A stretch of 64,000 bases of DNA. Source: an uncultured Verrucomicrobiota bacterium (GTDB lineage Bacteria; Verrucomicrobiota; Verrucomicrobiia; Verrucomicrobiales; DEV007). The stretch is from contig CACIUL010000007.1 in assembly GCA_902589825.1 (NCBI GenBank), positions 1 through 64,000 on the forward strand, in the 5' to 3' direction. Position 1 is the first letter of the stretch; the number at the start of each line of letters is the position of its first letter. The notes below the pieces were generated by a model that was not told the DNA's origin, did no database searches, and saw nothing but the letters and a program-made list of their open reading frames with translations. A program made the position numbers and the translations under genes. Positions 1 through 64,000 of this stretch are shown piece after piece.

Positions 1-305
1 ACCGCGCGGAAGGAAAAGGAGAGGGTGACCGCATCCTTGGGGAAATGGAAAAGGAGCTCAAGCGCATTGAGTCCGAAGCCTACAAGCAGGTGGAAACCAT
101 CAAGGGAAATGCCGACGCCGAGGCAACTGCCACCTATGCTGCCGCCTACAACAAGAGCCAGGAAGCGGTGGAATTCTATGAATTTACCAAGACCATGGAG
201 CTTTACCGCACCACCCTTTCCTCCGACACCTCGGTGATCCTCTCAACCAAGAGTGACCTGTTCCGATTCCTGAAGGGGCATGGTGGAGAACAGGCAGACC
301 AGTAA
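1..305 (+). CDS. hflC: HflC, SPFH-family protease modulator (3' part only)
   Basis: This is the C-terminal end of HflC; the gene enters from the left edge and the first whole codon is at base 3. HflC pairs with HflK as an inner-membrane SPFH complex that restrains the FtsH protease. What is visible is the charged helix rich in E, K and R, then an alanine-rich stretch (NADAEATATYAAAY) and the family's closing pattern of EFYEFTKTMELYR followed by TSVILSTKSDLFRFL. These match the usual HflC ending, where Ala-rich coiled coil is followed by 'F(Y)xFxRSLxAYR' and 'LSPDSEFFRYL'. The SPFH domain and membrane anchor lie outside the window, so hflK is expected further upstream. Identification is firm despite the truncation. 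Confidence 0.88.
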   Translation, partial: RAEGKGEGDRILGEMEKELKRIESEAYKQVETIKGNADAEATATYAAAYNKSQEAVEFYEFTKTMELYRTTLSSDTSVILSTKSDLFRFLKGHGGEQADQ

Positions 306-323
306 AAGATAAGCACTCCGACC

Positions 324-974
324 ATGGCTGCGCCGCAAAGCACGCATCACCCAGCCCGGTTGACCGCAGTCCATAAAGTCCTCAGCTCCCTTCTGCTCAG
401 CGCACTGTGTATCGCCGTCAACGGCTGTAAGAGTGAGGGATCCCCGGGTGATGGCTTTGACTTTCGGCTCGGCCACTGGACCGTGGAGATCACCAGCCGG
501 CAAACGGGAAAGGAACCGGCAACTATTCGGCAGGAAATGATTGGCCGGTGGCGGGAGAAGGGAAAGTCGGTGGAAACCATCACCGAATTTTCTGCATCCG
601 ATGGCAAAGTTCTTCTGCTCAAGCGCATGGTGGTGACCTTCGATGAGAATCGATCCTGTTATGTCGACACCAGCGAGCTCTCCAATGGTGCCAAGCTCGT
701 TCACCATACCACCTGGAATGAGGCCAATAGCGCATTTGCCATGAAACAAATTTCCCCGGAACCCGCCAAGGGAAGCCAAAGCATCTTCACGGCAACGCGG
801 GTGGACAAGGACAACTTTACCCTCGCATCGGAAAGAAAATCTTTTGGGATAACGGTGGGATCGGCAACCGGCAAGAAAACCCGCACAGGCAAGGCTGATG
901 ATGCACGCTTTGAGGACCTTGAGAAAAAGTTCGAGTCATGGCTTGTAAAGGCACAGGCAGCACAAAAAAGATAA
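324..974 (+). CDS. Putative lipoprotein of unknown function
   Basis: A 216-residue exported protein. The N-terminus has a hydrophobic stretch LLLSALCIAV ending in a lipobox-like NGC with the acceptor Cys at residue 35. From the ATG the n-region is unusually long; a TTG at 360 would give a more typical lipoprotein signal, so the true start may be there. The mature part begins FDFRLGHWTVEI, which resembles the opening of small beta-barrel-like proteins of the DUF1579 type, but that is only a resemblance. The C-terminus is Lys-rich and helical. It lies 18 bases after hflC on the same strand. I do not recognise a function. Confidence 0.7.
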   Translation: MAAPQSTHHPARLTAVHKVLSSLLLSALCIAVNGCKSEGSPGDGFDFRLGHWTVEITSRQTGKEPATIRQEMIGRWREKGKSVETITEFSASDGKVLLLKRMVVTFDENRSCYVDTSELSNGAKLVHHTTWNEANSAFAMKQISPEPAKGSQSIFTATRVDKDNFTLASERKSFGITVGSATGKKTRTGKADDARFEDLEKKFESWLVKAQAAQKR

Positions 975-991
975 CAGCCGGGTAAGCCTGT

Positions 992-1024
992 CGGCTGCAG
1001 CAACACCACAGCCGGCACGTTTTT
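992..1024 (+). terminator. Weak terminator-like hairpin after the lipoprotein gene
   Basis: CGGCTG (992-997) pairs with CAGCCG (1009-1014), followed after five bases by a run of five T (1020-1024). A second CAGCCG at 975-980 can also pair with 992-997, so two mutually exclusive hairpins are possible. The stem is only 6 bp with an 11-base loop, so this is a weak candidate. Confidence 0.35.
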
Positions 1025-1065
1025 CTATTCCACACGGGTAATAATCCGGGCTAATCTCACAGGTG

Positions 1066-1443
1066 ATGCCTGAAAAACCAAGCCCGCCTACTCCATCCAA
1101 CCTCATTCTTCGCCATGAGGAACAAGCAGCAAGGGAAGCCAGCGCCTGCGGATACCGTTATCGCCTGCTGAGCCGGGGGGATGATGATGTCGCCGCCTGG
1201 GCCCATGCCGTTGATATTGACGGCGCCCGCCCCCATTACCACAAGCGCGCCACTGAGCTCTACTATGTGCTGGAAGGCGAGGGCACAGTGCTTCTAGACG
1301 GCAGGGAACATGAGGTGCACAAGGGCAGCATGATCCATATTCCCCCCGGAGTGGTGCACAGTGCCGCCGGAAAAATGCGGGTACTGGTTGTCGGAATTCC
1401 TGATATTGACGATTCCGATGTTTTCTATGTCGATGATCATTAA
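1066..1443 (+). CDS. Small cupin-domain protein
   Basis: A single-domain cupin of 125 residues. Motif 1 is PHYHKRATELYYVLEGEG (two His and a Glu as metal ligands) and motif 2 is GSMIHIPPGVVHSA (PxGxxH), so the metal-binding pattern is complete. I chose ATG 1066; a GTG directly upstream at 1063 is the alternative. There is no signal peptide, so it should be cytosolic. Substrate cannot be told from the fold: such proteins include sugar isomerases, dioxygenases and sensors. It stops 50 bases before the large haem-binding dehydrogenase gene on the same strand, so it may share its transcript. Confidence 0.82.
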   Translation: MPEKPSPPTPSNLILRHEEQAAREASACGYRYRLLSRGDDDVAAWAHAVDIDGARPHYHKRATELYYVLEGEGTVLLDGREHEVHKGSMIHIPPGVVHSAAGKMRVLVVGIPDIDDSDVFYVDDH

Positions 1444-1492
1444 TATAAGCAGGCGCCATTGTGCCCGGCCTTTTTCAAGCCTATTAAAAACC

Positions 1493-4400
1493 ATGATGCA
1501 AAGCAAATCCCAAGGTCAGCCTACCGGGTATCAAGCCCGGGCCTCCGTTATCCTGTCTATCCTGCTTTTAGCCATTGGCCCAGATTCACGCAATGCCAAT
1601 GCAGAAGTCGACAAGGATGCCCTGCCGCCTGTAGAGAAGGGCTTCGGCATCAATTTTTTTGTCAGGGAACCGCACATTATCAATCCCTCTTCCCTTTGTT
1701 TTGACCGGAAAGGGCGGCTTTATGTCGGGGCCGGCCCGCAATACCGCCACCCGAAGGAGGACTCACCAACCGACTACATCAAGATCCTGATCGATGCAGA
1801 TGACGATGGGGTCGCCGAGACGGTAAAGACATTCGCCGAGGGCCTCAACTGTGTCCAGGCAATGGCCTGGAAGGGCAATGAACTATGGGTGGCCAACGCA
1901 CCGGAACTCACGGTATTGCGTGATACCGACGGGGATGATATTGCCGACGAGTACCAGGTCATCTATACGGGGCTCAACAACCTGCGCCACAGTGTGCACG
2001 GCCTTAACTGGGGACCCGACGGCTGGCTTTATTTCACCATGGGCAACACCTGGGTAAAGCCGAACGCGCCAAAGCCAATCCTTGACCTGCAGGGCATCAA
2101 GTCAGACGACAAGACGCAATACCCATTGACTAAGGTCTACACAAAGGACACCTACCCGAAAAGCTACCACCCGATGAACAAGCGGGAAATGGAGGGTGGC
2201 ATTTTCCGCTGTCGCCCCGGCGGGCACGGTCTTGAGCTCTTCGCCCGCGGTATGCGCAATCCCTGGGACATGTGCATGGACAGCGGCTTCAACTGGCTTG
2301 CCACCGATAATGACCCCGGACGTCCGGGCGAGCGAATCTTCATGCCGATCCGCCACGGCCACTACTCGATGCGCCACCCGTGGAAATTTGACTGGATGGG
2401 AAAACACATCGCTATCGCGCCTTCCTCGGATCTTTTCCCGAGCGTGAGCGGTTCCGGGACCGGTGTTGCCTTCTACAGCTCAAACCACTTCCCGGAACAA
2501 TACCGCAACCACTACCTGATCGCTGACTGGACCAACAACTGCATTTTCCTCTATAACCCGAAATGGGTCGGTGCATTACAGGTACCGGCAGAGGCCAAGC
2601 GCAAGATTGTCGATGGTGGCGCCACCCGTGGAGGCGACCTGGGCTACAAGGGAGCCAAGGGGCGCTCGCTTTTCCGCCCGACTGATATTGAGATCGGTCC
2701 CGATGGCGCCCTGTATATCGCCGGCTGGGGATCCGTCTACGGCACCGAGTATGTGCCCAAGGAAAAGTGGACAGCTGCGGAGAATGCGAAATACCAGGGA
2801 CGGGTATTTCGCCTTATTCACAAGGAATCGCCGCTAATCCCGCGGAAAACGTGGGATACGGCAAAACGGGCCAAGGACATCAGGGACTGGAGCCTCGCGG
2901 AACTGGTTGAAGACCTCGGTTCCAACCTCCACGTCTGGCGGGTTCACGCCCAGGATGAGCTCATCCGCCGGGGCGAGACAGAACGCAACAACCTGTTGGC
3001 AACAATCCGGTCCGGCACCCTCAGCGAGACCCAGGCGACCTGGGCGATGTGGGCAATCGGCCACATTGACAAGGCCCGTGGACAGGACCACGGGCAGGTA
3101 GAGCAATTTGCCAGTGGCCAATGGCAGGCCACGAAGCAAGCCGGTCGCCTCCCGCCTGCAAATTACAGGCTAAACGTCCGTATCCAGGCCACGCGCATCC
3201 TTGGCGAGAATGGTGTCGCCTCCGCGATCCCGCTGCTCATCAAGCTGCTCACTGATCAGGAACCGCGCATCAGGTTGGCGGCAATGGGCTCACTGGACCG
3301 TATTGGCTGGGCAAACAACAGTGGCGCAATCCTCGACGCCGTGGCCTATGAGACTGACCGGGTGGCTTACTATACCAACTGGCAGGTCATGCGCCGTCAA
3401 CTGCCTGAGGACAAGCGCCGGGACTTGCTGGAGGACGGGCGCCCCGGCATCCGCCGTATGGCCGCACTGGGCCTTATGGAGGAAGGAGATCGCGACTTGC
3501 AGCAACGGGCGAATGAATTCCTCAATGGAGCGGTTGCTGACAACGGCAATCCCCTGAAAAGCCTGACCCTGTCCGCCGACAAGGAACATTTCCGCCAATC
3601 CAGCCTTGTGCGGTTTGCCGCGGCAACACCCGGCACCATCCGCTATACCCTTGATGGATCCGAGCCCTCGGCAAAATCCACTCAGGTAAAGGGGGAGCTC
3701 AAGATATCTGAAAGTGCCACGCTCAAGGCAGCTCTGTTCAAGGGAGAGCGCCGTCTCTCGGAAGTCGAAACACTGGTGCTGCATAAAATCAGTGACTCCG
3801 AGTGGCAGGATCGCCTCTTTGTGCGCGGCATCCGCGGCAAGGGCGCAGCAAAATCCTATCGCGCGCAACTTGACAGCCTGCAGCGGGGAACCCTCGTCTA
3901 TGCGGATCGCAACTACACCTTTACCCGGATTCCCGAGGCCCTGGAAGGTGCCACGCATATCCGAACCCACAATGATGACAAGGCCAATACGCAGAGGGAA
4001 TTTCTCCGCTTCGAGATTAACTTGCCCGCCACGCTCTACCTTGCCTATGACGGCCGCACCAAGCCAGCCAAGGCTCTCGTGGACGGCATGGAAAAAACCT
4101 CCATGGCCATCATCATGAGCAACGGCGAATCCTTCCCGGTCTACCGTCGCAACGTCCCGGCCGGGGAGGTGGTGATCGGCGGCAACAAGCTTGATGGCGC
4201 CGATGGCGAGTCCATGTATCAGGTCTTCCTCACCAAGACCGGCCTGCGGAAGACCAATATCGCTGCCGCCACCAATGCCATGCCAAAGGCCGACCCCGGA
4301 CACGGAAAAGAACTTTTCTTCGGACGTGGCACCTGCTTTGCCTGTCACCAGGTCCAGGGCAAAGGGGTGGTTCTCGGCCCTGACCTGGTGGGAATCAACA

Positions 4401-4702
4401 AGCGCCAGGACCTAGGCTACATCATCAAGTCCATCCTTGAGCCGGATGCCTACATCGTTGAGGGATTCCAGCAGACCAGCCTCAGGTTAAAGGACGGTCG
4501 CGAGCTTTTCGGCATGATTCAGGAGGAAACAGCGCAGGTCCTGAAGATCTATCTTCCCAATGGCGAGCGCGTGGTGGTAAAGGCCGGGGAAATCATCAAA
4601 CGGGCCGATGCCAAACACTCCGGCATGCCCTCCAGTTTTGCCTATACCTTGAGCCCGCAGGACGTAGCAGACCTTTCAGCCTGGATCATGACGCTCAAAT
4701 GA
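1493..4702 (+). CDS. PVC-type dehydrogenase with HEAT, chitobiase-like and CxxCH haem domains
   Basis: A secreted protein of 1069 residues. After a signal peptide (hydrophobic ILSILLLAIG, residues 20-29) comes a six-bladed propeller of the PVC 'membrane-bound dehydrogenase' type, with repeated GxDGWLYF/GPDGALYIAGWG motifs and calcium-like DADDDG and DTDGDD loops. HEAT-like helices follow (about residues 480-670). Near residues 680-750 a stretch with TIRYTLDGSEP is typical of the chitobiase/beta-hexosaminidase C-terminal domain. A further beta domain leads to a single-haem cytochrome with CFACH (C948, C951, H952) and GPDLVGI. The start was taken at the ATG pair at 1493, because earlier starts overlap the cupin gene and lack a signal peptide. 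Its last codon overlaps the sulfatase start, implying coupled expression. Periplasmic oxidation of a sugar or alcohol is inferred; the substrate is unknown. Confidence 0.88.
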   Translation: MMQSKSQGQPTGYQARASVILSILLLAIGPDSRNANAEVDKDALPPVEKGFGINFFVREPHIINPSSLCFDRKGRLYVGAGPQYRHPKEDSPTDYIKILIDADDDGVAETVKTFAEGLNCVQAMAWKGNELWVANAPELTVLRDTDGDDIADEYQVIYTGLNNLRHSVHGLNWGPDGWLYFTMGNTWVKPNAPKPILDLQGIKSDDKTQYPLTKVYTKDTYPKSYHPMNKREMEGGIFRCRPGGHGLELFARGMRNPWDMCMDSGFNWLATDNDPGRPGERIFMPIRHGHYSMRHPWKFDWMGKHIAIAPSSDLFPSVSGSGTGVAFYSSNHFPEQYRNHYLIADWTNNCIFLYNPKWVGALQVPAEAKRKIVDGGATRGGDLGYKGAKGRSLFRPTDIEIGPDGALYIAGWGSVYGTEYVPKEKWTAAENAKYQGRVFRLIHKESPLIPRKTWDTAKRAKDIRDWSLAELVEDLGSNLHVWRVHAQDELIRRGETERNNLLATIRSGTLSETQATWAMWAIGHIDKARGQDHGQVEQFASGQWQATKQAGRLPPANYRLNVRIQATRILGENGVASAIPLLIKLLTDQEPRIRLAAMGSLDRIGWANNSGAILDAVAYETDRVAYYTNWQVMRRQLPEDKRRDLLEDGRPGIRRMAALGLMEEGDRDLQQRANEFLNGAVADNGNPLKSLTLSADKEHFRQSSLVRFAAATPGTIRYTLDGSEPSAKSTQVKGELKISESATLKAALFKGERRLSEVETLVLHKISDSEWQDRLFVRGIRGKGAAKSYRAQLDSLQRGTLVYADRNYTFTRIPEALEGATHIRTHNDDKANTQREFLRFEINLPATLYLAYDGRTKPAKALVDGMEKTSMAIIMSNGESFPVYRRNVPAGEVVIGGNKLDGADGESMYQVFLTKTGLRKTNIAAATNAMPKADPGHGKELFFGRGTCFACHQVQGKGVVLGPDLVGINKRQDLGYIIKSILEPDAYIVEGFQQTSLRLKDGRELFGMIQEETAQVLKIYLPNGERVVVKAGEIIKRADAKHSGMPSSFAYTLSPQDVADLSAWIMTLK

Positions 4703-6216
4703 CCAGCAAGCTCACCATACTGGCCGTATTATGCAGCCTTCAGGCCATTGCCGCTCCGGCGTGGGCACAGCAAATTGCGCCAAAGAAAAGACCCAATATC
4801 CTGATGCTTGTCGCCGACGACATGAACTGGGACACGCCGGGATGCTTCGGCGGTGCCGCACCCGGCATCACCCCGCACATTGACCTCCTGGCGGAGCAGG
4901 GTATGCGCTTTCAACATGCCTATGTCAATGTCTCTATCTGCACACCATCGCGCAGTGTCATGCTTACCGGCCGGTATGCACAAAACAACGGGGCGGAAGG
5001 ATTCCAGCGTATCAGGCCCGGGACACCAAACCTGCCGTCATTGCTCAACCAGGCCGGGTATCTATGCGGCATCATCGGCAAGCCACTGCGGCAGCAGGAG
5101 TTGTTTCGCTGGTCGGTAACCTACCGCTGGCAGGGTACCGGGGATGAAAACCGCTGGGGTCGTGACCCGGCAATCTTCCGGAGCTTTGCCAAGAAGTTTT
5201 TCGCCATGGCGCGCAACTCAAACCAGCCGTTTTTCCTGATGGCCAACTCACATGACCCGCACCGCCCCTTTGGTGGAGGCAGGGCGACCAAGCCCCCCAA
5301 CGAGCGGGCACCCGCCACGCGTACCTTCAGTGCCGACGAGGTGAAGATCCCCGCATTCCTGCCGGATTTGCCCGGGGTACGCAATGAATTGGCAGCATAC
5401 TGCACCTCGGTGCGCCGGCTTGATGACATGGTGCGCGAGGTACTGGAAGTGCTTAAACTCGCCGATTTTGAGGAGGATACCATCGTGATCTTTCTCGCCG
5501 ATCACGGCATGCCCTTTCCGGGGGCAAAGTTCAATTGTTATGTCGACAGTGTTCGATCGCCTTTCATTATCCGCTGGCCGGGAAAGGTAAGGCCCGGGTC
5601 GGTCGATGCCGCACACATGGTAACCACGCTGGACCTCATGCCGACGCTGCTGGAAATCGCCGGGGTGCCCGCACCAAAATCCGACGGGCGTTCCTTCGTG
5701 CCACTCCTGCTCGGAGAAAAACAACCAGATCGAAATGCAGTGTTCACGCAGTTCTTCCATATCCACGGGCGGGACGCCCTGCCAATGCGCTCGGTCCTGA
5801 CCAGGGAAGCGGCATATGTATTCAACCCATGGAGCAATGGTAAGCGCCGCTTCGACCGGCTCGGGGGGGAAACCTTCAGTGCCATGCAACAGGCAGCCAA
5901 GACAGACCCGGAAATGGCCGCCCGGGTGCGCCACCTTGAGTTGCGCACCGTGGAAGAGTTCTTTGACCTGCGCAGTGACCCCGGCTGCCTGAAAAACCTG
6001 ATCGGAACAGATGCCGGAGAGCAACCCCTGGTCAGTGAGCTGCGCACGAGGTTGCGCCAATGGATGGTACAGGTCAATGACCCGGCCCTCGCTGCCTTTG
6101 ATGCGCGTGATAATCCGGCCGCCCTTGAGGCTTTTATCCAGTCCTATCGTGAAGAGGCCCAGAAAGAAGTTGAGGCTCTCAAGCCCTACGAGAAAGCCCA
6201 GAACTTCCGTTTTTAA
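4699..6216 (+). CDS. Secreted type I sulfatase
   Basis: A 505-residue arylsulfatase-family enzyme that hydrolyses sulfate esters, probably on polysaccharides. A signal peptide (residues 1-23, ending AWAQ) precedes the metal-binding PNILMLVADDMNWD. The sulfatase signature CTPSRSVMLTGRY gives Cys81 as the residue that would become formylglycine, which requires a formylglycine-generating enzyme encoded elsewhere. A second metal motif is IFLADHGMPFPG. The ATG overlaps the preceding dehydrogenase stop by four bases (ATGA), so the two are translationally coupled and probably act on the same exported substrate. The length is normal for the family. Substrate specificity cannot be read from the sequence. 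Confidence 0.93.
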   Translation: MTSKLTILAVLCSLQAIAAPAWAQQIAPKKRPNILMLVADDMNWDTPGCFGGAAPGITPHIDLLAEQGMRFQHAYVNVSICTPSRSVMLTGRYAQNNGAEGFQRIRPGTPNLPSLLNQAGYLCGIIGKPLRQQELFRWSVTYRWQGTGDENRWGRDPAIFRSFAKKFFAMARNSNQPFFLMANSHDPHRPFGGGRATKPPNERAPATRTFSADEVKIPAFLPDLPGVRNELAAYCTSVRRLDDMVREVLEVLKLADFEEDTIVIFLADHGMPFPGAKFNCYVDSVRSPFIIRWPGKVRPGSVDAAHMVTTLDLMPTLLEIAGVPAPKSDGRSFVPLLLGEKQPDRNAVFTQFFHIHGRDALPMRSVLTREAAYVFNPWSNGKRRFDRLGGETFSAMQQAAKTDPEMAARVRHLELRTVEEFFDLRSDPGCLKNLIGTDAGEQPLVSELRTRLRQWMVQVNDPALAAFDARDNPAALEAFIQSYREEAQKEVEALKPYEKAQNFRF

Positions 6217-6217
6217 T

Positions 6218-6235
6218 CCCTGGCAGTGGCCAGGG
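6218..6235. terminator. Hairpin between convergent genes
   Basis: CCCTGGC and GCCAGGG form a perfect 7-bp stem with a four-base loop in the 33-base gap between the converging sulfatase and SGNH hydrolase genes. There is no U-tract after it on either strand, so intrinsic termination is doubtful; an mRNA 3'-end stabiliser is the alternative. Confidence 0.35.
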
Positions 6236-6249
6236 AAACTCCTTCCCCA

Positions 6250-7533
6250 TTACTTGGCCGCCACACTCAGCTTGTGGCGAAGTGGCTGCACGCAAGCACG
6301 TGCCTGCTCCTGGTATTTCTCCTGCTTGATGCCAAGTTTGCCATAAACACCGGCAAGTAACTCGTCGAGCTCGTCATCCTTGCCAACAACGTTGCGGATC
6401 TGGCGGAAATTGGTGACGATGCGCTTGATCATGTTGGTCTCATACTGCTGTTTTTGCTGCACGATCCGGTCCAGCCTCTGGAAAGGCTCCACAAATGGGT
6501 TGTCGATAAACTCTGCGGCGAGGTTGATGCCCTGCTCGAGCTGCGCACGGGGAAAGGTCTTCTTTGCCTCTCCCCATGTGACCTCTGCCTGCTCTGACTC
6601 GAGGTTCTTTACCACCAGCATGAAGCGGTTTAGATCTTCATTGAAGGGCAGGAAAGGCAGGATGCTGCGTGTGCCGTTCGGGTCCTTCTCCGCCCCGGAA
6701 AAACAAAACGGATAACGGGAGCTCTCAACCTCAACCGTCCCCGGCTCCGAAGCAATGACCCGGTGCCCCCCGGAGGCACTCGCCTTAGCCTTCATGTCCA
6801 CGGTAATGGTTCCGATGTTGCCATCAACACCAAGCCCCTTGAGAAAGCTGTAGGCCATGACCAGGTGACCATTGGCGGCAGGGTGCACGCCATCCCCGCC
6901 ACAGACGTGATACCCAGCACCGTTTGCCGCCTTGGCATCAGCCATCACCTTCATCATCATGGGATGCAGGTTGCCAAAGACAAAGCCCCGCTCCTTGGCC
7001 AACCTGCCGGCAATGGCACTGAGCTTGCCCAGATTATCATTGTAGACCTTGTCCTCATCAGGCCTGTCACGCCGCCAGCTGTCAAGGTCGACCGGCCCGG
7101 GGCCGCCCACTACCATGCGGGCACCAATTTCCTTCATCCGGTCCTGGATCCTCCGGGTGCCCTGCTCATAGTTCCTGCCGATGGCATCATTGTATGCCCG
7201 GTAACTGCCGTCATTCATTCCGAAGGCCGTGGTTACCACAGTCGGTTTCCAGGGAATCAGGTCATTATCCATCCGGTGCGCAAATCCGGGAGCACGCTCC
7301 CCGCTCCATCCGAACTGGAAAATCTTAAGCTCCAGCTCCGGTGTGCATGCCAGAAGATAATTCTCAATGAAGCGGCTGTATTGTTTCTGCTCAGTGATTG
7401 AGTCCCCCACGATCGCCAGGCGATCCCCCTTTTTGAGGAGCAACTCAGCAGCCCCTGATGAGAAGGTCAAAAGGAGTTGGGTCGCAATGATTACTGAGAT
7501 TTGCCAAAAACTGGAAAAGCGTTTGATGGTCAT
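6250..7533 (-). CDS. Secreted SGNH/GDSL-type hydrolase
   Basis: A 427-residue exported esterase-like protein. The signal peptide runs to about residue 29 (SSGAAE). Block I is IVGDSITE with the nucleophile Ser45, block II FGWSGER, block III AFGMNDG (Asn107), and block V GDGVHPAANGH with the catalytic Asp and His, so all SGNH blocks are present. The C-terminal 150 residues form an additional helical region. Family members remove acetyl or other acyl groups from carbohydrates. It lies 73 bases after the transglutaminase-like gene and is the last gene of a same-strand run starting at 17227, which suggests a role in processing the same extracellular polymer. Confidence 0.88.
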   Translation of the reverse strand: MTIKRFSSFWQISVIIATQLLLTFSSGAAELLLKKGDRLAIVGDSITEQKQYSRFIENYLLACTPELELKIFQFGWSGERAPGFAHRMDNDLIPWKPTVVTTAFGMNDGSYRAYNDAIGRNYEQGTRRIQDRMKEIGARMVVGGPGPVDLDSWRRDRPDEDKVYNDNLGKLSAIAGRLAKERGFVFGNLHPMMMKVMADAKAANGAGYHVCGGDGVHPAANGHLVMAYSFLKGLGVDGNIGTITVDMKAKASASGGHRVIASEPGTVEVESSRYPFCFSGAEKDPNGTRSILPFLPFNEDLNRFMLVVKNLESEQAEVTWGEAKKTFPRAQLEQGINLAAEFIDNPFVEPFQRLDRIVQQKQQYETNMIKRIVTNFRQIRNVVGKDDELDELLAGVYGKLGIKQEKYQEQARACVQPLRHKLSVAAK

Positions 7534-7606
7534 GGAATTTAATATTGGAATTTGAGGTTTTTAACTGCCGGGTTCAATTACTTTGATGGATATCGCAGGC
7601 CATTCA

Positions 7607-9559
7607 TCAACCTATTAAAGGTTTGCCCAAAGCCTTGCGGTAATGATTCAGGGCCTTTTTGTGCTCACATTTCAAGCCCTCCAAAAAAGACAGCACTGCC
7701 TGTGCGGACTTCTTGTCCTTAGGAACTGGAAGTGCGGCAATGCGATCAAACATTTTGTTTTTTACTGTTTGCTTGTAAAGGCCCTCAACCGGGCATCCAG
7801 ACTTGCCCTTGGTCGATGCCAAGGCATCAACAAACCGGTTCCAGAAACGGATCTGCCCCAGGGGAGAGCTTGCTGTTTTCTGGGCAGTGTCGACAATGAG
7901 GAAATGGTATGGGTTTATTGCAATGCTGCTTTCCAGCAGCTTCATGCCCTCACCGGCACGCTGCTCACGGGCAAGGAGATTGAACACCGAGTGAGCAATT
8001 GTCGCATCCATGTAGGAATAGACGCCGTGATTCACTCCCCAGGCCAAGCTCTGGTGATAAACCATGGGCTTGCGGTTGTGAAAAGCAATCTCGTAGCCGT
8101 TTTTGCGTCCAGTACGTTTAAAGGTAGGCTCGAAAGGCCAGGGAGTGAAAGGCCCAGTCTTTTCGTCTCCCCCGGTGGCATACTGGCCTCCCTTGCAACT
8201 GAAGGTGTTTTTGCCAGCGTCATGCAGGAAATAGACAACCGCACAATGTCCCGGCTGTGTGGCCTGGGAGGATGGCACCCCAATAATATTGTGACCGCGA
8301 GCAGAGATTGATCCCATCGTGCCGCATACGCCGCCGTCCTTGAGCATCATCTGGATGGTTCCGTAGGTAAAGGGGTAGGGCATCAAACGACGTGCGGATT
8401 GCATGCTGTGCTGTTGCGCAATGCCCCCGATATACTCCCCATACTTGTAGAACTCGCCATGGTCGCGAAAGGCAATCCAGCGCTCTTCGCGCTCGCGCAG
8501 GGGTTGCCGGTCAGCAGCCAGCATGGTCAACAGCGGCCATGGGGCAGTAAGCGGAAACTGCGGCCATTTGCGCTTTTGGGCAACCTGTGACGGAAAGCGG
8601 TATTCATCATTGCGGATCAGGTAAACGCAGCGTTCCGCAGGTGTAGCAAAAGCGTCCCTTTCCCGGGGCAGCAGCCCCTTAGCCTCATACGCCCCCTTGA
8701 ATAACTTATAGGCTTGGTCAATCCTGCGATAGGTTTCACCCCGAACCATTGCCTTGCTGTCCCAGTGGATGACTTTTTCCCCGCAGTCGATACTGACATC
8801 AAAGCCCTTCGACTTCATGTAGGAATTGAACTTTGACTGCAGCTGCCGGCTGGCGAGGACATCAGAAGCATAGAGATTGCGAACCCGTGTGCCGGCAGGA
8901 GCCTTTGCTGGGGCACCTTGCTTTTCCTCCGGGGCCGGAATTGCAATGCCCCGAGCATCATACTTGAGTTTCGATTTTTTTTTCTTACTGACCACGATCG
9001 GTTCCTCAATCGTGTTTTCATTAAGGAAATTGATGATGTGGTCATTCACATCCAGTTTACGCTCGGCATACTTGGTATCGACCGGCTTGCGGGGGTCACC
9101 GGGAATGTTCAGCTTCAACGGTGAGCGTGATGTGATATTGGCAACCATGCCTTCCTTGGCGCTGACAAGGGCTGCCGCCAGTGCCAGTTGCCGGTATTTT
9201 TCAAACTTCTCCCTGCCCAGGTCCAGGCGCAGGGAATAAAGCCACAGAAGAACATCCCCGGGCTTATCGTGGGCAGCGTAGACGCCGGTGACCACCGTAA
9301 GATCGGAATCAACCCAGTCAATGAACTCGCCGGGAAGGGTGATTTCCCTGGCCTTGAGGTCAGCCAGTGCCTTGTCCTTCGCATATGCCAGATAGGCTGA
9401 ACGCAAAGCTGGAGTGAAAACAGAATTTCCGTCCTTGAGACTTTTCTGCACAGCTAAAGCATCACCATGCGCAAGCGCAGCGGATTCTGCCGTTAAACGG
9501 GCAGAGGTTATCAGGGGGAAAAAGAGCAGTGCCAGAAGAGCCGTTGTTCGCTGTTTCAT
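7607..9559 (-). CDS. Secreted protein with possible transglutaminase-like core
   Basis: A 650-residue exported protein beginning MKQRTTALLALLFFPLITSA. No family was recognised with certainty. A basic stretch VVSKKKKSKLKY lies near residues 189-200. The clearest motif is DGGVCGTMG (Cys412) followed 26 residues later by QPGHCAVVYFLHD (His438). That spacing and the small residues around the Cys recall the Cys-His(-Asp) core of transglutaminase/papain-fold proteins, so a peptidase or cross-linking-type fold is inferred. The C-terminus is helical and repeat-like. It is placed 48 bases after a PVC dehydrogenase gene, in the same presumed operon. The function remains open. Confidence 0.6.
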   Translation of the reverse strand: MKQRTTALLALLFFPLITSARLTAESAALAHGDALAVQKSLKDGNSVFTPALRSAYLAYAKDKALADLKAREITLPGEFIDWVDSDLTVVTGVYAAHDKPGDVLLWLYSLRLDLGREKFEKYRQLALAAALVSAKEGMVANITSRSPLKLNIPGDPRKPVDTKYAERKLDVNDHIINFLNENTIEEPIVVSKKKKSKLKYDARGIAIPAPEEKQGAPAKAPAGTRVRNLYASDVLASRQLQSKFNSYMKSKGFDVSIDCGEKVIHWDSKAMVRGETYRRIDQAYKLFKGAYEAKGLLPRERDAFATPAERCVYLIRNDEYRFPSQVAQKRKWPQFPLTAPWPLLTMLAADRQPLREREERWIAFRDHGEFYKYGEYIGGIAQQHSMQSARRLMPYPFTYGTIQMMLKDGGVCGTMGSISARGHNIIGVPSSQATQPGHCAVVYFLHDAGKNTFSCKGGQYATGGDEKTGPFTPWPFEPTFKRTGRKNGYEIAFHNRKPMVYHQSLAWGVNHGVYSYMDATIAHSVFNLLAREQRAGEGMKLLESSIAINPYHFLIVDTAQKTASSPLGQIRFWNRFVDALASTKGKSGCPVEGLYKQTVKNKMFDRIAALPVPKDKKSAQAVLSFLEGLKCEHKKALNHYRKALGKPLIG

Positions 9560-9607
9560 GCCTGCACCCTAACACCGATTTCCCCGGCGGGACAAGGGCT
9601 CATGGCC

Positions 9608-12334
9608 CTAGCGGTAGGTTTTAAGCCAGGCGGCAATATCTGCAATGTCCTGCGCCTTGAGCTGAAGTGTCGCGGGATCATACATCAGTGAACGCTTCAA
9701 CGTGTTCTTCTTCTTGATGCGCTCCTGGGGAATGAACTGCGTGATGCCCCCTGCGGACTGGATCACGATTGGCGGGGAATTCCTGATATAGGAGTCACTG
9801 TTGTTGAAGGCGATCCCGTGAATGACACCTCCGTCCTTGAGCAACACCTCCGTTCCCTTGTAGCCAAGGGCAATCTCGGCGGAAGGATCCAAGATGGAGC
9901 GCACGATCACCTCGCGTGTCTGGGTCATGCCCCAGCCTTTGAGATCAGGCCCATAGTCCGGTCCCTTGCCTTCAATTCGGTGACAGATCAGGCAGCGGGC
10001 AGCGGCCACCCTGCCACGCGCGGCATCCCCCTTAAGCTTTAAAATCTCAGCAACGGTGGGCACAGCGGTTCCTGCAGGAGGATCCGGGACCGGGGCGGCA
10101 ACCACTTCGATGGCATCCGGATCATAAATGTTCTTCTCCTTCATGAGCCTGCTGATGTCATGCTTGGCCCATTCCCCGGCGGCATTGCGCAAAAGCCAGG
10201 CGATGGCATCCCCCTTAAGCGGTGACGGCCTTGCGGCCAGCTCCAGCATGACCCGTGAAGCCCTGGCATCATCAATAAAAGCGATCGACTCGAGGGCAAA
10301 CTTGCGTTTTGACAGGGAAAGCGTCTGGTCCATCGCCCGGGCCTTAAGGTCATCAATTGCCGCTGCACCCCATAAGCGCCAGGTGAGCCTCTCAAAGCTC
10401 TCCGGCCAATCGGAAGGCGCTCCGGGACTGAGACCCTCCCGGATTGCCGTCCAGATAACACTTTCCTGGTTGGCTGCCCCCAGCCCGATGGCCTCCAGGG
10501 AATTCTTGTCACTGGTGTCACAACGCCGGGCCAGTTCCACGAAGATGTCAGCGGTTTTTTCAGCGGGAATATCTCTCAGGGAAAGAGCAATCTCGCGCCT
10601 CACCTGTGGGGAAGGATCCGAGCTCATGCCGCGGGCATAGGCAACCATGTCGTGGCCGGCCCTGCGCAAGGCCCGGTAGGCAAGGATGCGCTTCGATGCA
10701 TCCCTGTCCTGCAACATCTCGGCACAGGCCTGGATACCATCGTCGCCGAGGTGCGGCAGAAGCCATACTCCACGGGCCGCAATCCACTTGTTTTTCTCCC
10801 TGAGCAATTCAGCCACCGCCGGGAATGCATCCCTACCCTGTGCCTTAAGTGCGCGAAATCCCAGATATCGAGTGTTGATCGCCGGGCTGCGCAATGCCGC
10901 AATTCGACCGGCTGTGGTTGACAGGTCAAGTTTGGGAACGACCGGGGAAAAATTTTTCGGGGCAATCCTGTAGACGCTCCCGGAGAAGGAATGATCCATG
11001 TGGCTTGAGGCACCAATGCGTGGATCAAACCAATCACAGAAGTAAATTGCTCCGTCGGGCCCGACGGTTACATCGCTGGGCCGGAAAAGGGTGGGAGCCG
11101 GCTTGTCTATCGAGGAATGCCTGCTGGGTGCTCCTGCAAAATCAGCACCCTCGTATTTTTTTTCCGGGTTACTGGTCAGGAAATCAAAACGATCGAGTTT
11201 GAAGCTGCCTCCAAGTGGCGTTGGCTTATATCCCAGGATCGTGTTCAGGGCAGCATCACAACTGAGCAACAACCCATTCCACTTGGGATCAAGGGCGCCA
11301 TTTTCATAGAATGTGATACCCGTCGGCGCCCCCCCTCCATATACGTCCCCGGCATCCATGGTGCCCGGATCATCCTGCCGCCAGTGAACACTGGCGTAGG
11401 GCTGACCCGGCCTCCTGACCGCCTTGTTACGCTGGCGCCCATCCCGGGTGAAATAGCCCGCGCATCCGTATTCCAGCACAAATGATGTTCGGCAGGCACG
11501 AGGATCATCATTGTCATTCTGGAACATGTCGCCAAAGGAACTGAGCGTTTGCTCGTATGCGTTGCGAAATCCATGCCCGACGATCTCGGCATTGGACCCA
11601 TCGGGATTCATCCGGACGACAAAGCCTGAAGTCCAGACATGACCGTCGCCGGACTTCATGCCCGTTGTTTTCAGGTGATCAGCTGGCCAGTTCGGCCCGC
11701 GACTTCCATAGGTACCCCCGAGGTAAAAGGTAATGCCTGACTTGTCGGTGAAAACCGCACCGCAGTTGCCGTTGTTGAAGTAAAACTTCCCATCAGGACC
11801 CGCGGTAACCGAGTGCAGGGAATGATCATGGTTAATGGCATTGAAACCGGTCAGAATGACTTCCCGCTTATCAACCTTCGGGTCAAACTTAAGGTCACGG
11901 TTCACATCGGTAAAAGCAAGCAGGTCGGGTGGCTGGGAGACATAAATGACATTGTCAAAGACGGCCAGCCCCAGCGGCGCAATGAAGCCCTCCTCCTGCA
12001 CAAAAGTGTGGGATTGGTCACATCGACCATCTCCATTCGTGTCCTGCAGAACAACGACCCGGTCGCCGGCCTTCCTTCGGCCATTGTTGCCGCGATAATT
12101 GACCCCTTCCGTGACCCAAACCCGGCCGGCATGGTCAATATCCATGTTGGTCGGGTTAAAAAGCTGCGGGGTTGTCGCCCAGAGGGTTACCTCGAGTGCG
12201 GGATCAGTCACGAACATGCCGGCAGGTATTGCCCGCGGCTTGCTGCCAGGCTTCCATTGCTCTGCAGCAGGAACACAAGGAGCCGTGAACATAAGCGCGG
12301 CAAAAAGATAAATCCGTGGCATGGAGGAATTCAT
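9608..12334 (-). CDS. PVC-type dehydrogenase with HEAT repeats and CxxCH haem domain
   Basis: A secreted protein of 908 residues with a signal peptide ending near PCVPAAEQ (residues 19-26). It has the propeller of the PVC dehydrogenase family (NMDIDHAGRVWVTEGVNYR, DTNGDGRCD, GPDGAIYFCDWFDPR). HEAT-like helices fill about residues 490-740. The C-terminal cytochrome has CLICH (C781, C784, H785), GPDLKG, and a closing ADIAAWLKTYR helix. A second Met at residue 5 could be the start. Compared with the copy at 1493 it lacks the chitobiase-like insertion. It probably passes electrons from an oxidised carbohydrate or alcohol to its own haem in the periplasm. It sits 63 bases after the SHD1-CAP gene. 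Confidence 0.87.
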   Translation of the reverse strand: MNSSMPRIYLFAALMFTAPCVPAAEQWKPGSKPRAIPAGMFVTDPALEVTLWATTPQLFNPTNMDIDHAGRVWVTEGVNYRGNNGRRKAGDRVVVLQDTNGDGRCDQSHTFVQEEGFIAPLGLAVFDNVIYVSQPPDLLAFTDVNRDLKFDPKVDKREVILTGFNAINHDHSLHSVTAGPDGKFYFNNGNCGAVFTDKSGITFYLGGTYGSRGPNWPADHLKTTGMKSGDGHVWTSGFVVRMNPDGSNAEIVGHGFRNAYEQTLSSFGDMFQNDNDDPRACRTSFVLEYGCAGYFTRDGRQRNKAVRRPGQPYASVHWRQDDPGTMDAGDVYGGGAPTGITFYENGALDPKWNGLLLSCDAALNTILGYKPTPLGGSFKLDRFDFLTSNPEKKYEGADFAGAPSRHSSIDKPAPTLFRPSDVTVGPDGAIYFCDWFDPRIGASSHMDHSFSGSVYRIAPKNFSPVVPKLDLSTTAGRIAALRSPAINTRYLGFRALKAQGRDAFPAVAELLREKNKWIAARGVWLLPHLGDDGIQACAEMLQDRDASKRILAYRALRRAGHDMVAYARGMSSDPSPQVRREIALSLRDIPAEKTADIFVELARRCDTSDKNSLEAIGLGAANQESVIWTAIREGLSPGAPSDWPESFERLTWRLWGAAAIDDLKARAMDQTLSLSKRKFALESIAFIDDARASRVMLELAARPSPLKGDAIAWLLRNAAGEWAKHDISRLMKEKNIYDPDAIEVVAAPVPDPPAGTAVPTVAEILKLKGDAARGRVAAARCLICHRIEGKGPDYGPDLKGWGMTQTREVIVRSILDPSAEIALGYKGTEVLLKDGGVIHGIAFNNSDSYIRNSPPIVIQSAGGITQFIPQERIKKKNTLKRSLMYDPATLQLKAQDIADIAAWLKTYR

Positions 12335-12397
12335 GTCGCAAATGCCATGGAAATCAAAACCTTGAGGGCAAGATCCAATATTCTCACGCGCGATGGA

Positions 12398-13477
12398 TCA
12401 CTTTACAAATTCCACGAGATAACCGGCCCTGGAATCCCCGGCCTGCACACTCACCCAATAGCGTTTCCCCGGGGCCACTTCCGCCGCGGGTTCAAAGTTA
12501 ATACAGGGCATGACCCACTGGGAGGTTGAAAGATACTTGATTTCAAGCTCGGTGGAGTTGGGCGGGGCCGCCTTGCCGGACGGGGCCTTTTCAAGGGCCT
12601 TGTTCAACTCAAAGACCTTCAACACAATCTGGTCCTTTGGCGGCAATTTACCGCCCGGGAAATAAACACTCCATGCCGTCTCAGGATTCAGGTATTTCAC
12701 GGGGAAAAAACCGCGCGAGGGATAAGCAAAAAAATCATCTTTGTACCTTGGTTTCGGTCCGGACTTGTCCATGGTCCACATGGCGCTGAACTGCCCTTCC
12801 TGGCCGATGCCGAACTTTCCCAGCCTGGGACTCAAGCACCATTGGCGATGCGCCCGGTCTGCACGGTTGCTTGCGCCGTTATCATTCATGTATCCATGGA
12901 TTGAATCGGCCAGGGCTATCCCGCTGTGCAGGTTGCATTTGCCCGCCTCTGCATTCGCATCATGGGAAAGCCTCCCGATTGCCGCACATCCTGCGGCTGC
13001 CTTGCGGGCGGATTCACACAGCCCCGTATCAAGGCTCACCCGGTAAGGGAGCCCGCACAGGTACCGATAGGCATTAAGCGAGGCGAGCGCCTGCCGGTGC
13101 CCGGCGGGAAACTCTGCCTGTGATTGCGCCGCACTGTTGATCGTCTCTAGGGCTGCCGTAATGTCACTGAGATTGCGCGGGTAAAGCTTACGGTTGGTCG
13201 GGTTGCCGACATCATCGGTGGTAAACACTTCACCGCTCTCGAGCATGGCGCGTGTTGCCTTGTCAAACCTCTCAAGCGGGACAGTAAACTTGCGGCCATC
13301 CCCCTTGCGGATCAGGGAAACCTTTCCTCCTTTCACCTCAAGAACCCTGGCCTGGATGAGATCGCCCTTCGAGCTGTAAAGATCCTTGAATTGCTCCCTT
13401 GAGCAAGCTTGGCCCCCGATCTGATTCAGACACAACAGTGCCAAGAAAATACCCTTTAACCCCTTCATCCCGCTCAT
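12398..13477 (-). CDS. Secreted SHD1 (SLA1-homology) plus CAP/SCP-like protein
   Basis: A 359-residue protein with a short signal peptide (GIFLALLCLNQIGGQACS). Residues 32-82 match an SLA1-homology domain 1: 'f.s..G..i.a.v......V.l...dG....vpl..ls..' is seen here as GDLIQARVLEVKGGKVSLIR then FTVPLERFDKATRAML. From about residue 110 a CAP/SCP-type domain follows, with HRQALASLNAYR, LSHD, and a region with HSGIALADSIHGYMND. In PVC bacteria SHD1 often marks exported proteins. A CAP domain could bind lipid, wall polymer or act as a protease; the catalytic set is not clearly complete. It lies 88 bases downstream of the DUF1552 gene in the same direction. Confidence 0.68.
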   Translation of the reverse strand: MSGMKGLKGIFLALLCLNQIGGQACSREQFKDLYSSKGDLIQARVLEVKGGKVSLIRKGDGRKFTVPLERFDKATRAMLESGEVFTTDDVGNPTNRKLYPRNLSDITAALETINSAAQSQAEFPAGHRQALASLNAYRYLCGLPYRVSLDTGLCESARKAAAGCAAIGRLSHDANAEAGKCNLHSGIALADSIHGYMNDNGASNRADRAHRQWCLSPRLGKFGIGQEGQFSAMWTMDKSGPKPRYKDDFFAYPSRGFFPVKYLNPETAWSVYFPGGKLPPKDQIVLKVFELNKALEKAPSGKAAPPNSTELEIKYLSTSQWVMPCINFEPAAEVAPGKRYWVSVQAGDSRAGYLVEFVK

Positions 13478-13565
13478 CCTAGCACCAGATTCCGGGTAAA
13501 CACAAGAAGCCCTTGGAGGCCCTCAACCAAAAAGGGGAAGGGTGCCGCCTACCTTAGGCAAAAAC

Positions 13566-14975
13566 CTACGAGAGCAGTTGCGGGAGGGGGCCTTTTTGAA
13601 GGGCGACAGGAAGCTGGTTGTCAAGGCGACCGAAATGGTCGGTGGGGTGCCCGGAAAGGTGCATGAACGTGTTGTAGAGGTTGGCGATGGTGTGGTGGCC
13701 GGGTTGCTGGTAGGCGGGATATTGAAGGTATCGGCCGCCACCACCCGGAGCCAAACCGCCAAGCAGGATAAATGGCCACTCGATGCCGCTACCATGGTGT
13801 TTCTCGGCAGCGTCACTGAGGTAGACGATAAGTGTGTTATCCAGCATATTGCCATCCCCCTCGGGAACGGCTTTGAGCTTGGAAGCGACGCGGGCAACCT
13901 GTTCAAGATGAAAGGTGCGAATCCTGCGACGGGCTTCAACCGGGCTCATGCCGGCCACCGATTCACTATGTCCGAGGCCGTGGACATGCTTGGAAATACC
14001 AAGGCCGCGGTAGGTGACCTCAAGGGTATCGGCACGGACGTTGACCACATTTGAGATTCCGGAGATGAGGGTGGCGGCGGCAATATCAAAATGGGCCTCG
14101 ATGCGATCCGTCTCGACCTCGGAGGTGAATTTATCGGTGACGGTGGGTGCCGCAGCACGGATATCGGCTTCCAAACCCTTGAGCCTGCGACGGCGGTCGC
14201 GCAGTGAGTCAAAGGCCGAGAGATAGTGATCGAGCTTTTCCTGGTCCGCGTTGCCAATCTGGCGCTGGACGCGCTTAATATCATCGACCATATGGTCCAA
14301 AAGCATGGTCTGAAGATGGTTCTCGGCAACGGCGGCCTTGCCGGCAGCGGCAATACCAAAGAGGGACTTATAAGCCATCGCGGGGCTGGCCTGATAGGGA
14401 AGCGGACGATCAGCAGCAAGGGCGGAAATACCGGGGTAGACCACGGAGTCTTTGACGCCGGTCAGGACTTTACCGCCAAGGGTAAGACCGACATGGGGAA
14501 AAATGGAGGGCAGGGCGAGGGCGAGGGCACCATCGACTGTGGCAGAAGCAGCACGACCGGGGTTACCCTCATTACCGGTGTAGTAGCAGCCCAGGGCACC
14601 ATACCACGCAGAATGGCCGCCCCGGCACATTTTCCCGGAAAGCCCCTGCAGGATCGTTAGCTGGTCGGCAAACCCTGCCAGGGGTTGCAGGGATGCGGGA
14701 AGCTGGTGATCTTTTAGCGGGATGTCGATCAGGGCCTTGGCAGGGACGAGCTCAGCCGGCCAGCCTTCCTTTTCGCCGGGTTTGACCATGGATGGAGCCA
14801 GATCAGACGGCACAAGCTCAGCAGGGGTAAGGCCGCTGGATTTGACCACAAACAGGAAGCGCTTGGGCAGGAGACCATTGTCCTCGGCGCGCAGGTTATG
14901 CAAGAACGGCAGGAGGAGGGGTGAGATGCCCCCGGCAGTGAGGCCTTTCAGGAAGTGACGGCGGTGGGATATCAT
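13566..14975 (-). CDS. DUF1552-family exported protein
   Basis: A 469-residue protein of the DUF1552 family, which in Planctomycetes and Verrucomicrobia is nearly always encoded beside a DUF1592 cytochrome. The N-terminus MISHRRHFLKGLTAGG with a following hydrophobic run looks like a twin-arginine-type signal, although the motif is HRRHFLKG rather than a perfect SRRxFLK. Family features seen include KRFLFVVKSSGLTP, LQGLSGKMCRGGHSAWYGALGCY, and a C-terminal DNTLIVYLSDAAEKHH. The fold is probably alkaline-phosphatase-like (sulfatase/DUF1501 relatives), but no activity has been shown that I know of. The ATG overlaps the previous stop by four bases. Confidence 0.87.
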   Translation of the reverse strand: MISHRRHFLKGLTAGGISPLLLPFLHNLRAEDNGLLPKRFLFVVKSSGLTPAELVPSDLAPSMVKPGEKEGWPAELVPAKALIDIPLKDHQLPASLQPLAGFADQLTILQGLSGKMCRGGHSAWYGALGCYYTGNEGNPGRAASATVDGALALALPSIFPHVGLTLGGKVLTGVKDSVVYPGISALAADRPLPYQASPAMAYKSLFGIAAAGKAAVAENHLQTMLLDHMVDDIKRVQRQIGNADQEKLDHYLSAFDSLRDRRRRLKGLEADIRAAAPTVTDKFTSEVETDRIEAHFDIAAATLISGISNVVNVRADTLEVTYRGLGISKHVHGLGHSESVAGMSPVEARRRIRTFHLEQVARVASKLKAVPEGDGNMLDNTLIVYLSDAAEKHHGSGIEWPFILLGGLAPGGGGRYLQYPAYQQPGHHTIANLYNTFMHLSGHPTDHFGRLDNQLPVALQKGPLPQLLS

Positions 14976-17227
14976 TTGCGGTAGAGGAAAGAGTCAGAAG
15001 AGAGAAGGGAAGCGATCAGCGCTTTCATGCTGCCGCCATTGTCCATGTAGGCCTTATCGGCCGCAATGAGTGTGGAGGAGTCGGCGAAGGTCTCGTTGCG
15101 GCCAAGCCAGTAGCGGAAGTTGTGGCGTACAAACGACTGCCGGACGCGGACGGATCCGGCAAGCTTTTCGACAAGTTCAAAGACGTCGGCAACAGGACCA
15201 TCAATGGCGGCGTCACCACTGTCGGTAATCTCGCCTGATGTCTCGAGACGCACATTGCGGGCATCACGGTGGCGGTCGGGAAAGATGGTCAGGATGTCGT
15301 CAAGCATCTCCGTAGTCCTGAAACGGCCGAAGTCATCAAAGTTCTCAAAGGGCAGGCCCAGAGGATTCATTTTCTTATGGCAAGTCCAGCACTCCCTGGC
15401 ACGGGTGGGCTCGAGACGCTTGCGCAGGGTATGGTCGCGCTCCTCAGAGATCACGGCATCGACGGTAATGGGAATCTCCGGAACGTGATCAGCAAGGAGG
15501 TGTTCACGAATCCATTTACCGCGCCGGATAGGGTCGTTGTCGAAATTGCCCGACCAGGCAATGAGCCAGGCCGGGTGGGTGAGGATCCCAGCGCGCTGGG
15601 ATTTCGGCAGAGGGAAGGGCTGCCTGCGCGGATAATCCCAGGTTTCATGGTCAAGGTTGTAGAAGCCCACGTAGGTTCGGCTGGAGGGACCCTCGAGGGG
15701 GATGGGTGTTTTGCCGGCAGCCTCGATACGCTTGATGTAGGCGATATTGGTCTTGTAACCGGAATCGTTGACATTCTCCCGAATATATTTGAGGTCGTGC
15801 CGGAAGTGTTCATCGGAACCGAGGTAGGTAACAAAATAGTTATTTGAGGTCAGGAGCTGGCGCAGGACATCGTGATCCTTATCGAAAATATGCATGACGA
15901 ATTGGTCGGCATCCGTGACGATCCGCTTGGTGTCGAAGCCGCTGTTAACACTGATGCGGTTCTCATCCTTGAAGACCCTCGGGGCGTGGTGATAACCAAA
16001 AAAGTCACGGAAGAAGCGCAGGGTGCGGGTGTTGCGTACTTTGTGATCCTCGGTAAACATCCGGTAATCGGCGACTGACATGTCATTGGCATCAAGGATA
16101 TGCCTGACGGTCCGGCGGATCTGGTCCGGTGAATCGAGCTTGCCGGAACGTGCCAGGGAAAGCAGGGACCCGGATCCGACAGACACCTGTTCCGGAGGCT
16201 TGTCCGTCAGGGCATAGGCAAGGGCGAGGGCCAGCTCATGCGGGGAAAGGCGGCGGCGGCCGTGCTCATCGGGTTCGCCGAATCCGATCTCCAGGCGGTA
16301 GATGACCTCGGGCTTGAGCATGACCGAGACCAGTGCCGCCTGCAGGCCAAGGGCGTTTCCGGCACTTTGGATGGCTTTTCCGGCAAGCTCCATGGTGTTT
16401 TCGAGTTCTGAAGCTGTCGGTGCCCGCCCGAGAAAAAGCCGGTATTCATGGCTTATGGCAGCGGAAAGCCGGGCATTGGTGGGCGCAGTTTTAGAATCGA
16501 CAATAGCACGGAAAACCTCTTCATCCTGGCGGTGAAGCCTCATGCGGCCATCCCACTCGCGCTTGAGGATACCAGTGGTCTGGTAGGAAGCGATCGACTG
16601 GCAGTTCATCATCAGGAGCTGCAAAGTGGCCGAGTCCGCCAGGTGTTGGGCGCTGTAATCGGCAATAATGCCCTTGTTTTCATCAATGGCGAAGGGCTGG
16701 TGAATCGTGACGGCGTGCCGCAGCCCACCAAGATTCTTGACGAACTCATCATAGATGTGCGGGCTGAGTCGCCAGAGGCGGGGCGGTGAAGAGGCGGGGC
16801 CTGACCGGGAGCCATCAAACAGCGTGTTGTGATCGAGGCGGTTGCCAAAGTCCGGGTGGCGGCGTTTATGGTCAATAGTGGGGGCAATGTTCCTCCTGGC
16901 CAATTCGGAGCGAATCCAGGTTGTCAGCTTCTCTTGAGCCGAAGGATCGGGACGGGATTTCTTCCTTGGCGGCATCTGGTGAGTCTCAAGTTGCTCAAGG
17001 ACCTTTTGCCAACTATCAACGGTGACGGGTTGGGAGAAGTCGGTATCGAGAGATTCCAGGTTAAGGCTACCCTTGGTGGTCTCTGCGTCGTGGCACTCGG
17101 TGCAGTGTTTGGAAAAGAATACAGGAGATGCCGGTAGCTGCAACGCGAAGGCGCAGAGAACGAGGGCAATAATATGGCAACGGAGCATCAGTATACAACT
17201 ATGACGGCAAAACAGAGGGGTTGTCAT
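14972..17227 (-). CDS. DUF1592/DUF1588/DUF1585 cytochrome-like protein
   Basis: A 751-residue exported protein. After an N-terminal hydrophobic region comes a planctomycete-type cytochrome c domain with CTECH (C42, C45, H46) and GSLNLESLD. The large DUF1592 region follows, then DUF1588 with a second CWTCH (C613, C616, H617) and KMNPLGLPFENFDDFGRFR, and DUF1585 near the end (SFVRHNFRYWLGRNE). The start at 17227 has an AAGG at fair spacing; a second Met at 17188 would give a neater signal peptide. The gene order matches the recurrent PVC pair in which DUF1592 and DUF1552 proteins are made together, here coupled by an ATGA overlap. The role is inferred to be periplasmic or outer-membrane oxidation of a complex polymer. 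Confidence 0.87.
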   Translation of the reverse strand: MTTPLFCRHSCILMLRCHIIALVLCAFALQLPASPVFFSKHCTECHDAETTKGSLNLESLDTDFSQPVTVDSWQKVLEQLETHQMPPRKKSRPDPSAQEKLTTWIRSELARRNIAPTIDHKRRHPDFGNRLDHNTLFDGSRSGPASSPPRLWRLSPHIYDEFVKNLGGLRHAVTIHQPFAIDENKGIIADYSAQHLADSATLQLLMMNCQSIASYQTTGILKREWDGRMRLHRQDEEVFRAIVDSKTAPTNARLSAAISHEYRLFLGRAPTASELENTMELAGKAIQSAGNALGLQAALVSVMLKPEVIYRLEIGFGEPDEHGRRRLSPHELALALAYALTDKPPEQVSVGSGSLLSLARSGKLDSPDQIRRTVRHILDANDMSVADYRMFTEDHKVRNTRTLRFFRDFFGYHHAPRVFKDENRISVNSGFDTKRIVTDADQFVMHIFDKDHDVLRQLLTSNNYFVTYLGSDEHFRHDLKYIRENVNDSGYKTNIAYIKRIEAAGKTPIPLEGPSSRTYVGFYNLDHETWDYPRRQPFPLPKSQRAGILTHPAWLIAWSGNFDNDPIRRGKWIREHLLADHVPEIPITVDAVISEERDHTLRKRLEPTRARECWTCHKKMNPLGLPFENFDDFGRFRTTEMLDDILTIFPDRHRDARNVRLETSGEITDSGDAAIDGPVADVFELVEKLAGSVRVRQSFVRHNFRYWLGRNETFADSSTLIAADKAYMDNGGSMKALIASLLSSDSFLYRK

Positions 17228-17337
17228 GCAGCCTTACAAATTGCTGGATGACCAGATCTCATGCCCTCACGATAACACTCATGATCCGTGAAGCGCAAGA
17301 CGGTGGCATTAAAGCGGAGCGTGAAGGAGGAAAAGAG

Positions 17338-17409
17338 AGGCGAGGGCGGGAATCGAACCCGCGAATACCGGTTTTGCAGACCAGCGCATTACCACTTTGC
17401 TACCTCGCC
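17338..17409 (-). tRNA. tRNA-Cys (anticodon GCA)
   Basis: A complete cloverleaf on the minus strand. The acceptor GGCGAGG pairs perfectly with CCTCGCC, followed by discriminator U. The anticodon loop is CUGCAAA with anticodon GCA on a stem CUGGU/ACCGG. The T arm is GCGGG-UUCGAUU-CCCGC. The D arm is short (GCA/UGC). No CCA is encoded. The rest of the gap from 17228 to 17542 holds no gene I can support. Confidence 0.96.
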
Positions 17410-17542
17410 ATTTAACCGTAAATAATCGGCTATTACCTCAAAGAGGTGGGCGTCCTAGATATCCCCTGAGCGGGCCAATGTCAATATTGATGCCCATTTT
17501 GGGCTTAACACCCACCTCCTGAACCCATAATATGACGCCATC

Positions 17543-17845
17543 ATGCAACGATTGCGCTGCGGAGTCATCCTGCTGGACGGGTTTATTGACCATCTTGCCG
17601 AGTGTGCCGTGTCTCGTCCAGGAGGTGATGGAACCCATATTGCCTCCCTGGAATATGTCCGCTGCATTGAGGGAACACAGGCAGGCGAAGAGTGGGCAGA
17701 ACTTGGCCTGATCCATCGGGGCAACCTCTCTGCAGAATGTGTATTTGAAGTGGATGGCGCCATGCTCTACATGTCGCGACAGACTCAGAAGGGCTTGCGT
17801 GATAAATGGGTTGATTACCGCGCAGAAAAACTCGTTGTTGGCTAG
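17543..17845 (+). CDS. Small conserved-looking protein upstream of dtd
   Basis: A 100-residue ORF ending eight bases before the dtd start on the same strand, so the two are probably co-transcribed. The product has no signal peptide or membrane segment. It contains four Cys and reads like a compact alpha/beta protein, with alternating hydrophobic segments such as LRCGVILLDGFIDHL and SAECVFEVDGAMLYM. I do not recognise the family. A longer reading frame exists on the opposite strand (17438-17899), but its product runs into dtd and looks less protein-like. The position next to dtd is the main support. Confidence 0.5.
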   Translation: MQRLRCGVILLDGFIDHLAECAVSRPGGDGTHIASLEYVRCIEGTQAGEEWAELGLIHRGNLSAECVFEVDGAMLYMSRQTQKGLRDKWVDYRAEKLVVG

Positions 17846-17852
17846 ACCCTCC

Positions 17853-18305
17853 ATGCGCGCCTTGATCCAGAGAGTTTCCAGCGCATCCGTCACGATCAAT
17901 CGGCAGGTGCACAGTCAAGTCGGGTGTGGCCTTCTGGTTCTCCTTGGCGTCGAGGAACCGGACACCAGGGAGGACGTTGAGTGGTTGGCCGGAAAAATTG
18001 CGCGCATGCGCATCTTTGAGGATGCTGATGGCCACATGAACCTCTCTCTGGCTGAGAGCGGTGGCGAGATCATGGTCATCAGCCAGTTCACGCTGCATGC
18101 CAGTACCAAGAAGGGAAACCGACCGTCCTTTATCCGGGCGGCAAGACCGGAAAAGGCAATCCCGCTCTACGAGTTGTTTATTCAGGCGGTCGAAGACCTG
18201 ACCGGCAAACCCGTCGCCAGCGGTCGCTTCGGGGAATCCATGCAGGTCTCGCTCATCAACGATGGACCGGTAACTATCTGGATGGATTCCCGAGACCGGC
18301 AGTAA
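17853..18305 (+). CDS. dtd: D-aminoacyl-tRNA deacylase
   Basis: A 150-residue DTD enzyme, which cleaves D-amino acids (and glycine mischarged on tRNA-Ala) from tRNA. The N-terminus MRALIQRVSSASVTI is typical and fixes the start at 17853. The two substrate-pocket signatures are present: SQFTLHAST (family consensus SQFTLxA) and the C-terminal GRFGESMQVSLINDGPVTIWMDS, matching the cross-subunit GxxxxxMxVxxxNDGPVT motif. The length is normal. It acts in the cytosol as a dimer and sits beside the tRNA-Cys locus, probably by chance. Confidence 0.95.
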   Translation: MRALIQRVSSASVTINRQVHSQVGCGLLVLLGVEEPDTREDVEWLAGKIARMRIFEDADGHMNLSLAESGGEIMVISQFTLHASTKKGNRPSFIRAARPEKAIPLYELFIQAVEDLTGKPVASGRFGESMQVSLINDGPVTIWMDSRDRQ

Positions 18306-18362
18306 GAGCCGGGCTTCGGGCAGAAGCCGGTAATGGGTCGGCAAAGGTTTGCTGATATCCCT

Positions 18363-19226
18363 CTAGTATTCCTCCTCCACCGGCTTTTCAGCCTCTGGAC
18401 TGGCAGTGCTTGAGCCGGACTGGTTGCGATGCCTTAGCCGGATTGCAGTCCCGCAATACATGCAGCGCATCCACTTGAAAAACAGTAAGTGCAACGCGGT
18501 GCTGCAGGCAATTCCCACCAGCGGTACATAATGTGCCGCCTGGTGCTTGCGGCAAAGGCGTACATAAAAAAGTGGGCAGCTGCATACCCGGCAGCGCGCC
18601 TTGCTCGCTACAATAAGAAAGCCCAGCCCAAAGGGAATAAAGGCCAGGAAAAACGGAAGCAATTCCGCCACCAGCCTGATATTGCCGGTGAAAACCAGTA
18701 CAAAGAATATGACAATCAGCGCGGTCAGAAAAAACTTGCTGAGCAGCAACAGGATCGAGGAAAGCACAAGCCTGACAGGAAGCGGATGCACAACGCCGCG
18801 TTCCACCAGCCGGGACAACTGGCCCTGCAGGAAGTTTTTTCTTTGCGGTTCCCGGCCGCCACTGATTTTCCTGCCCTTGCTAAGTGGTGCAGTGTGGGTT
18901 CGGCCCTTGTTGTATTCCTCAGAGGAAACAATACGTGATAAATCAAGGGGCTCCTTGGCCGGCTCATCATCAGTCTCGACCAATTCCGCATCCTCCCGCC
19001 GGGGGGGCAACTCCGCCAGCGGCGACACACCCGGCTCAACCATTTGCGAGCGCATCTGGCCGGTAATCTCAATAGCCTCGGGAATACTTAATATGTCATC
19101 ACCCCCGGTCCACTTTTCTCTCTCCCTGCCAAAATCATCATTCCCCGTCACAGAGTTTTCGCCCTGTTGCTCAACAGGTGTCGCCGGGGAATCCTCCCGG
19201 GAATTCTCTTTCTTGGGGTGAGTCAT
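18363..19226 (-). CDS. Membrane protein with Cys-pair motifs
   Basis: A 287-residue protein of unknown function. Residues 1-130 are hydrophilic and acidic with Pro and Glu runs (a likely disordered cytosolic arm). Two strongly hydrophobic segments follow (VLSSILLLLSKFFLTALIVI and LLPFFLAFIPFGLGFLIVA). A Cys-rich tail contains CRVCSC and, 45 residues later, CMYCGT, separated by another hydrophobic stretch; the four or five Cys could bind a metal. The C-terminus ends in acidic residues. It is transcribed away from dtd and lies downstream of valS on the same strand, after a 154-base gap. Confidence 0.65.
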   Translation of the reverse strand: MTHPKKENSREDSPATPVEQQGENSVTGNDDFGREREKWTGGDDILSIPEAIEITGQMRSQMVEPGVSPLAELPPRREDAELVETDDEPAKEPLDLSRIVSSEEYNKGRTHTAPLSKGRKISGGREPQRKNFLQGQLSRLVERGVVHPLPVRLVLSSILLLLSKFFLTALIVIFFVLVFTGNIRLVAELLPFFLAFIPFGLGFLIVASKARCRVCSCPLFYVRLCRKHQAAHYVPLVGIACSTALHLLFFKWMRCMYCGTAIRLRHRNQSGSSTASPEAEKPVEEEY

Positions 19227-19380
19227 GAATCGACCGGCTATGGCTCTGCCGTGGTGAAAGGCATCAACATTGCCATGGATTAATCAGAGGGAACAGTCAG
19301 CTTGCTTAAGCGCGGGAAAAGCTTAAACCAGCACATGGGAGGTTTCAAAAGCAATCTTTTTGCCCGCACAGCCAGGAAAC

Positions 19381-22113
19381 TCAAGACAAGTTATCTAGCA
19401 TCTCACCAAGTTGCTCAATGCTGGCCTTGAGGGATTCCCGCCGAGTTTTGGTTTCCTCAACAACGTCCTGCGGGGCCCGCTCAATAAACTTGGCATTAGC
19501 CAGCTTGGCGACCACCTGGTCCATGTCCTTCTGTAATTTTTTTTGCTCCCTTGAAATCCGTTCCCGTTCCGCCTCAATGTCCACCAGACCCTCAAGGGGC
19601 ATATACATTTTACCCAGCGGCGTTAGAAATGCAGGGGTGCCTGCGGATGCCTCATAGCCCCCGGACATGTCGATTTCCCCGGCTCCACAGAGAAATTTGA
19701 GCGTTTCAAGCTCCTCAGCCACCCAGTCTTCGGAAGGCTCCAGGAAAAACTTCACGTTGCGATTTGCGGCAAGGTTGTATTGGGCCTTGATATGACGGGC
19801 TCGCCCTGTTGCCTCGTGGACGGCAGCTGTCTGCTGCTTAACCTCTTCCAGCCTTTGGGGATTGATTCCGGCCAGTAGCGGGTCAGGGGCCAACTGGCTG
19901 CGCATCAGCAGTTCCCCTTCGCGGGCAAAGCCGAGCTTCTCCCAGAGCTCCTCTGTGATATGGGGCATGAAGGGATGCAATAGCGGCAGGTAACGCATCA
20001 ATACCGTGTCGAAGACCAGCAAGGCCCGTGCACGCACGGCTGGATCAACTTCCTCGCGTAAATGAAGCTTGATGGATTCCAGGTACCAGTCACAAAACTC
20101 GCTCCAGAAAAAATCGTAGAGCCTGCTCGCAATTTCCTGGAACTTGTAACCCTCATAGGAACGCTTCAGGCCCTCGGCAAGACCATCAAGCTTGGCGAGG
20201 ATATCAAGATCATAGATGCTGAGGTGATCGAGTTCCTTATCGATTGCCCCGGCATCCCGGCTGGTTTCCCTTCCCTGCATCTGGCGAAACCGGCAGGCAT
20301 TCCAGAGCTTATTGGCAAAATTGCGTCCCTCCTCAACCTGCGGGCATTCACTTTCCTCATTGCCGCTATCCTTGTCCTTCTTCCTGTTCTCGATGAAGCG
20401 CACATCCGTTCCGGTTGGGGCGATGCGCATGATTGAAAACCTCAAGGCATCCGCCCCATACTTGGCAATGAGGTCAAGAGGGTCGGGTGAATTGCCAAGG
20501 CTCTTGGACATTTTCCTGCCCTCCTTGTCCCGGATAATGCTGGTAAAGAAGACATTGGCAAAAGGTTTCTGGCCGGTGAACTCATACCCGGCCATAATCA
20601 TCCGGGCAACCCAGAAGAAAATGATATCCGGACCGGTGACAAGGTCAGTGGTCGGGTAAAACTTCGCCTTTGCCGCCTCGTCCATGGTGGCAAAGGGCCA
20701 TAACCAGGAACTAAACCAGGTATCTAGCACATCTTCATCCTGCACCCAGTTCTCGGGGTCCGGGGGCGGCTCCAGGCTGACATGAAGGTCCTCCCCGCCA
20801 GTTTCATTGTCGAGTGACTCGGCATTCTGCAATGCCGCTGCACGATCCTTTCGATACCACACGGGAATACGGTGACCCCACCACAACTGGCGACTGATGC
20901 ACCAGTCCTGGATGTTCTCCATCCAGTGGGCATAGGTCTTGGCCCACCGTTCGGGCCGGAACTTGATCTCTCGCTCGGCAACCGCCTTGCTCGATTCCTC
21001 AACACCGGGATACCTCAGGAACCACTGCATGGAAATACGCGGTTCAACCGGCACGTCCGCACGCTCACTGTATCCAACGCTGTTTTCATATTCCTCCACA
21101 CGAATCAACAGGCCCATCTCCTCAAGTTTCTCAGCAGCGCGCTTGCGGGCCTTGAAACGATCCATGCCGTCAAATTCCTCACCCGCGAGGGCATTAAGCG
21201 TGCCGTCTGGATTGAGTACGTCGATAATTTCCAGGTTGTTTCTTACCCCAATGTCAAAATCCGCCTTGTCATGGGCAGGAGTAACCTTAAGGACACCGGT
21301 CCCGAACTCAGGGTCAATGTGTTCATCGGCAATAATTGGGATTTCCGCCCGCGGAAAAGGGCGTATGGCATGTTTGCCGATCAGGTGCCGGTAGCGCTCG
21401 TCAGCGGGATGCACAGCAACCGCACTGTCCCCCATTAGGGTTTCAGGCCTGGTGGTGGCAATCTCCAGGAATTCACCCTTTTGCCCGGCTATCTCATAGC
21501 GCATGAAGTAGAGCTTGCTGCAACGGGGTTTCATGATGACTTCCTCATCGGAAAGTGCCGTTAGGGAAACCGGGCACCAATTGACCATCCGCTTGCCACG
21601 GTAGATATGACCGCTGTTGAAAAAATGGATGAAGCAATCCTGCACCTGCCGGGAATAATCCTCATCCATGGTGAAGCGCTCACGGTCCCAATCACAGGAG
21701 CATCCCAGCTTCTTGAGTTGCTTGATGATTATTCCCCCGTGTTTTTCCTTCCACTCCCAGGCACGCTCAAGGAATGCGTCACGGCCCAAGTCCCGCCGTG
21801 TCTTTCCCTCAGTCTCACGCAGGTGGCGCTCCACCTTGGATTGTGTCGCAATGCCGGCATGGTCCGTGCCCGGCAACCACATTACCTCCCTGCCCTCGGC
21901 ACGGGCCCGCCGGGCCAGTATATCCTGAATGGTATTATTCAGGACATGGCCAAGTGTGAGCACCCCCGTTACGTTTGGTGGTGGAATGACAATACTGTAA
22001 TGCTCCTTGTCCGAAGAGGAATCTCCGTGGAAGGCCTGTTCATCGATCCAGCGGGAAAACCACTTATCTTCGACCTCACTGGGCTCGTAGGCTTTGGGTA
22101 TCTCGGCAGACAT
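19381..22113 (-). CDS. valS: Valyl-tRNA synthetase
   Basis: A class Ia aminoacyl-tRNA synthetase of 910 residues, charging tRNA-Val. The start MSAEIPKAYEPSEVE at 22113 fits the family; an in-frame ATG 24 codons earlier adds an unrelated stretch. Seen in order: PPPNVTGVLTLGHVLN (HIGH region, here LGHV), the CP1 editing domain with ATTRPETLMGD and a TPAHDKADFDIG motif, DWCISRQLWWGHRIPVWY, then KMSKSLGNSPDP, the anticodon-binding domain, and the C-terminal tRNA-binding coiled coil rich in E/R/K. It is divergent from the amidase gene with a 109-base gap. Confidence 0.97.
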   Translation of the reverse strand: MSAEIPKAYEPSEVEDKWFSRWIDEQAFHGDSSSDKEHYSIVIPPPNVTGVLTLGHVLNNTIQDILARRARAEGREVMWLPGTDHAGIATQSKVERHLRETEGKTRRDLGRDAFLERAWEWKEKHGGIIIKQLKKLGCSCDWDRERFTMDEDYSRQVQDCFIHFFNSGHIYRGKRMVNWCPVSLTALSDEEVIMKPRCSKLYFMRYEIAGQKGEFLEIATTRPETLMGDSAVAVHPADERYRHLIGKHAIRPFPRAEIPIIADEHIDPEFGTGVLKVTPAHDKADFDIGVRNNLEIIDVLNPDGTLNALAGEEFDGMDRFKARKRAAEKLEEMGLLIRVEEYENSVGYSERADVPVEPRISMQWFLRYPGVEESSKAVAEREIKFRPERWAKTYAHWMENIQDWCISRQLWWGHRIPVWYRKDRAAALQNAESLDNETGGEDLHVSLEPPPDPENWVQDEDVLDTWFSSWLWPFATMDEAAKAKFYPTTDLVTGPDIIFFWVARMIMAGYEFTGQKPFANVFFTSIIRDKEGRKMSKSLGNSPDPLDLIAKYGADALRFSIMRIAPTGTDVRFIENRKKDKDSGNEESECPQVEEGRNFANKLWNACRFRQMQGRETSRDAGAIDKELDHLSIYDLDILAKLDGLAEGLKRSYEGYKFQEIASRLYDFFWSEFCDWYLESIKLHLREEVDPAVRARALLVFDTVLMRYLPLLHPFMPHITEELWEKLGFAREGELLMRSQLAPDPLLAGINPQRLEEVKQQTAAVHEATGRARHIKAQYNLAANRNVKFFLEPSEDWVAEELETLKFLCGAGEIDMSGGYEASAGTPAFLTPLGKMYMPLEGLVDIEAERERISREQKKLQKDMDQVVAKLANAKFIERAPQDVVEETKTRRESLKASIEQLGEMLDNLS

Positions 22114-22222
22114 GTGGGCGGAAATAACCTGATCGACCCCGTGTTTGCAAAATCTAATTGAGTCTTCTGGAAATAATAATATCAACTATAAGACTTGCCA
22201 ACCTCCTTAAAAGGCCGGCTGT

Positions 22223-23233
22223 ATGCCCGAAAAACCAATGATTAAGGCCCATAATGCAACAATCTCGCGCACTTTGCTGGCAGGAATTGCCCTTGGGCTT
22301 TGCTGTGTAAGCACCTTCAATGCAGCAGAGGGCGCTGTCCTTAAGGTCATCAAGCACAATAGTCGGGATTATGTCACGGCTCAAAACATCAAGGACTTCT
22401 ACCGCTTCACGTCCTTGACCATCAAAAACGGCACACTGAAATTTGTCTCCCCAAAAATCGAGATGGAAATCCGGGGCGGTTCAGACACCCTCTATATCAA
22501 CCGCATCCTTTTCCGGCTCAGTTATCCCGTTGTCTACAAAGGGGGCAATTATCTCTTTTCCCGCATCGACCTGGACAAGCTCATCAACCCGGTTTTACGG
22601 CCAAGCTACATCAAGAGTGCCAAGCGTTTTAGATCGGTGGTTATTGACCCGGGCCATGGAGGAAGTGACCCAGGAAGTAAAAGCAAATATGGAAACGAGA
22701 AGGACTTCAATCTGAAGCTTGCCAATCTTCTGAAACGCGACCTGGAACGGCGTGGCTTCCGCGTGCGCATGACGCGTACCGGTGACACCTTCCCAACCCT
22801 CCGCGAGCGGGTCAACTTCACCAACCGCATCGCTGAAGCAATATTCATCTCCCTGCACTTCAACGCCTATCATAACTCCTCCGCCAAGGGCATTGAAACC
22901 TATGCCCTCAGCCCAAAGGATACCGGCACCCACAACTCAAGGGGCATCAAGGGCAGTGTGCTCACAGGGAATGCTCGTGACGCCGAGAATATTGCGCTGG
23001 CAACCGCCATCCATGCCTCGCTCCTGAAGAGAACCAATGCCGAGGACAGGGGCATTAAACGCGACCGCTTTACAGTCCTTGCCGATATCAATAAACCCGC
23101 TGTGCTTGTAGAGGGCGGCTTCCTTAGTAACCCGCAGGAAGCTCGCAAAATTGCCAGCCCTTCCTACCTTGCCCTTTTATCCAGCAGTATTGCCGATGCA
23201 GTCGTCACTTACCGCAACGCATTGCGTAAATAG
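22223..23233 (+). CDS. N-acetylmuramoyl-L-alanine amidase (Amidase_3)
   Basis: A 336-residue peptidoglycan amidase. An N-terminal signal peptide (LLAGIALGLCCVSTFNAAEG) is followed by a region at residues 65-125 that looks like a copper-amine-oxidase-N-type domain (KNGTLKFVSP, INRILFRLSYPVV, SRIDLDKLINPVL). The zinc-dependent Amidase_3 domain runs from residue 138. Its zinc ligands are H145 in VVIDPGHGGSDPG, E159 in NEKDFNLKL and the His in FISLHFNA, and a catalytic Glu is in VLVEGGFLSNP. It should cut the amide between muramic acid and L-Ala in the periplasm, for example in cell separation. Confidence 0.93.
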   Translation: MPEKPMIKAHNATISRTLLAGIALGLCCVSTFNAAEGAVLKVIKHNSRDYVTAQNIKDFYRFTSLTIKNGTLKFVSPKIEMEIRGGSDTLYINRILFRLSYPVVYKGGNYLFSRIDLDKLINPVLRPSYIKSAKRFRSVVIDPGHGGSDPGSKSKYGNEKDFNLKLANLLKRDLERRGFRVRMTRTGDTFPTLRERVNFTNRIAEAIFISLHFNAYHNSSAKGIETYALSPKDTGTHNSRGIKGSVLTGNARDAENIALATAIHASLLKRTNAEDRGIKRDRFTVLADINKPAVLVEGGFLSNPQEARKIASPSYLALLSSSIADAVVTYRNALRK

Positions 23234-23279
23234 GACACCTCCTACCAGGCAAACTTAGGGGAAAACGGGACCACGGTTG

Positions 23280-23906
23280 TCACGGCATCCTTGCCACCCG
23301 CAATCGTTCAGCGTCGATGATTGCCTTTATTGACCGGTGATCCGACTCACGGCTGCTACTGAGGATACGGTAGGTGTAATCCTGCCAATGCTCCATTTCC
23401 TTGAGGGCATTTTCCATACGCAGGCGGAATGTCTCCTCATCCTCACTGCCGCGTGCACGCAAACGGCGTTCAAGTTCCAGCGTATCGGCAGGCATGAGAA
23501 AAACATCAACAAGACGGCTTTTAATCAATGGGTCACTGCCGGCCCTGATCTGTGCAGCTCCCTGGATATCAATGTCCATCATGACATCAAACCCGGCTTC
23601 CAAGAGACTGGTGACCGAGCTGCGCAATGTCCCATAATGCCACTTGTGAACACCGGCATGCTCCAGAAACTCGCCTGCTTCAAGCTTGCCGGCAAACTCC
23701 TCCTCGGAAAGAAAATGATAGTCGATCCCATCCACTTCATCATCACGTCGAGGCCTCGTGGTGCATGATACTGAAAACCGGGTAACGGGGTCATTATCCA
23801 CAACTGAACGCAAAACGGTTGATTTACCCGCCCCCGCAGGCCCGGAAAGGACCAATAACAATCCCGGTGATGGATTGGTCGCTGTCTGGTCAGGCTGCTC
23901 GGTCAT
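23280..23906 (-). CDS. gmk: Guanylate kinase
   Basis: A 208-residue enzyme that phosphorylates GMP to GDP. The P-loop is LSGPAGAGKST, followed by the GMP-binding segment SVSCTTRPRRDDEVDGIDYHFL and the FLEHAGVHKWHYGT region. The adenine-side DIDIQGAAQIR motif and the lid region with RLRARGSEDEE are present. The N-terminus carries a short extra tail of about 15 residues. The ATG shares one base with the yicC stop (TAATG), so the two genes are translationally coupled, an arrangement seen in many bacteria. Confidence 0.96.
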   Translation of the reverse strand: MTEQPDQTATNPSPGLLLVLSGPAGAGKSTVLRSVVDNDPVTRFSVSCTTRPRRDDEVDGIDYHFLSEEEFAGKLEAGEFLEHAGVHKWHYGTLRSSVTSLLEAGFDVMMDIDIQGAAQIRAGSDPLIKSRLVDVFLMPADTLELERRLRARGSEDEETFRLRMENALKEMEHWQDYTYRILSSSRESDHRSIKAIIDAERLRVARMP

Positions 23907-24781
23907 TACTCAATGTTCTGAACCTGTTCACGAATTTTTTCCAGCTCGGTTTTTGCCTCGACTATGTATTGGGCAATACCGGCATCATTGGCCTTGCTGC
24001 CAATGGTGTTCAACTCACGGTTGATTTCCTGCGCCAGAAAATCAAGCGGCCTCCCGACCGGGTCCAGGCTTTCAAAATACCTTGCACACTGCAGGAAATG
24101 ACTTTGCAGTCTGGTAATTTCCTCGCTGATGTCACTGCGCTCGGCAAACAGGCCGATCTCCTTCATCACCCGCTCATCATCGCTGTCTATATCAAGCCCG
24201 GCTCCTTTCAGCCTCCTGTGCAGGTTTTCACGATACCTTTCAACAACATTGGGTGCACAACCGGAGATTTTTTCCACGAGGCCTTCCAGGGCAGACAACC
24301 TCGAGCGCAAGTCCTCGCGCAGGTGCCCGCCTTCCTGTGAGCGCATTTCCACAAGTGCACCCAGCGCCACATCCAATGCCTTACTGACTGGTTCCCAGGC
24401 ATCATCAGGAGCAGGCATCTGGACACCCAGGGAAAGCACGCCGGGAGCTCTGAGCGGATCAAACCCCTTGAGAATTTCGCCAAGCTCGAGTTTGTCGGCA
24501 AGTCCCCTCAAGACGTCGATATATTGTCGTGCGAGCTCCTCGTCCACCTGTAGCTGACCCCGGGAATCATCCGATGCAGAAATATTGATGCTGGCATTAA
24601 CCCTGCCACGGGAAATAGCGCCACCAATGCGCTCACGCACCTGAGCCTCAAGCCGGACCAGCTCCCGTGGCAGGCTGACAACAATATCAACCTGTTTACG
24701 GTTAACCGATGAAACCTCTGCCCGGTAAACCAAGCCACCTACCGATGCCTCACCGTTGCCAAACCCTGTCATGCTCTTCAT
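23906..24781 (-). CDS. yicC: YicC-family endoribonuclease
   Basis: A 291-residue YicC/YloC protein. The start at MKSMTGFGNGEA is the family's standard N-terminus; a TTG three codons earlier was not used. Further family marks are EVSSVNRKQVDI, LRSRLSALEGL, and the conserved C-terminal PVGRPLDFLAQEINRELNTIGSKAND. Established knowledge: YicC family members are metal-dependent endoribonucleases that take part in RNA decay. It is cytosolic and co-translated with gmk. Confidence 0.94.
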   Translation of the reverse strand: MKSMTGFGNGEASVGGLVYRAEVSSVNRKQVDIVVSLPRELVRLEAQVRERIGGAISRGRVNASINISASDDSRGQLQVDEELARQYIDVLRGLADKLELGEILKGFDPLRAPGVLSLGVQMPAPDDAWEPVSKALDVALGALVEMRSQEGGHLREDLRSRLSALEGLVEKISGCAPNVVERYRENLHRRLKGAGLDIDSDDERVMKEIGLFAERSDISEEITRLQSHFLQCARYFESLDPVGRPLDFLAQEINRELNTIGSKANDAGIAQYIVEAKTELEKIREQVQNIE

Positions 24782-25006
24782 TGCCTGCAAATCAAAAGCC
24801 CATAAGACAGTATGACAAATACAAATCGAAGGCAGCCATTAAACTCTCTTCCCGGAGTGCTTAAGACCAAAAATGCGGTATAATATACAATATTAATACC
24901 TGCAAAGGATGCCTTCTGTTATTATAGAATGATGCCGAGAAGCACCCCACAAACAACTCCACACCATCTTAACATCTTCTGATTGAAACTCCGCTGCTGC
25001 CAGCTG

Positions 25007-25024
25007 GAGGGGCAACAACCCCTC
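25007..25024 (+). promoter_or_regulatory. Hairpin that would bury a Shine-Dalgarno sequence
   Basis: GAGGGG (25007-25012) and CCCCTC (25019-25024) form a perfect 6-bp stem with loop CAACAA, ending three bases before the ATG at 25028. The only Shine-Dalgarno-like sequence (GGAGGGG) lies in its 5' arm, so the hairpin could mask it or alter its distance to the start. Regulation is inferred from the fold only. Confidence 0.4.
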
Positions 25025-25027
25025 TTG

Positions 25028-25309
25028 ATGACTCATCTAAAAATCTATTTATCGGTACTCATTGTATCGTTGCCCGGCGCACTAACGGCCCAGGACGCCG
25101 AGGTGAAGCCGCCGGCCGGCCAGCGTGTCATTGAACAGGCAGACAGGGAGTTTGACCCTGCTTCCGTCACAAGCGGAACACTGCCCTCGCCTGTTCCGGA
25201 CCCAAGGACACCTTCGCCGGTACCAAGATCAGGATTTTTCTACATCCTGCCCATTATCGGGCTTTGGATGATGCTCAGGCGGCGCAGTTACCGCGGCTCC
25301 CGCGGCTAA
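25028..25309 (+). CDS. Small secreted or membrane-anchored protein
   Basis: A 93-residue protein with an N-terminal signal (HLKIYLSVLIVSLPGALTAQ), a Pro-rich middle (LPSPVPDPRTPSPVPR), and a C-terminal hydrophobic segment FFYILPIIGLWMM followed by the basic tail RRRSYRGSRG. This tripartite end (short motif, hydrophobic helix, Arg cluster) resembles a sorting or anchoring signal such as those of PEP-CTERM-like systems, but no recognisable PEP motif is present. ATG 25028 gives a proper signal peptide; an upstream TTG at 24983 would bury it. Function unknown. It precedes the leu leader region. Confidence 0.6.
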   Translation: MTHLKIYLSVLIVSLPGALTAQDAEVKPPAGQRVIEQADREFDPASVTSGTLPSPVPDPRTPSPVPRSGFFYILPIIGLWMMLRRRSYRGSRG

Positions 25310-25326
25310 TCTGTTTCCGGGCGAAA

Positions 25327-25354
25327 TTGACTTTATACCTGCAGGCCTTAAATT
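25327..25354 (+). promoter_or_regulatory. Candidate sigma-70-type promoter for the leu leader and leuA
   Basis: TTGACT (25327-25332, five of six matches to the -35 consensus) is followed after 16 bases by TAAATT (25349-25354, four of six to the -10). Transcription would begin near 25361, about 20 bases before the leader peptide ATG. The position relative to the leader supports it; it is a motif match only. Confidence 0.5.
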
Positions 25355-25380
25355 AAAGGGTTCGACCATAACGGAAAATC

Positions 25381-25470
25381 ATGATTGCGGCCCACCAACA
25401 GCATCTCAATGATCAAAGTCTTTTCCTTCCCGGCAAGCTGGTGAGCCGACTTCCTCTGCTCGGCCTATAG
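25381..25470 (+). CDS. leuL: Leucine-rich leader peptide upstream of leuA
   Basis: A 29-codon ORF starting ATG 25381 with GGA five bases upstream. Eight of its 29 residues are Leu, and the last six codons before the stop are LPLLGL, so Leu codons cluster at the 3' end (25450, 25456, 25459, 25465). The UAG stop (25468-25470) starts in the loop of the hairpin described at 25458-25477. A leader of this kind senses charged tRNA-Leu: scarce leucine would stall the ribosome on the 5' arm of the hairpin and keep it from folding. It is 93 bases upstream of leuA. The reading is inferred from codon content and geometry; no homologue was compared. Confidence 0.65.
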   Translation: MIAAHQQHLNDQSLFLPGKLVSRLPLLGL

Positions 25471-25488
25471 GCCGAGCGACTCTTTCTT
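25458..25488 (+). terminator. Attenuator hairpin of the leuA leader
   Basis: GCTCGGCC (25458-25465) and GGCCGAGC (25470-25477) form a perfect 8-bp stem closed by a four-base TATA loop, followed by GAC and a U-rich tract TCTTTCTT (25481-25488). The stem overlaps the last Leu codons and the stop of the leader peptide. A second hairpin, GCACCC/GGGTGC at 25500-25521, lies between this and leuA. Confidence 0.6.
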
Positions 25489-25563
25489 GATCAGTGACCG
25501 CACCCGAAGCTTGCAGGGTGCAGTGCGCCCACAAAGAATCCCGTCGCCTTTCCCAACAAAACC

Positions 25564-27240
25564 ATGAAACCGCAAAACCTTCAAAAATACAGCCCGTTTC
25601 CACCGGTTGACCTTCCCGACCGACAATGGCCGGAAAGGCAGATCACGGAATCCCCGATCTGGTGCAGCGTGGACCTGCGTGACGGCAATCAGGCACTGGC
25701 TGTGCCGATGAATGTCACCCAAAAACTCGAGCTTTTTGAATTGCTGGTCAACATCGGCTTCCGGCAAATAGAAATCGGCTTCCCTTCCGCCTCGCAAACC
25801 GAGTTTGATTTTGTGCGCAAGCTTGTCGACGAGGGGCTGATCCCCGATGATGTCCGCTTACAGTGCCTTGTCCAGGCACGCGAGCACCTAATCAAGCGGA
25901 CATTTGAAGCTATAGAAGGCGTGCCAAAGGCCATTGTGCACCTCTATAACTCCACCTCTCCACTGCAAAGACGGATCACTTTCGGTGGAGCCAGCCGACA
26001 ACAGATCAAGGATATGGCCGTAGAAGGAGCCGCCCTGATCAAGGAAATGTCAGCCATGGTGAAGGCTACGGAGATCGATCTTGAATATTCGCCGGAAAGC
26101 TTTTCCGATACCGAGCTGGAATTCGCCCTCGACGTCTGTCACGGAGTCATGGACGTCTGGCAACCCACAGCGGAAAAGCCCATCATCCTGAACCTGCCGG
26201 CTACCGTCGAATGGACAACGCCCAATATTCATGCCGACCAGATTGAGTGGTTCTGTCGCAATGTGAAACAGCGTGACTCTGTTCACGTGAGTCTCCATAC
26301 CCACAATGACCGGGGAACCGGTACAGCAGCCACCGAGCTGGGCCTTCTCGCGGGTGCCGACCGGGTGGAAGGCACACTTTTTGGTAATGGCGAACGCACC
26401 GGCAACCTGGACATCGCCACTCTCGCCCTCAACATGAACAGCCACGGCATAGACACGGGACTGGATTTCTCCGACTTGCCGGCTGCCCGTGAAATCTATG
26501 AGCGCTGTACACAAATGCCTGTTCCCGAGCGCCACCCATACGCCGGCGATCTGGTATTTACCGCTTTTTCAGGCAGTCACCAGGACGCCATTAAGAAAGG
26601 TATGGACCTGAGAAAAGATGAGCACCAGCCCTGGGAGGTACCCTACCTGACGATAGACCCTGAAGATATAGGCAGGACCTATGAGGCGATCATCCGTATC
26701 AACAGCCAGAGTGGCAAGGGAGGGGTGGCCTATATCCTGGATCGTGAATTCGGTTTTGACCTGCCAAAGCCCATGCAGCCCCAGGTCGGAGCCCGCATTT
26801 ATTCCCTGGCCGACAAGCTCGGGCGGGAATTATCCAATGCGGAAATCCGCCAGGCTTTTCTCGATGAGTTTGTAAACCTTGAGAATCGGCTCGTCCTGCT
26901 GGATTATGAAATTGATCACCAGGATGTTGATCCAGGGCATGTCCGTTGCCGTGCAAAGATAAAGCATGACGGACAAGCCATGGAAGCCACGGGCGTAGGC
27001 AATGGGCCAATCAATTCATTTGTGAATGCGCTCGAGGACCTTGGCCTTAAGGATTTCAAGCTCAGCGACTACCGCTCTCATGCCATATGTCACGGCTCAG
27101 ATGCAGATTCGGCAGCCTATATCCAGCTTGAGAAAGAAGGCTGTGGTGGCATCTGGGGTTGCGGGGTTGATCCGTCCATTGAGCTTGCCGGCGTAAAGGC
27201 ACTTGTCAGTGCCTGGAACCTTTTGCCCCCAAGCGGCTAG
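25564..27240 (+). CDS. leuA: 2-isopropylmalate synthase
   Basis: First committed enzyme of leucine synthesis: condenses acetyl-CoA with 2-oxoisovalerate. At 558 residues it belongs to the longer actinobacterial-type LeuA group. The start is fixed by the typical N-terminus (SPFPPVDLPDRQWPE) and IWCSVDLRDGNQAL, whose Arg-Asp pair binds substrate and metal. The metal His pair is in VSLHTHNDRGTG and GNGERTGN is the catalytic signature. The C-terminal third (from about residue 420) is the LeuA dimer domain, the usual site of leucine feedback. No leuB, leuC or leuD is next to it. A leader peptide and hairpin upstream suggest leucine-responsive attenuation. Confidence 0.97.
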   Translation: MKPQNLQKYSPFPPVDLPDRQWPERQITESPIWCSVDLRDGNQALAVPMNVTQKLELFELLVNIGFRQIEIGFPSASQTEFDFVRKLVDEGLIPDDVRLQCLVQAREHLIKRTFEAIEGVPKAIVHLYNSTSPLQRRITFGGASRQQIKDMAVEGAALIKEMSAMVKATEIDLEYSPESFSDTELEFALDVCHGVMDVWQPTAEKPIILNLPATVEWTTPNIHADQIEWFCRNVKQRDSVHVSLHTHNDRGTGTAATELGLLAGADRVEGTLFGNGERTGNLDIATLALNMNSHGIDTGLDFSDLPAAREIYERCTQMPVPERHPYAGDLVFTAFSGSHQDAIKKGMDLRKDEHQPWEVPYLTIDPEDIGRTYEAIIRINSQSGKGGVAYILDREFGFDLPKPMQPQVGARIYSLADKLGRELSNAEIRQAFLDEFVNLENRLVLLDYEIDHQDVDPGHVRCRAKIKHDGQAMEATGVGNGPINSFVNALEDLGLKDFKLSDYRSHAICHGSDADSAAYIQLEKEGCGGIWGCGVDPSIELAGVKALVSAWNLLPPSG

Positions 27241-27247
27241 GCATCCA

Positions 27248-28012
27248 CTATGCCGACACGGGATATTCAACCTCCTTGAGGTAAAGCCCGGCGGCAGGTG
27301 CACAATATTGACACTTGGTATGCACGGGACGTGCCAGCAGGTCACGAATCCAGTCAAGGCTCTGGCGTTGCTCTGCAACCCGCACAGCACCCCCTACAAG
27401 CAAGCGGACCATCTTGTAGAGAAATCCATTTCCGGAAAAAGTAATTACCACCTTTCCGGAATGTGCGCTTACATCAGCCATGGTGATAACCCGGGTCATG
27501 TCATGCTCTTCTTGATCACCTGAGCGGTTGGCAGCAAATGCAGTGAAATCGTGCTCCCCTGAATAGAGTGCACAGGCAGCTTTCAGCCTTTCCGAATCCA
27601 GTGGGCCTGGATGATGCCAGGCGCGTCCGCAGCGCAAAGGGTGAAACACCGCACCACAGTCAATTTCATATAGATATGTTTTTCCAAGGGCACTGAAACG
27701 CGCATGGAAATCCTCCGCTGCCGGCTCTGCACGCAGGATCCTGACTGAAGAAGGCAGTGAGGCGTTCAGGGCACGCTGCCATTCGCCGGCGTCCATTCTG
27801 TTGTTTTCCGGCAACTCGAAATGGGCCACCTGCCCAAGGGCATGGACACCGGTATCCGTGCGGCCCGAGCCGTGCACCCGGACCCGGTTGCCGGTAATTT
27901 CCAACACAGCCTTCTCGAGGCGATCCTGAACAGTGTTGCCACAAGGCTGGCTCTGCCAGCCCTTGAAAGGTGTGCCGTCATAGGCAAGCAGGAGGCATAT
28001 TTTTTTCATCAC
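27248..28012 (-). CDS. truA: tRNA pseudouridine(38-40) synthase
   Basis: A 254-residue TruA that makes pseudouridine in the anticodon arm of many tRNAs. The N-terminus LLLAYDGTPFKGWQSQP is canonical and the catalytic Asp lies in GSGRTDTGVHALGQVAHF. The C-terminal GNGFLYKMVRLLVG is also conserved. Two adjacent ATG codons exist (28012 and 28009); the first overlaps the thioesterase stop in an ATGA, so the genes are coupled. It converges on leuA with seven bases between the stops. Confidence 0.96.
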   Translation of the reverse strand: MMKKICLLLAYDGTPFKGWQSQPCGNTVQDRLEKAVLEITGNRVRVHGSGRTDTGVHALGQVAHFELPENNRMDAGEWQRALNASLPSSVRILRAEPAAEDFHARFSALGKTYLYEIDCGAVFHPLRCGRAWHHPGPLDSERLKAACALYSGEHDFTAFAANRSGDQEEHDMTRVITMADVSAHSGKVVITFSGNGFLYKMVRLLVGGAVRVAEQRQSLDWIRDLLARPVHTKCQYCAPAAGLYLKEVEYPVSA

Positions 28013-28416
28013 TCCCGGAATTTTTTAAACTGTTCGGGCAGGCGGGCTGGGCGACCTTCAGGCATTTGCACCATTGCCAGTTCCTGACGGCAAGTGACCA
28101 TCCTTGCCCTGTCAGAATCACGGTAAATTTCAAAGGCACAACTGAACCGCACCCTGCCAACGCCCTCAAGCCGACCCTCGATAGTAAGCTGGTCGCCAAG
28201 AAGGGCAGGCTTGATGTAATCAATCTCTGTCCGGGTAACAACGGCATAAAGGCCGCTTTCCGACATTTGCTTAAGACTCAACCCGAGTTTGCCGCCCAGA
28301 AGCGTGCGCGCCTTCTCCACAAAACGTAGATAAGCAATATTGTGCACCACTCCACCGGCATCCGTGTCATAAAACATGACTTCTTCATGGGTCTGGCACT
28401 CAGGATGGCGGGACAT
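28009..28416 (-). CDS. YbgC-type hotdog acyl-CoA thioesterase
   Basis: A 135-residue hotdog-fold thioesterase of the 4-hydroxybenzoyl-CoA thioesterase/YbgC group. The catalytic motif is VMFYDTDAGGVVHNIAYLRFVEKAR, where the Asp in YDTDAGG is the active residue. The later TEIDYIKPALLGDQLTIE segment completes the fold. In many bacteria the YbgC group is linked to the Tol-Pal system, but no tol genes are here; instead it is coupled to truA. It probably hydrolyses short or medium acyl-CoA in the cytosol. Confidence 0.9.
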   Translation of the reverse strand: MSRHPECQTHEEVMFYDTDAGGVVHNIAYLRFVEKARTLLGGKLGLSLKQMSESGLYAVVTRTEIDYIKPALLGDQLTIEGRLEGVGRVRFSCAFEIYRDSDRARMVTCRQELAMVQMPEGRPARLPEQFKKFRE

Positions 28417-28533
28417 ATTGACAACGAATCTACATCCGGGTAAACGTCCCCGCCACCCCCTATGTCTGCTCCCTTGAAGTATATACTGACGGTAATTTTT
28501 TATTTGGAGGCAAAAGAGTTATAGTAGCCCGGC

Positions 28534-29844
28534 ATGTTTGAAGTCCGAGAAAAGCCGCAAATGGTGGAAAACGCCCTGCTTGTCGGGGTCTACCTTGACA
28601 AGGCAGAGGCACAGGAGGCAGAAAGCCTGCTGGAGGAATTGCGCGACCTGGTTGAGACCCTGAATATCGGCATTGCCGCAACCCGGCTCATCAAGGTTCG
28701 TGAACGCTATCCTTCACACCTGATGGGCAAGGGAAAGATGGCCGAGGTCATTGATGAGGCCGGTCAGTTGGATTGTGACTGCATTATTTTTGACAACGAG
28801 CTCTCACCCCGCCAGCAACGCAACTGGGAAACTGAGGCAAACCTGCTCGTCATCGACCGGCAGGAAGTGATACTGGATATCTTTGCAATGCGCGCACAAA
28901 CAAAGGAGGCGCGATTACAAGTACAGTTAGCGCGCATGCAGTACGCCCTGCCTCGCATGGCCCGTATGTGGGGGCACCTTGACCGCCAAGGGGGAGGATC
29001 AGGGGGAGGAAAGGGAGGTGCAGGTGCCGCCCGTGGTGAAGGCGAAAAACAAATCGAGATTGACCGCAGGCTGGCCAACAAGCGCATTGAAAAACTCAAG
29101 GCGGAACTGGCGACGGTGAGAAAACAAAGAGCAACCCAGCGCAAGGATCGGATGCGGGCACCGCTTCCGCATGCGGCAATTGTCGGCTACACCAATGCCG
29201 GAAAATCATCACTGTTAAATCACCTGACCAGCAGCACGGTCCTGGCAGAGGACAAGCTCTTTGCCACGCTGGACACCACGACAAGAAAACTGGACATGGC
29301 TGACGGGCAAACCCTGCTGATGACCGACACGGTGGGATTTGTGCGCAGGTTACCGCACGGACTTGTGGAAAGCTTCAAGGCCACGCTGGAGGAGGCAGTG
29401 CTGGCAGATTTCCTGGTGCATGTCGTCGATGCCAGTTCGCCGGACATCCATGAGCATTATCAAACTACCCTTGATGTCCTGAAGGAGCTTGGAGCTGATG
29501 AAAAACGTATGCTCCTTGCCATCAACAAAATCGACCTGGTCGACAATGAACGGCAAAATGAACTGGCATCGCAATTTGAGGGAAGCATCCTTATTTCAGC
29601 TGAAAAAGGCACGGGACTGGACATTTTATTGGCCAGGATGGGCGACATGCTACTGGGCAATATTGTCCGAAATAACCTGCAAATCCCCCAGAAAAGGCAG
29701 GATTTAGTGGCTCTTCTTCACCGGGAGGGAAAAATTCTCTCCCGTGAATATGAAGGGAACGACGTCATTCTAAATGCCACATATCCCAAACGCTTCCTTG
29801 CGAACTTTGCAGAATTCGTTATGGCTGAAAAAAAGCAAAATTAA
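28534..29844 (+). CDS. hflX: GTPase HflX
   Basis: A 436-residue HflX, a ribosome-binding GTPase that splits stalled or heat-damaged ribosomes. The N-terminal HflX domain has LLEELRDLVETLNI and HLMGKGKMAEV. A Gly-rich linker with RQGGGSGGGKGGAGAARG precedes the helical arm QIEIDRRLANKRIEKLKAEL. The GTPase domain shows G1 GYTNAGKSS, G3 DTVGFVRRLPHGLVESFKATLEE and G4 INKIDLVD. The hydrophobic residue typical of HflX in the G3 position (DTVGF instead of DxxGQ) is present. It is followed 35 bases later by a SMI1/KNR4 gene. HflC is at the left edge but not adjacent. Confidence 0.96.
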   Translation: MFEVREKPQMVENALLVGVYLDKAEAQEAESLLEELRDLVETLNIGIAATRLIKVRERYPSHLMGKGKMAEVIDEAGQLDCDCIIFDNELSPRQQRNWETEANLLVIDRQEVILDIFAMRAQTKEARLQVQLARMQYALPRMARMWGHLDRQGGGSGGGKGGAGAARGEGEKQIEIDRRLANKRIEKLKAELATVRKQRATQRKDRMRAPLPHAAIVGYTNAGKSSLLNHLTSSTVLAEDKLFATLDTTTRKLDMADGQTLLMTDTVGFVRRLPHGLVESFKATLEEAVLADFLVHVVDASSPDIHEHYQTTLDVLKELGADEKRMLLAINKIDLVDNERQNELASQFEGSILISAEKGTGLDILLARMGDMLLGNIVRNNLQIPQKRQDLVALLHREGKILSREYEGNDVILNATYPKRFLANFAEFVMAEKKQN

Positions 29845-29879
29845 CTCAAGGACAACTGAAGTAACGCCAACCCATTCTG

Positions 29880-30773
29880 ATGAAGAAAATCTGGTCCAAG
29901 CTAGAAGGTGAACTCACTGCCAAGGCAAGTGCTATTATAGAATCGCTCAACCCCGGTGCTGAAGAACCGGAGATAGAAGCACTCGAAGAAAACATCGGGC
30001 AGGAACTGCCAACGGATTACCGTGATTTCCTGCTTACTCACAACGGGCAAAGCCAGGAAAGCAATCCAGGTTTTTTTGACATGTTCAGCTTAATGCCCCT
30101 GGAGCTTGTGCAGGAGTCATGGGAGGAGCTGGAAACACTGCGTGATGATTCGGGAGAGGAAAATTCCTGTCCCGGGGACTGGTTGCCATTTGCCGAGGAC
30201 GGTAGCGGGGACCTGCTCTGCGTTGAGCTGGAAAGCGGGGGCGTCAGTAAATTTATCAATGACGACAGCAATGAGGAAATCGCTGATTCCTTTGAGGAAT
30301 GGTTGACGGACATTTATGCCACCTTGATCAATTCTGAGTTCACTTTTGATCCTTCAAGCGGTTGTGGCATTGAGCCAAAAGTTCAAGAGGAGGAAGAAGA
30401 GGATGAATCGACAGCTGGAAGCGAGGAAGATGATGTCGTCATGAATAGCGATGATGAGGATGAGGAGGGCAGCTCCCTGACATACAATTTCACTGCCAAG
30501 CTTATCGAGATTTTTGAGGGTGAGGAAAAAATGGGTTCCGTGCCATGGGGCGACCTCACTCGCGTGCGCGTTTCCTCCTATGCCGGCGAGCCACTGATAT
30601 CGCTGAACCTCCCAGAAGGCAGTGACCCGGAGGAAATTGAGCTCTCCACCCACATGCCGAATGCCAAGGACCTTTTCAAGTATCTTGGAAAACTCAAGGG
30701 GTGGGATGAAGACGCATTTCAGGAGGCGCTGAGTGGTGCCGGCGAGGACGAGGTGGTCGTCTGGCAGCGATAA
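29880..30773 (+). CDS. SMI1/KNR4 (SUKH) family protein
   Basis: A 297-residue cytosolic protein. Residues 20-145 form a SUKH-1 domain: EIEALEENIGQELPTDYRDFLLTHNG is the standard opening, followed by FDMFSLMPLELVQESWEEL, WLPFAEDGSGDLLCVEL and the closing SFEEWL. A very acidic linker (EEEEEDES, then DDEDEEGSS) joins it to a C-terminal domain of about 90 residues of unknown type. SUKH proteins are common as immunity proteins against polymorphic toxins, but no toxin or LXG/Rhs gene is nearby. The neighbouring hflX suggests a housekeeping or stress role. Overall composition is unusually acidic. Confidence 0.82.
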   Translation: MKKIWSKLEGELTAKASAIIESLNPGAEEPEIEALEENIGQELPTDYRDFLLTHNGQSQESNPGFFDMFSLMPLELVQESWEELETLRDDSGEENSCPGDWLPFAEDGSGDLLCVELESGGVSKFINDDSNEEIADSFEEWLTDIYATLINSEFTFDPSSGCGIEPKVQEEEEEDESTAGSEEDDVVMNSDDEDEEGSSLTYNFTAKLIEIFEGEEKMGSVPWGDLTRVRVSSYAGEPLISLNLPEGSDPEEIELSTHMPNAKDLFKYLGKLKGWDEDAFQEALSGAGEDEVVVWQR

Positions 30774-30814
30774 TCAACCATCCCGCCAATGGCAAGCATC
30801 TTGAGCTTGTCTAC

Positions 30815-32491
30815 CTAGAGCTTCTTGCGTGCCGCACCCCGGGCATCATCATATGCCGTCTTGGCAGCGGCATGTCGTTGTTCAATTCGCTGGGGAATTT
30901 CACCATTGCGGCCAACCTTGCGCCTGGCTGCGGCATGGTCCTCAATTTCCTTAAGGTAATCCCTGGAAGCTTTAAGCATTATCACGGCATCCGGGTGTAC
31001 CTTTGCCTCCACTTTGCGTACTTCACCCGCTAAATCACGCATATACTTGCGCAAGTCGCGATCAGTGAACTTGTCCAGGTGAGTGCTTTTAGCCAAGGCA
31101 ATCCTGCCATCCAGATAGGAAATACAGCGTTCCAGAGAATAGGTCTTGGCCACTTTCTTGGTGCGCATCCTCGCATAGGCAAAAGCGGTATTGTTGCCCT
31201 TGTTGGAACGCCCGGCTGCCACGATGCGTGCCCAGACCTGTTCATTTGAAAGCATGCGGATGGACCTCTCACGCAAAACTTTCTGTGCTGCTGCAAGGTC
31301 AACGATTGGCTTGCCCTTGCCCGTTTGGGAGGCGATGGCACGCATCAGTTCCAGCGCCTCCTCCAGCCCCGTGCATGACAGGACCTGGACACTGTTGAGT
31401 GTCAGCCAGTCCTCATCCAGAATAAAGTCATCCAGGGTGCCGGCAGGAACTGGGCCGGTAATAAGATACATGCTTTTTTCCACCACGGCCTTAGGAGCTC
31501 CAAAGGCACTGCGACTCCTGGGATTCTTCTCCTCTTCCTCCTTGGCAGGCGGCAGGGCAGCCTTGGCGGCCAAGGCAACGGCATCCGCATAGGAAGCGGT
31601 GGCCCTGGCCTTGTCTGCTGACCTTGTTATTTTCCCGGTCCGGCTCATGCCACCGAACAACACCACGTTATCGGGTATCTCAATGCCGGAAAGAAGGCAC
31701 TCAATGAGGACTGCCGCGGCAAAATTCGGTGGCGCGCTGTCGGCCTGAACCTCATCGATAATAAAATGCACTGTCTTGTCGCGAGGCCAGCCCAAGGACT
31801 TGTATTTCTTGGGCAGGTAAGTCATTGCCGCTATCATCGGCTTGTTATCAAGCTTGGGCTTCAATTCAAATGTGGCCTGCATCGGCCCGGTATCCTCCTT
31901 GTCGATGATCTCGGCGGTCACCTCGGTGACTACCATGGCGGGAGGTCCGCCGGTAAACATCGGCAATATGGCCTTCACGGAGACAGCATCGCCCTCGGGC
32001 TGAAGGTCCTCCTCACCGGGTGCTACCGGAAAAATTGCCCCGGGGGAAGCCGGCTCATATTCCTTTTTCTCCCCGGTACCGGCAGTCTTGCCGCTTGATG
32101 GTGCCTTGGGAAGCTTCTCCGGATTGTCGGAAATCTGGTTGGGCTTGGTGAGGCTGATCTGCAGGAAACCGTCACGCTTGACCAGCTTGCCGCGTGCATA
32201 AACAACCTTGCCCACCTTCTCCTCAATATTCCATCCCGTTGAGGCGTCAAAATCATCAGGCTCAATAAGGATACGGAAGCCGCTTCCCGAGAAATAAATG
32301 CGCAAGGTCGCGGTCGCGGGCGAAAGGTTGGAATCACGGATCTTGCCTGTAACGATCACGTTTTTCCCGATTGCCTCGGTCAAGGCCGCATCATTGGTCA
32401 CGTCAATGGGTGCCTGCTTCTCCTTATCCTGGCAAAGGCCGTGCATGGCGGCCATGAAAAGGCACAAGAAACTGATTATGAAGGTTTTCAT
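30815..32491 (-). CDS. Secreted OB-fold protein with degenerate Lon-like region
   Basis: A 558-residue protein with a signal peptide (FIISFLCLFMAAMHGLC). Residues 35-118 look like an OB fold (IGKNVIVTGKI, VVYARGKLVKRDGFLQI). A region at 170-385 follows the layout of the Lon (S16) proteolytic domain: a DSAPPNFAAAVLIECLLSG helix, then IPDNVVLFGGMSRTGKIT, and later YLITGPVPAGTLDDFI and a LSCTGLEEALELM ending. In active Lon the first segment is DGPSAG; here the Ser position appears replaced. The C-terminal 150 residues are helical and basic. Function unknown; the fold call is an inference from pattern order. Confidence 0.55.
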   Translation of the reverse strand: MKTFIISFLCLFMAAMHGLCQDKEKQAPIDVTNDAALTEAIGKNVIVTGKIRDSNLSPATATLRIYFSGSGFRILIEPDDFDASTGWNIEEKVGKVVYARGKLVKRDGFLQISLTKPNQISDNPEKLPKAPSSGKTAGTGEKKEYEPASPGAIFPVAPGEEDLQPEGDAVSVKAILPMFTGGPPAMVVTEVTAEIIDKEDTGPMQATFELKPKLDNKPMIAAMTYLPKKYKSLGWPRDKTVHFIIDEVQADSAPPNFAAAVLIECLLSGIEIPDNVVLFGGMSRTGKITRSADKARATASYADAVALAAKAALPPAKEEEEKNPRSRSAFGAPKAVVEKSMYLITGPVPAGTLDDFILDEDWLTLNSVQVLSCTGLEEALELMRAIASQTGKGKPIVDLAAAQKVLRERSIRMLSNEQVWARIVAAGRSNKGNNTAFAYARMRTKKVAKTYSLERCISYLDGRIALAKSTHLDKFTDRDLRKYMRDLAGEVRKVEAKVHPDAVIMLKASRDYLKEIEDHAAARRKVGRNGEIPQRIEQRHAAAKTAYDDARGAARKKL

Positions 32492-32540
32492 GAGATATTA
32501 GGGGCTATAAGGAAACATATCATATCCTGCCAGCAAACAG

Positions 32541-33758
32541 TTAGCCAAATACATCTTCACCAAAAATCGCCTTGGCGGCCTGGGCAACATCCTTGTCACC
32601 CCGTCCGGAAAAATTACAGATGATGATGCCCTCCTGGCCAAGTTCCGGGGCCAGTTTGCGCACTCCTGCAAGGCCATGGGCGGTCTCAAGGGCGGGAATA
32701 ATGCCCTCGGTTAACGAGACTTCCTGAAAAGCATCAAGGGCCTCCGCGTCTGTTGCGTAAGTATACTCAGTCCGGCCGATATCCTTAAGGTAGGCATGCT
32801 CAGGTCCGACCGCGGCATAATCCAGGCCGGCTGACACAGAATGGGTCAATTCAATCTGGCCGTCATCATTGGCAAGAAGCCAGGTTTTTGTTCCCTGTAA
32901 AACTCCGAGTTTGCCACCCTCAAAACGTGCCGCATGTTCACCCCGGCGGATACCCCGTCCGCCAGCCTCGACACCAAGCATTTTCACCGACTTGTCCTCC
33001 AGGAAGGGGTGAAACAATCCGATGGCGTTGCTGCCGCCGCCCACGCAGGCGACCAGATAATCAGGCAGGCGTCCTTCGCGCTCAAGGATCTGGCTTCTGG
33101 CTTCCTCACCAATAACGCGGTGAAAATCCCGCACCATCATGGGATATGGATGCGATCCCAGGGCGGATCCCAGGATATAATGGGTGGTTGACACATTGGT
33201 CACCCAGTCCCGCATTGCCTCGTTCACCGCCTCCTTGAGTGTACGCTGGCCGGCAGTTACCGCACGTACATCAGCACCCAGAAAACGCATCCGTGCAACG
33301 TTTAAGGCCTGACGCTCCATATCCACCTCGCCCATGTAGATAACGCACTTGAATCCAAAGCGTGCACAAACAGTCGCGGTGGCAACCCCGTGCTGACCGG
33401 CACCGGTCTCGGCAATGATTCGATCCTTGCCAAGTCGTTTTGCCAGTAGAATCTGGCCCATCGCATTATTGATCTTGTGTGCACCAGTGTGCAGCAGATC
33501 CTCACGCTTGAGATAAATACGCGCCCCGCCGAGTTTCTCGCTCCAGCGCTGGGCAAATGTCAACGGCGTAGGCCGGCCCACATATTCACGCAGCAGTGCA
33601 TCCAGCTCACTGGTAAACGCAGGGTCCTGCTTGGCCCGCTCATATTCAAGGGTGAGCTCCTTGAGGGCAGCCATCAGGGTTTCCGGGACGAACATTCCGC
33701 CATATGTGCCGAAATGCCCAAGGGCATCAGGCAATGGATGAGGGGTGATATCACTCAT
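32541..33758 (-). CDS. trpB: Tryptophan synthase beta chain
   Basis: A 405-residue TrpB, which joins indole with serine to give tryptophan using pyridoxal phosphate. The start at 33758 ([11 protein letters not shown]) was chosen over a TTG four codons upstream. Seen: [33 protein letters not shown] with the PLP lysine, [17 protein letters not shown], and the phosphate-binding [10 protein letters not shown]. No trpA or other trp gene is adjacent, so the gene is separated from its usual operon. It is downstream of no obvious leader; the gap to the divergent PQQ-protein gene is 100 bases. Confidence 0.97.
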
Positions 33759-33858
33759 TTGCGAGCGCAACCCTAAGCGATTTCGTCCTAGGGATCAAAT
33801 TTGCTAAGTTTTGTTTATGATCGTGACGATTGGCCACTTGGGGAGTAGGGTAAAGGGC

Positions 33859-35100
33859 ATGAATCATCTGTTTTTCCGTTATTTTCTGGCAGCCATCATT
33901 ATGCTGCAGCCCGCATGGAAATCGGCTCTTGGCCAGGAGTGGACCCAATTCCGCGGTCCCGGTGCCTCAGGTCATTCCGCAGCCAAGGGAATCCCTGTAA
34001 AAATCAGCGAGAAAAACATCAAGTGGTCAAGCCGACTGCCCGGGACCGGGCATTCCTCACCTGTTCTCTGGGAAGATACGATTTTTCTGACCGCAACAGA
34101 CGGGGATGCAGGGGGCGTGCGCTACGTGATGGCTCTTGATGCAGGAAACGGCAAGGAGAAATGGCGTAACAAACAGACCTTTGACACTTATCGGCAACAC
34201 CGGTTCAATGATTACTCATCCTCGACACCATGTTGCGATGGCAAAAGCGTATACGTTGCCTGGACCTCCCCAAAAGGCGTTGAGGTCGTGGCACTGGACC
34301 ATGCCGGCAAGCAGAGATGGAGCAAGACCCTCGGGAAGTTTTATGCCAAGCATGGCAGCTCCGCTTCACCGGTGCTTGCAGGAGGATCTCTGATTATCGG
34401 CAGCCATGGTGAAAACGGAGCCAGCTTCATCGCCGGCCTGGACCCGGAAAGCGGAGATGAGAAATGGAGGCTTAACAGAAAATCCAACGACAAGGGTGCC
34501 TACAGTACACCCGTCATGCGCAAGGCCCATGACGGGGTCCTGGAACTGGTTTTCAGCAGCACCGCACACGGCATTACTGCGCTGAACCCGGAAAACGGCA
34601 AAATCCGCTGGGAACATGACGCCGGGTTCTCACAAAGGTGCGTTGGCGGCCCGGTGATCTCCGGCAACACCATTTTTGTTGCCGCCGGTTCAGGATCAGG
34701 GGGCAAGGAGTCCGCGGTGGTCAACATCAATAATGGCAAACCGGAAACTGCCTGGGAAGCCGGGCTGAAGGGCTTGCCTTATGTGCCCACAGGACTCTCC
34801 TTCAAGGGGCTTCTGTTTTTGCTCAATGACGGGGGCATCATGACGTGCCGCCGGGCCACTGATGGCAGGGTTTTGTGGCAGGAACGGGTAATTGGCGCGC
34901 CTTACAGTTCACCGGTTTGCATCAACGACAAGATTTACTGCTGCAGCAAGGAAGGGGAACTCAATGTCCTGCTCGCCAGTGACAAACTAGAGCCTGTTAG
35001 CTCATACCGTTTCCCGGAGGGAATTTACGCTACTCCTGCCGTAGCCCGGGGCAGCCTCTTTGTGCGGACCTTCTCCAAGCTCTACTGCATCGGGAATTAG
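33859..35100 (+). CDS. Secreted PQQ-like beta-propeller protein
   Basis: A 413-residue exported protein. The ATG at 33859 gives a good signal peptide (FFRYFLAAIIMLQPAWKSALGQ); an earlier TTG at 33811 does not. The mature protein opens with EWTQFRGPGASGHS, typical of PVC propeller proteins. It carries repeated tryptophan-docking blade motifs of the form 'aLd.etGk..W', such as MALDAGNGKEKW, AGLDPESGDEKW and TALNPENGKIRW. No cytochrome motif or metal-binding quinoprotein site is obvious, so it may be a structural or scaffold propeller rather than a dehydrogenase. A paralogue lies at 42353-43567. Confidence 0.87.
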   Translation: MNHLFFRYFLAAIIMLQPAWKSALGQEWTQFRGPGASGHSAAKGIPVKISEKNIKWSSRLPGTGHSSPVLWEDTIFLTATDGDAGGVRYVMALDAGNGKEKWRNKQTFDTYRQHRFNDYSSSTPCCDGKSVYVAWTSPKGVEVVALDHAGKQRWSKTLGKFYAKHGSSASPVLAGGSLIIGSHGENGASFIAGLDPESGDEKWRLNRKSNDKGAYSTPVMRKAHDGVLELVFSSTAHGITALNPENGKIRWEHDAGFSQRCVGGPVISGNTIFVAAGSGSGGKESAVVNINNGKPETAWEAGLKGLPYVPTGLSFKGLLFLLNDGGIMTCRRATDGRVLWQERVIGAPYSSPVCINDKIYCCSKEGELNVLLASDKLEPVSSYRFPEGIYATPAVARGSLFVRTFSKLYCIGN

Positions 35101-35166
35101 GCGAGGCGAAGCAACACATTAGCCCTGCCGGCTAAATGTCCGACAACAGGACTTGGCCTGCCCGCA

Positions 35167-36600
35167 TTAAAAATGCAGTCCCAGTTCCGCGCGCCGGTTG
35201 TAACTGCGGCCCCTCGGGTCATCAGTGCCGTCGTTGCGTTTGTTGGATTTCCATGGCTGTGCCTCGCCCAGTCCATCTGTAATGACCTGGTTTGCGGGAA
35301 CACCGTAAGCGGTGATCTGCTTTTTGACAGCAGCCGCACGGGCGGCAGATAAGCGCACATTGTAATTCTCGCTGCCCAGCGCATCCGCGTGACCAACTAT
35401 ACTGAGGGTTTTGCTGCCGTCAGTCTTCAGGATGCCGGCCAGGATCTCAACCTGACGCCTGGCCCTGGGCAGCAATTCGGCCTTGTCGTATTCAAAATAC
35501 AATACCAGCATGTCGCCTGAACCCGGCCTGGACTTGATCGGAGTGAATGGAACTTTGCCTGCCTCTGAGGCGGCAATGTAGGTATCCAGCAGCTTGCCAA
35601 AGTTTATCTCGGTGACCTGCCAGCGGCCTTCCTTGCCGGAACGCTTCATCACAAGACCAAATTCAGTGGGCTCACCCAGCTTGTTCGAATCCACATGGGC
35701 AATAACCCAGGCTTTATCGTTGCTCAAGGCAGTGGCAACAAGGGGCTTCTGCTGGCGAAGCCTGATCTGGCCTTCCTCAAAGACAATGCACAGGCCGGCG
35801 ATTTTTTCCTCAGGCACGGTCTGCTGATTGCAAACCTGCAGGGCAGTTTCATAATCCAGCCGGCGAATCGCGGTGATAAATCCATCTGCCACCATGAGAG
35901 CATCCTTCTCAGCCCTTGCATTCCCGGCGGCTGAATCCGGAACAGCGGCAAGAGAACCGATAAGGGCATCTATAGCAGGTGGATAGTGCACCTTTTGCAC
36001 CAACCACTCGATCTCCCCCTGCTCATTGACCTTTTTCACCAAATCAATAAATATCCGCTCGGGCTCTCCCGGTGGTGTTGAGCCATCACGCTTGCGCACA
36101 GGCAGCACCCAGCGCACCACATCGCCAATAACACCCACTTCAGCCGGCTTTTCGCCAGCAGCCAACTCGTAACCGGCATCGCCAAAGATTGCCTCAAGGG
36201 CAGCGGCCCCGGCCCCCGAGTCGGCGCCAAGCAGTTGCCCGGCTCCTGCAAAATCGCCGGCAGCCAGGCGCTTGGAAATTTCTCCAACCAGTTCTGCCGG
36301 ACCTGGCTCCGCGGCGGCAACAGGTGGAACAACAGGCAGCGGAAGGTTAGCCGGCTCGGGACTTTCGATCGGTTCGGGTATCTCTCCCAAACTGTCAGGT
36401 TGGGAGGTTTTCATGTCGGCAAGGCTTCCCGGCGAGTTGGTCTCTACTTCACCTTTGCCGTCACTATCCGCTCCGGGTGATGCGTTTTCCATGGCCGGTC
36501 GCGTTACTAAAAAAAACAAAGCAACGCTCACCAACACCACGGCGATAACCGCCACAGGTGCAGCGAGTCCGGAACCACTATGTGACCCACGAGTCTCCAT
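35167..36600 (-). CDS. OmpA-domain protein with N-terminal membrane anchor
   Basis: A 477-residue protein. A short cytosolic N-terminus leads into a membrane helix (APVAVIAVVLVSVALFFLVT), then an acidic Pro-rich linker and a middle domain of unknown type (about residues 90-340) containing two NTF2-like or repeated segments. The C-terminal 120 residues are an OmpA-like peptidoglycan-binding domain: LYFEYDKAELLPRARRQVEIL, LSIVGHADALGSENYNVRLSAARAAAVK and the final RSYNRRAEL. The ATG 36600 was preferred to a TTG three codons earlier. It probably links inner membrane to cell wall. It follows lpdA on the same strand after 256 bases that hold no gene I can support. Confidence 0.88.
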   Translation of the reverse strand: METRGSHSGSGLAAPVAVIAVVLVSVALFFLVTRPAMENASPGADSDGKGEVETNSPGSLADMKTSQPDSLGEIPEPIESPEPANLPLPVVPPVAAAEPGPAELVGEISKRLAAGDFAGAGQLLGADSGAGAAALEAIFGDAGYELAAGEKPAEVGVIGDVVRWVLPVRKRDGSTPPGEPERIFIDLVKKVNEQGEIEWLVQKVHYPPAIDALIGSLAAVPDSAAGNARAEKDALMVADGFITAIRRLDYETALQVCNQQTVPEEKIAGLCIVFEEGQIRLRQQKPLVATALSNDKAWVIAHVDSNKLGEPTEFGLVMKRSGKEGRWQVTEINFGKLLDTYIAASEAGKVPFTPIKSRPGSGDMLVLYFEYDKAELLPRARRQVEILAGILKTDGSKTLSIVGHADALGSENYNVRLSAARAAAVKKQITAYGVPANQVITDGLGEAQPWKSNKRNDGTDDPRGRSYNRRAELGLHF

Positions 36601-36856
36601 GATACCCAAGATTAAGCATACTCTGGGCGTTTTCAGCTATAAAATTTGCCAGAAATTGGGCATTTCCGCCCTGGTTCAGCCAATTTTCCCGGATAAAACG
36701 GCTGTGGAAATGGATTTTGGGCTAAGCCAAGCTCGGTTCCCATCTCGGAATCTGCCCTTGGTGGCCTCTTATTTGCGCTTGTGCAACATGCCATCAATAG
36801 AGTGCAAGGGCGACAAGATACCGGACTTGGCGGGAGTAGGTGCGTTCCGGCAAGGC

Positions 36857-38239
36857 TCAAATATGGATGGCCTTATCATGCGCTGCCCCAACCGCCTCAT
36901 GCACCATCTCACTCAATGTAGGATGCGCGTGAATCGTGTTCTCGATGTCCTCATAGGTCAGCTCCGCTGAAATAGCCACACCCAGCTCGGCGATCAACTC
37001 CGTGGCCTCAACACCAATAATGTGGGCGCCCAGGATCTCGCCATGCGGCTCGCCGATAATCAGCTTGATGAAGCCCTCGGTCTCGCCGATCGCCTGCGCC
37101 TTGCCGCTGGCCTGATAGGGAAACTGTCCGACCCTGAACTCAAGGCCCTGATCCTCAGCCATTTGCTCAGTAATTCCAACACTTGCCACCTGTGGCTGAC
37201 AATAAGTGCAACCCGGGAACGTGTCGACTTTGCGCGGCGTGTGATCGGTGAAAAGACCCTCAACACACTGGGTCGCCTCAAAGCTTGCAACGTGTGCCAG
37301 CCAGGGTGGCCCGATGATATCCCCTGCGGCAAAAACCCCGGGGATACTGGTTTGATACCTTTCGTTGGTGACAATATAACCACGATCCAGCTCGGGATCG
37401 ATACCCTCAGGCAAAACCGGAGCCACTCCGATTGCCACCAGGGCAGTCTCTGCACTGAGATGCTCCTGATCACCACCTTCCCTCTCAACGGTTATCTGCA
37501 CGCTGTCCCCGGAATCCTTTGTCGAAGTTACCTTTGTCGAGGTAAGGACATCAATGCCCTGTTTCTTGAAGTTGCCCTCCAGCTGCTTGCTGATATCCCT
37601 GTCCTCCACCGGCAGGATATTAGGCATCATTTCAACCAGTTTTACCTGGGTGCCGAAAGCATTGAAAAAGTAGGCAAACTCTGCACCGATTGCACCTGCA
37701 CCAATGATGATGATATCCCGGGGCTGACGCTCCATGATCATCGCGTCACTGCTGCCAACTACTGAGCGCCCGTTGATCGGCAGGTCAGGAAATTCGCGGG
37801 TCTTGCATCCCGTTGCGATCAAGATATTCTCGGCTTCAAGAACTTGGCTGCCTCCATTGGAATCGGTGACCTGCACTTTCCCGGGTTCAGGAATGGAACC
37901 GGTGCCCAGCACGTAATCCACCTTGTTTTTCTTGAAAAGAAACTCGATGCCACCCGCCAAACGGTCTGAAACCCTGCGGCTGCGGCCAACAATCTTGCTC
38001 CAGTCAAAGGAGAGATTGTCAAAGGTGAAACCAAACTCATCGCCATGGTTTTGCATCAAGCGGTAGAGCTCTGCATTACGGAGCAGGGCCTTGGTCGGGA
38101 TGCATCCCCAGTTCAGGCAGGTGCCGCCGGCACGCTCCCTTTCAACGCAGGCAACGGTTTTTCCAAGTTGCGCGGCACGCAACGCACCAACGTATCCCGC
38201 CGGTCCGCCGCCAATAACAATGAGATCGTATTTCGACAT
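36857..38239 (-). CDS. lpdA: Dihydrolipoyl dehydrogenase
   Basis: A 460-residue FAD enzyme that reoxidises dihydrolipoamide in 2-oxoacid dehydrogenase complexes. The start MSKYDLIVIGGGPAGY at 38239 gives the FAD-binding motif directly; an in-frame start 20 codons upstream adds nothing typical. The redox-active disulfide is in GGTCLNWGCIPTKAL. The NAD-binding GAGAIGAEFA and second FAD motif GVFAAGDIIGPPWLAH are present. The C-terminal HAHPTLSEMVHEA holds the catalytic His-Glu pair. No E1 or E2 genes are adjacent. Confidence 0.96.
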   Translation of the reverse strand: MSKYDLIVIGGGPAGYVGALRAAQLGKTVACVERERAGGTCLNWGCIPTKALLRNAELYRLMQNHGDEFGFTFDNLSFDWSKIVGRSRRVSDRLAGGIEFLFKKNKVDYVLGTGSIPEPGKVQVTDSNGGSQVLEAENILIATGCKTREFPDLPINGRSVVGSSDAMIMERQPRDIIIIGAGAIGAEFAYFFNAFGTQVKLVEMMPNILPVEDRDISKQLEGNFKKQGIDVLTSTKVTSTKDSGDSVQITVEREGGDQEHLSAETALVAIGVAPVLPEGIDPELDRGYIVTNERYQTSIPGVFAAGDIIGPPWLAHVASFEATQCVEGLFTDHTPRKVDTFPGCTYCQPQVASVGITEQMAEDQGLEFRVGQFPYQASGKAQAIGETEGFIKLIIGEPHGEILGAHIIGVEATELIAELGVAISAELTYEDIENTIHAHPTLSEMVHEAVGAAHDKAIHI

Positions 38240-38475
38240 GATTTGCTTCGTCACTGCTTCCCTAGCTTCAGCAAGAGTTATTTCAACCTCCAACTGCAAC
38301 GATGCGCATCACTTTTTGCCGGCAATGGGAGAATTTTGTGCTTCCTGGCTGATACCAGCGGCCTGAAAACACCCCGGTAATTATTTTTGCCGCCAGCACG
38401 GACAGGGTGCTAAACTCGTCGTGGGGATAATCCCCCCGCACTGCGGTAAAGGCTCAATCCATTATTCTTCAAGCA

Positions 38476-39615
38476 TTGAAACCGGAATTCCTCCTGACAC
38501 CTGAGATCGCTTACCTCAACCATGGTTCATTTGGGGCCTGCCCGAGAACCGTGTTTAGAGCATATCAGGACTACCAGCGCGAACTCGAGCTTGAACCGGT
38601 AAATTTCCTGCAGCGCCATTTCCCGGAAAAAATGCAGCTGGCAAGGGTAAAGCTTGCCGGTTTTTTACATTGCCATGCTGACCAGGTTGCCTTTGTCCGC
38701 AATGCAACCTATGGCATGAACCTCGTGGCAAGGTCCCTGCCCATTGGTCCCGGGGACACGGTATTGACAACAGATCAGGAATATGGCGCCGTTGACCGGA
38801 TGTGGCAGGCTATCTGCTCGGAAACCGGGGCCAATCTGAAACGTGTCCAGATACCCCTTCCGGCCAGGTGTGGCGGGGACTTGATTGATGCCATTGCCGA
38901 TCAAGTGGATTCTTCGGTCCGTGTCTTGACCTTCTCGCATATCACCTCGGCTTCCTCGATGCGTTTTCCTGTGGCCGAGCTGGTGGATTTTGCCGCAAAG
39001 GCAGGGATTATTTCCGTCATCGATGGTGCCCATGCCCCTGGTCAGCTCCAACTCGATCTCGATAAATTAAATGCCGACTTCTATGTGGGTAATTGCCACA
39101 AATGGCTGCTTTCTCCAAAGGGAGCCGCCTTTGTCCATGTGGCCGCCAGGTGGACGGACCGGATACGGCCGCCAATTGTAAGCTGGGGAAATATCTCGAA
39201 AGGTTCATCATCTTTGCTGCTTGAGAATGAATGGCAGGGAACTGCCGATATCTCTGCCGCCATCGCTGTTGCCGATGCGATTGCCTTTTTGGAACACCAT
39301 GACTGGTTTGCCAAGGTTATTCCCGGATGCACCCGCTTGCTGAAGAAGGCCACCTCCGCCCTGCTTGAGATTACCGCCCAGCATGACATCTACGGAAGTG
39401 AAGAGTTGCGGGCTGCGCAAATGGCCTCTTTTCTACTTCCGGAAGGCGACCACTCCGGCCTGCATGCACAACTCTTTGAGCAATATCAGGTTGAAATACC
39501 CGTGTTTACGACCCCTTATGGCACCTTGTTCCGGGTATCATTGCAGGCGTATAACACCGAAGAGGATATCTTGCGGCTGTGCACAGCCCTGAAGGATCTC
39601 CTAAAGGACACCTAG
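38476..39615 (+). CDS. Class V aminotransferase, isopenicillin-N-epimerase-like
   Basis: A 379-residue PLP enzyme. The start is a TTG, since no ATG or GTG occurs between the upstream in-frame stop and the family N-terminus YLNHGSFGACP. Seen: LNHGSFG (substrate loop), FVRNATYGMNLVAR, TTDQEYGA, the Asp/His pair in VIDGAHAPGQLQLDL, and the PLP lysine in YVGNCHKWLLSPKG. Family members include isopenicillin-N epimerases, cysteine desulfurase-like enzymes and kynureninases; this one cannot be assigned a substrate. Its stop shares a CTAG with pepA, whose stop lies on the other strand. Confidence 0.88.
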   Translation: MKPEFLLTPEIAYLNHGSFGACPRTVFRAYQDYQRELELEPVNFLQRHFPEKMQLARVKLAGFLHCHADQVAFVRNATYGMNLVARSLPIGPGDTVLTTDQEYGAVDRMWQAICSETGANLKRVQIPLPARCGGDLIDAIADQVDSSVRVLTFSHITSASSMRFPVAELVDFAAKAGIISVIDGAHAPGQLQLDLDKLNADFYVGNCHKWLLSPKGAAFVHVAARWTDRIRPPIVSWGNISKGSSSLLLENEWQGTADISAAIAVADAIAFLEHHDWFAKVIPGCTRLLKKATSALLEITAQHDIYGSEELRAAQMASFLLPEGDHSGLHAQLFEQYQVEIPVFTTPYGTLFRVSLQAYNTEEDILRLCTALKDLLKDT

Positions 39616-41072
39616 CAGTTCTGGAGATAATGAACCAGTAATCGGACACCCACTCCGGTGCCGACATTGCCACCCTGGTAATCACGCTCCCCGGCACCCC
39701 AGGCACTCCCTGCAATGTCCATATGCACCCAGGGAATATTGCCGGCAAAATAAGAAAGAAAAGCACCGCCGGTGCAGGATCCTGCACCTGTTTCCGGCCC
39801 GCTGATATTTCTCAGGTCGCCCACAGACCCCTGCATTTGCTCCTTGTGGTAGTCGAGAATAGGCAATGCCCATACCCCTTCGCCAGTTGCCTCGCCACAG
39901 GCAACCAGTTCATCAATCAATGACTCGTTGTTGCCCATGACCCCGCTTAATTCATGACCCAGTGCAACGACCACGGCGCCGGTAAGTGTGGCCAGGTCAA
40001 TCATCGCGTCCGGCTTAATCTTCTTTGCTGCATAGGCGAGTGCATCGGCGAGGATCAGCCTGCCCTCGGCATCCGTGTTGAGCACCTCAATCGTCAGGCC
40101 ATTGCAGGCCTTGACCAGGTCTCCCGGCTTGTTTGCCTTGCCATCAGGAAGATTTTCCGAGGTGGGCACCAGGCCATGTACCTCGACATCCGGATTGAGT
40201 GCAGCCAATGCATGGAAAACTCCCAGCACGGCAGCGCCGCCGGACATGTCATATTTCATTTCGTGCATCTTCCCGGAAGGCTTCAGGCTGATTCCACCTG
40301 AATCAAAAGTCAGCCCCTTGCCAACAAGGCAGATTTTTTTCCTGGGCTTCTTTGTGGGCTTATAGACCATGTGAATCAGGTAGGCAGGTTCCGAGGAGCC
40401 CCGGGAAACGGATAAAAGTGAACCCATTGACATGCGCGCCATCGCCTTTTCATCATGGGCCCGGCAGGTAATCCTCTGGGAGGCACCCGCCAACCTGCGA
40501 GCCTCCCGCACAAGATCCCGCGGTCGCATCAGGTTTGCCGGCGTATCCTGCAGGCGCCGGGCCAGAAGGTTTGCCGTGCCAATGGCATATCCACGTCGAA
40601 CGCCCGCATTAAAGTCCTTCCCGGCATAGATGACAAGGCGCTTTAAACCCGCCGGCTGTGCCTGGCTTTTAAATTCCGAGAGCCTGTAGGAACCCATTAC
40701 CAGGCCCTCAGCAATGGCCTGCCCGACCCCGGCAGATTTGCGCCCAAACGGCAAGTCAATCCAGACTGAGGCAGAACGGCTTCCAGCCTGCCCGGCCTGC
40801 CTTGAAACCATGGCGGCAATCCTCCTCAGGGACTCCTCGGCAATGTCCCCGCTGGCTCCAACCCCAACCAGCAGGACACGCTTTGCATTGCCCCGCTGGG
40901 CATCCGTCACCCTGGTTTCACGAGCATGGCCCTTGAAGGCATCCAGCGAATTGGCCGGCAGGACAACACCCTTCGGTAGCCGGACCTTGCTGCCCTGCTT
41001 GGCAAAAACGATGAGAAATTCCGTCCTGCTCAGAGAAGAGGCGGTTGTCTTGGTTGTGATTTGAATCGACAT
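39612..41072 (-). CDS. pepA: Leucyl aminopeptidase (M17)
   Basis: A 486-residue M17 aminopeptidase that removes N-terminal residues, especially Leu, using two metals. The start MSIQITTKTTASSLS at 41072 was chosen over one 24 codons upstream. Metal and catalytic residues are in VGKGLTFDSGGISLKPSG, the EMKYDMSGGAAVLG motif, and the family signature NTDAEGRLILADAL. The C-terminus AYFAGNIPWVHMDIAGSAW is conserved. It is probably a cytosolic hexamer. The stop overlaps that of the convergent aminotransferase. Confidence 0.95.
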   Translation of the reverse strand: MSIQITTKTTASSLSRTEFLIVFAKQGSKVRLPKGVVLPANSLDAFKGHARETRVTDAQRGNAKRVLLVGVGASGDIAEESLRRIAAMVSRQAGQAGSRSASVWIDLPFGRKSAGVGQAIAEGLVMGSYRLSEFKSQAQPAGLKRLVIYAGKDFNAGVRRGYAIGTANLLARRLQDTPANLMRPRDLVREARRLAGASQRITCRAHDEKAMARMSMGSLLSVSRGSSEPAYLIHMVYKPTKKPRKKICLVGKGLTFDSGGISLKPSGKMHEMKYDMSGGAAVLGVFHALAALNPDVEVHGLVPTSENLPDGKANKPGDLVKACNGLTIEVLNTDAEGRLILADALAYAAKKIKPDAMIDLATLTGAVVVALGHELSGVMGNNESLIDELVACGEATGEGVWALPILDYHKEQMQGSVGDLRNISGPETGAGSCTGGAFLSYFAGNIPWVHMDIAGSAWGAGERDYQGGNVGTGVGVRLLVHYLQNC

Positions 41073-41180
41073 GCTTGCATCTATCATCGCCAAATCCGGT
41101 GCAAAGGGCAAATCCTGTAATGAAAAAGCACCCGCTTGGGACAAACGGTCGACGGACCGGATCCTTTAAAGGTATGCCGG

Positions 41181-42188
41181 TCACAGGGATGCAACCCCGA
41201 GATACCCCAGGATGGCGTGCAGGTTCTCAGAGCGGGCGATACGGTAACGCTTGCCTGACTGGCTGACACGCACGGCGCGGAAATAATTGTGGTGCATGTT
41301 ATGTTGCTCGATCTCAATCCGTTCGCGGGCATTATTCCACGTCACTTCGACAGGCAATACCTTGTTCCACCAGGTGCTGCCCTGACCCACCCGCGTAACC
41401 AGGTTGGGTTTCATCTTGCCTGGTATGCGGATGCCCATTTTGTAAATCTCCATGGAGGCAATTGCCACGGCAAGGCCCGAGTAATCAATGTGCACGCCTA
41501 CTCCCTTATGGGCATGGGAACATGCCACGCGGCGGTTTTCAAAAACGGCAAGATCATCAAAGCCCACCTGTCCCCCGGCCGGAACCTTGCTCATGAAATT
41601 AAACGCCGCGCTGTGAACCATGTCACGCCCCGGGGAATGATAGTTGATGATCCGCATGCCGTCAGGTAAGGCCACCCTGTCCTTTAGGGTGGTGTCCCGG
41701 GTCATCGCAGATCCAAGAAAATAAATCCCGCGAAGATTTTGCAGTGGTTTGCCTGTTTCCCTTAGCGCACCCAATATAACCCTGGAGCCAACACTGAACC
41801 CGACAAGCACATAGGGAGATTTGTCGCCTTCCAGCCTATCAATAATTCTCCTCCTGAACTGCTCGGCTTCCTTGTCGGCACGTTTTTGCGAACTGCTCCA
41901 TGATGCCCCGGCACGCAGCGGGTCAACCTTGACTGAGTCCCACCGGTAATTGATTACCCGGGACCGATTATTGGCCGAGGAAAGAAAGTTGCGCATGTTT
42001 TCACAAAACTGCGGTGATTGCTTCTCCCCGCCAAAGCCATGGATGTAGACAAAGGTAACTGTACCATCATCCGGGACTTCGGGAGCGGCTTTGCAAATAG
42101 CAATACCGCCACCGGAGAAAAAGGCCAGGATGATGACAAGTAGGAATAACTTGCTGAATTTAGCAGCTCGGAGACCGGTTGATTTCAT
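41181..42188 (-). CDS. Secreted alpha/beta-hydrolase-fold protein
   Basis: A 335-residue exported protein (signal LFLLVIILAFFSGGGIAICKA). The fold shows FVYIHGFGGEK after the first strand (oxyanion region) and a nucleophile elbow YVLVGFSVGSRVILG, with Ser in GFSVG. A later YFLGSAMTRD and a His-rich segment (ACSHAHKGVGVHID) may supply the acid and base. It resembles cutinase- or DUF726-like lipases but is not clearly assignable. It follows pepA upstream on the same strand and precedes nothing related. The substrate is unknown. Confidence 0.72.
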   Translation of the reverse strand: MKSTGLRAAKFSKLFLLVIILAFFSGGGIAICKAAPEVPDDGTVTFVYIHGFGGEKQSPQFCENMRNFLSSANNRSRVINYRWDSVKVDPLRAGASWSSSQKRADKEAEQFRRRIIDRLEGDKSPYVLVGFSVGSRVILGALRETGKPLQNLRGIYFLGSAMTRDTTLKDRVALPDGMRIINYHSPGRDMVHSAAFNFMSKVPAGGQVGFDDLAVFENRRVACSHAHKGVGVHIDYSGLAVAIASMEIYKMGIRIPGKMKPNLVTRVGQGSTWWNKVLPVEVTWNNARERIEIEQHNMHHNYFRAVRVSQSGKRYRIARSENLHAILGYLGVASL

Positions 42189-42352
42189 GACCAAAGTTTA
42201 AACGGCCCGGGCTCAAACCGGTAAATCAATAATTTGAATAACAAAATTAATTTTATTGATGTTTCTTATGGCCAAAAAACTCCTGCTCCCAATAAAAATC
42301 TCCCCGCCTGCCCACAGAGCCTTTTCACGACCAATGGCATGACGGCCGGCAC

Positions 42353-43567
42353 TCAGCCCTTTCCCCCGACCCCGACAGCCACCAGCCTGCCCCGTGAGTT
42401 GCGAGTGTAAATGACCCCGTTTGCCAGGACCGGCACGGTCCAGCAGCGACCGGTATTCACCTGGGCGCGGGCCAATGCATCGAATCCGTCCGGGGATGCC
42501 CTTGAAATGACCAGCTCCCCGCGCTCCGTTAAAACCATCAGCCGGTTCCCCGCGGCACTCACCGTGCCGCAACCAAACCCCTGCTGCTGCCACTTGACCT
42601 TCCCGGTAGCAAGTTCCATGCACACAAGTTGTTTTTTGCTGACGCCATGGGTGTTGCCGGTAATTCCATAGAGATGGCCTCCTATTAAAATGCAATTGGC
42701 CATGTGATTGCTGATGGCCTTGTTGCTATATATTTCCTTGAAGGCATCGCCGGTAAACTGGTAAAGCCCACAGCCCCTTCCATATCCGGTTGAAATAAAG
42801 ATTTTATCGCCCATGACCATCGGGGTAGTGGCATTCGTGCTGAAGCGTGTTTTCCATTCCTGAATGGCAACGGTCTTGCCGGTGGCCACATCCAGCACGA
42901 CCAACCCTTCTGTTTTCAGGGTCACAAGGAGCTTGCGGCCCTGGTGCACAAAAATAACAGGCGTTGCATAAGCCGGTTTGAAGCGTTCACTTTTCCAGAC
43001 TATTTTCCCGCTGACCCGATCATAGGCAATGGTATGCGCCGCCTCAATAATGACCGTGTCTGCCGAAATCAGTGGTGAACCGGCAAATCCCCATTCAGCA
43101 GGGCGGGTCATCCCGGAATCAGCCAGCACATCGCGTCCCCAGATTTTCTTGCCGCTCTCTGCCAGGTAGCAGTTGAATTTCCCGTCCTTGCCAAGGGTAT
43201 ACACATGCTCCCCGTAAATGGTAGGCGTTGCGGCCGGTCCTCCCTCATGAAGATGTGGCAGTAAACGGGCAGCATAGGTGTCTGACCAGATCTTCTTGCC
43301 GTTCTTTACATCAAGACAATAGACCGTTTCCTTTCCCCCTGACTTTCTGCCATCATGGCCAAGGGTGTATACCCGTCCGCCGGCAACAGCGACCCCTGAA
43401 AAACCGGTCCCGACTTCCATTTTCCACAGGACATTATCTATATTTTCAGGATCCCAATCCGTTTCCGCAGAGATACCGTCAAAGTTCGGTCCCCTCCAGT
43501 TCGGCCAATCGGCAGCACGCAACGGTGCAATACCCAGAATCACCATCAGGAATACTTTCCATTTCAT
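42353..43567 (-). CDS. Secreted PQQ-like beta-propeller protein
   Basis: A 404-residue exported propeller, paralogous to the protein at 33859. The signal peptide KVFLMVILGIAPLRA is followed by ADWPNWRGPNFDGIS, the usual opening of these PVC proteins. Blade motifs include YCLDVKNGKKIW, YLAESGKKIW, YDRVSGKIVW and MELATGKVKW. No catalytic or haem motif was found. Probably a structural or ligand-binding propeller in the periplasm. The reading frame ends in a glycine-rich tail (RLVAVGVGGKG). Confidence 0.87.
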   Translation of the reverse strand: MKWKVFLMVILGIAPLRAADWPNWRGPNFDGISAETDWDPENIDNVLWKMEVGTGFSGVAVAGGRVYTLGHDGRKSGGKETVYCLDVKNGKKIWSDTYAARLLPHLHEGGPAATPTIYGEHVYTLGKDGKFNCYLAESGKKIWGRDVLADSGMTRPAEWGFAGSPLISADTVIIEAAHTIAYDRVSGKIVWKSERFKPAYATPVIFVHQGRKLLVTLKTEGLVVLDVATGKTVAIQEWKTRFSTNATTPMVMGDKIFISTGYGRGCGLYQFTGDAFKEIYSNKAISNHMANCILIGGHLYGITGNTHGVSKKQLVCMELATGKVKWQQQGFGCGTVSAAGNRLMVLTERGELVISRASPDGFDALARAQVNTGRCWTVPVLANGVIYTRNSRGRLVAVGVGGKG

Positions 43568-43684
43568 GAGGCTAAATTAACGCATTCGCTGCACTTGACC
43601 ACCGATGATCTGCCAAATTCATCCAACGGAAATCCCTAAATGGAAATCGCTCACGGGCAACGGGTATGTTAATATCAGGTTAAA

Positions 43685-44338
43685 GTGCCCATTGAAGAGT
43701 TAACAATACACCTCGAGCACAAGCCCCTGCCGGCTGTGGCTGCCGCCTATCTTGAAGAAGCCAACCGGCGTATCGACAATTTATTTGAAAGCGGGCGGAA
43801 CAGGCGTATGCCGCGTTTTATTCCCAGTGATGCTGTAGCAATTTATAACGCACTTGATTATATCACGCGCCAGGATATGCCCCTGGGAAGGATTTACTGC
43901 GAATGGGGTAGCGGCTATGGGATTGGAACCTGCTTTGCTGCACTGCTGGGTTATGATGCATACGGTATCGAGATCGAGGAGGAACTCGTCAGCTCCTCGG
44001 AAAAACTGGCAGGGGAATTCGGCATCGACATCCGGATTATCAACACCGATTACATGCCCGAGGGGTTTGAGTGCGGCAACGGCAGTGGCGGAGCAGAACT
44101 TGTCACGCCTGAACAACAGGCATTCGGCCTGTCCAGCTTCGATGAAGTGCCACGCTATGAAGGGATGGAACATGGACTGGATGAGGTAGACCTCTTTTTT
44201 ATTTATCCATGGCCCGGCGAGCAGGAATTCGTCCAGGAATTCTTCCATGCCGTGGCGGCCGACGGGGCAATCCTGCTCGCCTACTACGGGGACAACGACC
44301 TCTGTGCCTACCGCAAGACCGCGGCAAATTTTGACTAG
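43685..44338 (+). CDS. Class I SAM-dependent methyltransferase-like protein
   Basis: A 217-residue cytosolic protein. The start is GTG 43685, supported by an AGG six bases upstream. Motif I of a Rossmann methyltransferase is seen in YCEWGSGYGIGTCFAALLG, motif II in AYGIEIEEEL and a motif-IV-like LFFIYPWPGEQEF; these fit S-adenosylmethionine binding. The central segment between them contains an unusual Gly/Asn-rich loop. The target is unknown. Its stop shares CTAG with the convergent gingipain-like gene. Confidence 0.72.
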   Translation: MPIEELTIHLEHKPLPAVAAAYLEEANRRIDNLFESGRNRRMPRFIPSDAVAIYNALDYITRQDMPLGRIYCEWGSGYGIGTCFAALLGYDAYGIEIEEELVSSSEKLAGEFGIDIRIINTDYMPEGFECGNGSGGAELVTPEQQAFGLSSFDEVPRYEGMEHGLDEVDLFFIYPWPGEQEFVQEFFHAVAADGAILLAYYGDNDLCAYRKTAANFD

Positions 44339-45771
44339 CCGGCAGGGTGGGCATTAAAGACCACCTTCAATGCGCCGCCATCAGTGCTACCCGGGTTGGG
44401 CACCAGGATGAAATCGTCGGTAATCACAGGGTTTAGTTCACTGCCCTCGACAATCCTGATGTCCTTCACCCTTTGCGGCAAATACGCCACAATGGGACGC
44501 CCCCCGCGCTGGCTGCCGTTGGTATTCACAGGGTCAAAAGCCCTTTTGCCCCACCTGGGCTGGATCAGCAAAGTATACTTATCCCCTTCCTGTCGGAGCT
44601 CCTGGCCATATGCGCAATCACCTGCAGCCAACCGTGCATCCCAAGCGGGATCACCGTAAAAGACAACCGCATCACGATCAAAAAGCAGCCCAACGGCATC
44701 CTGTGCCTTCAACCCGGCAAGCCTGGCTGCCGCATTACCCTGGATTTTCTTGCGCATTTTCCCCGCTTCATTGGGATCCTTAAGTGCCACTCGGGCGATC
44801 TCAGGAAAGCAGGTTTCAAGCCGATGGATCAGGGCATGCTGGTTGGCAAAATAGGCTTCCGAAAAACTGAACCTTCCAGGTTGCTCAACAAAGTAGTCCA
44901 GGCAACCCCAGCCGGCATATCCATACCAGGTGGGAACCGTGTAGCCAAGCATCTGGCGCACCCCGGCACTTTTCAGCCATGCCAGAGCCATCGCTTCCTG
45001 GCTGTCAATATGTCCCATCAGGCAATTGCCAATTGGCATGTAGACTTTCGGGCCTGGTGACTGGATATCAATGCGCCGTCCCTTGGTGTCGACGCCGAAA
45101 AGCTGTCCTCCTGCGCACTTGAAAAACCCGTTGCGATAGGCAAATCCAATCTGCCAGTCACGCTCCGTGGCATGGCCAGAGGTCACGAATAACTGCGCGT
45201 TATACTTGGTAAGGGTGTCAGCAAGCGCTTCTGTGGTATCGGCTGGACCGGTTCCTTCGACCGGCTTTTCGCCGGGTTTCTTGCGCACCATCCGGCCTTG
45301 CTTCAATTCGCAATACCAGATTCCCTCACGGCATTGCTCAAGGGCCACCTCTGTACCTGAAGCAACCCGCTCAATGATGAGCGGTTGCCGTGTGGAGGCA
45401 ATATCCCCGGCGTTTGATGCATCATACCCGGTAAGAATACCCCATATGGTGTCCGCATACGGGTCGTCATCCAGCTTGCGGGTCATTTGATGAACCCGGG
45501 TGACAAATTCCCGGGTTATTTCCTCATGCCGTGCCACAAAACAGGTATAACGCGGATGAATCTTGCCAAGCTGCTCAATTACGGCGTCCGGTCGCCCATC
45601 CGGAAAACGCATTGTTGCTACGGATTGATGCTCAGCGCTTAATTTTGCGATGACCTTGGCCCAACCCGGGTCATCAGACGTGGATTGAGAGCTTACAACC
45701 ACATAGGAGCCGGGCCCGGCAAGCACTGGCAGCACGTGGCTTAACGTGAGAAAAAGGCACCATCTGATCAT
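44335..45771 (-). CDS. Secreted gingipain-like (C25) protein
   Basis: A 478-residue exported protein (signal CLFLTLSHVLPVLAG). A caspase-fold signature is visible: FVTSGHATERDW with His200 and, 50 residues later, MPIGNCLMGHIDS with Cys250, matching the His-then-Cys dyad order of peptidase family C25. Upstream, DDDPYADTIWGILTGYDASNAG recalls the 'YPDVxIGRFSG' segment before the gingipain catalytic site. The sequence after the Cys (ALAWLKSAGVRQMLGYT) also follows the family pattern. C25 enzymes are known mainly from secreted Bacteroidota proteases. Activity here is an inference; a non-peptidase role is possible. Confidence 0.6.
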   Translation of the reverse strand: MIRWCLFLTLSHVLPVLAGPGSYVVVSSQSTSDDPGWAKVIAKLSAEHQSVATMRFPDGRPDAVIEQLGKIHPRYTCFVARHEEITREFVTRVHQMTRKLDDDPYADTIWGILTGYDASNAGDIASTRQPLIIERVASGTEVALEQCREGIWYCELKQGRMVRKKPGEKPVEGTGPADTTEALADTLTKYNAQLFVTSGHATERDWQIGFAYRNGFFKCAGGQLFGVDTKGRRIDIQSPGPKVYMPIGNCLMGHIDSQEAMALAWLKSAGVRQMLGYTVPTWYGYAGWGCLDYFVEQPGRFSFSEAYFANQHALIHRLETCFPEIARVALKDPNEAGKMRKKIQGNAAARLAGLKAQDAVGLLFDRDAVVFYGDPAWDARLAAGDCAYGQELRQEGDKYTLLIQPRWGKRAFDPVNTNGSQRGGRPIVAYLPQRVKDIRIVEGSELNPVITDDFILVPNPGSTDGGALKVVFNAHPAG

Positions 45772-45843
45772 TCTTCACCTTACCCGCATGCCCGGGTTGT
45801 TCAATCAATGCCCTATCAAAACGCAAAGGTTGGCCGGGAAATG

Positions 45844-47085
45844 CTACCGGATAATTTCAAGCTCTATGGCCGCTTCCCTGCAATCAAGCATCAGGTGCCT
45901 GTCTGTCGACCGGGCTGCCGCACGAATACGCAGCTTATCCGGGCTTTTGTTGGATAAGACGCTTAACGGCAACCTTGCCTGCATTCCATAGCCGCCACTG
46001 AACGTAACCGGGAACGCCGTTTCACTGTGCAAGGGATCAGAGCCGTCAATGGTCCAGACAACCTCAAAAAACTTCCTGCTGCGCACACTGGCGGGCACCG
46101 ATGCAATGTTGCTGATGCTCAATACAGGAAAGAATCCCCCCCCGCCTTTGCCGACCCTCAAGGCGTCTGCCGGCAGTTGCCTGACGGGGGCCTTCAGCTC
46201 AAGGTTGATTTTCAACGCTTCCAGGACATACCGGGCGCCAACAGGAGCACTGTCTGACAAATGGCTCCTTTCATCGCTGTTACAATAGGCAAGAACTTCG
46301 GACCCGGGTAGCACACGCAAGGGTTGACCATCATAGTTTTTCCATGGAGCCCCGTTGATGCTGTATTGGATTTTGCCTGCTCCTGCTGAATTAGGGTTCA
46401 GCAAGTGAACGGTCAGTTTTTCAAATTCCAGCGCATTGAATTTTCCGGCAGGAGGATCAAAACGCGGTGGAAGCAGGGAGGGAGAAGCCGGCTGCATATT
46501 TGCAGAGGCGGGCTGCATGTTTGCACCGCGGCCTTGAGCAGACCTCGCTCTTTTCGCCGGGGTTGATTGTGCCCCCTGGCGGGTCCCCCCCGATGAGGGC
46601 TGAACCGACAAGCCAAGCGGTGCTGAATCCTGGCGCCGGGCGAAGCGTGTCACAATCTGGACCTTGTGCGGAGCAACGCCGCGCCAAACTTGAAATTGTT
46701 CACTGGCTACGTTCCAGTAGGCCCATTTTGCTTTCTGCGGAGGCTCTGCTGCAATGACGGGCACCATCCTGTGACCGGAGTTCTTGCCCAGCATCGTGAC
46801 TCCAAAATCTCCCTGAGCCATGGCGAGGCGCACCATTACCCGCTGGGCATTGTCGCGTTCGCTGAACCATCCCCCGGCTCTTTTATAACGCGTTACAATC
46901 CCGTTCAGCGTTTCAACATCGGCAATCAGGCTCTGGTCATCCCACTGGCTTTTTCCAGTGGCAAGCTGATTGCTGAAGCCGAAAAGCACAGCAACGAGAG
47001 CCAAGAATTGTGCATAGCACACCAATCGTGAAGAAAATACCGGCGCAGCTCTGCCACTTCCCTTGAAACCGCAATCAATGATCAT
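45844..47085 (-). CDS. Secreted protein of unknown function with short tandem repeat
   Basis: A 413-residue exported protein; the N-terminus has a hydrophobic stretch AQFLALVAVLFGFSNQL. Residues 55-140 and 225-405 look like beta-rich domains (KIQYSINGAPWKNYDG and EVVWTIDGSDPLHSET suggest Ig-like or chitobiase-C-terminal-like folds). The linker between them is Ser/Arg/Pro rich and contains a duplicated ANMQPAS. I do not recognise a family. It follows the helicase gene on the same strand at 223 bases and precedes the gingipain-like gene. Confidence 0.6.
   Translation of the reverse strand: MIIDCGFKGSGRAAPVFSSRLVCYAQFLALVAVLFGFSNQLATGKSQWDDQSLIADVETLNGIVTRYKRAGGWFSERDNAQRVMVRLAMAQGDFGVTMLGKNSGHRMVPVIAAEPPQKAKWAYWNVASEQFQVWRGVAPHKVQIVTRFARRQDSAPLGLSVQPSSGGTRQGAQSTPAKRARSAQGRGANMQPASANMQPASPSLLPPRFDPPAGKFNALEFEKLTVHLLNPNSAGAGKIQYSINGAPWKNYDGQPLRVLPGSEVLAYCNSDERSHLSDSAPVGARYVLEALKINLELKAPVRQLPADALRVGKGGGGFFPVLSISNIASVPASVRSRKFFEVVWTIDGSDPLHSETAFPVTFSGGYGMQARLPLSVLSNKSPDKLRIRAAARSTDRHLMLDCREAAIELEIIR
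46490..46531. repeat. Two tandem copies of a 21-bp unit
   Basis: GGCTGCATATTTGCAGAGGC (first 20 of 21 bases, 46490-46510) is followed directly by a similar 21-base copy (46511-46531). On the minus strand they encode ANMQPAS twice in the linker of the unknown secreted protein. Copy number probably varies between strains. Confidence 0.7.
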
Positions 47086-47163
47086 GATCAGGCTTCAATT
47101 AGGATGTGGTAATTATGAACCGCAACTCTTATTATTAAATTTGCCCCCTATTTGTGATTTATT

Positions 47164-47177
47164 TCTCAATATTGAGA
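47164..47177. promoter_or_regulatory. Perfect 14-bp palindrome upstream of the unknown secreted gene
   Basis: TCTCAATATTGAGA reads the same on both strands. It lies in the 223-base gap between the helicase stop and the start at 47085, in AT-rich sequence. Candidate operator or promoter element; no partner copy was found. Confidence 0.3.
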
Positions 47178-47309
47178 TGAACAATGCTCCTGGTGAGGGT
47201 TTGCGGCTCTTTTTGCCGAAAACACAATGCGTCCGCCTGCTAACGAATGACAGGCCCGCGGGATGCCTCCGGAACCAACTTTCCAAATGGAATAGCACCA
47301 AGGCCTAAA

Positions 47310-48824
47310 TCACCGCCCTGAGGGCCTGCGCGTTGCGGGCTTACCTGCCCGCTTCAGCTTGGCGGCACGTTTACGGGCAGCACTCCATTTCGGTTTGCCT
47401 TTGCGGGGTTTCGTGCTGCGGGGCTTCTCACCATCCTCTGCAGAAAAAGAGGAAGCCTTTGGAGAACGCTTTGGCCGTGAAAATTTGCGGTCCTGTTCCC
47501 TGGCTTCGCCCCGTCCCTTGGCTGAGTTCTTGGCCTTGGCCGGACGCCTCGAATTTTTGCTGCCGGCACCATCCCGGCTACTCCCCCGGGCACCATCCCG
47601 ACTGCCTCCCCGGGCACCATCCCGGCTACGGCCCCTCATTGATCCTGATTTTCGCTTGCCGCTAGCGCTTTTCTTTCCGGTAAAAGCAATATCTTCACCC
47701 TCATATCCTTTTATTTCCCGCCGCGGAATCTTCATCCGCAGCAAACTCTCTACCGCAGCAAGTTTTTCCCGCTCAGCCCGGCAAACAAGCGAATGAGCAT
47801 CTCCTCCCTCGCCAGCGCGTCCAGTGCGCCCGATCCGGTGAATGTAATCCTCTGCCACATCCGGCATCTCGTAATTCACAACGTGTGGAAGTTGCCGGAT
47901 ATCCAGTCCCCGGGAAGCAACATCCGTTGCCACCAGGACACGTACCGACCCGCGTTTAAAGCGATCCAAGGCACGGGTGCGTTGCCCCTGGGACTTGTCC
48001 CCGTGAATCGCCGCAGCATCCGTGCCGTTTTTGTTCAGGTATTGGGCAAGCTTTTCCGCTCCGTGCCGGGTGCGTGCAAAAACCAGTACCTGCTCCCATT
48101 CACCTTCACTGATGAGGTGGGAAAGAAGCTCCCGCTTGAGGGACCTCTCAACAGGGTGCACCACCTGGGAAACCTGTTCCGCGGCGGAATTACGCTCGGC
48201 CACCTCGATGCTCATGGGCTCATTCAAAAGCTCACGGGCAAGGGCACGGATCTCCTTTGAATAAGTAGCGGAAAACATCAGATTCTGCCGCTCGGAAGGT
48301 AATAGGTCTATGATCTTGCGAATATCGGGCATAAATCCCATGTCCAACATCCGGTCGGCTTCATCAAGGACCAGCACCTCAACACGGGAGAGGTCAATCG
48401 TTCCTCCCGAGGCATGATCAAGCAAACGCCCTGGCGTGGCAACCACGACCCCGACACCACGTCGAAGCTTGGCAACCTGGGGCGGCATTTTAACACCGCC
48501 GTAAATCGCGCATGAATAGATCCCCAATCCCTTGCTGTAACCGTAGAAACTTTTCTCAACCTGGGCTGCCAACTCTCGGGTGGGGGCCAGAACAAGGGCC
48601 CTCGGTGCCCTGTGCCTGCTGCGGTTGCCAAATAGATACTGAAGGATAGGCAGGGCGAAGGCCGCTGTTTTGCCGGTACCCGTCTGGGCACCGCCCATGA
48701 CATCCCGGCCTTCCAGGATAGCGGGTATAGCCTTGGCCTGAATCGGGGTTGGTTCGCTATATCCCCTTGCTTCAACCGCCTCCACAAGTTTCGCAGTCAG
48801 GCCGAGCGATTGAAAAGATGGCAT
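47310..48824 (-). CDS. DEAD-box RNA helicase (RhlE-type)
   Basis: A 504-residue ATP-dependent RNA helicase. All core motifs are present: Q motif [17 protein letters not shown], motif [13 protein letters not shown] in [10 protein letters not shown], motif III SAT, and motif [15 protein letters not shown]. The C-terminal 110 residues are a strongly basic, low-complexity tail with repeated RDGARG-type units and many Lys/Arg, a typical RNA-binding extension. RhlE-type helicases act in ribosome assembly and RNA decay, often in the cold. The product is cytosolic. Confidence 0.95.
47566..47634. repeat. 24-bp tandem repeat in the helicase tail
   Basis: Three near-identical units start at 47566, 47590 and 47614 (the last partial), each beginning GCACCATCCCG. 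On the minus strand they encode repeated S-R-D-G-A-R-G units in the helicase C-terminus. The unit preserves the reading frame, so copy number can vary without breaking the gene. Confidence 0.8.
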
Positions 48825-48947
48825 CTGGCGCTCCCTTTACGCCAAGAATGTCCATTGCGATAGCCAAATATCGGCAGGTTTTCGATTAATTAAGTCTTTT
48901 TCTCATTTTACCCTTGCTCGCCCAACGTATCATCGTATACTGTTCAA

Positions 48948-49433
48948 ATGAACACATTAGTAAGTATACCCTATATTGCCGGAGCTGCCATTGCTGCCAT
49001 TGTCATGGTCGGGCTTTCTCCGGAAAGCAAAGCCGCAACCAAGAAGCCAAGCAGCCGTGTAGCAGAAAAACCCGAACCAACCAGGCAAGCGCCTGTGATG
49101 AACGCGCGGGAAATGACAGCAACACAGGCGGCCAAAAAGCTGACACCCACCCAGAAGACAAAGATGCTTGCCCTGCTTAATGATGGCACGGCAAGTGACC
49201 TAGAGGCTATTCGTGGCATCGGTAAGAGCCGTGCCGCGGCACTCACCAAGGCCCGGCCCTTCAAATCTGTTGCCCAGCTGATCAACATCAGGGGCATCGG
49301 AAATGCTGTTTATTCCGATCTGCTTGCCCACGCAAAATCACTGACAGTGCGCAGGGCCAGCTCTTCGAGCAGCAAAAGATCACCCAGTACTTCCAGTAAC
49401 AAAACGAAATCGCCTAAGTCGAAGAGCCGTTAG
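48948..49433 (+). CDS. Small exported helix-hairpin-helix protein
   Basis: A 161-residue protein. The N-terminus (SIPYIAGAAIAAIVMVGLSP) looks like a signal peptide or anchor. Two helix-hairpin-helix motifs follow: LEAIRGIGKSRAAAL and LINIRGIGNAVYSDL, the spacing of the ComEA-type (HhH)2 DNA-binding domain. The C-terminus is a Ser/Lys/Arg-rich tail. It could bind DNA at the cell surface during uptake, like ComEA, or be nucleoid-related if the N-terminus is not cleaved. No competence gene is near. The gene ends 91 bases before a strong terminator. Confidence 0.72.
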   Translation: MNTLVSIPYIAGAAIAAIVMVGLSPESKAATKKPSSRVAEKPEPTRQAPVMNAREMTATQAAKKLTPTQKTKMLALLNDGTASDLEAIRGIGKSRAAALTKARPFKSVAQLINIRGIGNAVYSDLLAHAKSLTVRRASSSSSKRSPSTSSNKTKSPKSKSR

Positions 49434-49523
49434 CCCATAGGAGCATCCTGCCCCGATTGACTGAGTGAAAAAAACCACATCCGGTGGTCAAAACGCACCC
49501 TGATCAACCTCAACCCGTAGCAG

Positions 49524-49554
49524 GCCGTCGTCCCTTGCCGGACGGCGGCTTTTT
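49524..49554 (+). terminator. Rho-independent terminator after the HhH gene
   Basis: A 10-bp stem GCCGTCGTCC/GGACGGCGGC (one G-U pair) with loop CTTGCC is followed at once by five T. It lies 91 bases after the HhH stop. Two further weaker stems (CCGGGA/TCCCGG at 49560-49578 and TTGGCC/GGCCAA at 49589-49611) fill the rest of the gap to the M24 peptidase gene. Confidence 0.85.
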
Positions 49555-49632
49555 GCATACCGGGACTTTTGATCCCGGAAAAGGCAGCTTGGCCAAAAAG
49601 AAAAAGGCCAATGGCATAAAGGCAACCGGTCG

Positions 49633-50925
49633 TTAAACGGCATTCATCAGTTCCTCGATCTCCTCGGGCTCAACGGGAATGGTTGCCATAAGGTCCACAT
49701 TACCCTCCTTGCCAATCAAGTAGTTGTTCTCCAGTCGACATCCGAGGTTCTCTTCCCGGATGTAGATACCCGGCTCGATAGTGAACACCATGCCTTCCTC
49801 GACCGGGCGCCACGTGTCACCAAGGTCATGCACATCGAGCCCCATGTGGTGACTGGTCCCGTGCATAAAGTATTTCTTATATGCCGGCTTTTCCGGGTCC
49901 TGATCCTCGATGTCCTTCTTGGTTATGAGCTCAAGGTCAAGGAGTTCTGACTCTATCAGCTTGCCAACCTCCTCCTGGTAGTCCTTGAGAATAACACCGG
50001 GGCGCAGCATTTCGCTGCAGGCGCGCATGGTGCGCAATACCGCATTGTATACAGCCCGCTGCCGTTCACTGAACCGGCCATTAACCGGCACTGTCCGGGT
50101 AAGGTCGGAGTTATAATTCGCGTAACGGGCCGCTACGTCCATCAATAGCATCTCGCCATCTTCACAGGTTCCGTCGTTTTCCAGATAATGCAGCACACAC
50201 GCATTGGCACCTGAGCCAATAATGGGATCATAGGCAAACCCATCTGAACCATGCCGAAGGTACTCGTGAATGAGTTCAGCCTCTACCTCATATTCTTCAA
50301 CGCCAGGCTTGATAAATCCAAGGACCCGGCGGAAGCCTGCCTCGGTAATTTCACAAGCTTTGCTGATCAGGTCTACCTCGATACTGCTCTTTATGGCTCT
50401 GAGTTCTGCCATCAGGGGGGCAAGCCGCTTGAAATCATGCAGGGGGTAATGTTTCTGGGTCTCTCGGATGAAGCGCAAATCGCGTGTCTCAACCCGGTCG
50501 GTAGCCCTGGCATGCTCATTGGAATTGAGAAATACCTGATCGACCTGGGTCATCAGCATGCGGAAAATTCCCGGGAAGGCATCAATCCAGTGAACATTCT
50601 CTATCCCCGATGTTTCCCGGGCCGACTCCTTGGTATGTTTGGCACCCTCCCAGATGGCAATCAATTCCGAGGTCTCCTTGGTAAAAAGCATTTCCCTCTG
50701 CTTTTCATCCGGAGCATCTGGAAAAATCACCAGGATGGTTTCCTCCTGGTGGATGCCGGAAAGGTAAAAGATGTCCGAGTTCTGTCGCAATAACATCGTG
50801 CCGTCAGCATTGGTTGGCAGGATGTCATTGGAATTAAAGACAGCCAGGGAGTTTGGAGGCAACAAGGCGCGAAGCCGTTCCCGGTTCCCGACAAAGAGCT
50901 CTGGATCGATTTTCTGGTATCGCAT
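49633..50925 (-). CDS. pepP: Xaa-Pro aminopeptidase (M24B)
   Basis: A 430-residue peptidase that removes an N-terminal residue preceding proline. The N-terminal AMP_N domain carries LPPNSLAVFNSND and FYLSGIHQEE. The pita-bread domain has the metal ligands in LLMDVAARYANYNSDLTRTVPVNG, GTSHHMGLDVHD, FTIEPGIYI and the final RLENNYLI. All five ligand positions appear intact. Cytosolic; probably a housekeeping peptidase. It converges on the HhH gene. Confidence 0.94.
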   Translation of the reverse strand: MRYQKIDPELFVGNRERLRALLPPNSLAVFNSNDILPTNADGTMLLRQNSDIFYLSGIHQEETILVIFPDAPDEKQREMLFTKETSELIAIWEGAKHTKESARETSGIENVHWIDAFPGIFRMLMTQVDQVFLNSNEHARATDRVETRDLRFIRETQKHYPLHDFKRLAPLMAELRAIKSSIEVDLISKACEITEAGFRRVLGFIKPGVEEYEVEAELIHEYLRHGSDGFAYDPIIGSGANACVLHYLENDGTCEDGEMLLMDVAARYANYNSDLTRTVPVNGRFSERQRAVYNAVLRTMRACSEMLRPGVILKDYQEEVGKLIESELLDLELITKKDIEDQDPEKPAYKKYFMHGTSHHMGLDVHDLGDTWRPVEEGMVFTIEPGIYIREENLGCRLENNYLIGKEGNVDLMATIPVEPEEIEELMNAV

Positions 50926-51045
50926 TTGAGACCCTTTGATAGTTTAAAGTGGGGCAATCGTCGAGCCTTGAAAACGAATCCGATTTTATTTTGGCAAGCA
51001 AAGACGGGCAGCAGCAGGTAATTGCACCCAGAGAGAGCCGTTAAA

Positions 51046-51999
51046 TCACGGATTCTGCCCCCCGCAGGCCTGCATCAGTCCCCTCAGGTAACCGGCCGCA
51101 AAAATACGGCCCTTCATTTCGTAACCCGGATTGCGATTGTCTTCCCCGACCATGGAAGGGGCATGGTCAGGCCTGATCGTGCCATCGTAGCCAATATCAC
51201 GCAGGGTTTCCATCACTGCGGGCAGGTTGGTTTCGCCGTTATCCGGCCATGTCTCCTGGAAATTGTCGGCACTTCCACGTGTATTGCGCAGGTGGACAAA
51301 ATGTATCCTGGCAGCAAGGCGGCGAATACCGGCAATGATATCTTCGCCCGTTGGTCCAATGGATCCGGTGCAGAAACAGACTCCATTGCTCGGGCTTGGC
51401 GCAAGCTTGATTACCCTCTCAAGGGCATCAATGCTGTAGAGAATCTGGTCCTGCCCCCAAAAGCTCCTCAGTGGCGGATCATCCGGGTGCAGGGCCAGTT
51501 TGATGCCCGTTTCCTCAGCAACGGGCAAGACCTTTTCCAGAAAAAACTCGAGGTTTTCCCATAACCGGGATGCAGGGGTTGCCGTTTTTGGCGGCCCGTC
51601 CGCATCGGTCACATTGCCAGCTTCGGCATCGATATTGAAAGCCGTGCTTCGGGAACCTCCACGCTCCGGGTTCACGCTTGAGGTGCGGCACCAGTCTTCG
51701 CTGGGCATCCAGTTATAACAAAGCACTTCAAGACCGGCATCGGCCATTTGGCGAAGCAATTCCTTGATTGCGGCAATTTGACCCTCTCGGCCGGGAAGGC
51801 CGTGAACGATCTGGTCATGCGGCAGCTTGCGCTCAATGTGGGTTAAGCGCATTCCCTGTGCCTCAACCTCGCGCTTGATCTTCAGCAGGGGCTCTTTACC
51901 TGGTCCGGGGTAAACGGCGACAATCTCCTCAACGCCAACCTGGGCGGCAAGTTGCAGATTCTCGCCTGTAAAAGGCGTGACAATCATGGACAGACGCAT
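51046..51999 (-). CDS. Mannonate dehydratase-like protein (UxuA family)
   Basis: A 317-residue TIM-barrel enzyme. It shares with UxuA the segments LCYNWMPSEDWCRTSS, KLALHPDDPPLRSF, IHFVHLRNTRG and DGTIRPDHAPSM, which carry metal and substrate residues; the usual UxuA text is YNFMPVFDWTRT and RPDHG. It is clearly shorter than E. coli UxuA (about 394 residues), so an insertion is missing. The expected reaction is dehydration of D-mannonate to 2-keto-3-deoxygluconate in uronate breakdown, but no other uronate gene is adjacent. It is divergent from the sulfatase at 52035 (35 bases between starts), hinting at joint control for sulfated uronate-containing polysaccharides. Confidence 0.83.
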   Translation of the reverse strand: MRLSMIVTPFTGENLQLAAQVGVEEIVAVYPGPGKEPLLKIKREVEAQGMRLTHIERKLPHDQIVHGLPGREGQIAAIKELLRQMADAGLEVLCYNWMPSEDWCRTSSVNPERGGSRSTAFNIDAEAGNVTDADGPPKTATPASRLWENLEFFLEKVLPVAEETGIKLALHPDDPPLRSFWGQDQILYSIDALERVIKLAPSPSNGVCFCTGSIGPTGEDIIAGIRRLAARIHFVHLRNTRGSADNFQETWPDNGETNLPAVMETLRDIGYDGTIRPDHAPSMVGEDNRNPGYEMKGRIFAAGYLRGLMQACGGQNP

Positions 52000-52034
52000 G
52001 GTGTATGACTTAACCTCATCATAAACTCAGGACA

Positions 52035-53426
52035 ATGCGCCTTTTGATTCCAGCCTTTATTTCCCTGATGCTGACCTTTGCTTCAGCCAGAAAACCCAAT
52101 GTAATCATCTTTTTTACCGATGACCAAGGCACACTGGATGCCGGTTGCTATGGATCCAGTGACCTTGTCACGCCCAATATTGACAAGCTTGCAAGGACGG
52201 GGGTGATCTTTACCCAGGCTTATGCACACACGGTTTGTTGCCCTGCGCGTGCCGCACTGCTTACGGGACGTTATCCCCAGCGCAGCGGGGTAAACCGGTG
52301 GACACAGGGAGACATGAACAGCCCGAAAGGGGTCAACATGGCGCTTGGGGAAGTAACACTTGCCGAAGCCCTGAAGCCCCACGGATATCGTAGCGCTCTC
52401 TTTGGTAAATGGCACCTCGGTGCCCATAAGGATTTTGGCCCGAAAAAGCAGGGATTCGATGAATTCTTTGGTATCCGCGACGGTTTCATTGACAACTACA
52501 ACCACTATTTTTTGCACGGCCAGGGATTTCACGACCTTTATGAGGGAACCAGGCCCGTAAAGGCCGATGGACAATACTTCCCCGAGCTGATGACCGCCCG
52601 CTCACTCAAATTTATTGAGCAGAACAAGGACCGGCCTTTCTTCCTCTATGTGCCCTTCAACATCCCGCATTACCCGGAACAGGCCCCGAAGCAGTTTGCC
52701 GAGCCTTTCAAGGAAATGAAAGATCCGGCAAGAAAATCCTACGCCACCATCATGCATGCAACCGACCACTACATCGGACAAATTGTCAGCAAGCTGGAAG
52801 CCCTGAACCTCCGGCAGGACTCGATCATTATCTTCATGAGCGACAACGGCCACTCTGAGGAAACAGGCAACCGCATACGCGTTGATAACCACAGGAGCGG
52901 GTATCCCAAGGGGCACTTTTATGGCGCCAGCGGCGGCGGGTTTACCGGGAAATGGAAAGGAAACAAGGGGACATTCCTTGAGGGAGGAATCCGGGTGCCG
53001 GCCATCATTTCCTACCCTGGGGTTTTGCCGGCTGGACAATCACGCGATCAGGCCATCACGGCAATGGACTGGTTTCCGACGATTCTCGAGCTTTGCTCAA
53101 TCAGGAAAAAGCCTGAAGATCCCAAGCTCGATGGCTTCAGTTTGTCAAAAATCATTGAATCAGCAGAGACGGAATCGCCTAACCGGGAAATGCACTGGGG
53201 GTGGTTCAACAATTGGGCGGTTCGTGCCGGTGAGTGGAAATTAATTTCCCGCGGATCCTGGGACTGGAAGCCCGGGAATCCTCTTCCCAAGTCCACCCAG
53301 CTGCTTAACTTGAATGACCCCGAACCGGAAAGGAAAAACCATGCCGCAGCCAAGGGCGAGGTTGTCTTGAAATTGAAAAAAGCACACGATCGATGGGCAA
53401 AAAGCGTTGGCTTTAACGGCAAATGA
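52035..53426 (+). CDS. Secreted type I sulfatase, coupled to the selenoprotein gene
   Basis: A 463-residue sulfatase. Signal peptide MRLLIPAFISLMLTFASA, then the metal motif KPNVIIFFTDDQG. The signature is CCPARAALLTGRYPQRSG, where the first Cys (residue 68) of C-C-P-A-R is the formylglycine precursor. GKWHLG (active-site Lys and His) and IIFMSDNGHSEE (second metal site) are intact. Its final codons overlap the ATG of the next gene (ATGA), so both are made together. It is expected to remove sulfate from an exported glycan. It is divergent from the UxuA-like gene. Confidence 0.94.
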   Translation: MRLLIPAFISLMLTFASARKPNVIIFFTDDQGTLDAGCYGSSDLVTPNIDKLARTGVIFTQAYAHTVCCPARAALLTGRYPQRSGVNRWTQGDMNSPKGVNMALGEVTLAEALKPHGYRSALFGKWHLGAHKDFGPKKQGFDEFFGIRDGFIDNYNHYFLHGQGFHDLYEGTRPVKADGQYFPELMTARSLKFIEQNKDRPFFLYVPFNIPHYPEQAPKQFAEPFKEMKDPARKSYATIMHATDHYIGQIVSKLEALNLRQDSIIIFMSDNGHSEETGNRIRVDNHRSGYPKGHFYGASGGGFTGKWKGNKGTFLEGGIRVPAIISYPGVLPAGQSRDQAITAMDWFPTILELCSIRKKPEDPKLDGFSLSKIIESAETESPNREMHWGWFNNWAVRAGEWKLISRGSWDWKPGNPLPKSTQLLNLNDPEPERKNHAAAKGEVVLKLKKAHDRWAKSVGFNGK

Positions 53427-56335
53427 ACACCGTGAAACGCTGGTCAGGCTCATGTCCATGCTGCTGGCTTGCAGTTGCGCTCCTCTTCTTGCTGCCCTCT
53501 TGCAGCAAAACAAAACAGCAGGACGGTCAGCCACCTGTTGAGGATAATGGCAGCCCGGCTTCAAAAGCAGAAGCCTCAAGCCTCGAGGAAAGTGAGCGGA
53601 GGGCAGCTTTGGCTGAAAGCCTGCTGAAGAAAATAGCAGCGGGAATGGCGGGCGGGCGTGTTCCTCCGGGCAGCAAGCCACTTCCGGAACCCGCCTTGCA
53701 GATTGCCGCTAAATTCCGGGGATCAGGTCTCGATAGCCAACACAGCGAAGCCCATGTGTTCCAGATCACCAACAGTAAAGACAAATTTTCCGCCCGCGCC
53801 AGGATTGAGCTGAAGGCACAGCTGGCAAGCGGGCAATTAGGTTCCGTTGTCGGGCAGCTAGGTGCTCAATGGCATGTAAATGATGATGACTCTCTCAGCC
53901 TGGAGAGCTTCACGCACGCTTCTTTCCAGCCCTTGGTTGAAAGCCCGGCAGCATGGTTTACTGAACAAACCGAATCAGTCATCGGCAACGAGCCCGGTTT
54001 TCTGCAACACCTTTCCCGTGGTCTCGATTACTGGATTTCGCGCATCGAGTCAGCACATGGCATTGATGCCTTTATCCGTAATGGCATGGCGCTCGGTGAT
54101 GTTGATGGAGACAACCGGGATGATGTCTATATCTGCCAGCCCGGGGGACTGCCCAACCGGCTCTTTATTCATCAGGCTGATGACACGGTCAGGGAAATCG
54201 ATGCAGGAGTTGGAATCCTCGACCACACAAGTGCTGCGCTCTTTTTGGACATCGACAATGACGGTGACCAGGACCTTGTCCTCGCAACCCCTGCCGGTAT
54301 CAGCCTGCTGGAAAATGAAGGTTCACTCAGCTTTGCTGCCCGTGGTGTGCTGCGCACCAACAGTGCTGATTGTCATGCGCTGGCAGCTGCCGACTACAAC
54401 ATGGATGGCAACCTCGACATATATATCACCTTTGCCCTTGGTGATCGCCTTGGGGATGAGGATGAAAACCGTTTTCTCTTCCATGATGCCCGGGATGGCG
54501 GCGAAAACCAGCTGTTCCGTGGCGATGGCAACTGGTCATTTACCGAGGTAACAGGGCAAACCAATCTTGGCCAGGACAATGACAGGCACAGCCTTGCCGC
54601 CATGTGGCATGATTTTGACCTTGATGGAGACCCTGACCTGTATGTCGCCAATGACTACGGCGCTAACCAGCTTTACCGTAATGACTTGGGCGAGGGAGGA
54701 AACCGGGCCTTCACCGAAATTGCCGCCATGGTTGGTGTTGAGGACAAGGGTGCCGGGATGTCAGCAAGCTGGGGAGACTTCAACCGGGATGGCCTTCCCG
54801 ACCTCTATGTTGGTAACATGTATTCCAATGCCGGATCACGGATCACTTCACAGCCGGATTTCCCAATGGCACAGGATCATGGCCTGCTTGCCATCTACCG
54901 ACGTTTTGCAAAAGGCAATACCCTGCTAAGTCAGGCGGAGCCGAACCAGTTCTCTGAACAGGACGGAGTGGCCGCAATGGGTCGATGGGCATGGAGCAGC
55001 GTATTCGCCGATTTAGACAATGACGGCTGGGAAGACCTCTTTGTGGCCAACGGTTACATTACCTCTACTGAACCCGAGGACTTGTGAAGTTTCTTCTGGC
55101 GGCAGGTCGTGCCGCTCGGCAATTCCGGTTCCAGTCCCGGCCTCGTGCGGTCCAACCCGGCCCAGGATTTAATTGAATCCGTTCGGCGTGGCAGCTCATT
55201 TTCCGGCAATGAACGGCACGTGGTCTATCAAAATAACAAGGGGAATGGCTTCTCCGATATCTCCGGGGTTTCCGGCCTTGACCTTCCTGATGACGGGCGT
55301 GCCGCCTGCTTTACCGACTGGGACAATGACGGTGACCTCGACCTCTGGGTCAACAACCGTAACGCTCCTCAAATCCGCTTTTTCCGCAACAACAACCCGG
55401 CCAAAATGCAGGGACTAACGGTGAAGCTTGTTGGCAAATCCTGTTCCCTTGATGCCATTGGAGCCCGTGTCATTCTTTACCTCAAGGGGCAAAAACCACA
55501 GACAAAATCGGTGACGGCCGGTTCAGGATTCCTAGCCCAGTCATCAAAAACCCTGCATTTCGGTCTTCAGGAAAATATCCCTATTGAGAAACTCGTTATT
55601 CATTGGCCCGGGTCGAAAATGGAAACCCACGCCGGTATTTCAGCCGGGAGTTACGTCATCGCGCAGGGTGAACCTCCCCGTGCGCTGACGCTCAAGGATC
55701 CCGCACCTGGAAAGGCGCCCGCACCCGCTGAGCACGGTGCGGGTCGCACATTTCTCGCACAGCGCCTGCCGGTCAAAACCGTATTTCCAACCCCTGTCGG
55801 CACCACCCGCGAGCCTTCCCTGGTCGTGCTCGCCAGTGAAGATTGCCAGCAGTGCAAAAGTCAGCTTGGCAAGTGGCAGGAAAGTCCCCCGGAAGGGCTC
55901 ATCCCGAGTGTCTATTATATGGAAAAGTTACAGGATGAAAGACCTATACTCTTACAACTCGCCCGGCTGGTGCATGATCATTTTTTCTACATTACGGATC
56001 GCTCCCTGCAAACCCCGCTGTCATTCCTGATTGATCCTGAAGGACGCCTCTGCGCAATTTACCGTGGCCAAGTTAATGATGCCATCCTGAAAAAGGACTT
56101 GGCCGGTCTGAAAATTCAAGGTGAAGAGTTGCGTCTGGCCTCCCTGCCGTTTCCTGGACAGTGGCAAAGTGGCACGGTGCCAAGGGCGGAACCACTGGCC
56201 TTTGTCGAGGAGCTTCTCGATGCCGGCCTGCTTGGCCCGGCACGTCTGTATATCAACGAATACAGGCCATTACTCGAGCCTGATGAATTCTTTCCGCAGC
56301 TCTTGGCTCGTCTTCAGTCCATGGAAAACAGGTAA
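53423..56335 (+). CDS. CRTAC1/UnbV-type lipoprotein, probable selenoprotein (UGA = Sec555)
   Basis: A single 970-residue reading frame interrupted only by an in-frame UGA at 55085-55087; a conventional reading would split it into 53423-55087 and a headless 3' ORF. The lipoprotein signal ends in LLPSC. Seven calcium-type FG-GAP/VCBS loops follow, e.g. DVDGDNRDD, DIDNDGDQD, DYNMDGNLD and DWDNDGDLD; the last lies after the UGA, so the repeat domain continues across it. An UnbV/ASPIC domain spans about 665-750 (IGARVILYLKG, LHFGL, LVIHWPGS). The C-terminal 200 residues look thioredoxin-like, with CQQC (808-811) and a cis-Pro-like TPLSFLIDPEGR. UGA lies between EDL and SFFWRQVV, followed by a SECIS-like hairpin. 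The sec genes are not in the window. A nonsense mutation is the alternative. Confidence 0.85.
55085..55119 (+). promoter_or_regulatory. UGA codon with bacterial SECIS-like hairpin
   Basis: After UGA (55085-55087) a hairpin is formed by GGCGGCA (55098-55104) and UGCCGCU (55110-55116): seven pairs, the outermost G-U, with the five-base loop GGUCG. The apical GG-U-C and the 17-base distance from UGA to loop fit the bacterial SECIS rules. The heptamer GCAGGUC equals the one at the tip of the E. coli fdhF SECIS, where the distance is 18 bases. Confidence 0.82.
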
Positions 56336-56368
56336 GCGTTAGCCTTTCAGGGCATTGCAAACCCGGAT

Positions 56369-56404
56369 AAAAAAAGCGGGCAGCTTCGCAAAGCTGCCCG
56401 CTTT
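56369..56404. terminator. Bidirectional terminator between convergent genes
   Basis: AAAGCGGGCAGCTT (56373-56386) and its exact complement AAGCTGCCCGCTTT (56391-56404) form a 14-bp stem with loop CGCA. A-rich sequence precedes and T-rich sequence ends it, so it can act on both the selenoprotein transcript and the EF-G transcript. Confidence 0.88.
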
Positions 56405-56444
56405 ATGTTGATGGGGAACGGGGTTGAAAATAGACAGTTGCCGG

Positions 56445-58532
56445 CTATTTCTTGGCAGCTTCCCTCTCAGCCACCTCCGCAATCACCTTTTCTGAAATAT
56501 TCTTCGGGCAAGGGGAATAGTGGTCAAATTCCATAGAGAATTGGCCCCGTCCCGATGTCATGGTGCGCAAGTCACCAATATATCCAAACATTTCACTCAG
56601 CGGAGCCTCACCTTTAACACGAATGCCAGTGGGCGTGGTGTCCTGTGATGAAATCATTCCGCGCCGGCGGTTTAAGTCGCCGATCACGTCGCCGACATTA
56701 TCCTCAGGTGTAAACACATCCAGCTTCATGATTGGCTCCAGGAGCTGTGCGCCGGCTTTGGGCATTGACTGCCTGTAGGCAGCCTTGGCGGCAATTTCAA
56801 AGGCAATGGCCGATGAGTCCACGGCATGGAATCCGCCGTCAACAAGGGTGATTTTAAGGTCCAGGCAGGGGAATCCCGCAAGGACACCTTTCTCAGTTGA
56901 TACTTTCCATCCCTTCTCCACGGCCGGGATAAACTCCTTGGGCACGTTTCCTCCTACAATCTTGGATTCAAATTCAAAGCCAAAACCGGGTTCCTGCGGT
57001 TCAATGACATAGTCGATCTTCGCATACTGTCCGGATCCACCAGATTGCTTCTTGTGCGTGTAGGAATCCTCCAGGCGCTGGGTAACCGTTTCCCGGTAGG
57101 CGACCTGCGGGGCACCCGCCACTACCTCAACCCCATGGGTGCGTTTCAGGATATCGATCTTGATATCGAGGTGCAGCTCACCCATGCCCTTGAGGATCGT
57201 CTCCCCGGAATCCTGGTCCGTCTCGACATAGAAGGAGGGGTCCTCCTTGACCATCTTGCCGATGGCTAGGCCGAGTTTCTCGGAGGCCGCCGTGTCCTTT
57301 GGAGCAACAGCAATGGATATCACCGGATCCGGAAACACCATTGGTTCCAGTGTCGCAGGCTGCTTGGGATCACAGAGCGTGTGTCCTGTCTGGACATTCT
57401 TAAGCCCCACCAGGGCAACAATGTCACCGGCCTGCGCCGAATCCAGGTCTTCCCGCGAATCCGCATGCATCTCGACAATGCGACCCACGCGTTCCTCTTT
57501 GCCGGTAAATGTGTTCAGGATACCGGTTCCTTTCTGCAACACCCCAGAATAAATCCTCGTGAATGTCAGTGCCCCGTATTGGTCGTCCATGATCTTGAAG
57601 GCCAATGCACGCAATGGCTTGTCCTTGTCGACAATGGCAAACTCTCCCGTCTCGTTACCCTCAAGGTCAACCTCCGGCTGGGGCTTCACCTCGGTCGGGC
57701 TCGGCAGATAATCGATCACCGCATTAAGTATCAGCTGGATCCCCTTGTTCTTGAATGCCGACCCGCAATAGGTCGGGAAGAAGTCAAGGTTGATGGTGCC
57801 TTTGCGAATGCACTTCTTGATGGTGTCGATATCCGGTTCTTCTCCCTCGAGATACTTTTCCATCGCCTCATCATCCTGCTCCACGGCAGTTTCAATGAGC
57901 TCAGTGCGGTATTGCGCCGCCTTTTCCTTGAGGTCCTCAGGAATGTCGGTGATCTCAAAGTTTTCCGGCTGTCCGGAATCATCCCAGACATACGCCTTCT
58001 GGCTGAGGATATCGACAACGCCTACAAAGCTGTCCTCGAACCCGATCGGAATGGTCATCACCAGGGGATTGGCGGCAAGGATATTCTTGACCTGATCAAC
58101 CACCCGGTAGAAATCCGCTCCAAGCCGGTCCAGCTTGTTGACAAAAATAAGCCGGGCTACCCCGGAGTCGTTTGCGTAGCGCCAATTGGTTTCCGACTGT
58201 GGCTCAACACCGCCTGAGCCGCAAAAAACACCAACTCCTCCATCAAGAACCTTGAGTGATCGATACACCTCAATGGTAAAGTCAACGTGGCCGGGAGTGT
58301 CGATGATATTGAACCGGTGATCATCCCAGAAGCAGGTCGTGGCTGCTGACTGAATGGTAATACCCCGCTCCTGCTCCTGATCCATGAAGTCGGTAGTGGC
58401 CGCACCGTCATGAACTTCGCCGATTTTATGGATTTTGCCGGTCAACTTCAGGATGCGCTCGGTAGTGGTGGTCTTACCCGCATCGACGTGCGCAAAGATT
58501 CCAATGTTCCGGTATTTGGAGAGATCAGACAT
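56445..58532 (-). CDS. Elongation factor G, EF-G2-type paralogue
   Basis: A 695-residue translational GTPase. The start [23 protein letters not shown] at 58532 is chosen over an ATG 11 codons upstream. G1 is AHVDAGKT, G3 [12 protein letters not shown] and G4 NKLD. The stretch [20 protein letters not shown], and in general the wording of domain I, matches the EF-G2 variant of gamma-proteobacteria rather than the str-operon FusA. There is no rpsL, rpsG or tuf next to it, so it is probably a second EF-G. Domains II-V are complete ([16 protein letters not shown] near the end). Possible roles are ribosome recycling or slow-growth translation. Confidence 0.93.
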
Positions 58533-58700
58533 AATTTTTAAAAAGAAGCGCCCCCCATAGTCCAAAAATCATCAAAATTCAACGAATAATGCGCTTATCT
58601 GCCTATTCTTATTGGAAAAAAGGGTAGATTTCCGGATTAAACAGTGCGCCAGCTTTCCATGCCTGTCCTGAGGGAATGGGGAAGCCCGGGCGCAGAAAAC

Positions 58701-61700
58701 TCAATCGCCGGCCAGCTGCTGCTGGAGGAAAGCCAAAAGGTCGGCCATATCCGAATGCTCCATTCCTGCCTCCAGCCCGGCAGGCATTGCTGATTTGCCG
58801 GTACTCAGGATCGCCTTCAGCACAGGGCGTGCGATGATCCTCTCGGATCCGTCCATGAGCTTCATCACGATGCTGTTGGCCGTCTCTGTTACGATCATCC
58901 CGTATACACTTTCCCCCTCGTGCAGCATTGCGTTATAGCCCAGATAACGGGGCTCAACGGAACGGCTGGGATCAAGCAGGGAAACGAGCAAATCTTCCCG
59001 GGAACGGTTGGTGATGGTCTTCAGGTCCGGGCCAATCCCGCGCCCCAGCTCTCCGAGCTGATGGCAGGTTGCACAACGCGCAAGAAAATGATCCCGACCC
59101 CTGTCCGGATCCCCTTGAATGGACAGGGCGGATCTGAATGCCTTAACGACCCTTGCCCGGTCATTATCGGCCACGTGCCGGAAAAGTTTCCTTGCGCGTT
59201 CCTGCAGCGGGGCAGCCTTGTTCGCCAGTAGGCGCTGGCGCGAGCCGGCACTGATTTCAGAAGGCTGTATCGTGCCTGCCTCCAAACCTGAAAGCAGCTG
59301 ATCAACTGCGCCTTCCCTGGATAACAAGACTTCCTCGACCGCGTTTCGTCCTGCTGGCCCAAGATATTGCCATTGATCCATCATCCGCTTTTCCTCATTG
59401 ATCCGGCCCAGCAGCCTAATCGCCGCCGCCTGCAGCTGCAGGGAATGCTGTGCGCTAAGAAGTTTCATCGCAAGGTCGATACCGGCTTTGCCCAGCAGGT
59501 CCATGGCAGCAACGCGCTCTGTATCGCTTTTGGTTTCATCAGCGGCAGCCTCAAGGGCGAGGGAACCGACGTGCCGCCTCCAGGCAGACGGGGCCTCAGC
59601 CAGTATGCGCCATTTCACCTCTCCCTTCCGCCCCGCAAGAAGGCTCTTTGTAATTTTACCCGCTGCCTCAGGATCATTTATACTCATCTTCATCAGGCCG
59701 ATAACCAACGCTTCACTCAGGTCGCCGGCTGCGGCTACCAGAGCCTTGTAATGCGGCACTGCAGAACTCAAGACGGCTGCCGCCATATATGGATTTGAGC
59801 CATCTCTTCGGGCAATGTCGACTAAGGCCCCGCCGGCCTGGTCATCTTCAAATTCCCCGAGGCTGAAAGCTGCCTGCAAGCGGACCTTGGCATCCGGGTC
59901 ATTGGCGGCATCAAGCAATCCCGAGTTTAGAACCGGCAGTGTTTCGGACATCCGCAGGCCCAGTCGCCGTAATCCGGGGCTATCCGACTTCAAGGCGGAC
60001 TCTATGCGGTTCACATCCCACGTTTGCCTCGTGCCGTTTCGGAACGATTCCCTTCCGGCAATGTCTCTGGCAATCCCGTTTGGGGAGTCACTCTCTGCAG
60101 GCCTCCATGGATGCCTGGCCCCGACCTTGCTGACACGGTAAATCCGACCCTTTCCCTGCCCTGAGTAATAATGCGGCTTGAGTTCCCTCTTGCCCTCGGG
60201 CGGCAACCATTGCGGGTGCTCTATCATATAACGATACATGTCCACTACCCAGAGGGAGCCATCTGGTGCCGTTCGCGACATTACCGGGCGGCACCAGCGG
60301 TCCTCCGAAGCAAAAAAATCCAGTTTGCCGTCAGGAGCGCGCTGCGCTGTAAAGCTGAAGCCTTCAGCCAGCAAGGTGTGTCGCTGCACGAGATTGGAAA
60401 AAGGCTCACAAGTAAATGCTATTAACTTTCCCTCTGAGCGGGGAAAGAGGACATTGTCGCGATAGATGGCGATCCCGCAGGCAGACGTGTAGCGACCAAC
60501 ATGGTCAAACCCGTGAAAACGCTTTTGTGCTTTGCTCGCAGCAAAGACCGCTGGCTGGCGGCCACGCAACATCTTTCTGGGATCAGGAGCCGGAACGTCC
60601 GGGTTGCGCCCGAGGTAACGATCGTCCAGAACGTAATGCCAAAGTGGATGGGCATTCTGCACGCCAAACCAGTTGCCGTCATCATCCCTGACCCTGCCAA
60701 ATTGTGAAGGCCCGGAAACCGGCTCAAAAGATCCATCCGGCCGAAACCGGAAATCCCTCGCTCCCAGCTTCACTTCCTTGCCTGTCTTTGTGCATTTGAT
60801 AAGGGTATTGACGCCAAACCCGGCATGATGCCCTCCACTGGCACAGTAAATCCAGCCATCAAGTCCCCAGCGCAAGCCATTGACACGGAGCTGCTGGTTA
60901 CCCTGCATAAAATCGGTGAACCAAGTCTGTCTTTCATCTGCCCGGCCGTCATTATCATGGTCTTCCGCAAAGAAAATTTCCCCCCCGGCCGTCACAATCA
61001 CGCCTTTACCCCATGCCATTACACCAGTTGGATAATTCACCCCATCGATGAATACCTGCCGTTGATCAGGGCGATGATCCCCATCCACATCTATCAATCT
61101 GACAATTCTTCCTGCATGCCCATTTTCCGCTGAGGGGTAGTCCGCCATTTCCGCCACCCAGATTGAGCCATCAGCTGCCCAGTCAATGGCAACCGGGTCC
61201 ATGACCAATGGCTCGGCCGCTACCAACTCCGCCTTGAAGCCCTTGGGAACATGCACTTTGCGAAGGCTTTGCTTTGCAGGCAAAGGCAATGAATCAGGCG
61301 ACCTGACGATTCCCGCACTCTCAAAAAGGGCGCCGACTTCAACCGGGCTCAAGGTCCTGTTGAAGAGTGCTGCCTCATCCAGGCGTCCTTCAAAATTTGC
61401 AAAGTTATCGTTTCGACCACCAATAAAGACGTCATCAGCCTTCCCGTAGGTTGGCTTTAAAGTCCCGCCAATCTCCTTCCTGCCGTTGAGATAAGCCTCC
61501 ACATGCTCGCCGCGACGGACGAATACCAGGTGATACCACCGGTCCTTGCTGAGCACTTGCTTGCCCTCGAGGAGCTTATTTTCCTGGTTGCCGTTGAAAA
61601 TAATCAGGCGTCCGCGCGCATGTGCCGTGCCTCCAACCCCGACATGGTCGCCGGGTGCCGCGGTATTATCCGCCTCGCCCCTTGAGAAAAAATACCCGGT

Positions 61701-63386
61701 TACCGGGCGGGCATCAGTGCGTAAGCCGTTCCAGAACCACATGGATACCGAGTATTCATCTCCCAGGTTGGCCTTGGTCACCACTCTTCCCCCGGCAAAG
61801 TGCGCACTTCGACTTTTGTGCTGTTCTGGAAAACCGGTACCTGAAACACCGGGCAGGTGACACAACACCCCGGGTTCAAATTCTTCGCCTGGCTCAAGGT
61901 CGCCTAATGACCAGCTTTTCAATGGGCGCAACCGCTCAATGGCGCGGGCAAACCCGCCACGGAGCTCCATATAGGTTTTGCGCTTTTTTTCAGACAAACG
62001 CTCAAGCATACCCAGAAGCGTTGCCGTGATCTTGCCCTCAGCCGCCACTTCCAGTCCCGCAGTAACCGATGGCCATGTGGTATACCCCCCCAGAAAATGC
62101 TGCTCAGCGGGGGGGATATATCCTTCAGCCCCGTTTGCCAGCTCGATGTTCATGGTCGTTGCAAACGGGCTCAGGGCCTTGAGTTTCAAGCCGGTCAGGG
62201 CGTAGACCTCATTGGGCATGGCGGTAATGCAGAAATCGCCGGCCCTGATCGCCTGTAGCACCACTTCCGCTTCCGGGTTTTCATGAAGGTGAATGGCCTG
62301 TTTGGCGTAAACCTCCGGCCGGTTTCTTGGTTTGCCGCCCGGCATTTTGCCGACAACTGCGCGAGCCCACTCAAGCCTTTTGCTGTCTGGAACGCGCCTT
62401 TTTATTGCCATGCGCACCTCGTCCATCTTTAAAGGCAGCTCATCATGATATTCTATGCCCGCAAGGGCTTGCTCTGTAAGGTCAGCTAGGCCGGCAACAT
62501 AATCCTTCATACTGATCTGACTTTCCCCTCGAGTTTTCCGGTAATCAGCGCGCCAGACATCGCCGCTGGTGCCCTGTGAAAGGGCCACAACATATGCATT
62601 GTTCTTTGCCCCGGAGCGCTCGGTTAACTCCCTGCAATACTTGCCAAAATAGTCAGCCGAAATACCGGCATGCCCGCTGAAATAGTGCATCGCAAAATTG
62701 CCGAGCAACGCGAGGGGGCTTCCGTCGAGGGAGACAACAGAAAACAAGGTAAACCAGGGATCAGTCGGACCCGATTCCCCGGTGCCCGCCGGATTCTGGT
62801 AGCCGGGATGCATGTTGGCACGAATGGTTTTGTTGCCAAAGGGGTCAACACCTTTGCCCGGCCAGACCACCCAGCGCCTCGGCTTGGTATACTTTGAGCC
62901 GTCGAAAACCGCCCACCCGGCCTTTGCCGGGCGCATTGCGGCATGAGCCTGAATAATGGACTGGGCAATCCTTGCCGGCAGAAATGCGGTGTATTTTTTG
63001 TCAAGATCCGTACCCAGGCACAGGTCCATTACGCTTGGGGCACTATGTGTGTGGGTGGCACAAATAAGGATTTTTTCAGGAGCTATGCCGGTCTTTGCGG
63101 CAGCCAGCCGCTTGGCTTCATCACACAACCCGGTTGGGATCATGCAATTGTCCACCACGGCAATCACGATGGTCTCGCCTCTGCTGGAAAGGGCAATCGA
63201 GCGGCAATTAAGCCGATCGGCGATAATCCTCACTTCACGGCTCAAGAAACCGCCATTGACGATAACCGGCACCTCTCGGGGCGTGATATCAACCACTGCA
63301 GCACCCGCCTTGAGGCCTGCAGCAAAGCTGCTTGACCCATGAAGGCCACAAACCAGCAAAAACCCGCCAATTATTAATCCCCGCAT
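58701..63386 (-). CDS. Giant secreted fusion: ceramidase-like, LamG, PVC dehydrogenase, HEAT, cytochrome c
   Basis: A 1561-residue exported protein; the start MRGLIIGGFLLVCGLHGSSS at 63386 gives a signal peptide, whereas an ORF extension overlaps rapA. Residues 25-470 resemble neutral/alkaline ceramidase (LKAGAAVVDITPREVPV, ICATHTHSAPSVMDL with zinc His, FAMHYFSGHAG). A LamG/concanavalin-like domain covers about 529-692 (DRWYHLVFVRRGEHVEAYLNG). A PVC dehydrogenase propeller follows (about 707-1095: GFKAELVAAEPLVMDPVAIDW, DVDGDHRPDQ). HEAT repeats come next, and the cytochrome CATCH (C1438, C1441, H1442) with GPDLKT ends the protein. Enzyme combination in one polypeptide suggests sequential lipid or glycan deacylation and oxidation; activity is inferred. 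Confidence 0.85.
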   Translation of the reverse strand: MRGLIIGGFLLVCGLHGSSSFAAGLKAGAAVVDITPREVPVIVNGGFLSREVRIIADRLNCRSIALSSRGETIVIAVVDNCMIPTGLCDEAKRLAAAKTGIAPEKILICATHTHSAPSVMDLCLGTDLDKKYTAFLPARIAQSIIQAHAAMRPAKAGWAVFDGSKYTKPRRWVVWPGKGVDPFGNKTIRANMHPGYQNPAGTGESGPTDPWFTLFSVVSLDGSPLALLGNFAMHYFSGHAGISADYFGKYCRELTERSGAKNNAYVVALSQGTSGDVWRADYRKTRGESQISMKDYVAGLADLTEQALAGIEYHDELPLKMDEVRMAIKRRVPDSKRLEWARAVVGKMPGGKPRNRPEVYAKQAIHLHENPEAEVVLQAIRAGDFCITAMPNEVYALTGLKLKALSPFATTMNIELANGAEGYIPPAEQHFLGGYTTWPSVTAGLEVAAEGKITATLLGMLERLSEKKRKTYMELRGGFARAIERLRPLKSWSLGDLEPGEEFEPGVLCHLPGVSGTGFPEQHKSRSAHFAGGRVVTKANLGDEYSVSMWFWNGLRTDARPVTGYFFSRGEADNTAAPGDHVGVGGTAHARGRLIIFNGNQENKLLEGKQVLSKDRWYHLVFVRRGEHVEAYLNGRKEIGGTLKPTYGKADDVFIGGRNDNFANFEGRLDEAALFNRTLSPVEVGALFESAGIVRSPDSLPLPAKQSLRKVHVPKGFKAELVAAEPLVMDPVAIDWAADGSIWVAEMADYPSAENGHAGRIVRLIDVDGDHRPDQRQVFIDGVNYPTGVMAWGKGVIVTAGGEIFFAEDHDNDGRADERQTWFTDFMQGNQQLRVNGLRWGLDGWIYCASGGHHAGFGVNTLIKCTKTGKEVKLGARDFRFRPDGSFEPVSGPSQFGRVRDDDGNWFGVQNAHPLWHYVLDDRYLGRNPDVPAPDPRKMLRGRQPAVFAASKAQKRFHGFDHVGRYTSACGIAIYRDNVLFPRSEGKLIAFTCEPFSNLVQRHTLLAEGFSFTAQRAPDGKLDFFASEDRWCRPVMSRTAPDGSLWVVDMYRYMIEHPQWLPPEGKRELKPHYYSGQGKGRIYRVSKVGARHPWRPAESDSPNGIARDIAGRESFRNGTRQTWDVNRIESALKSDSPGLRRLGLRMSETLPVLNSGLLDAANDPDAKVRLQAAFSLGEFEDDQAGGALVDIARRDGSNPYMAAAVLSSAVPHYKALVAAAGDLSEALVIGLMKMSINDPEAAGKITKSLLAGRKGEVKWRILAEAPSAWRRHVGSLALEAAADETKSDTERVAAMDLLGKAGIDLAMKLLSAQHSLQLQAAAIRLLGRINEEKRMMDQWQYLGPAGRNAVEEVLLSREGAVDQLLSGLEAGTIQPSEISAGSRQRLLANKAAPLQERARKLFRHVADNDRARVVKAFRSALSIQGDPDRGRDHFLARCATCHQLGELGRGIGPDLKTITNRSREDLLVSLLDPSRSVEPRYLGYNAMLHEGESVYGMIVTETANSIVMKLMDGSERIIARPVLKAILSTGKSAMPAGLEAGMEHSDMADLLAFLQQQLAGD

Positions 63387-63453
63387 AAACGAGAGTTTAC
63401 CCCCAAATGCACACAGCCTGTGAACTTTTTTCCGCGCTCGCAAGCAACCGGTT

Positions 63454-64000
63454 TTAGCCGCCAATTACCACCAGGCGAATGGAATCAAGACGTACCGGGG
63501 CATTGGCAAGGTGAACCTTTAAAGCCTCGCGTTCCTCCTGGGCGGCCTCAATCTCACCACCGCGGACAGGGTGTCCAAGTTTCGTGAGGCGCTCCAGGCG
63601 GTCCAGCTGGTCGGCAATTTCGGTATTCATCTGCTTCAGTGCCTCCTTGCGTAGCCTGACGGCATTTTTTTCTGCGCACTTTTCGGCATTCACGACCATG
63701 GCGGGTACCATTTTACCGAGAATTTCCAGCTTCGCCCGCAACCAGCTGCGGTTGCCGTCCTTGACTGCTGAGGAATCAAAGCTGCCGGTAATATCATTGC
63801 CGGAATGATCCACGACTGCCTTGATCGGCACCGGAGGAAGGAACCGGTCTGCTCCAAGGCCTGGTGGGCAAATGGGCTCAAGCAGGAAAATACACTCAAC
63901 AATCAAGCCTGCCTGGGCTGCTGTTCCCGGAATTTGCCCGAAAGCACTGGATCCCTGCTCACCATTGATAATGAGATCCAGGCTGGTCGAGACAATCGGG
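63454..64000 (-). CDS. rapA: RNA polymerase-associated helicase RapA (3' end)
   Basis: The C-terminal 180 or so residues of RapA, continuing past the right edge. The visible text TSLDLIINGEQGSSAFGQIP followed by IVECIFLLEP matches the conserved RapA C-terminal domain, as do KMVPAMVVNAEKCAEKNA, the helical arm with QMNTEIADQLDRLERL, and the closing VRLDSIRLVVIGG. RapA is a Swi2/Snf2 ATPase that recycles RNA polymerase; its ATPase motifs lie outside the window. It ends 67 bases before the giant fusion gene on the same strand. Confidence 0.9.
   Translation of the reverse strand, partial: PIVSTSLDLIINGEQGSSAFGQIPGTAAQAGLIVECIFLLEPICPPGLGADRFLPPVPIKAVVDHSGNDITGSFDSSAVKDGNRSWLRAKLEILGKMVPAMVVNAEKCAEKNAVRLRKEALKQMNTEIADQLDRLERLTKLGHPVRGGEIEAAQEEREALKVHLANAPVRLDSIRLVVIGG

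Follow-up and report, generated by a model that had tools for sequence, protein, structure and literature searches.

The window, by which we mean the whole stretch of 64,000 nucleotides analysed here from an uncultured bacterium of the Verrucomicrobiota, contains a long reading frame on the plus strand (53423..56335) that is broken by one UGA, and this raises the question whether the codon ends or marks the decay of a gene, or is translated as selenocysteine (Sec). An earlier note, made from the letters of the DNA, had proposed the latter. Its description of the frame is borne out by our reading: the single internal stop is a TGA at 55085-55087 (codon 555), and a TAA at 56333-56335 closes the frame, which encodes 970 amino acids, Sec555 included, with an FG-GAP/UnbV propeller and a C-terminal thioredoxin-like domain. 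Pfam likewise agrees with the note that the domains run on through the UGA, since FG-GAP repeats and the UnbV_ASPIC domain (residues 678-743), scoring above the Pfam cut-offs, flank it in the same frame; these matches, together with the CRTAC1 fold match described below, uphold the assignment to the CRTAC1/UnbV family.

The in-frame UGA and its downstream hairpin

A SECIS-type hairpin is predicted at 55098..55116 (plus strand), with arms at 55098-55104 and 55110-55116 and the loop GGUCG at 55105-55109. The distance from the UGA to the loop is 17 nt, within the 16-37 nt of the rule for bacterial SECIS elements (PMC13188914), and the SECIS criteria to which the earlier note had appealed are thus matched by both the predicted fold and the spacing. 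Folding of the single window sequence yields a hairpin that is not unusual by itself (z -1.1), and we rejected such a fold as proof of a SECIS because it is not significant alone. The comparison of sequences is more informative. In an ungapped alignment of 24 sequences 99.3% of the cells are paired, the pair 18-28 takes five standard types (AU, GC, GU, CG and UG), and the covariation score exceeds those of all 500 shuffles. A complete stem of six pairs is present in 78 of the 87 distinct sequences, whereas shuffling of synonymous codons, with the usage of each gene preserved, gives an expectation of 3.1. At one pair the wobble position of an Arg codon is matched to the first position of a codon four further along (codon +9), and the residue encoded there varies between Ser, Pro and Ala in step with this wobble base; the copy in L023, with the codon AAC at the Sec site, has a mismatch in the stem. 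These compensatory changes, along with the choice of codons, indicate that the hairpin is kept by selection at synonymous sites. A separate observation concerns L046 (Vicinamibacteria, at 4868), where a UGA in the motif DY-U-QFFWRQVV is followed by a perfect inverted repeat, GGCGACA-GGT-TGTCGCC, which makes a register-shifted hairpin.

It is because of this comparative evidence, namely the conservation of this codon across many independent genes, the covariation and the number of complete stems, that the Sec reading put forward in the earlier note goes beyond chance. The UGA at 55085-55087 is neither an error nor the mark of a pseudogene, and the gene product is, as judged by sequence comparison, almost certainly a selenoprotein.

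Upstream of the gene lies a sulfatase gene (52035..53426, plus strand); its TGA stop and the start codon of the selenoprotein gene share bases in the sequence ATGA. This overlap is found only in the window and in the near relative L016, suggesting translational coupling in the lineage of the window; we found no conserved gene neighbourhood, and the neighbours vary between the genomes compared.

Distribution of the gene and of the selenocysteine machinery

A first scan of bacterial genomes, with loci labelled Verrucomicrobiota, Planctomycetota and Acidobacteriota, places the UGA in an identical column in the loci of all three phyla. A profile of 87 residues around the Sec site (A3), run on whole genomes, matches in 25 of the 75 genomes of the window's GTDB family (Verrucomicrobiota); among the matches listed, all of those of at least 95 bits have the UGA, and up to 14 UGA copies occur in one genome. 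In a Planctomycetota order, all matches of at least 95 bits among those listed possess one UGA each. The UGA stands in the motif DL-U-SFFWRQVV in more than 200 genes from this Verrucomicrobiota family and this Planctomycetota order, among the matches listed at 95 bits or more. Most acidobacteriotal matches above 100 bits have the UGA and three lack it, and Sec-less copies are common below 100 bits. The TGA is present in 88 of the 89 sequences above 90 bits among the 106 unique sequences collected. Nearly all of the UGA genes are without any further stop, and some of them sit on multi-megabase contigs. Four UGA copies lie in the window's genome, and this genome is one of only two with UGA copies in a phylum-wide sample of 388 Verrucomicrobiota; the family is therefore patchy in this phylum.

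Several groups outside the main motif also deserve mention. A divergent second subfamily (L103 / L180:622-3612 in G000:C29, L174-L177 and L167) carries the UGA at the same site in the form NRDL-U-SIFWRAVV with a similar hairpin, and some of its members also have a thioredoxin-like motif ATWCxAC. A further CRTAC1-type group from Roseibacillus (L039 and L041) has a UGA in PHDL-U-AAF at the aligned position. Adjoining tandem copies with a UGA occur in L024, L026 and L184, and those of L184 also adjoin an FG-GAP/UnbV gene of 819 aa without a UGA.

The earlier note had named selA, selB, selC and selD as the genes by which its reading could be checked, and the outcome is a partial one. The assembly of the window's genome, which is 81% complete and comprises 142 contigs, holds a tRNA-Sec gene (selC) with the anticodon UCA, a fragment of selA that runs off its contig, and a selD that itself contains a UGA (KTCGUAAK). 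No selB was found in this incomplete assembly, the two best model matches (C77 and C22) being EF-Tu and CysN. A simple motif scan likewise recognised no selB near tRNA-Sec in the regions of 15 relatives. A tRNA-Sec above 55 bits is present in 20 of the 24 genomes that hold first-scan loci, the four others being those of L017, L019, L023 (with the Asn copy) and L032, and one above 60 bits in 20 of the 22 Acidobacteriota genomes with a UGA gene. No tRNA-Sec above 60 bits was found in nine genomes with a Gly, Ala or Ser copy (L207-L209, L211-L215 and L217), and further copies lacking Sec (Asn, Asp, Glu and two with Ser) do occur in genomes that retain tRNA-Sec. In L228 (G415:C52:208000-227900) a member of the family with a UGA, at 15901, is some 6 kb distant from tRNA-Sec, in surroundings with genes that by eye resemble those of a tRNA selenouridine synthase and a NifS-like protein.

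Two explanations of the UGA would dispense with Sec. On the one hand, the codon could be a true stop, or a site of regulatory readthrough, in a split or decaying gene whose downstream part is translated separately from the GTG at 55109, and mechanical ORF calling does yield two ORFs, 53423-55087 and 55109-56335. We consider this highly improbable, as the UGA is conserved in more than 200 genes from three phyla, nearly all of them free of other stops, the domains continue through it, and the hairpin is selected at synonymous sites. Alternatively, UGA could be read as Trp or Gly throughout the genome, an idea for which the in-frame UGA by itself would speak. Its probability is smaller still: the upstream sulfatase ends in UGA, which is thus an ordinary stop elsewhere, each gene has one UGA and always in one column, the Trp in the same motif is encoded by TGG, and a tRNA-Sec with the anticodon UCA is present. 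The reading that we prefer remains that the UGA at codon 555 would be decoded as Sec, assisted by the hairpin that follows it.

Protein architecture and the residues that replace selenocysteine

According to sequence reading and a regular-expression search, the protein begins with a putative signal peptide (53423..53506, plus strand) that contains a lipobox-like LPSC (Cys27), and N-terminal signals with a Cys resembling this motif occur in many homologues; the protein is probably secreted and lipid-anchored. The CRTAC1-type propeller, with FG-GAP repeats and the UnbV domain, spans residues about 221-745 (54083..55657, plus strand) by Pfam and fold match. The model of the whole protein (pLDDT 83.5, pTM 0.84) matches murine CRTAC1 (PDB 9etn) in its residues 176-750, with Z 36.2 over 450 residues, and places Sec555 of the motif DL-U-SFFWRQVV at the start of a predicted helix, 554-565. 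A thioredoxin-like domain of the TlpA/ResA kind follows at residues about 765-970 (55715..56332, plus strand), as indicated by alignments, model and fold matches, and its redox motif CQQC occupies residues 808-811 (55844-55855, plus strand). The model of this domain (pLDDT 89.8) has a thioredoxin fold in which the CxxC opens a helix, and the site of the cis-Pro of thioredoxins is occupied by a conserved Pro, which the alignments identify as Pro865; the nearest folds are TlpA, ResA, StoA and related proteins. Pfam detected AhpC-TSA/Redoxin in the relatives L024 and L025 but gave no thioredoxin-type domain match on the window protein.

The earlier note had predicted, too, that homologues would have Cys in place of Sec. 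This holds for a distant sister paralogue clade with the motif DYCSxFW, the only sequences with a Cys aligned to Sec555, and fails for the close family, in which Sec-less homologues have Gly, Ser, Ala, Asn, Gln, Asp or Glu at the site and in no case Cys, and SFFWRQVV is largely retained. The paralogues (e.g. G000:C61 and L185:5424-7832; the window's genome has one) are about 800 aa long and about 26% identical, and although they share the FG-GAP/UnbV scaffold of the window protein, they differ from it by having no thioredoxin domain. On a tree drawn up before the copies from Acidobacteriota were included, the distribution of Sec needs three to four changes, which a single gain and a small number of losses could explain among the sequences it contains.

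Sec and the fused CxxC go together. Among the 106 Sec proteins in which the domain can be read, 102 keep the motif, against only two of the 22 Sec-less proteins with the domain (L206 and L220). Among the four Sec proteins without it, one has an ambiguous base and the other three form one clade (L028, L121 and L124), in which Sec persists and neither Cys of the thioredoxin motif remains (the sequence reads WDSSSxDS or similar); these proteins may depend on a separate thioredoxin. About four Sec losses are separable on the tree, three of them with loss of the CxxC. An independent-pairs test of Sec against CxxC pointed in the right direction and was rejected as proof for want of events (sign test, p 0.25): the sequences are non-independent, and with about four separable losses the sign test is therefore unable to reach significance. 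Several positions, among them S468, A470, S594, W633, H712, C808, C811 and that of Q814, which is Glu in most sequences, are conserved in the presence of Sec and decay in its absence, and are for this reason candidates for the active site.

Proposed chemistry and place among known selenoproteins

We regard it as very likely, taking the interpretation as a whole, that the protein is a secreted, probably lipid-anchored selenoenzyme with a CRTAC1-type propeller, whose Sec is redox-active and receives its electrons from the fused thioredoxin-like domain. At the head of its helix on the propeller, Sec555 would be the redox centre of an oxidoreductase working outside the cytoplasm and would react with a substrate such as a peroxide, a sulfoxide or a disulfide, or with a similar compound; the CxxC of the TlpA-like domain would then return it to the selenol, much as thioredoxin does for the peroxiredoxins or Msr enzymes dependent on it. 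Taken separately, a catalytic and redox-active role of Sec is likely, and its recycling by the fused domain is plausible with somewhat less assurance. The main rival holds that Sec555 is a ligand of a metal or metalloid, or a sink for mercury or other heavy metals, on the propeller and not a redox catalyst. Metal binding is indeed predicted for part of the selenoprotein families in a 2026 review (PMC13188914), and the DxDxDG loops, which bind Ca2+ in FG-GAP propellers, are conserved here. However, loss of Sec is accompanied by loss of the fused CxxC, mainly of its first Cys, which indicates thiol chemistry, and in the close family no second conserved Cys or His cluster accompanies Sec; the metal explanation is accordingly unlikely, and we favour the redox role.

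The protein resembles CRTAC1/ASPIC-UnbV proteins (murine CRTAC1, PDB 9etn; PF13517, PF07593) in its FG-GAP propeller followed by a UnbV domain, and differs from them in the Sec-bearing helix of the propeller part and in the fused thioredoxin-like domain. With the TlpA/ResA thiol-disulfide reductases (PDB 1jfu, 1st9) it has in common the thioredoxin fold, the extracytoplasmic setting and, in relatives, a WAxWCxPC motif, but the domain is C-terminal and fused behind a propeller, and the window copy has the atypical CQQC. The in-frame UGA, the adjacent hairpin with a G-rich loop at 16-37 nt and the tRNA-Sec correspond to bacterial selenoproteins decoded by SelB and a bSECIS. Most characterised bacterial selenoprotein families have a thioredoxin fold and Cys homologues, whereas here Sec is located on a propeller and there is no close Cys homologue. 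The statement in the earlier note that no selenoprotein had been described in this family is supported: no FG-GAP, UnbV or CRTAC1 family is among the 119 prokaryotic selenoprotein families and subfamilies catalogued in 2026 (PMC13188914), NCBIfam release 20 has no matching model, and the library of papers searched contains none on a UnbV selenoprotein or on selenocysteine with CRTAC1 in bacteria, a listing in a supplementary table being possible. As far as could be checked, the decoding is thus of a known bacterial kind, and what is new is the fold, the fusion and the way in which Sec has been lost. Tools such as deep-Sep, which requires Cys homologues among the top hits (PMC12013277), would for that reason tend to miss the family.

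On balance, we lean towards regarding these genes as an extensive class of secreted selenoenzymes that is unannotated, reaches 14 copies in a genome, and in which Sec on the propeller is obligate and in the close family never exchanged for Cys, and in which loss of Sec keeps the fold and drops the chemistry and the fused CxxC. The genes concerned number in the hundreds, come from three phyla common in the environment and are probably annotated as truncated or split, and the copy number in some genomes would, if true, place the family among the most multiplied selenoprotein families known. The family would bring a non-thioredoxin fold into the selenoproteome, and its several losses of Sec without substitution by Cys are a natural case that bears on the reason for the use of Sec. 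For part of the very common and functionally obscure CRTAC1/ASPIC-UnbV proteins, it would provide a first chemical hypothesis.
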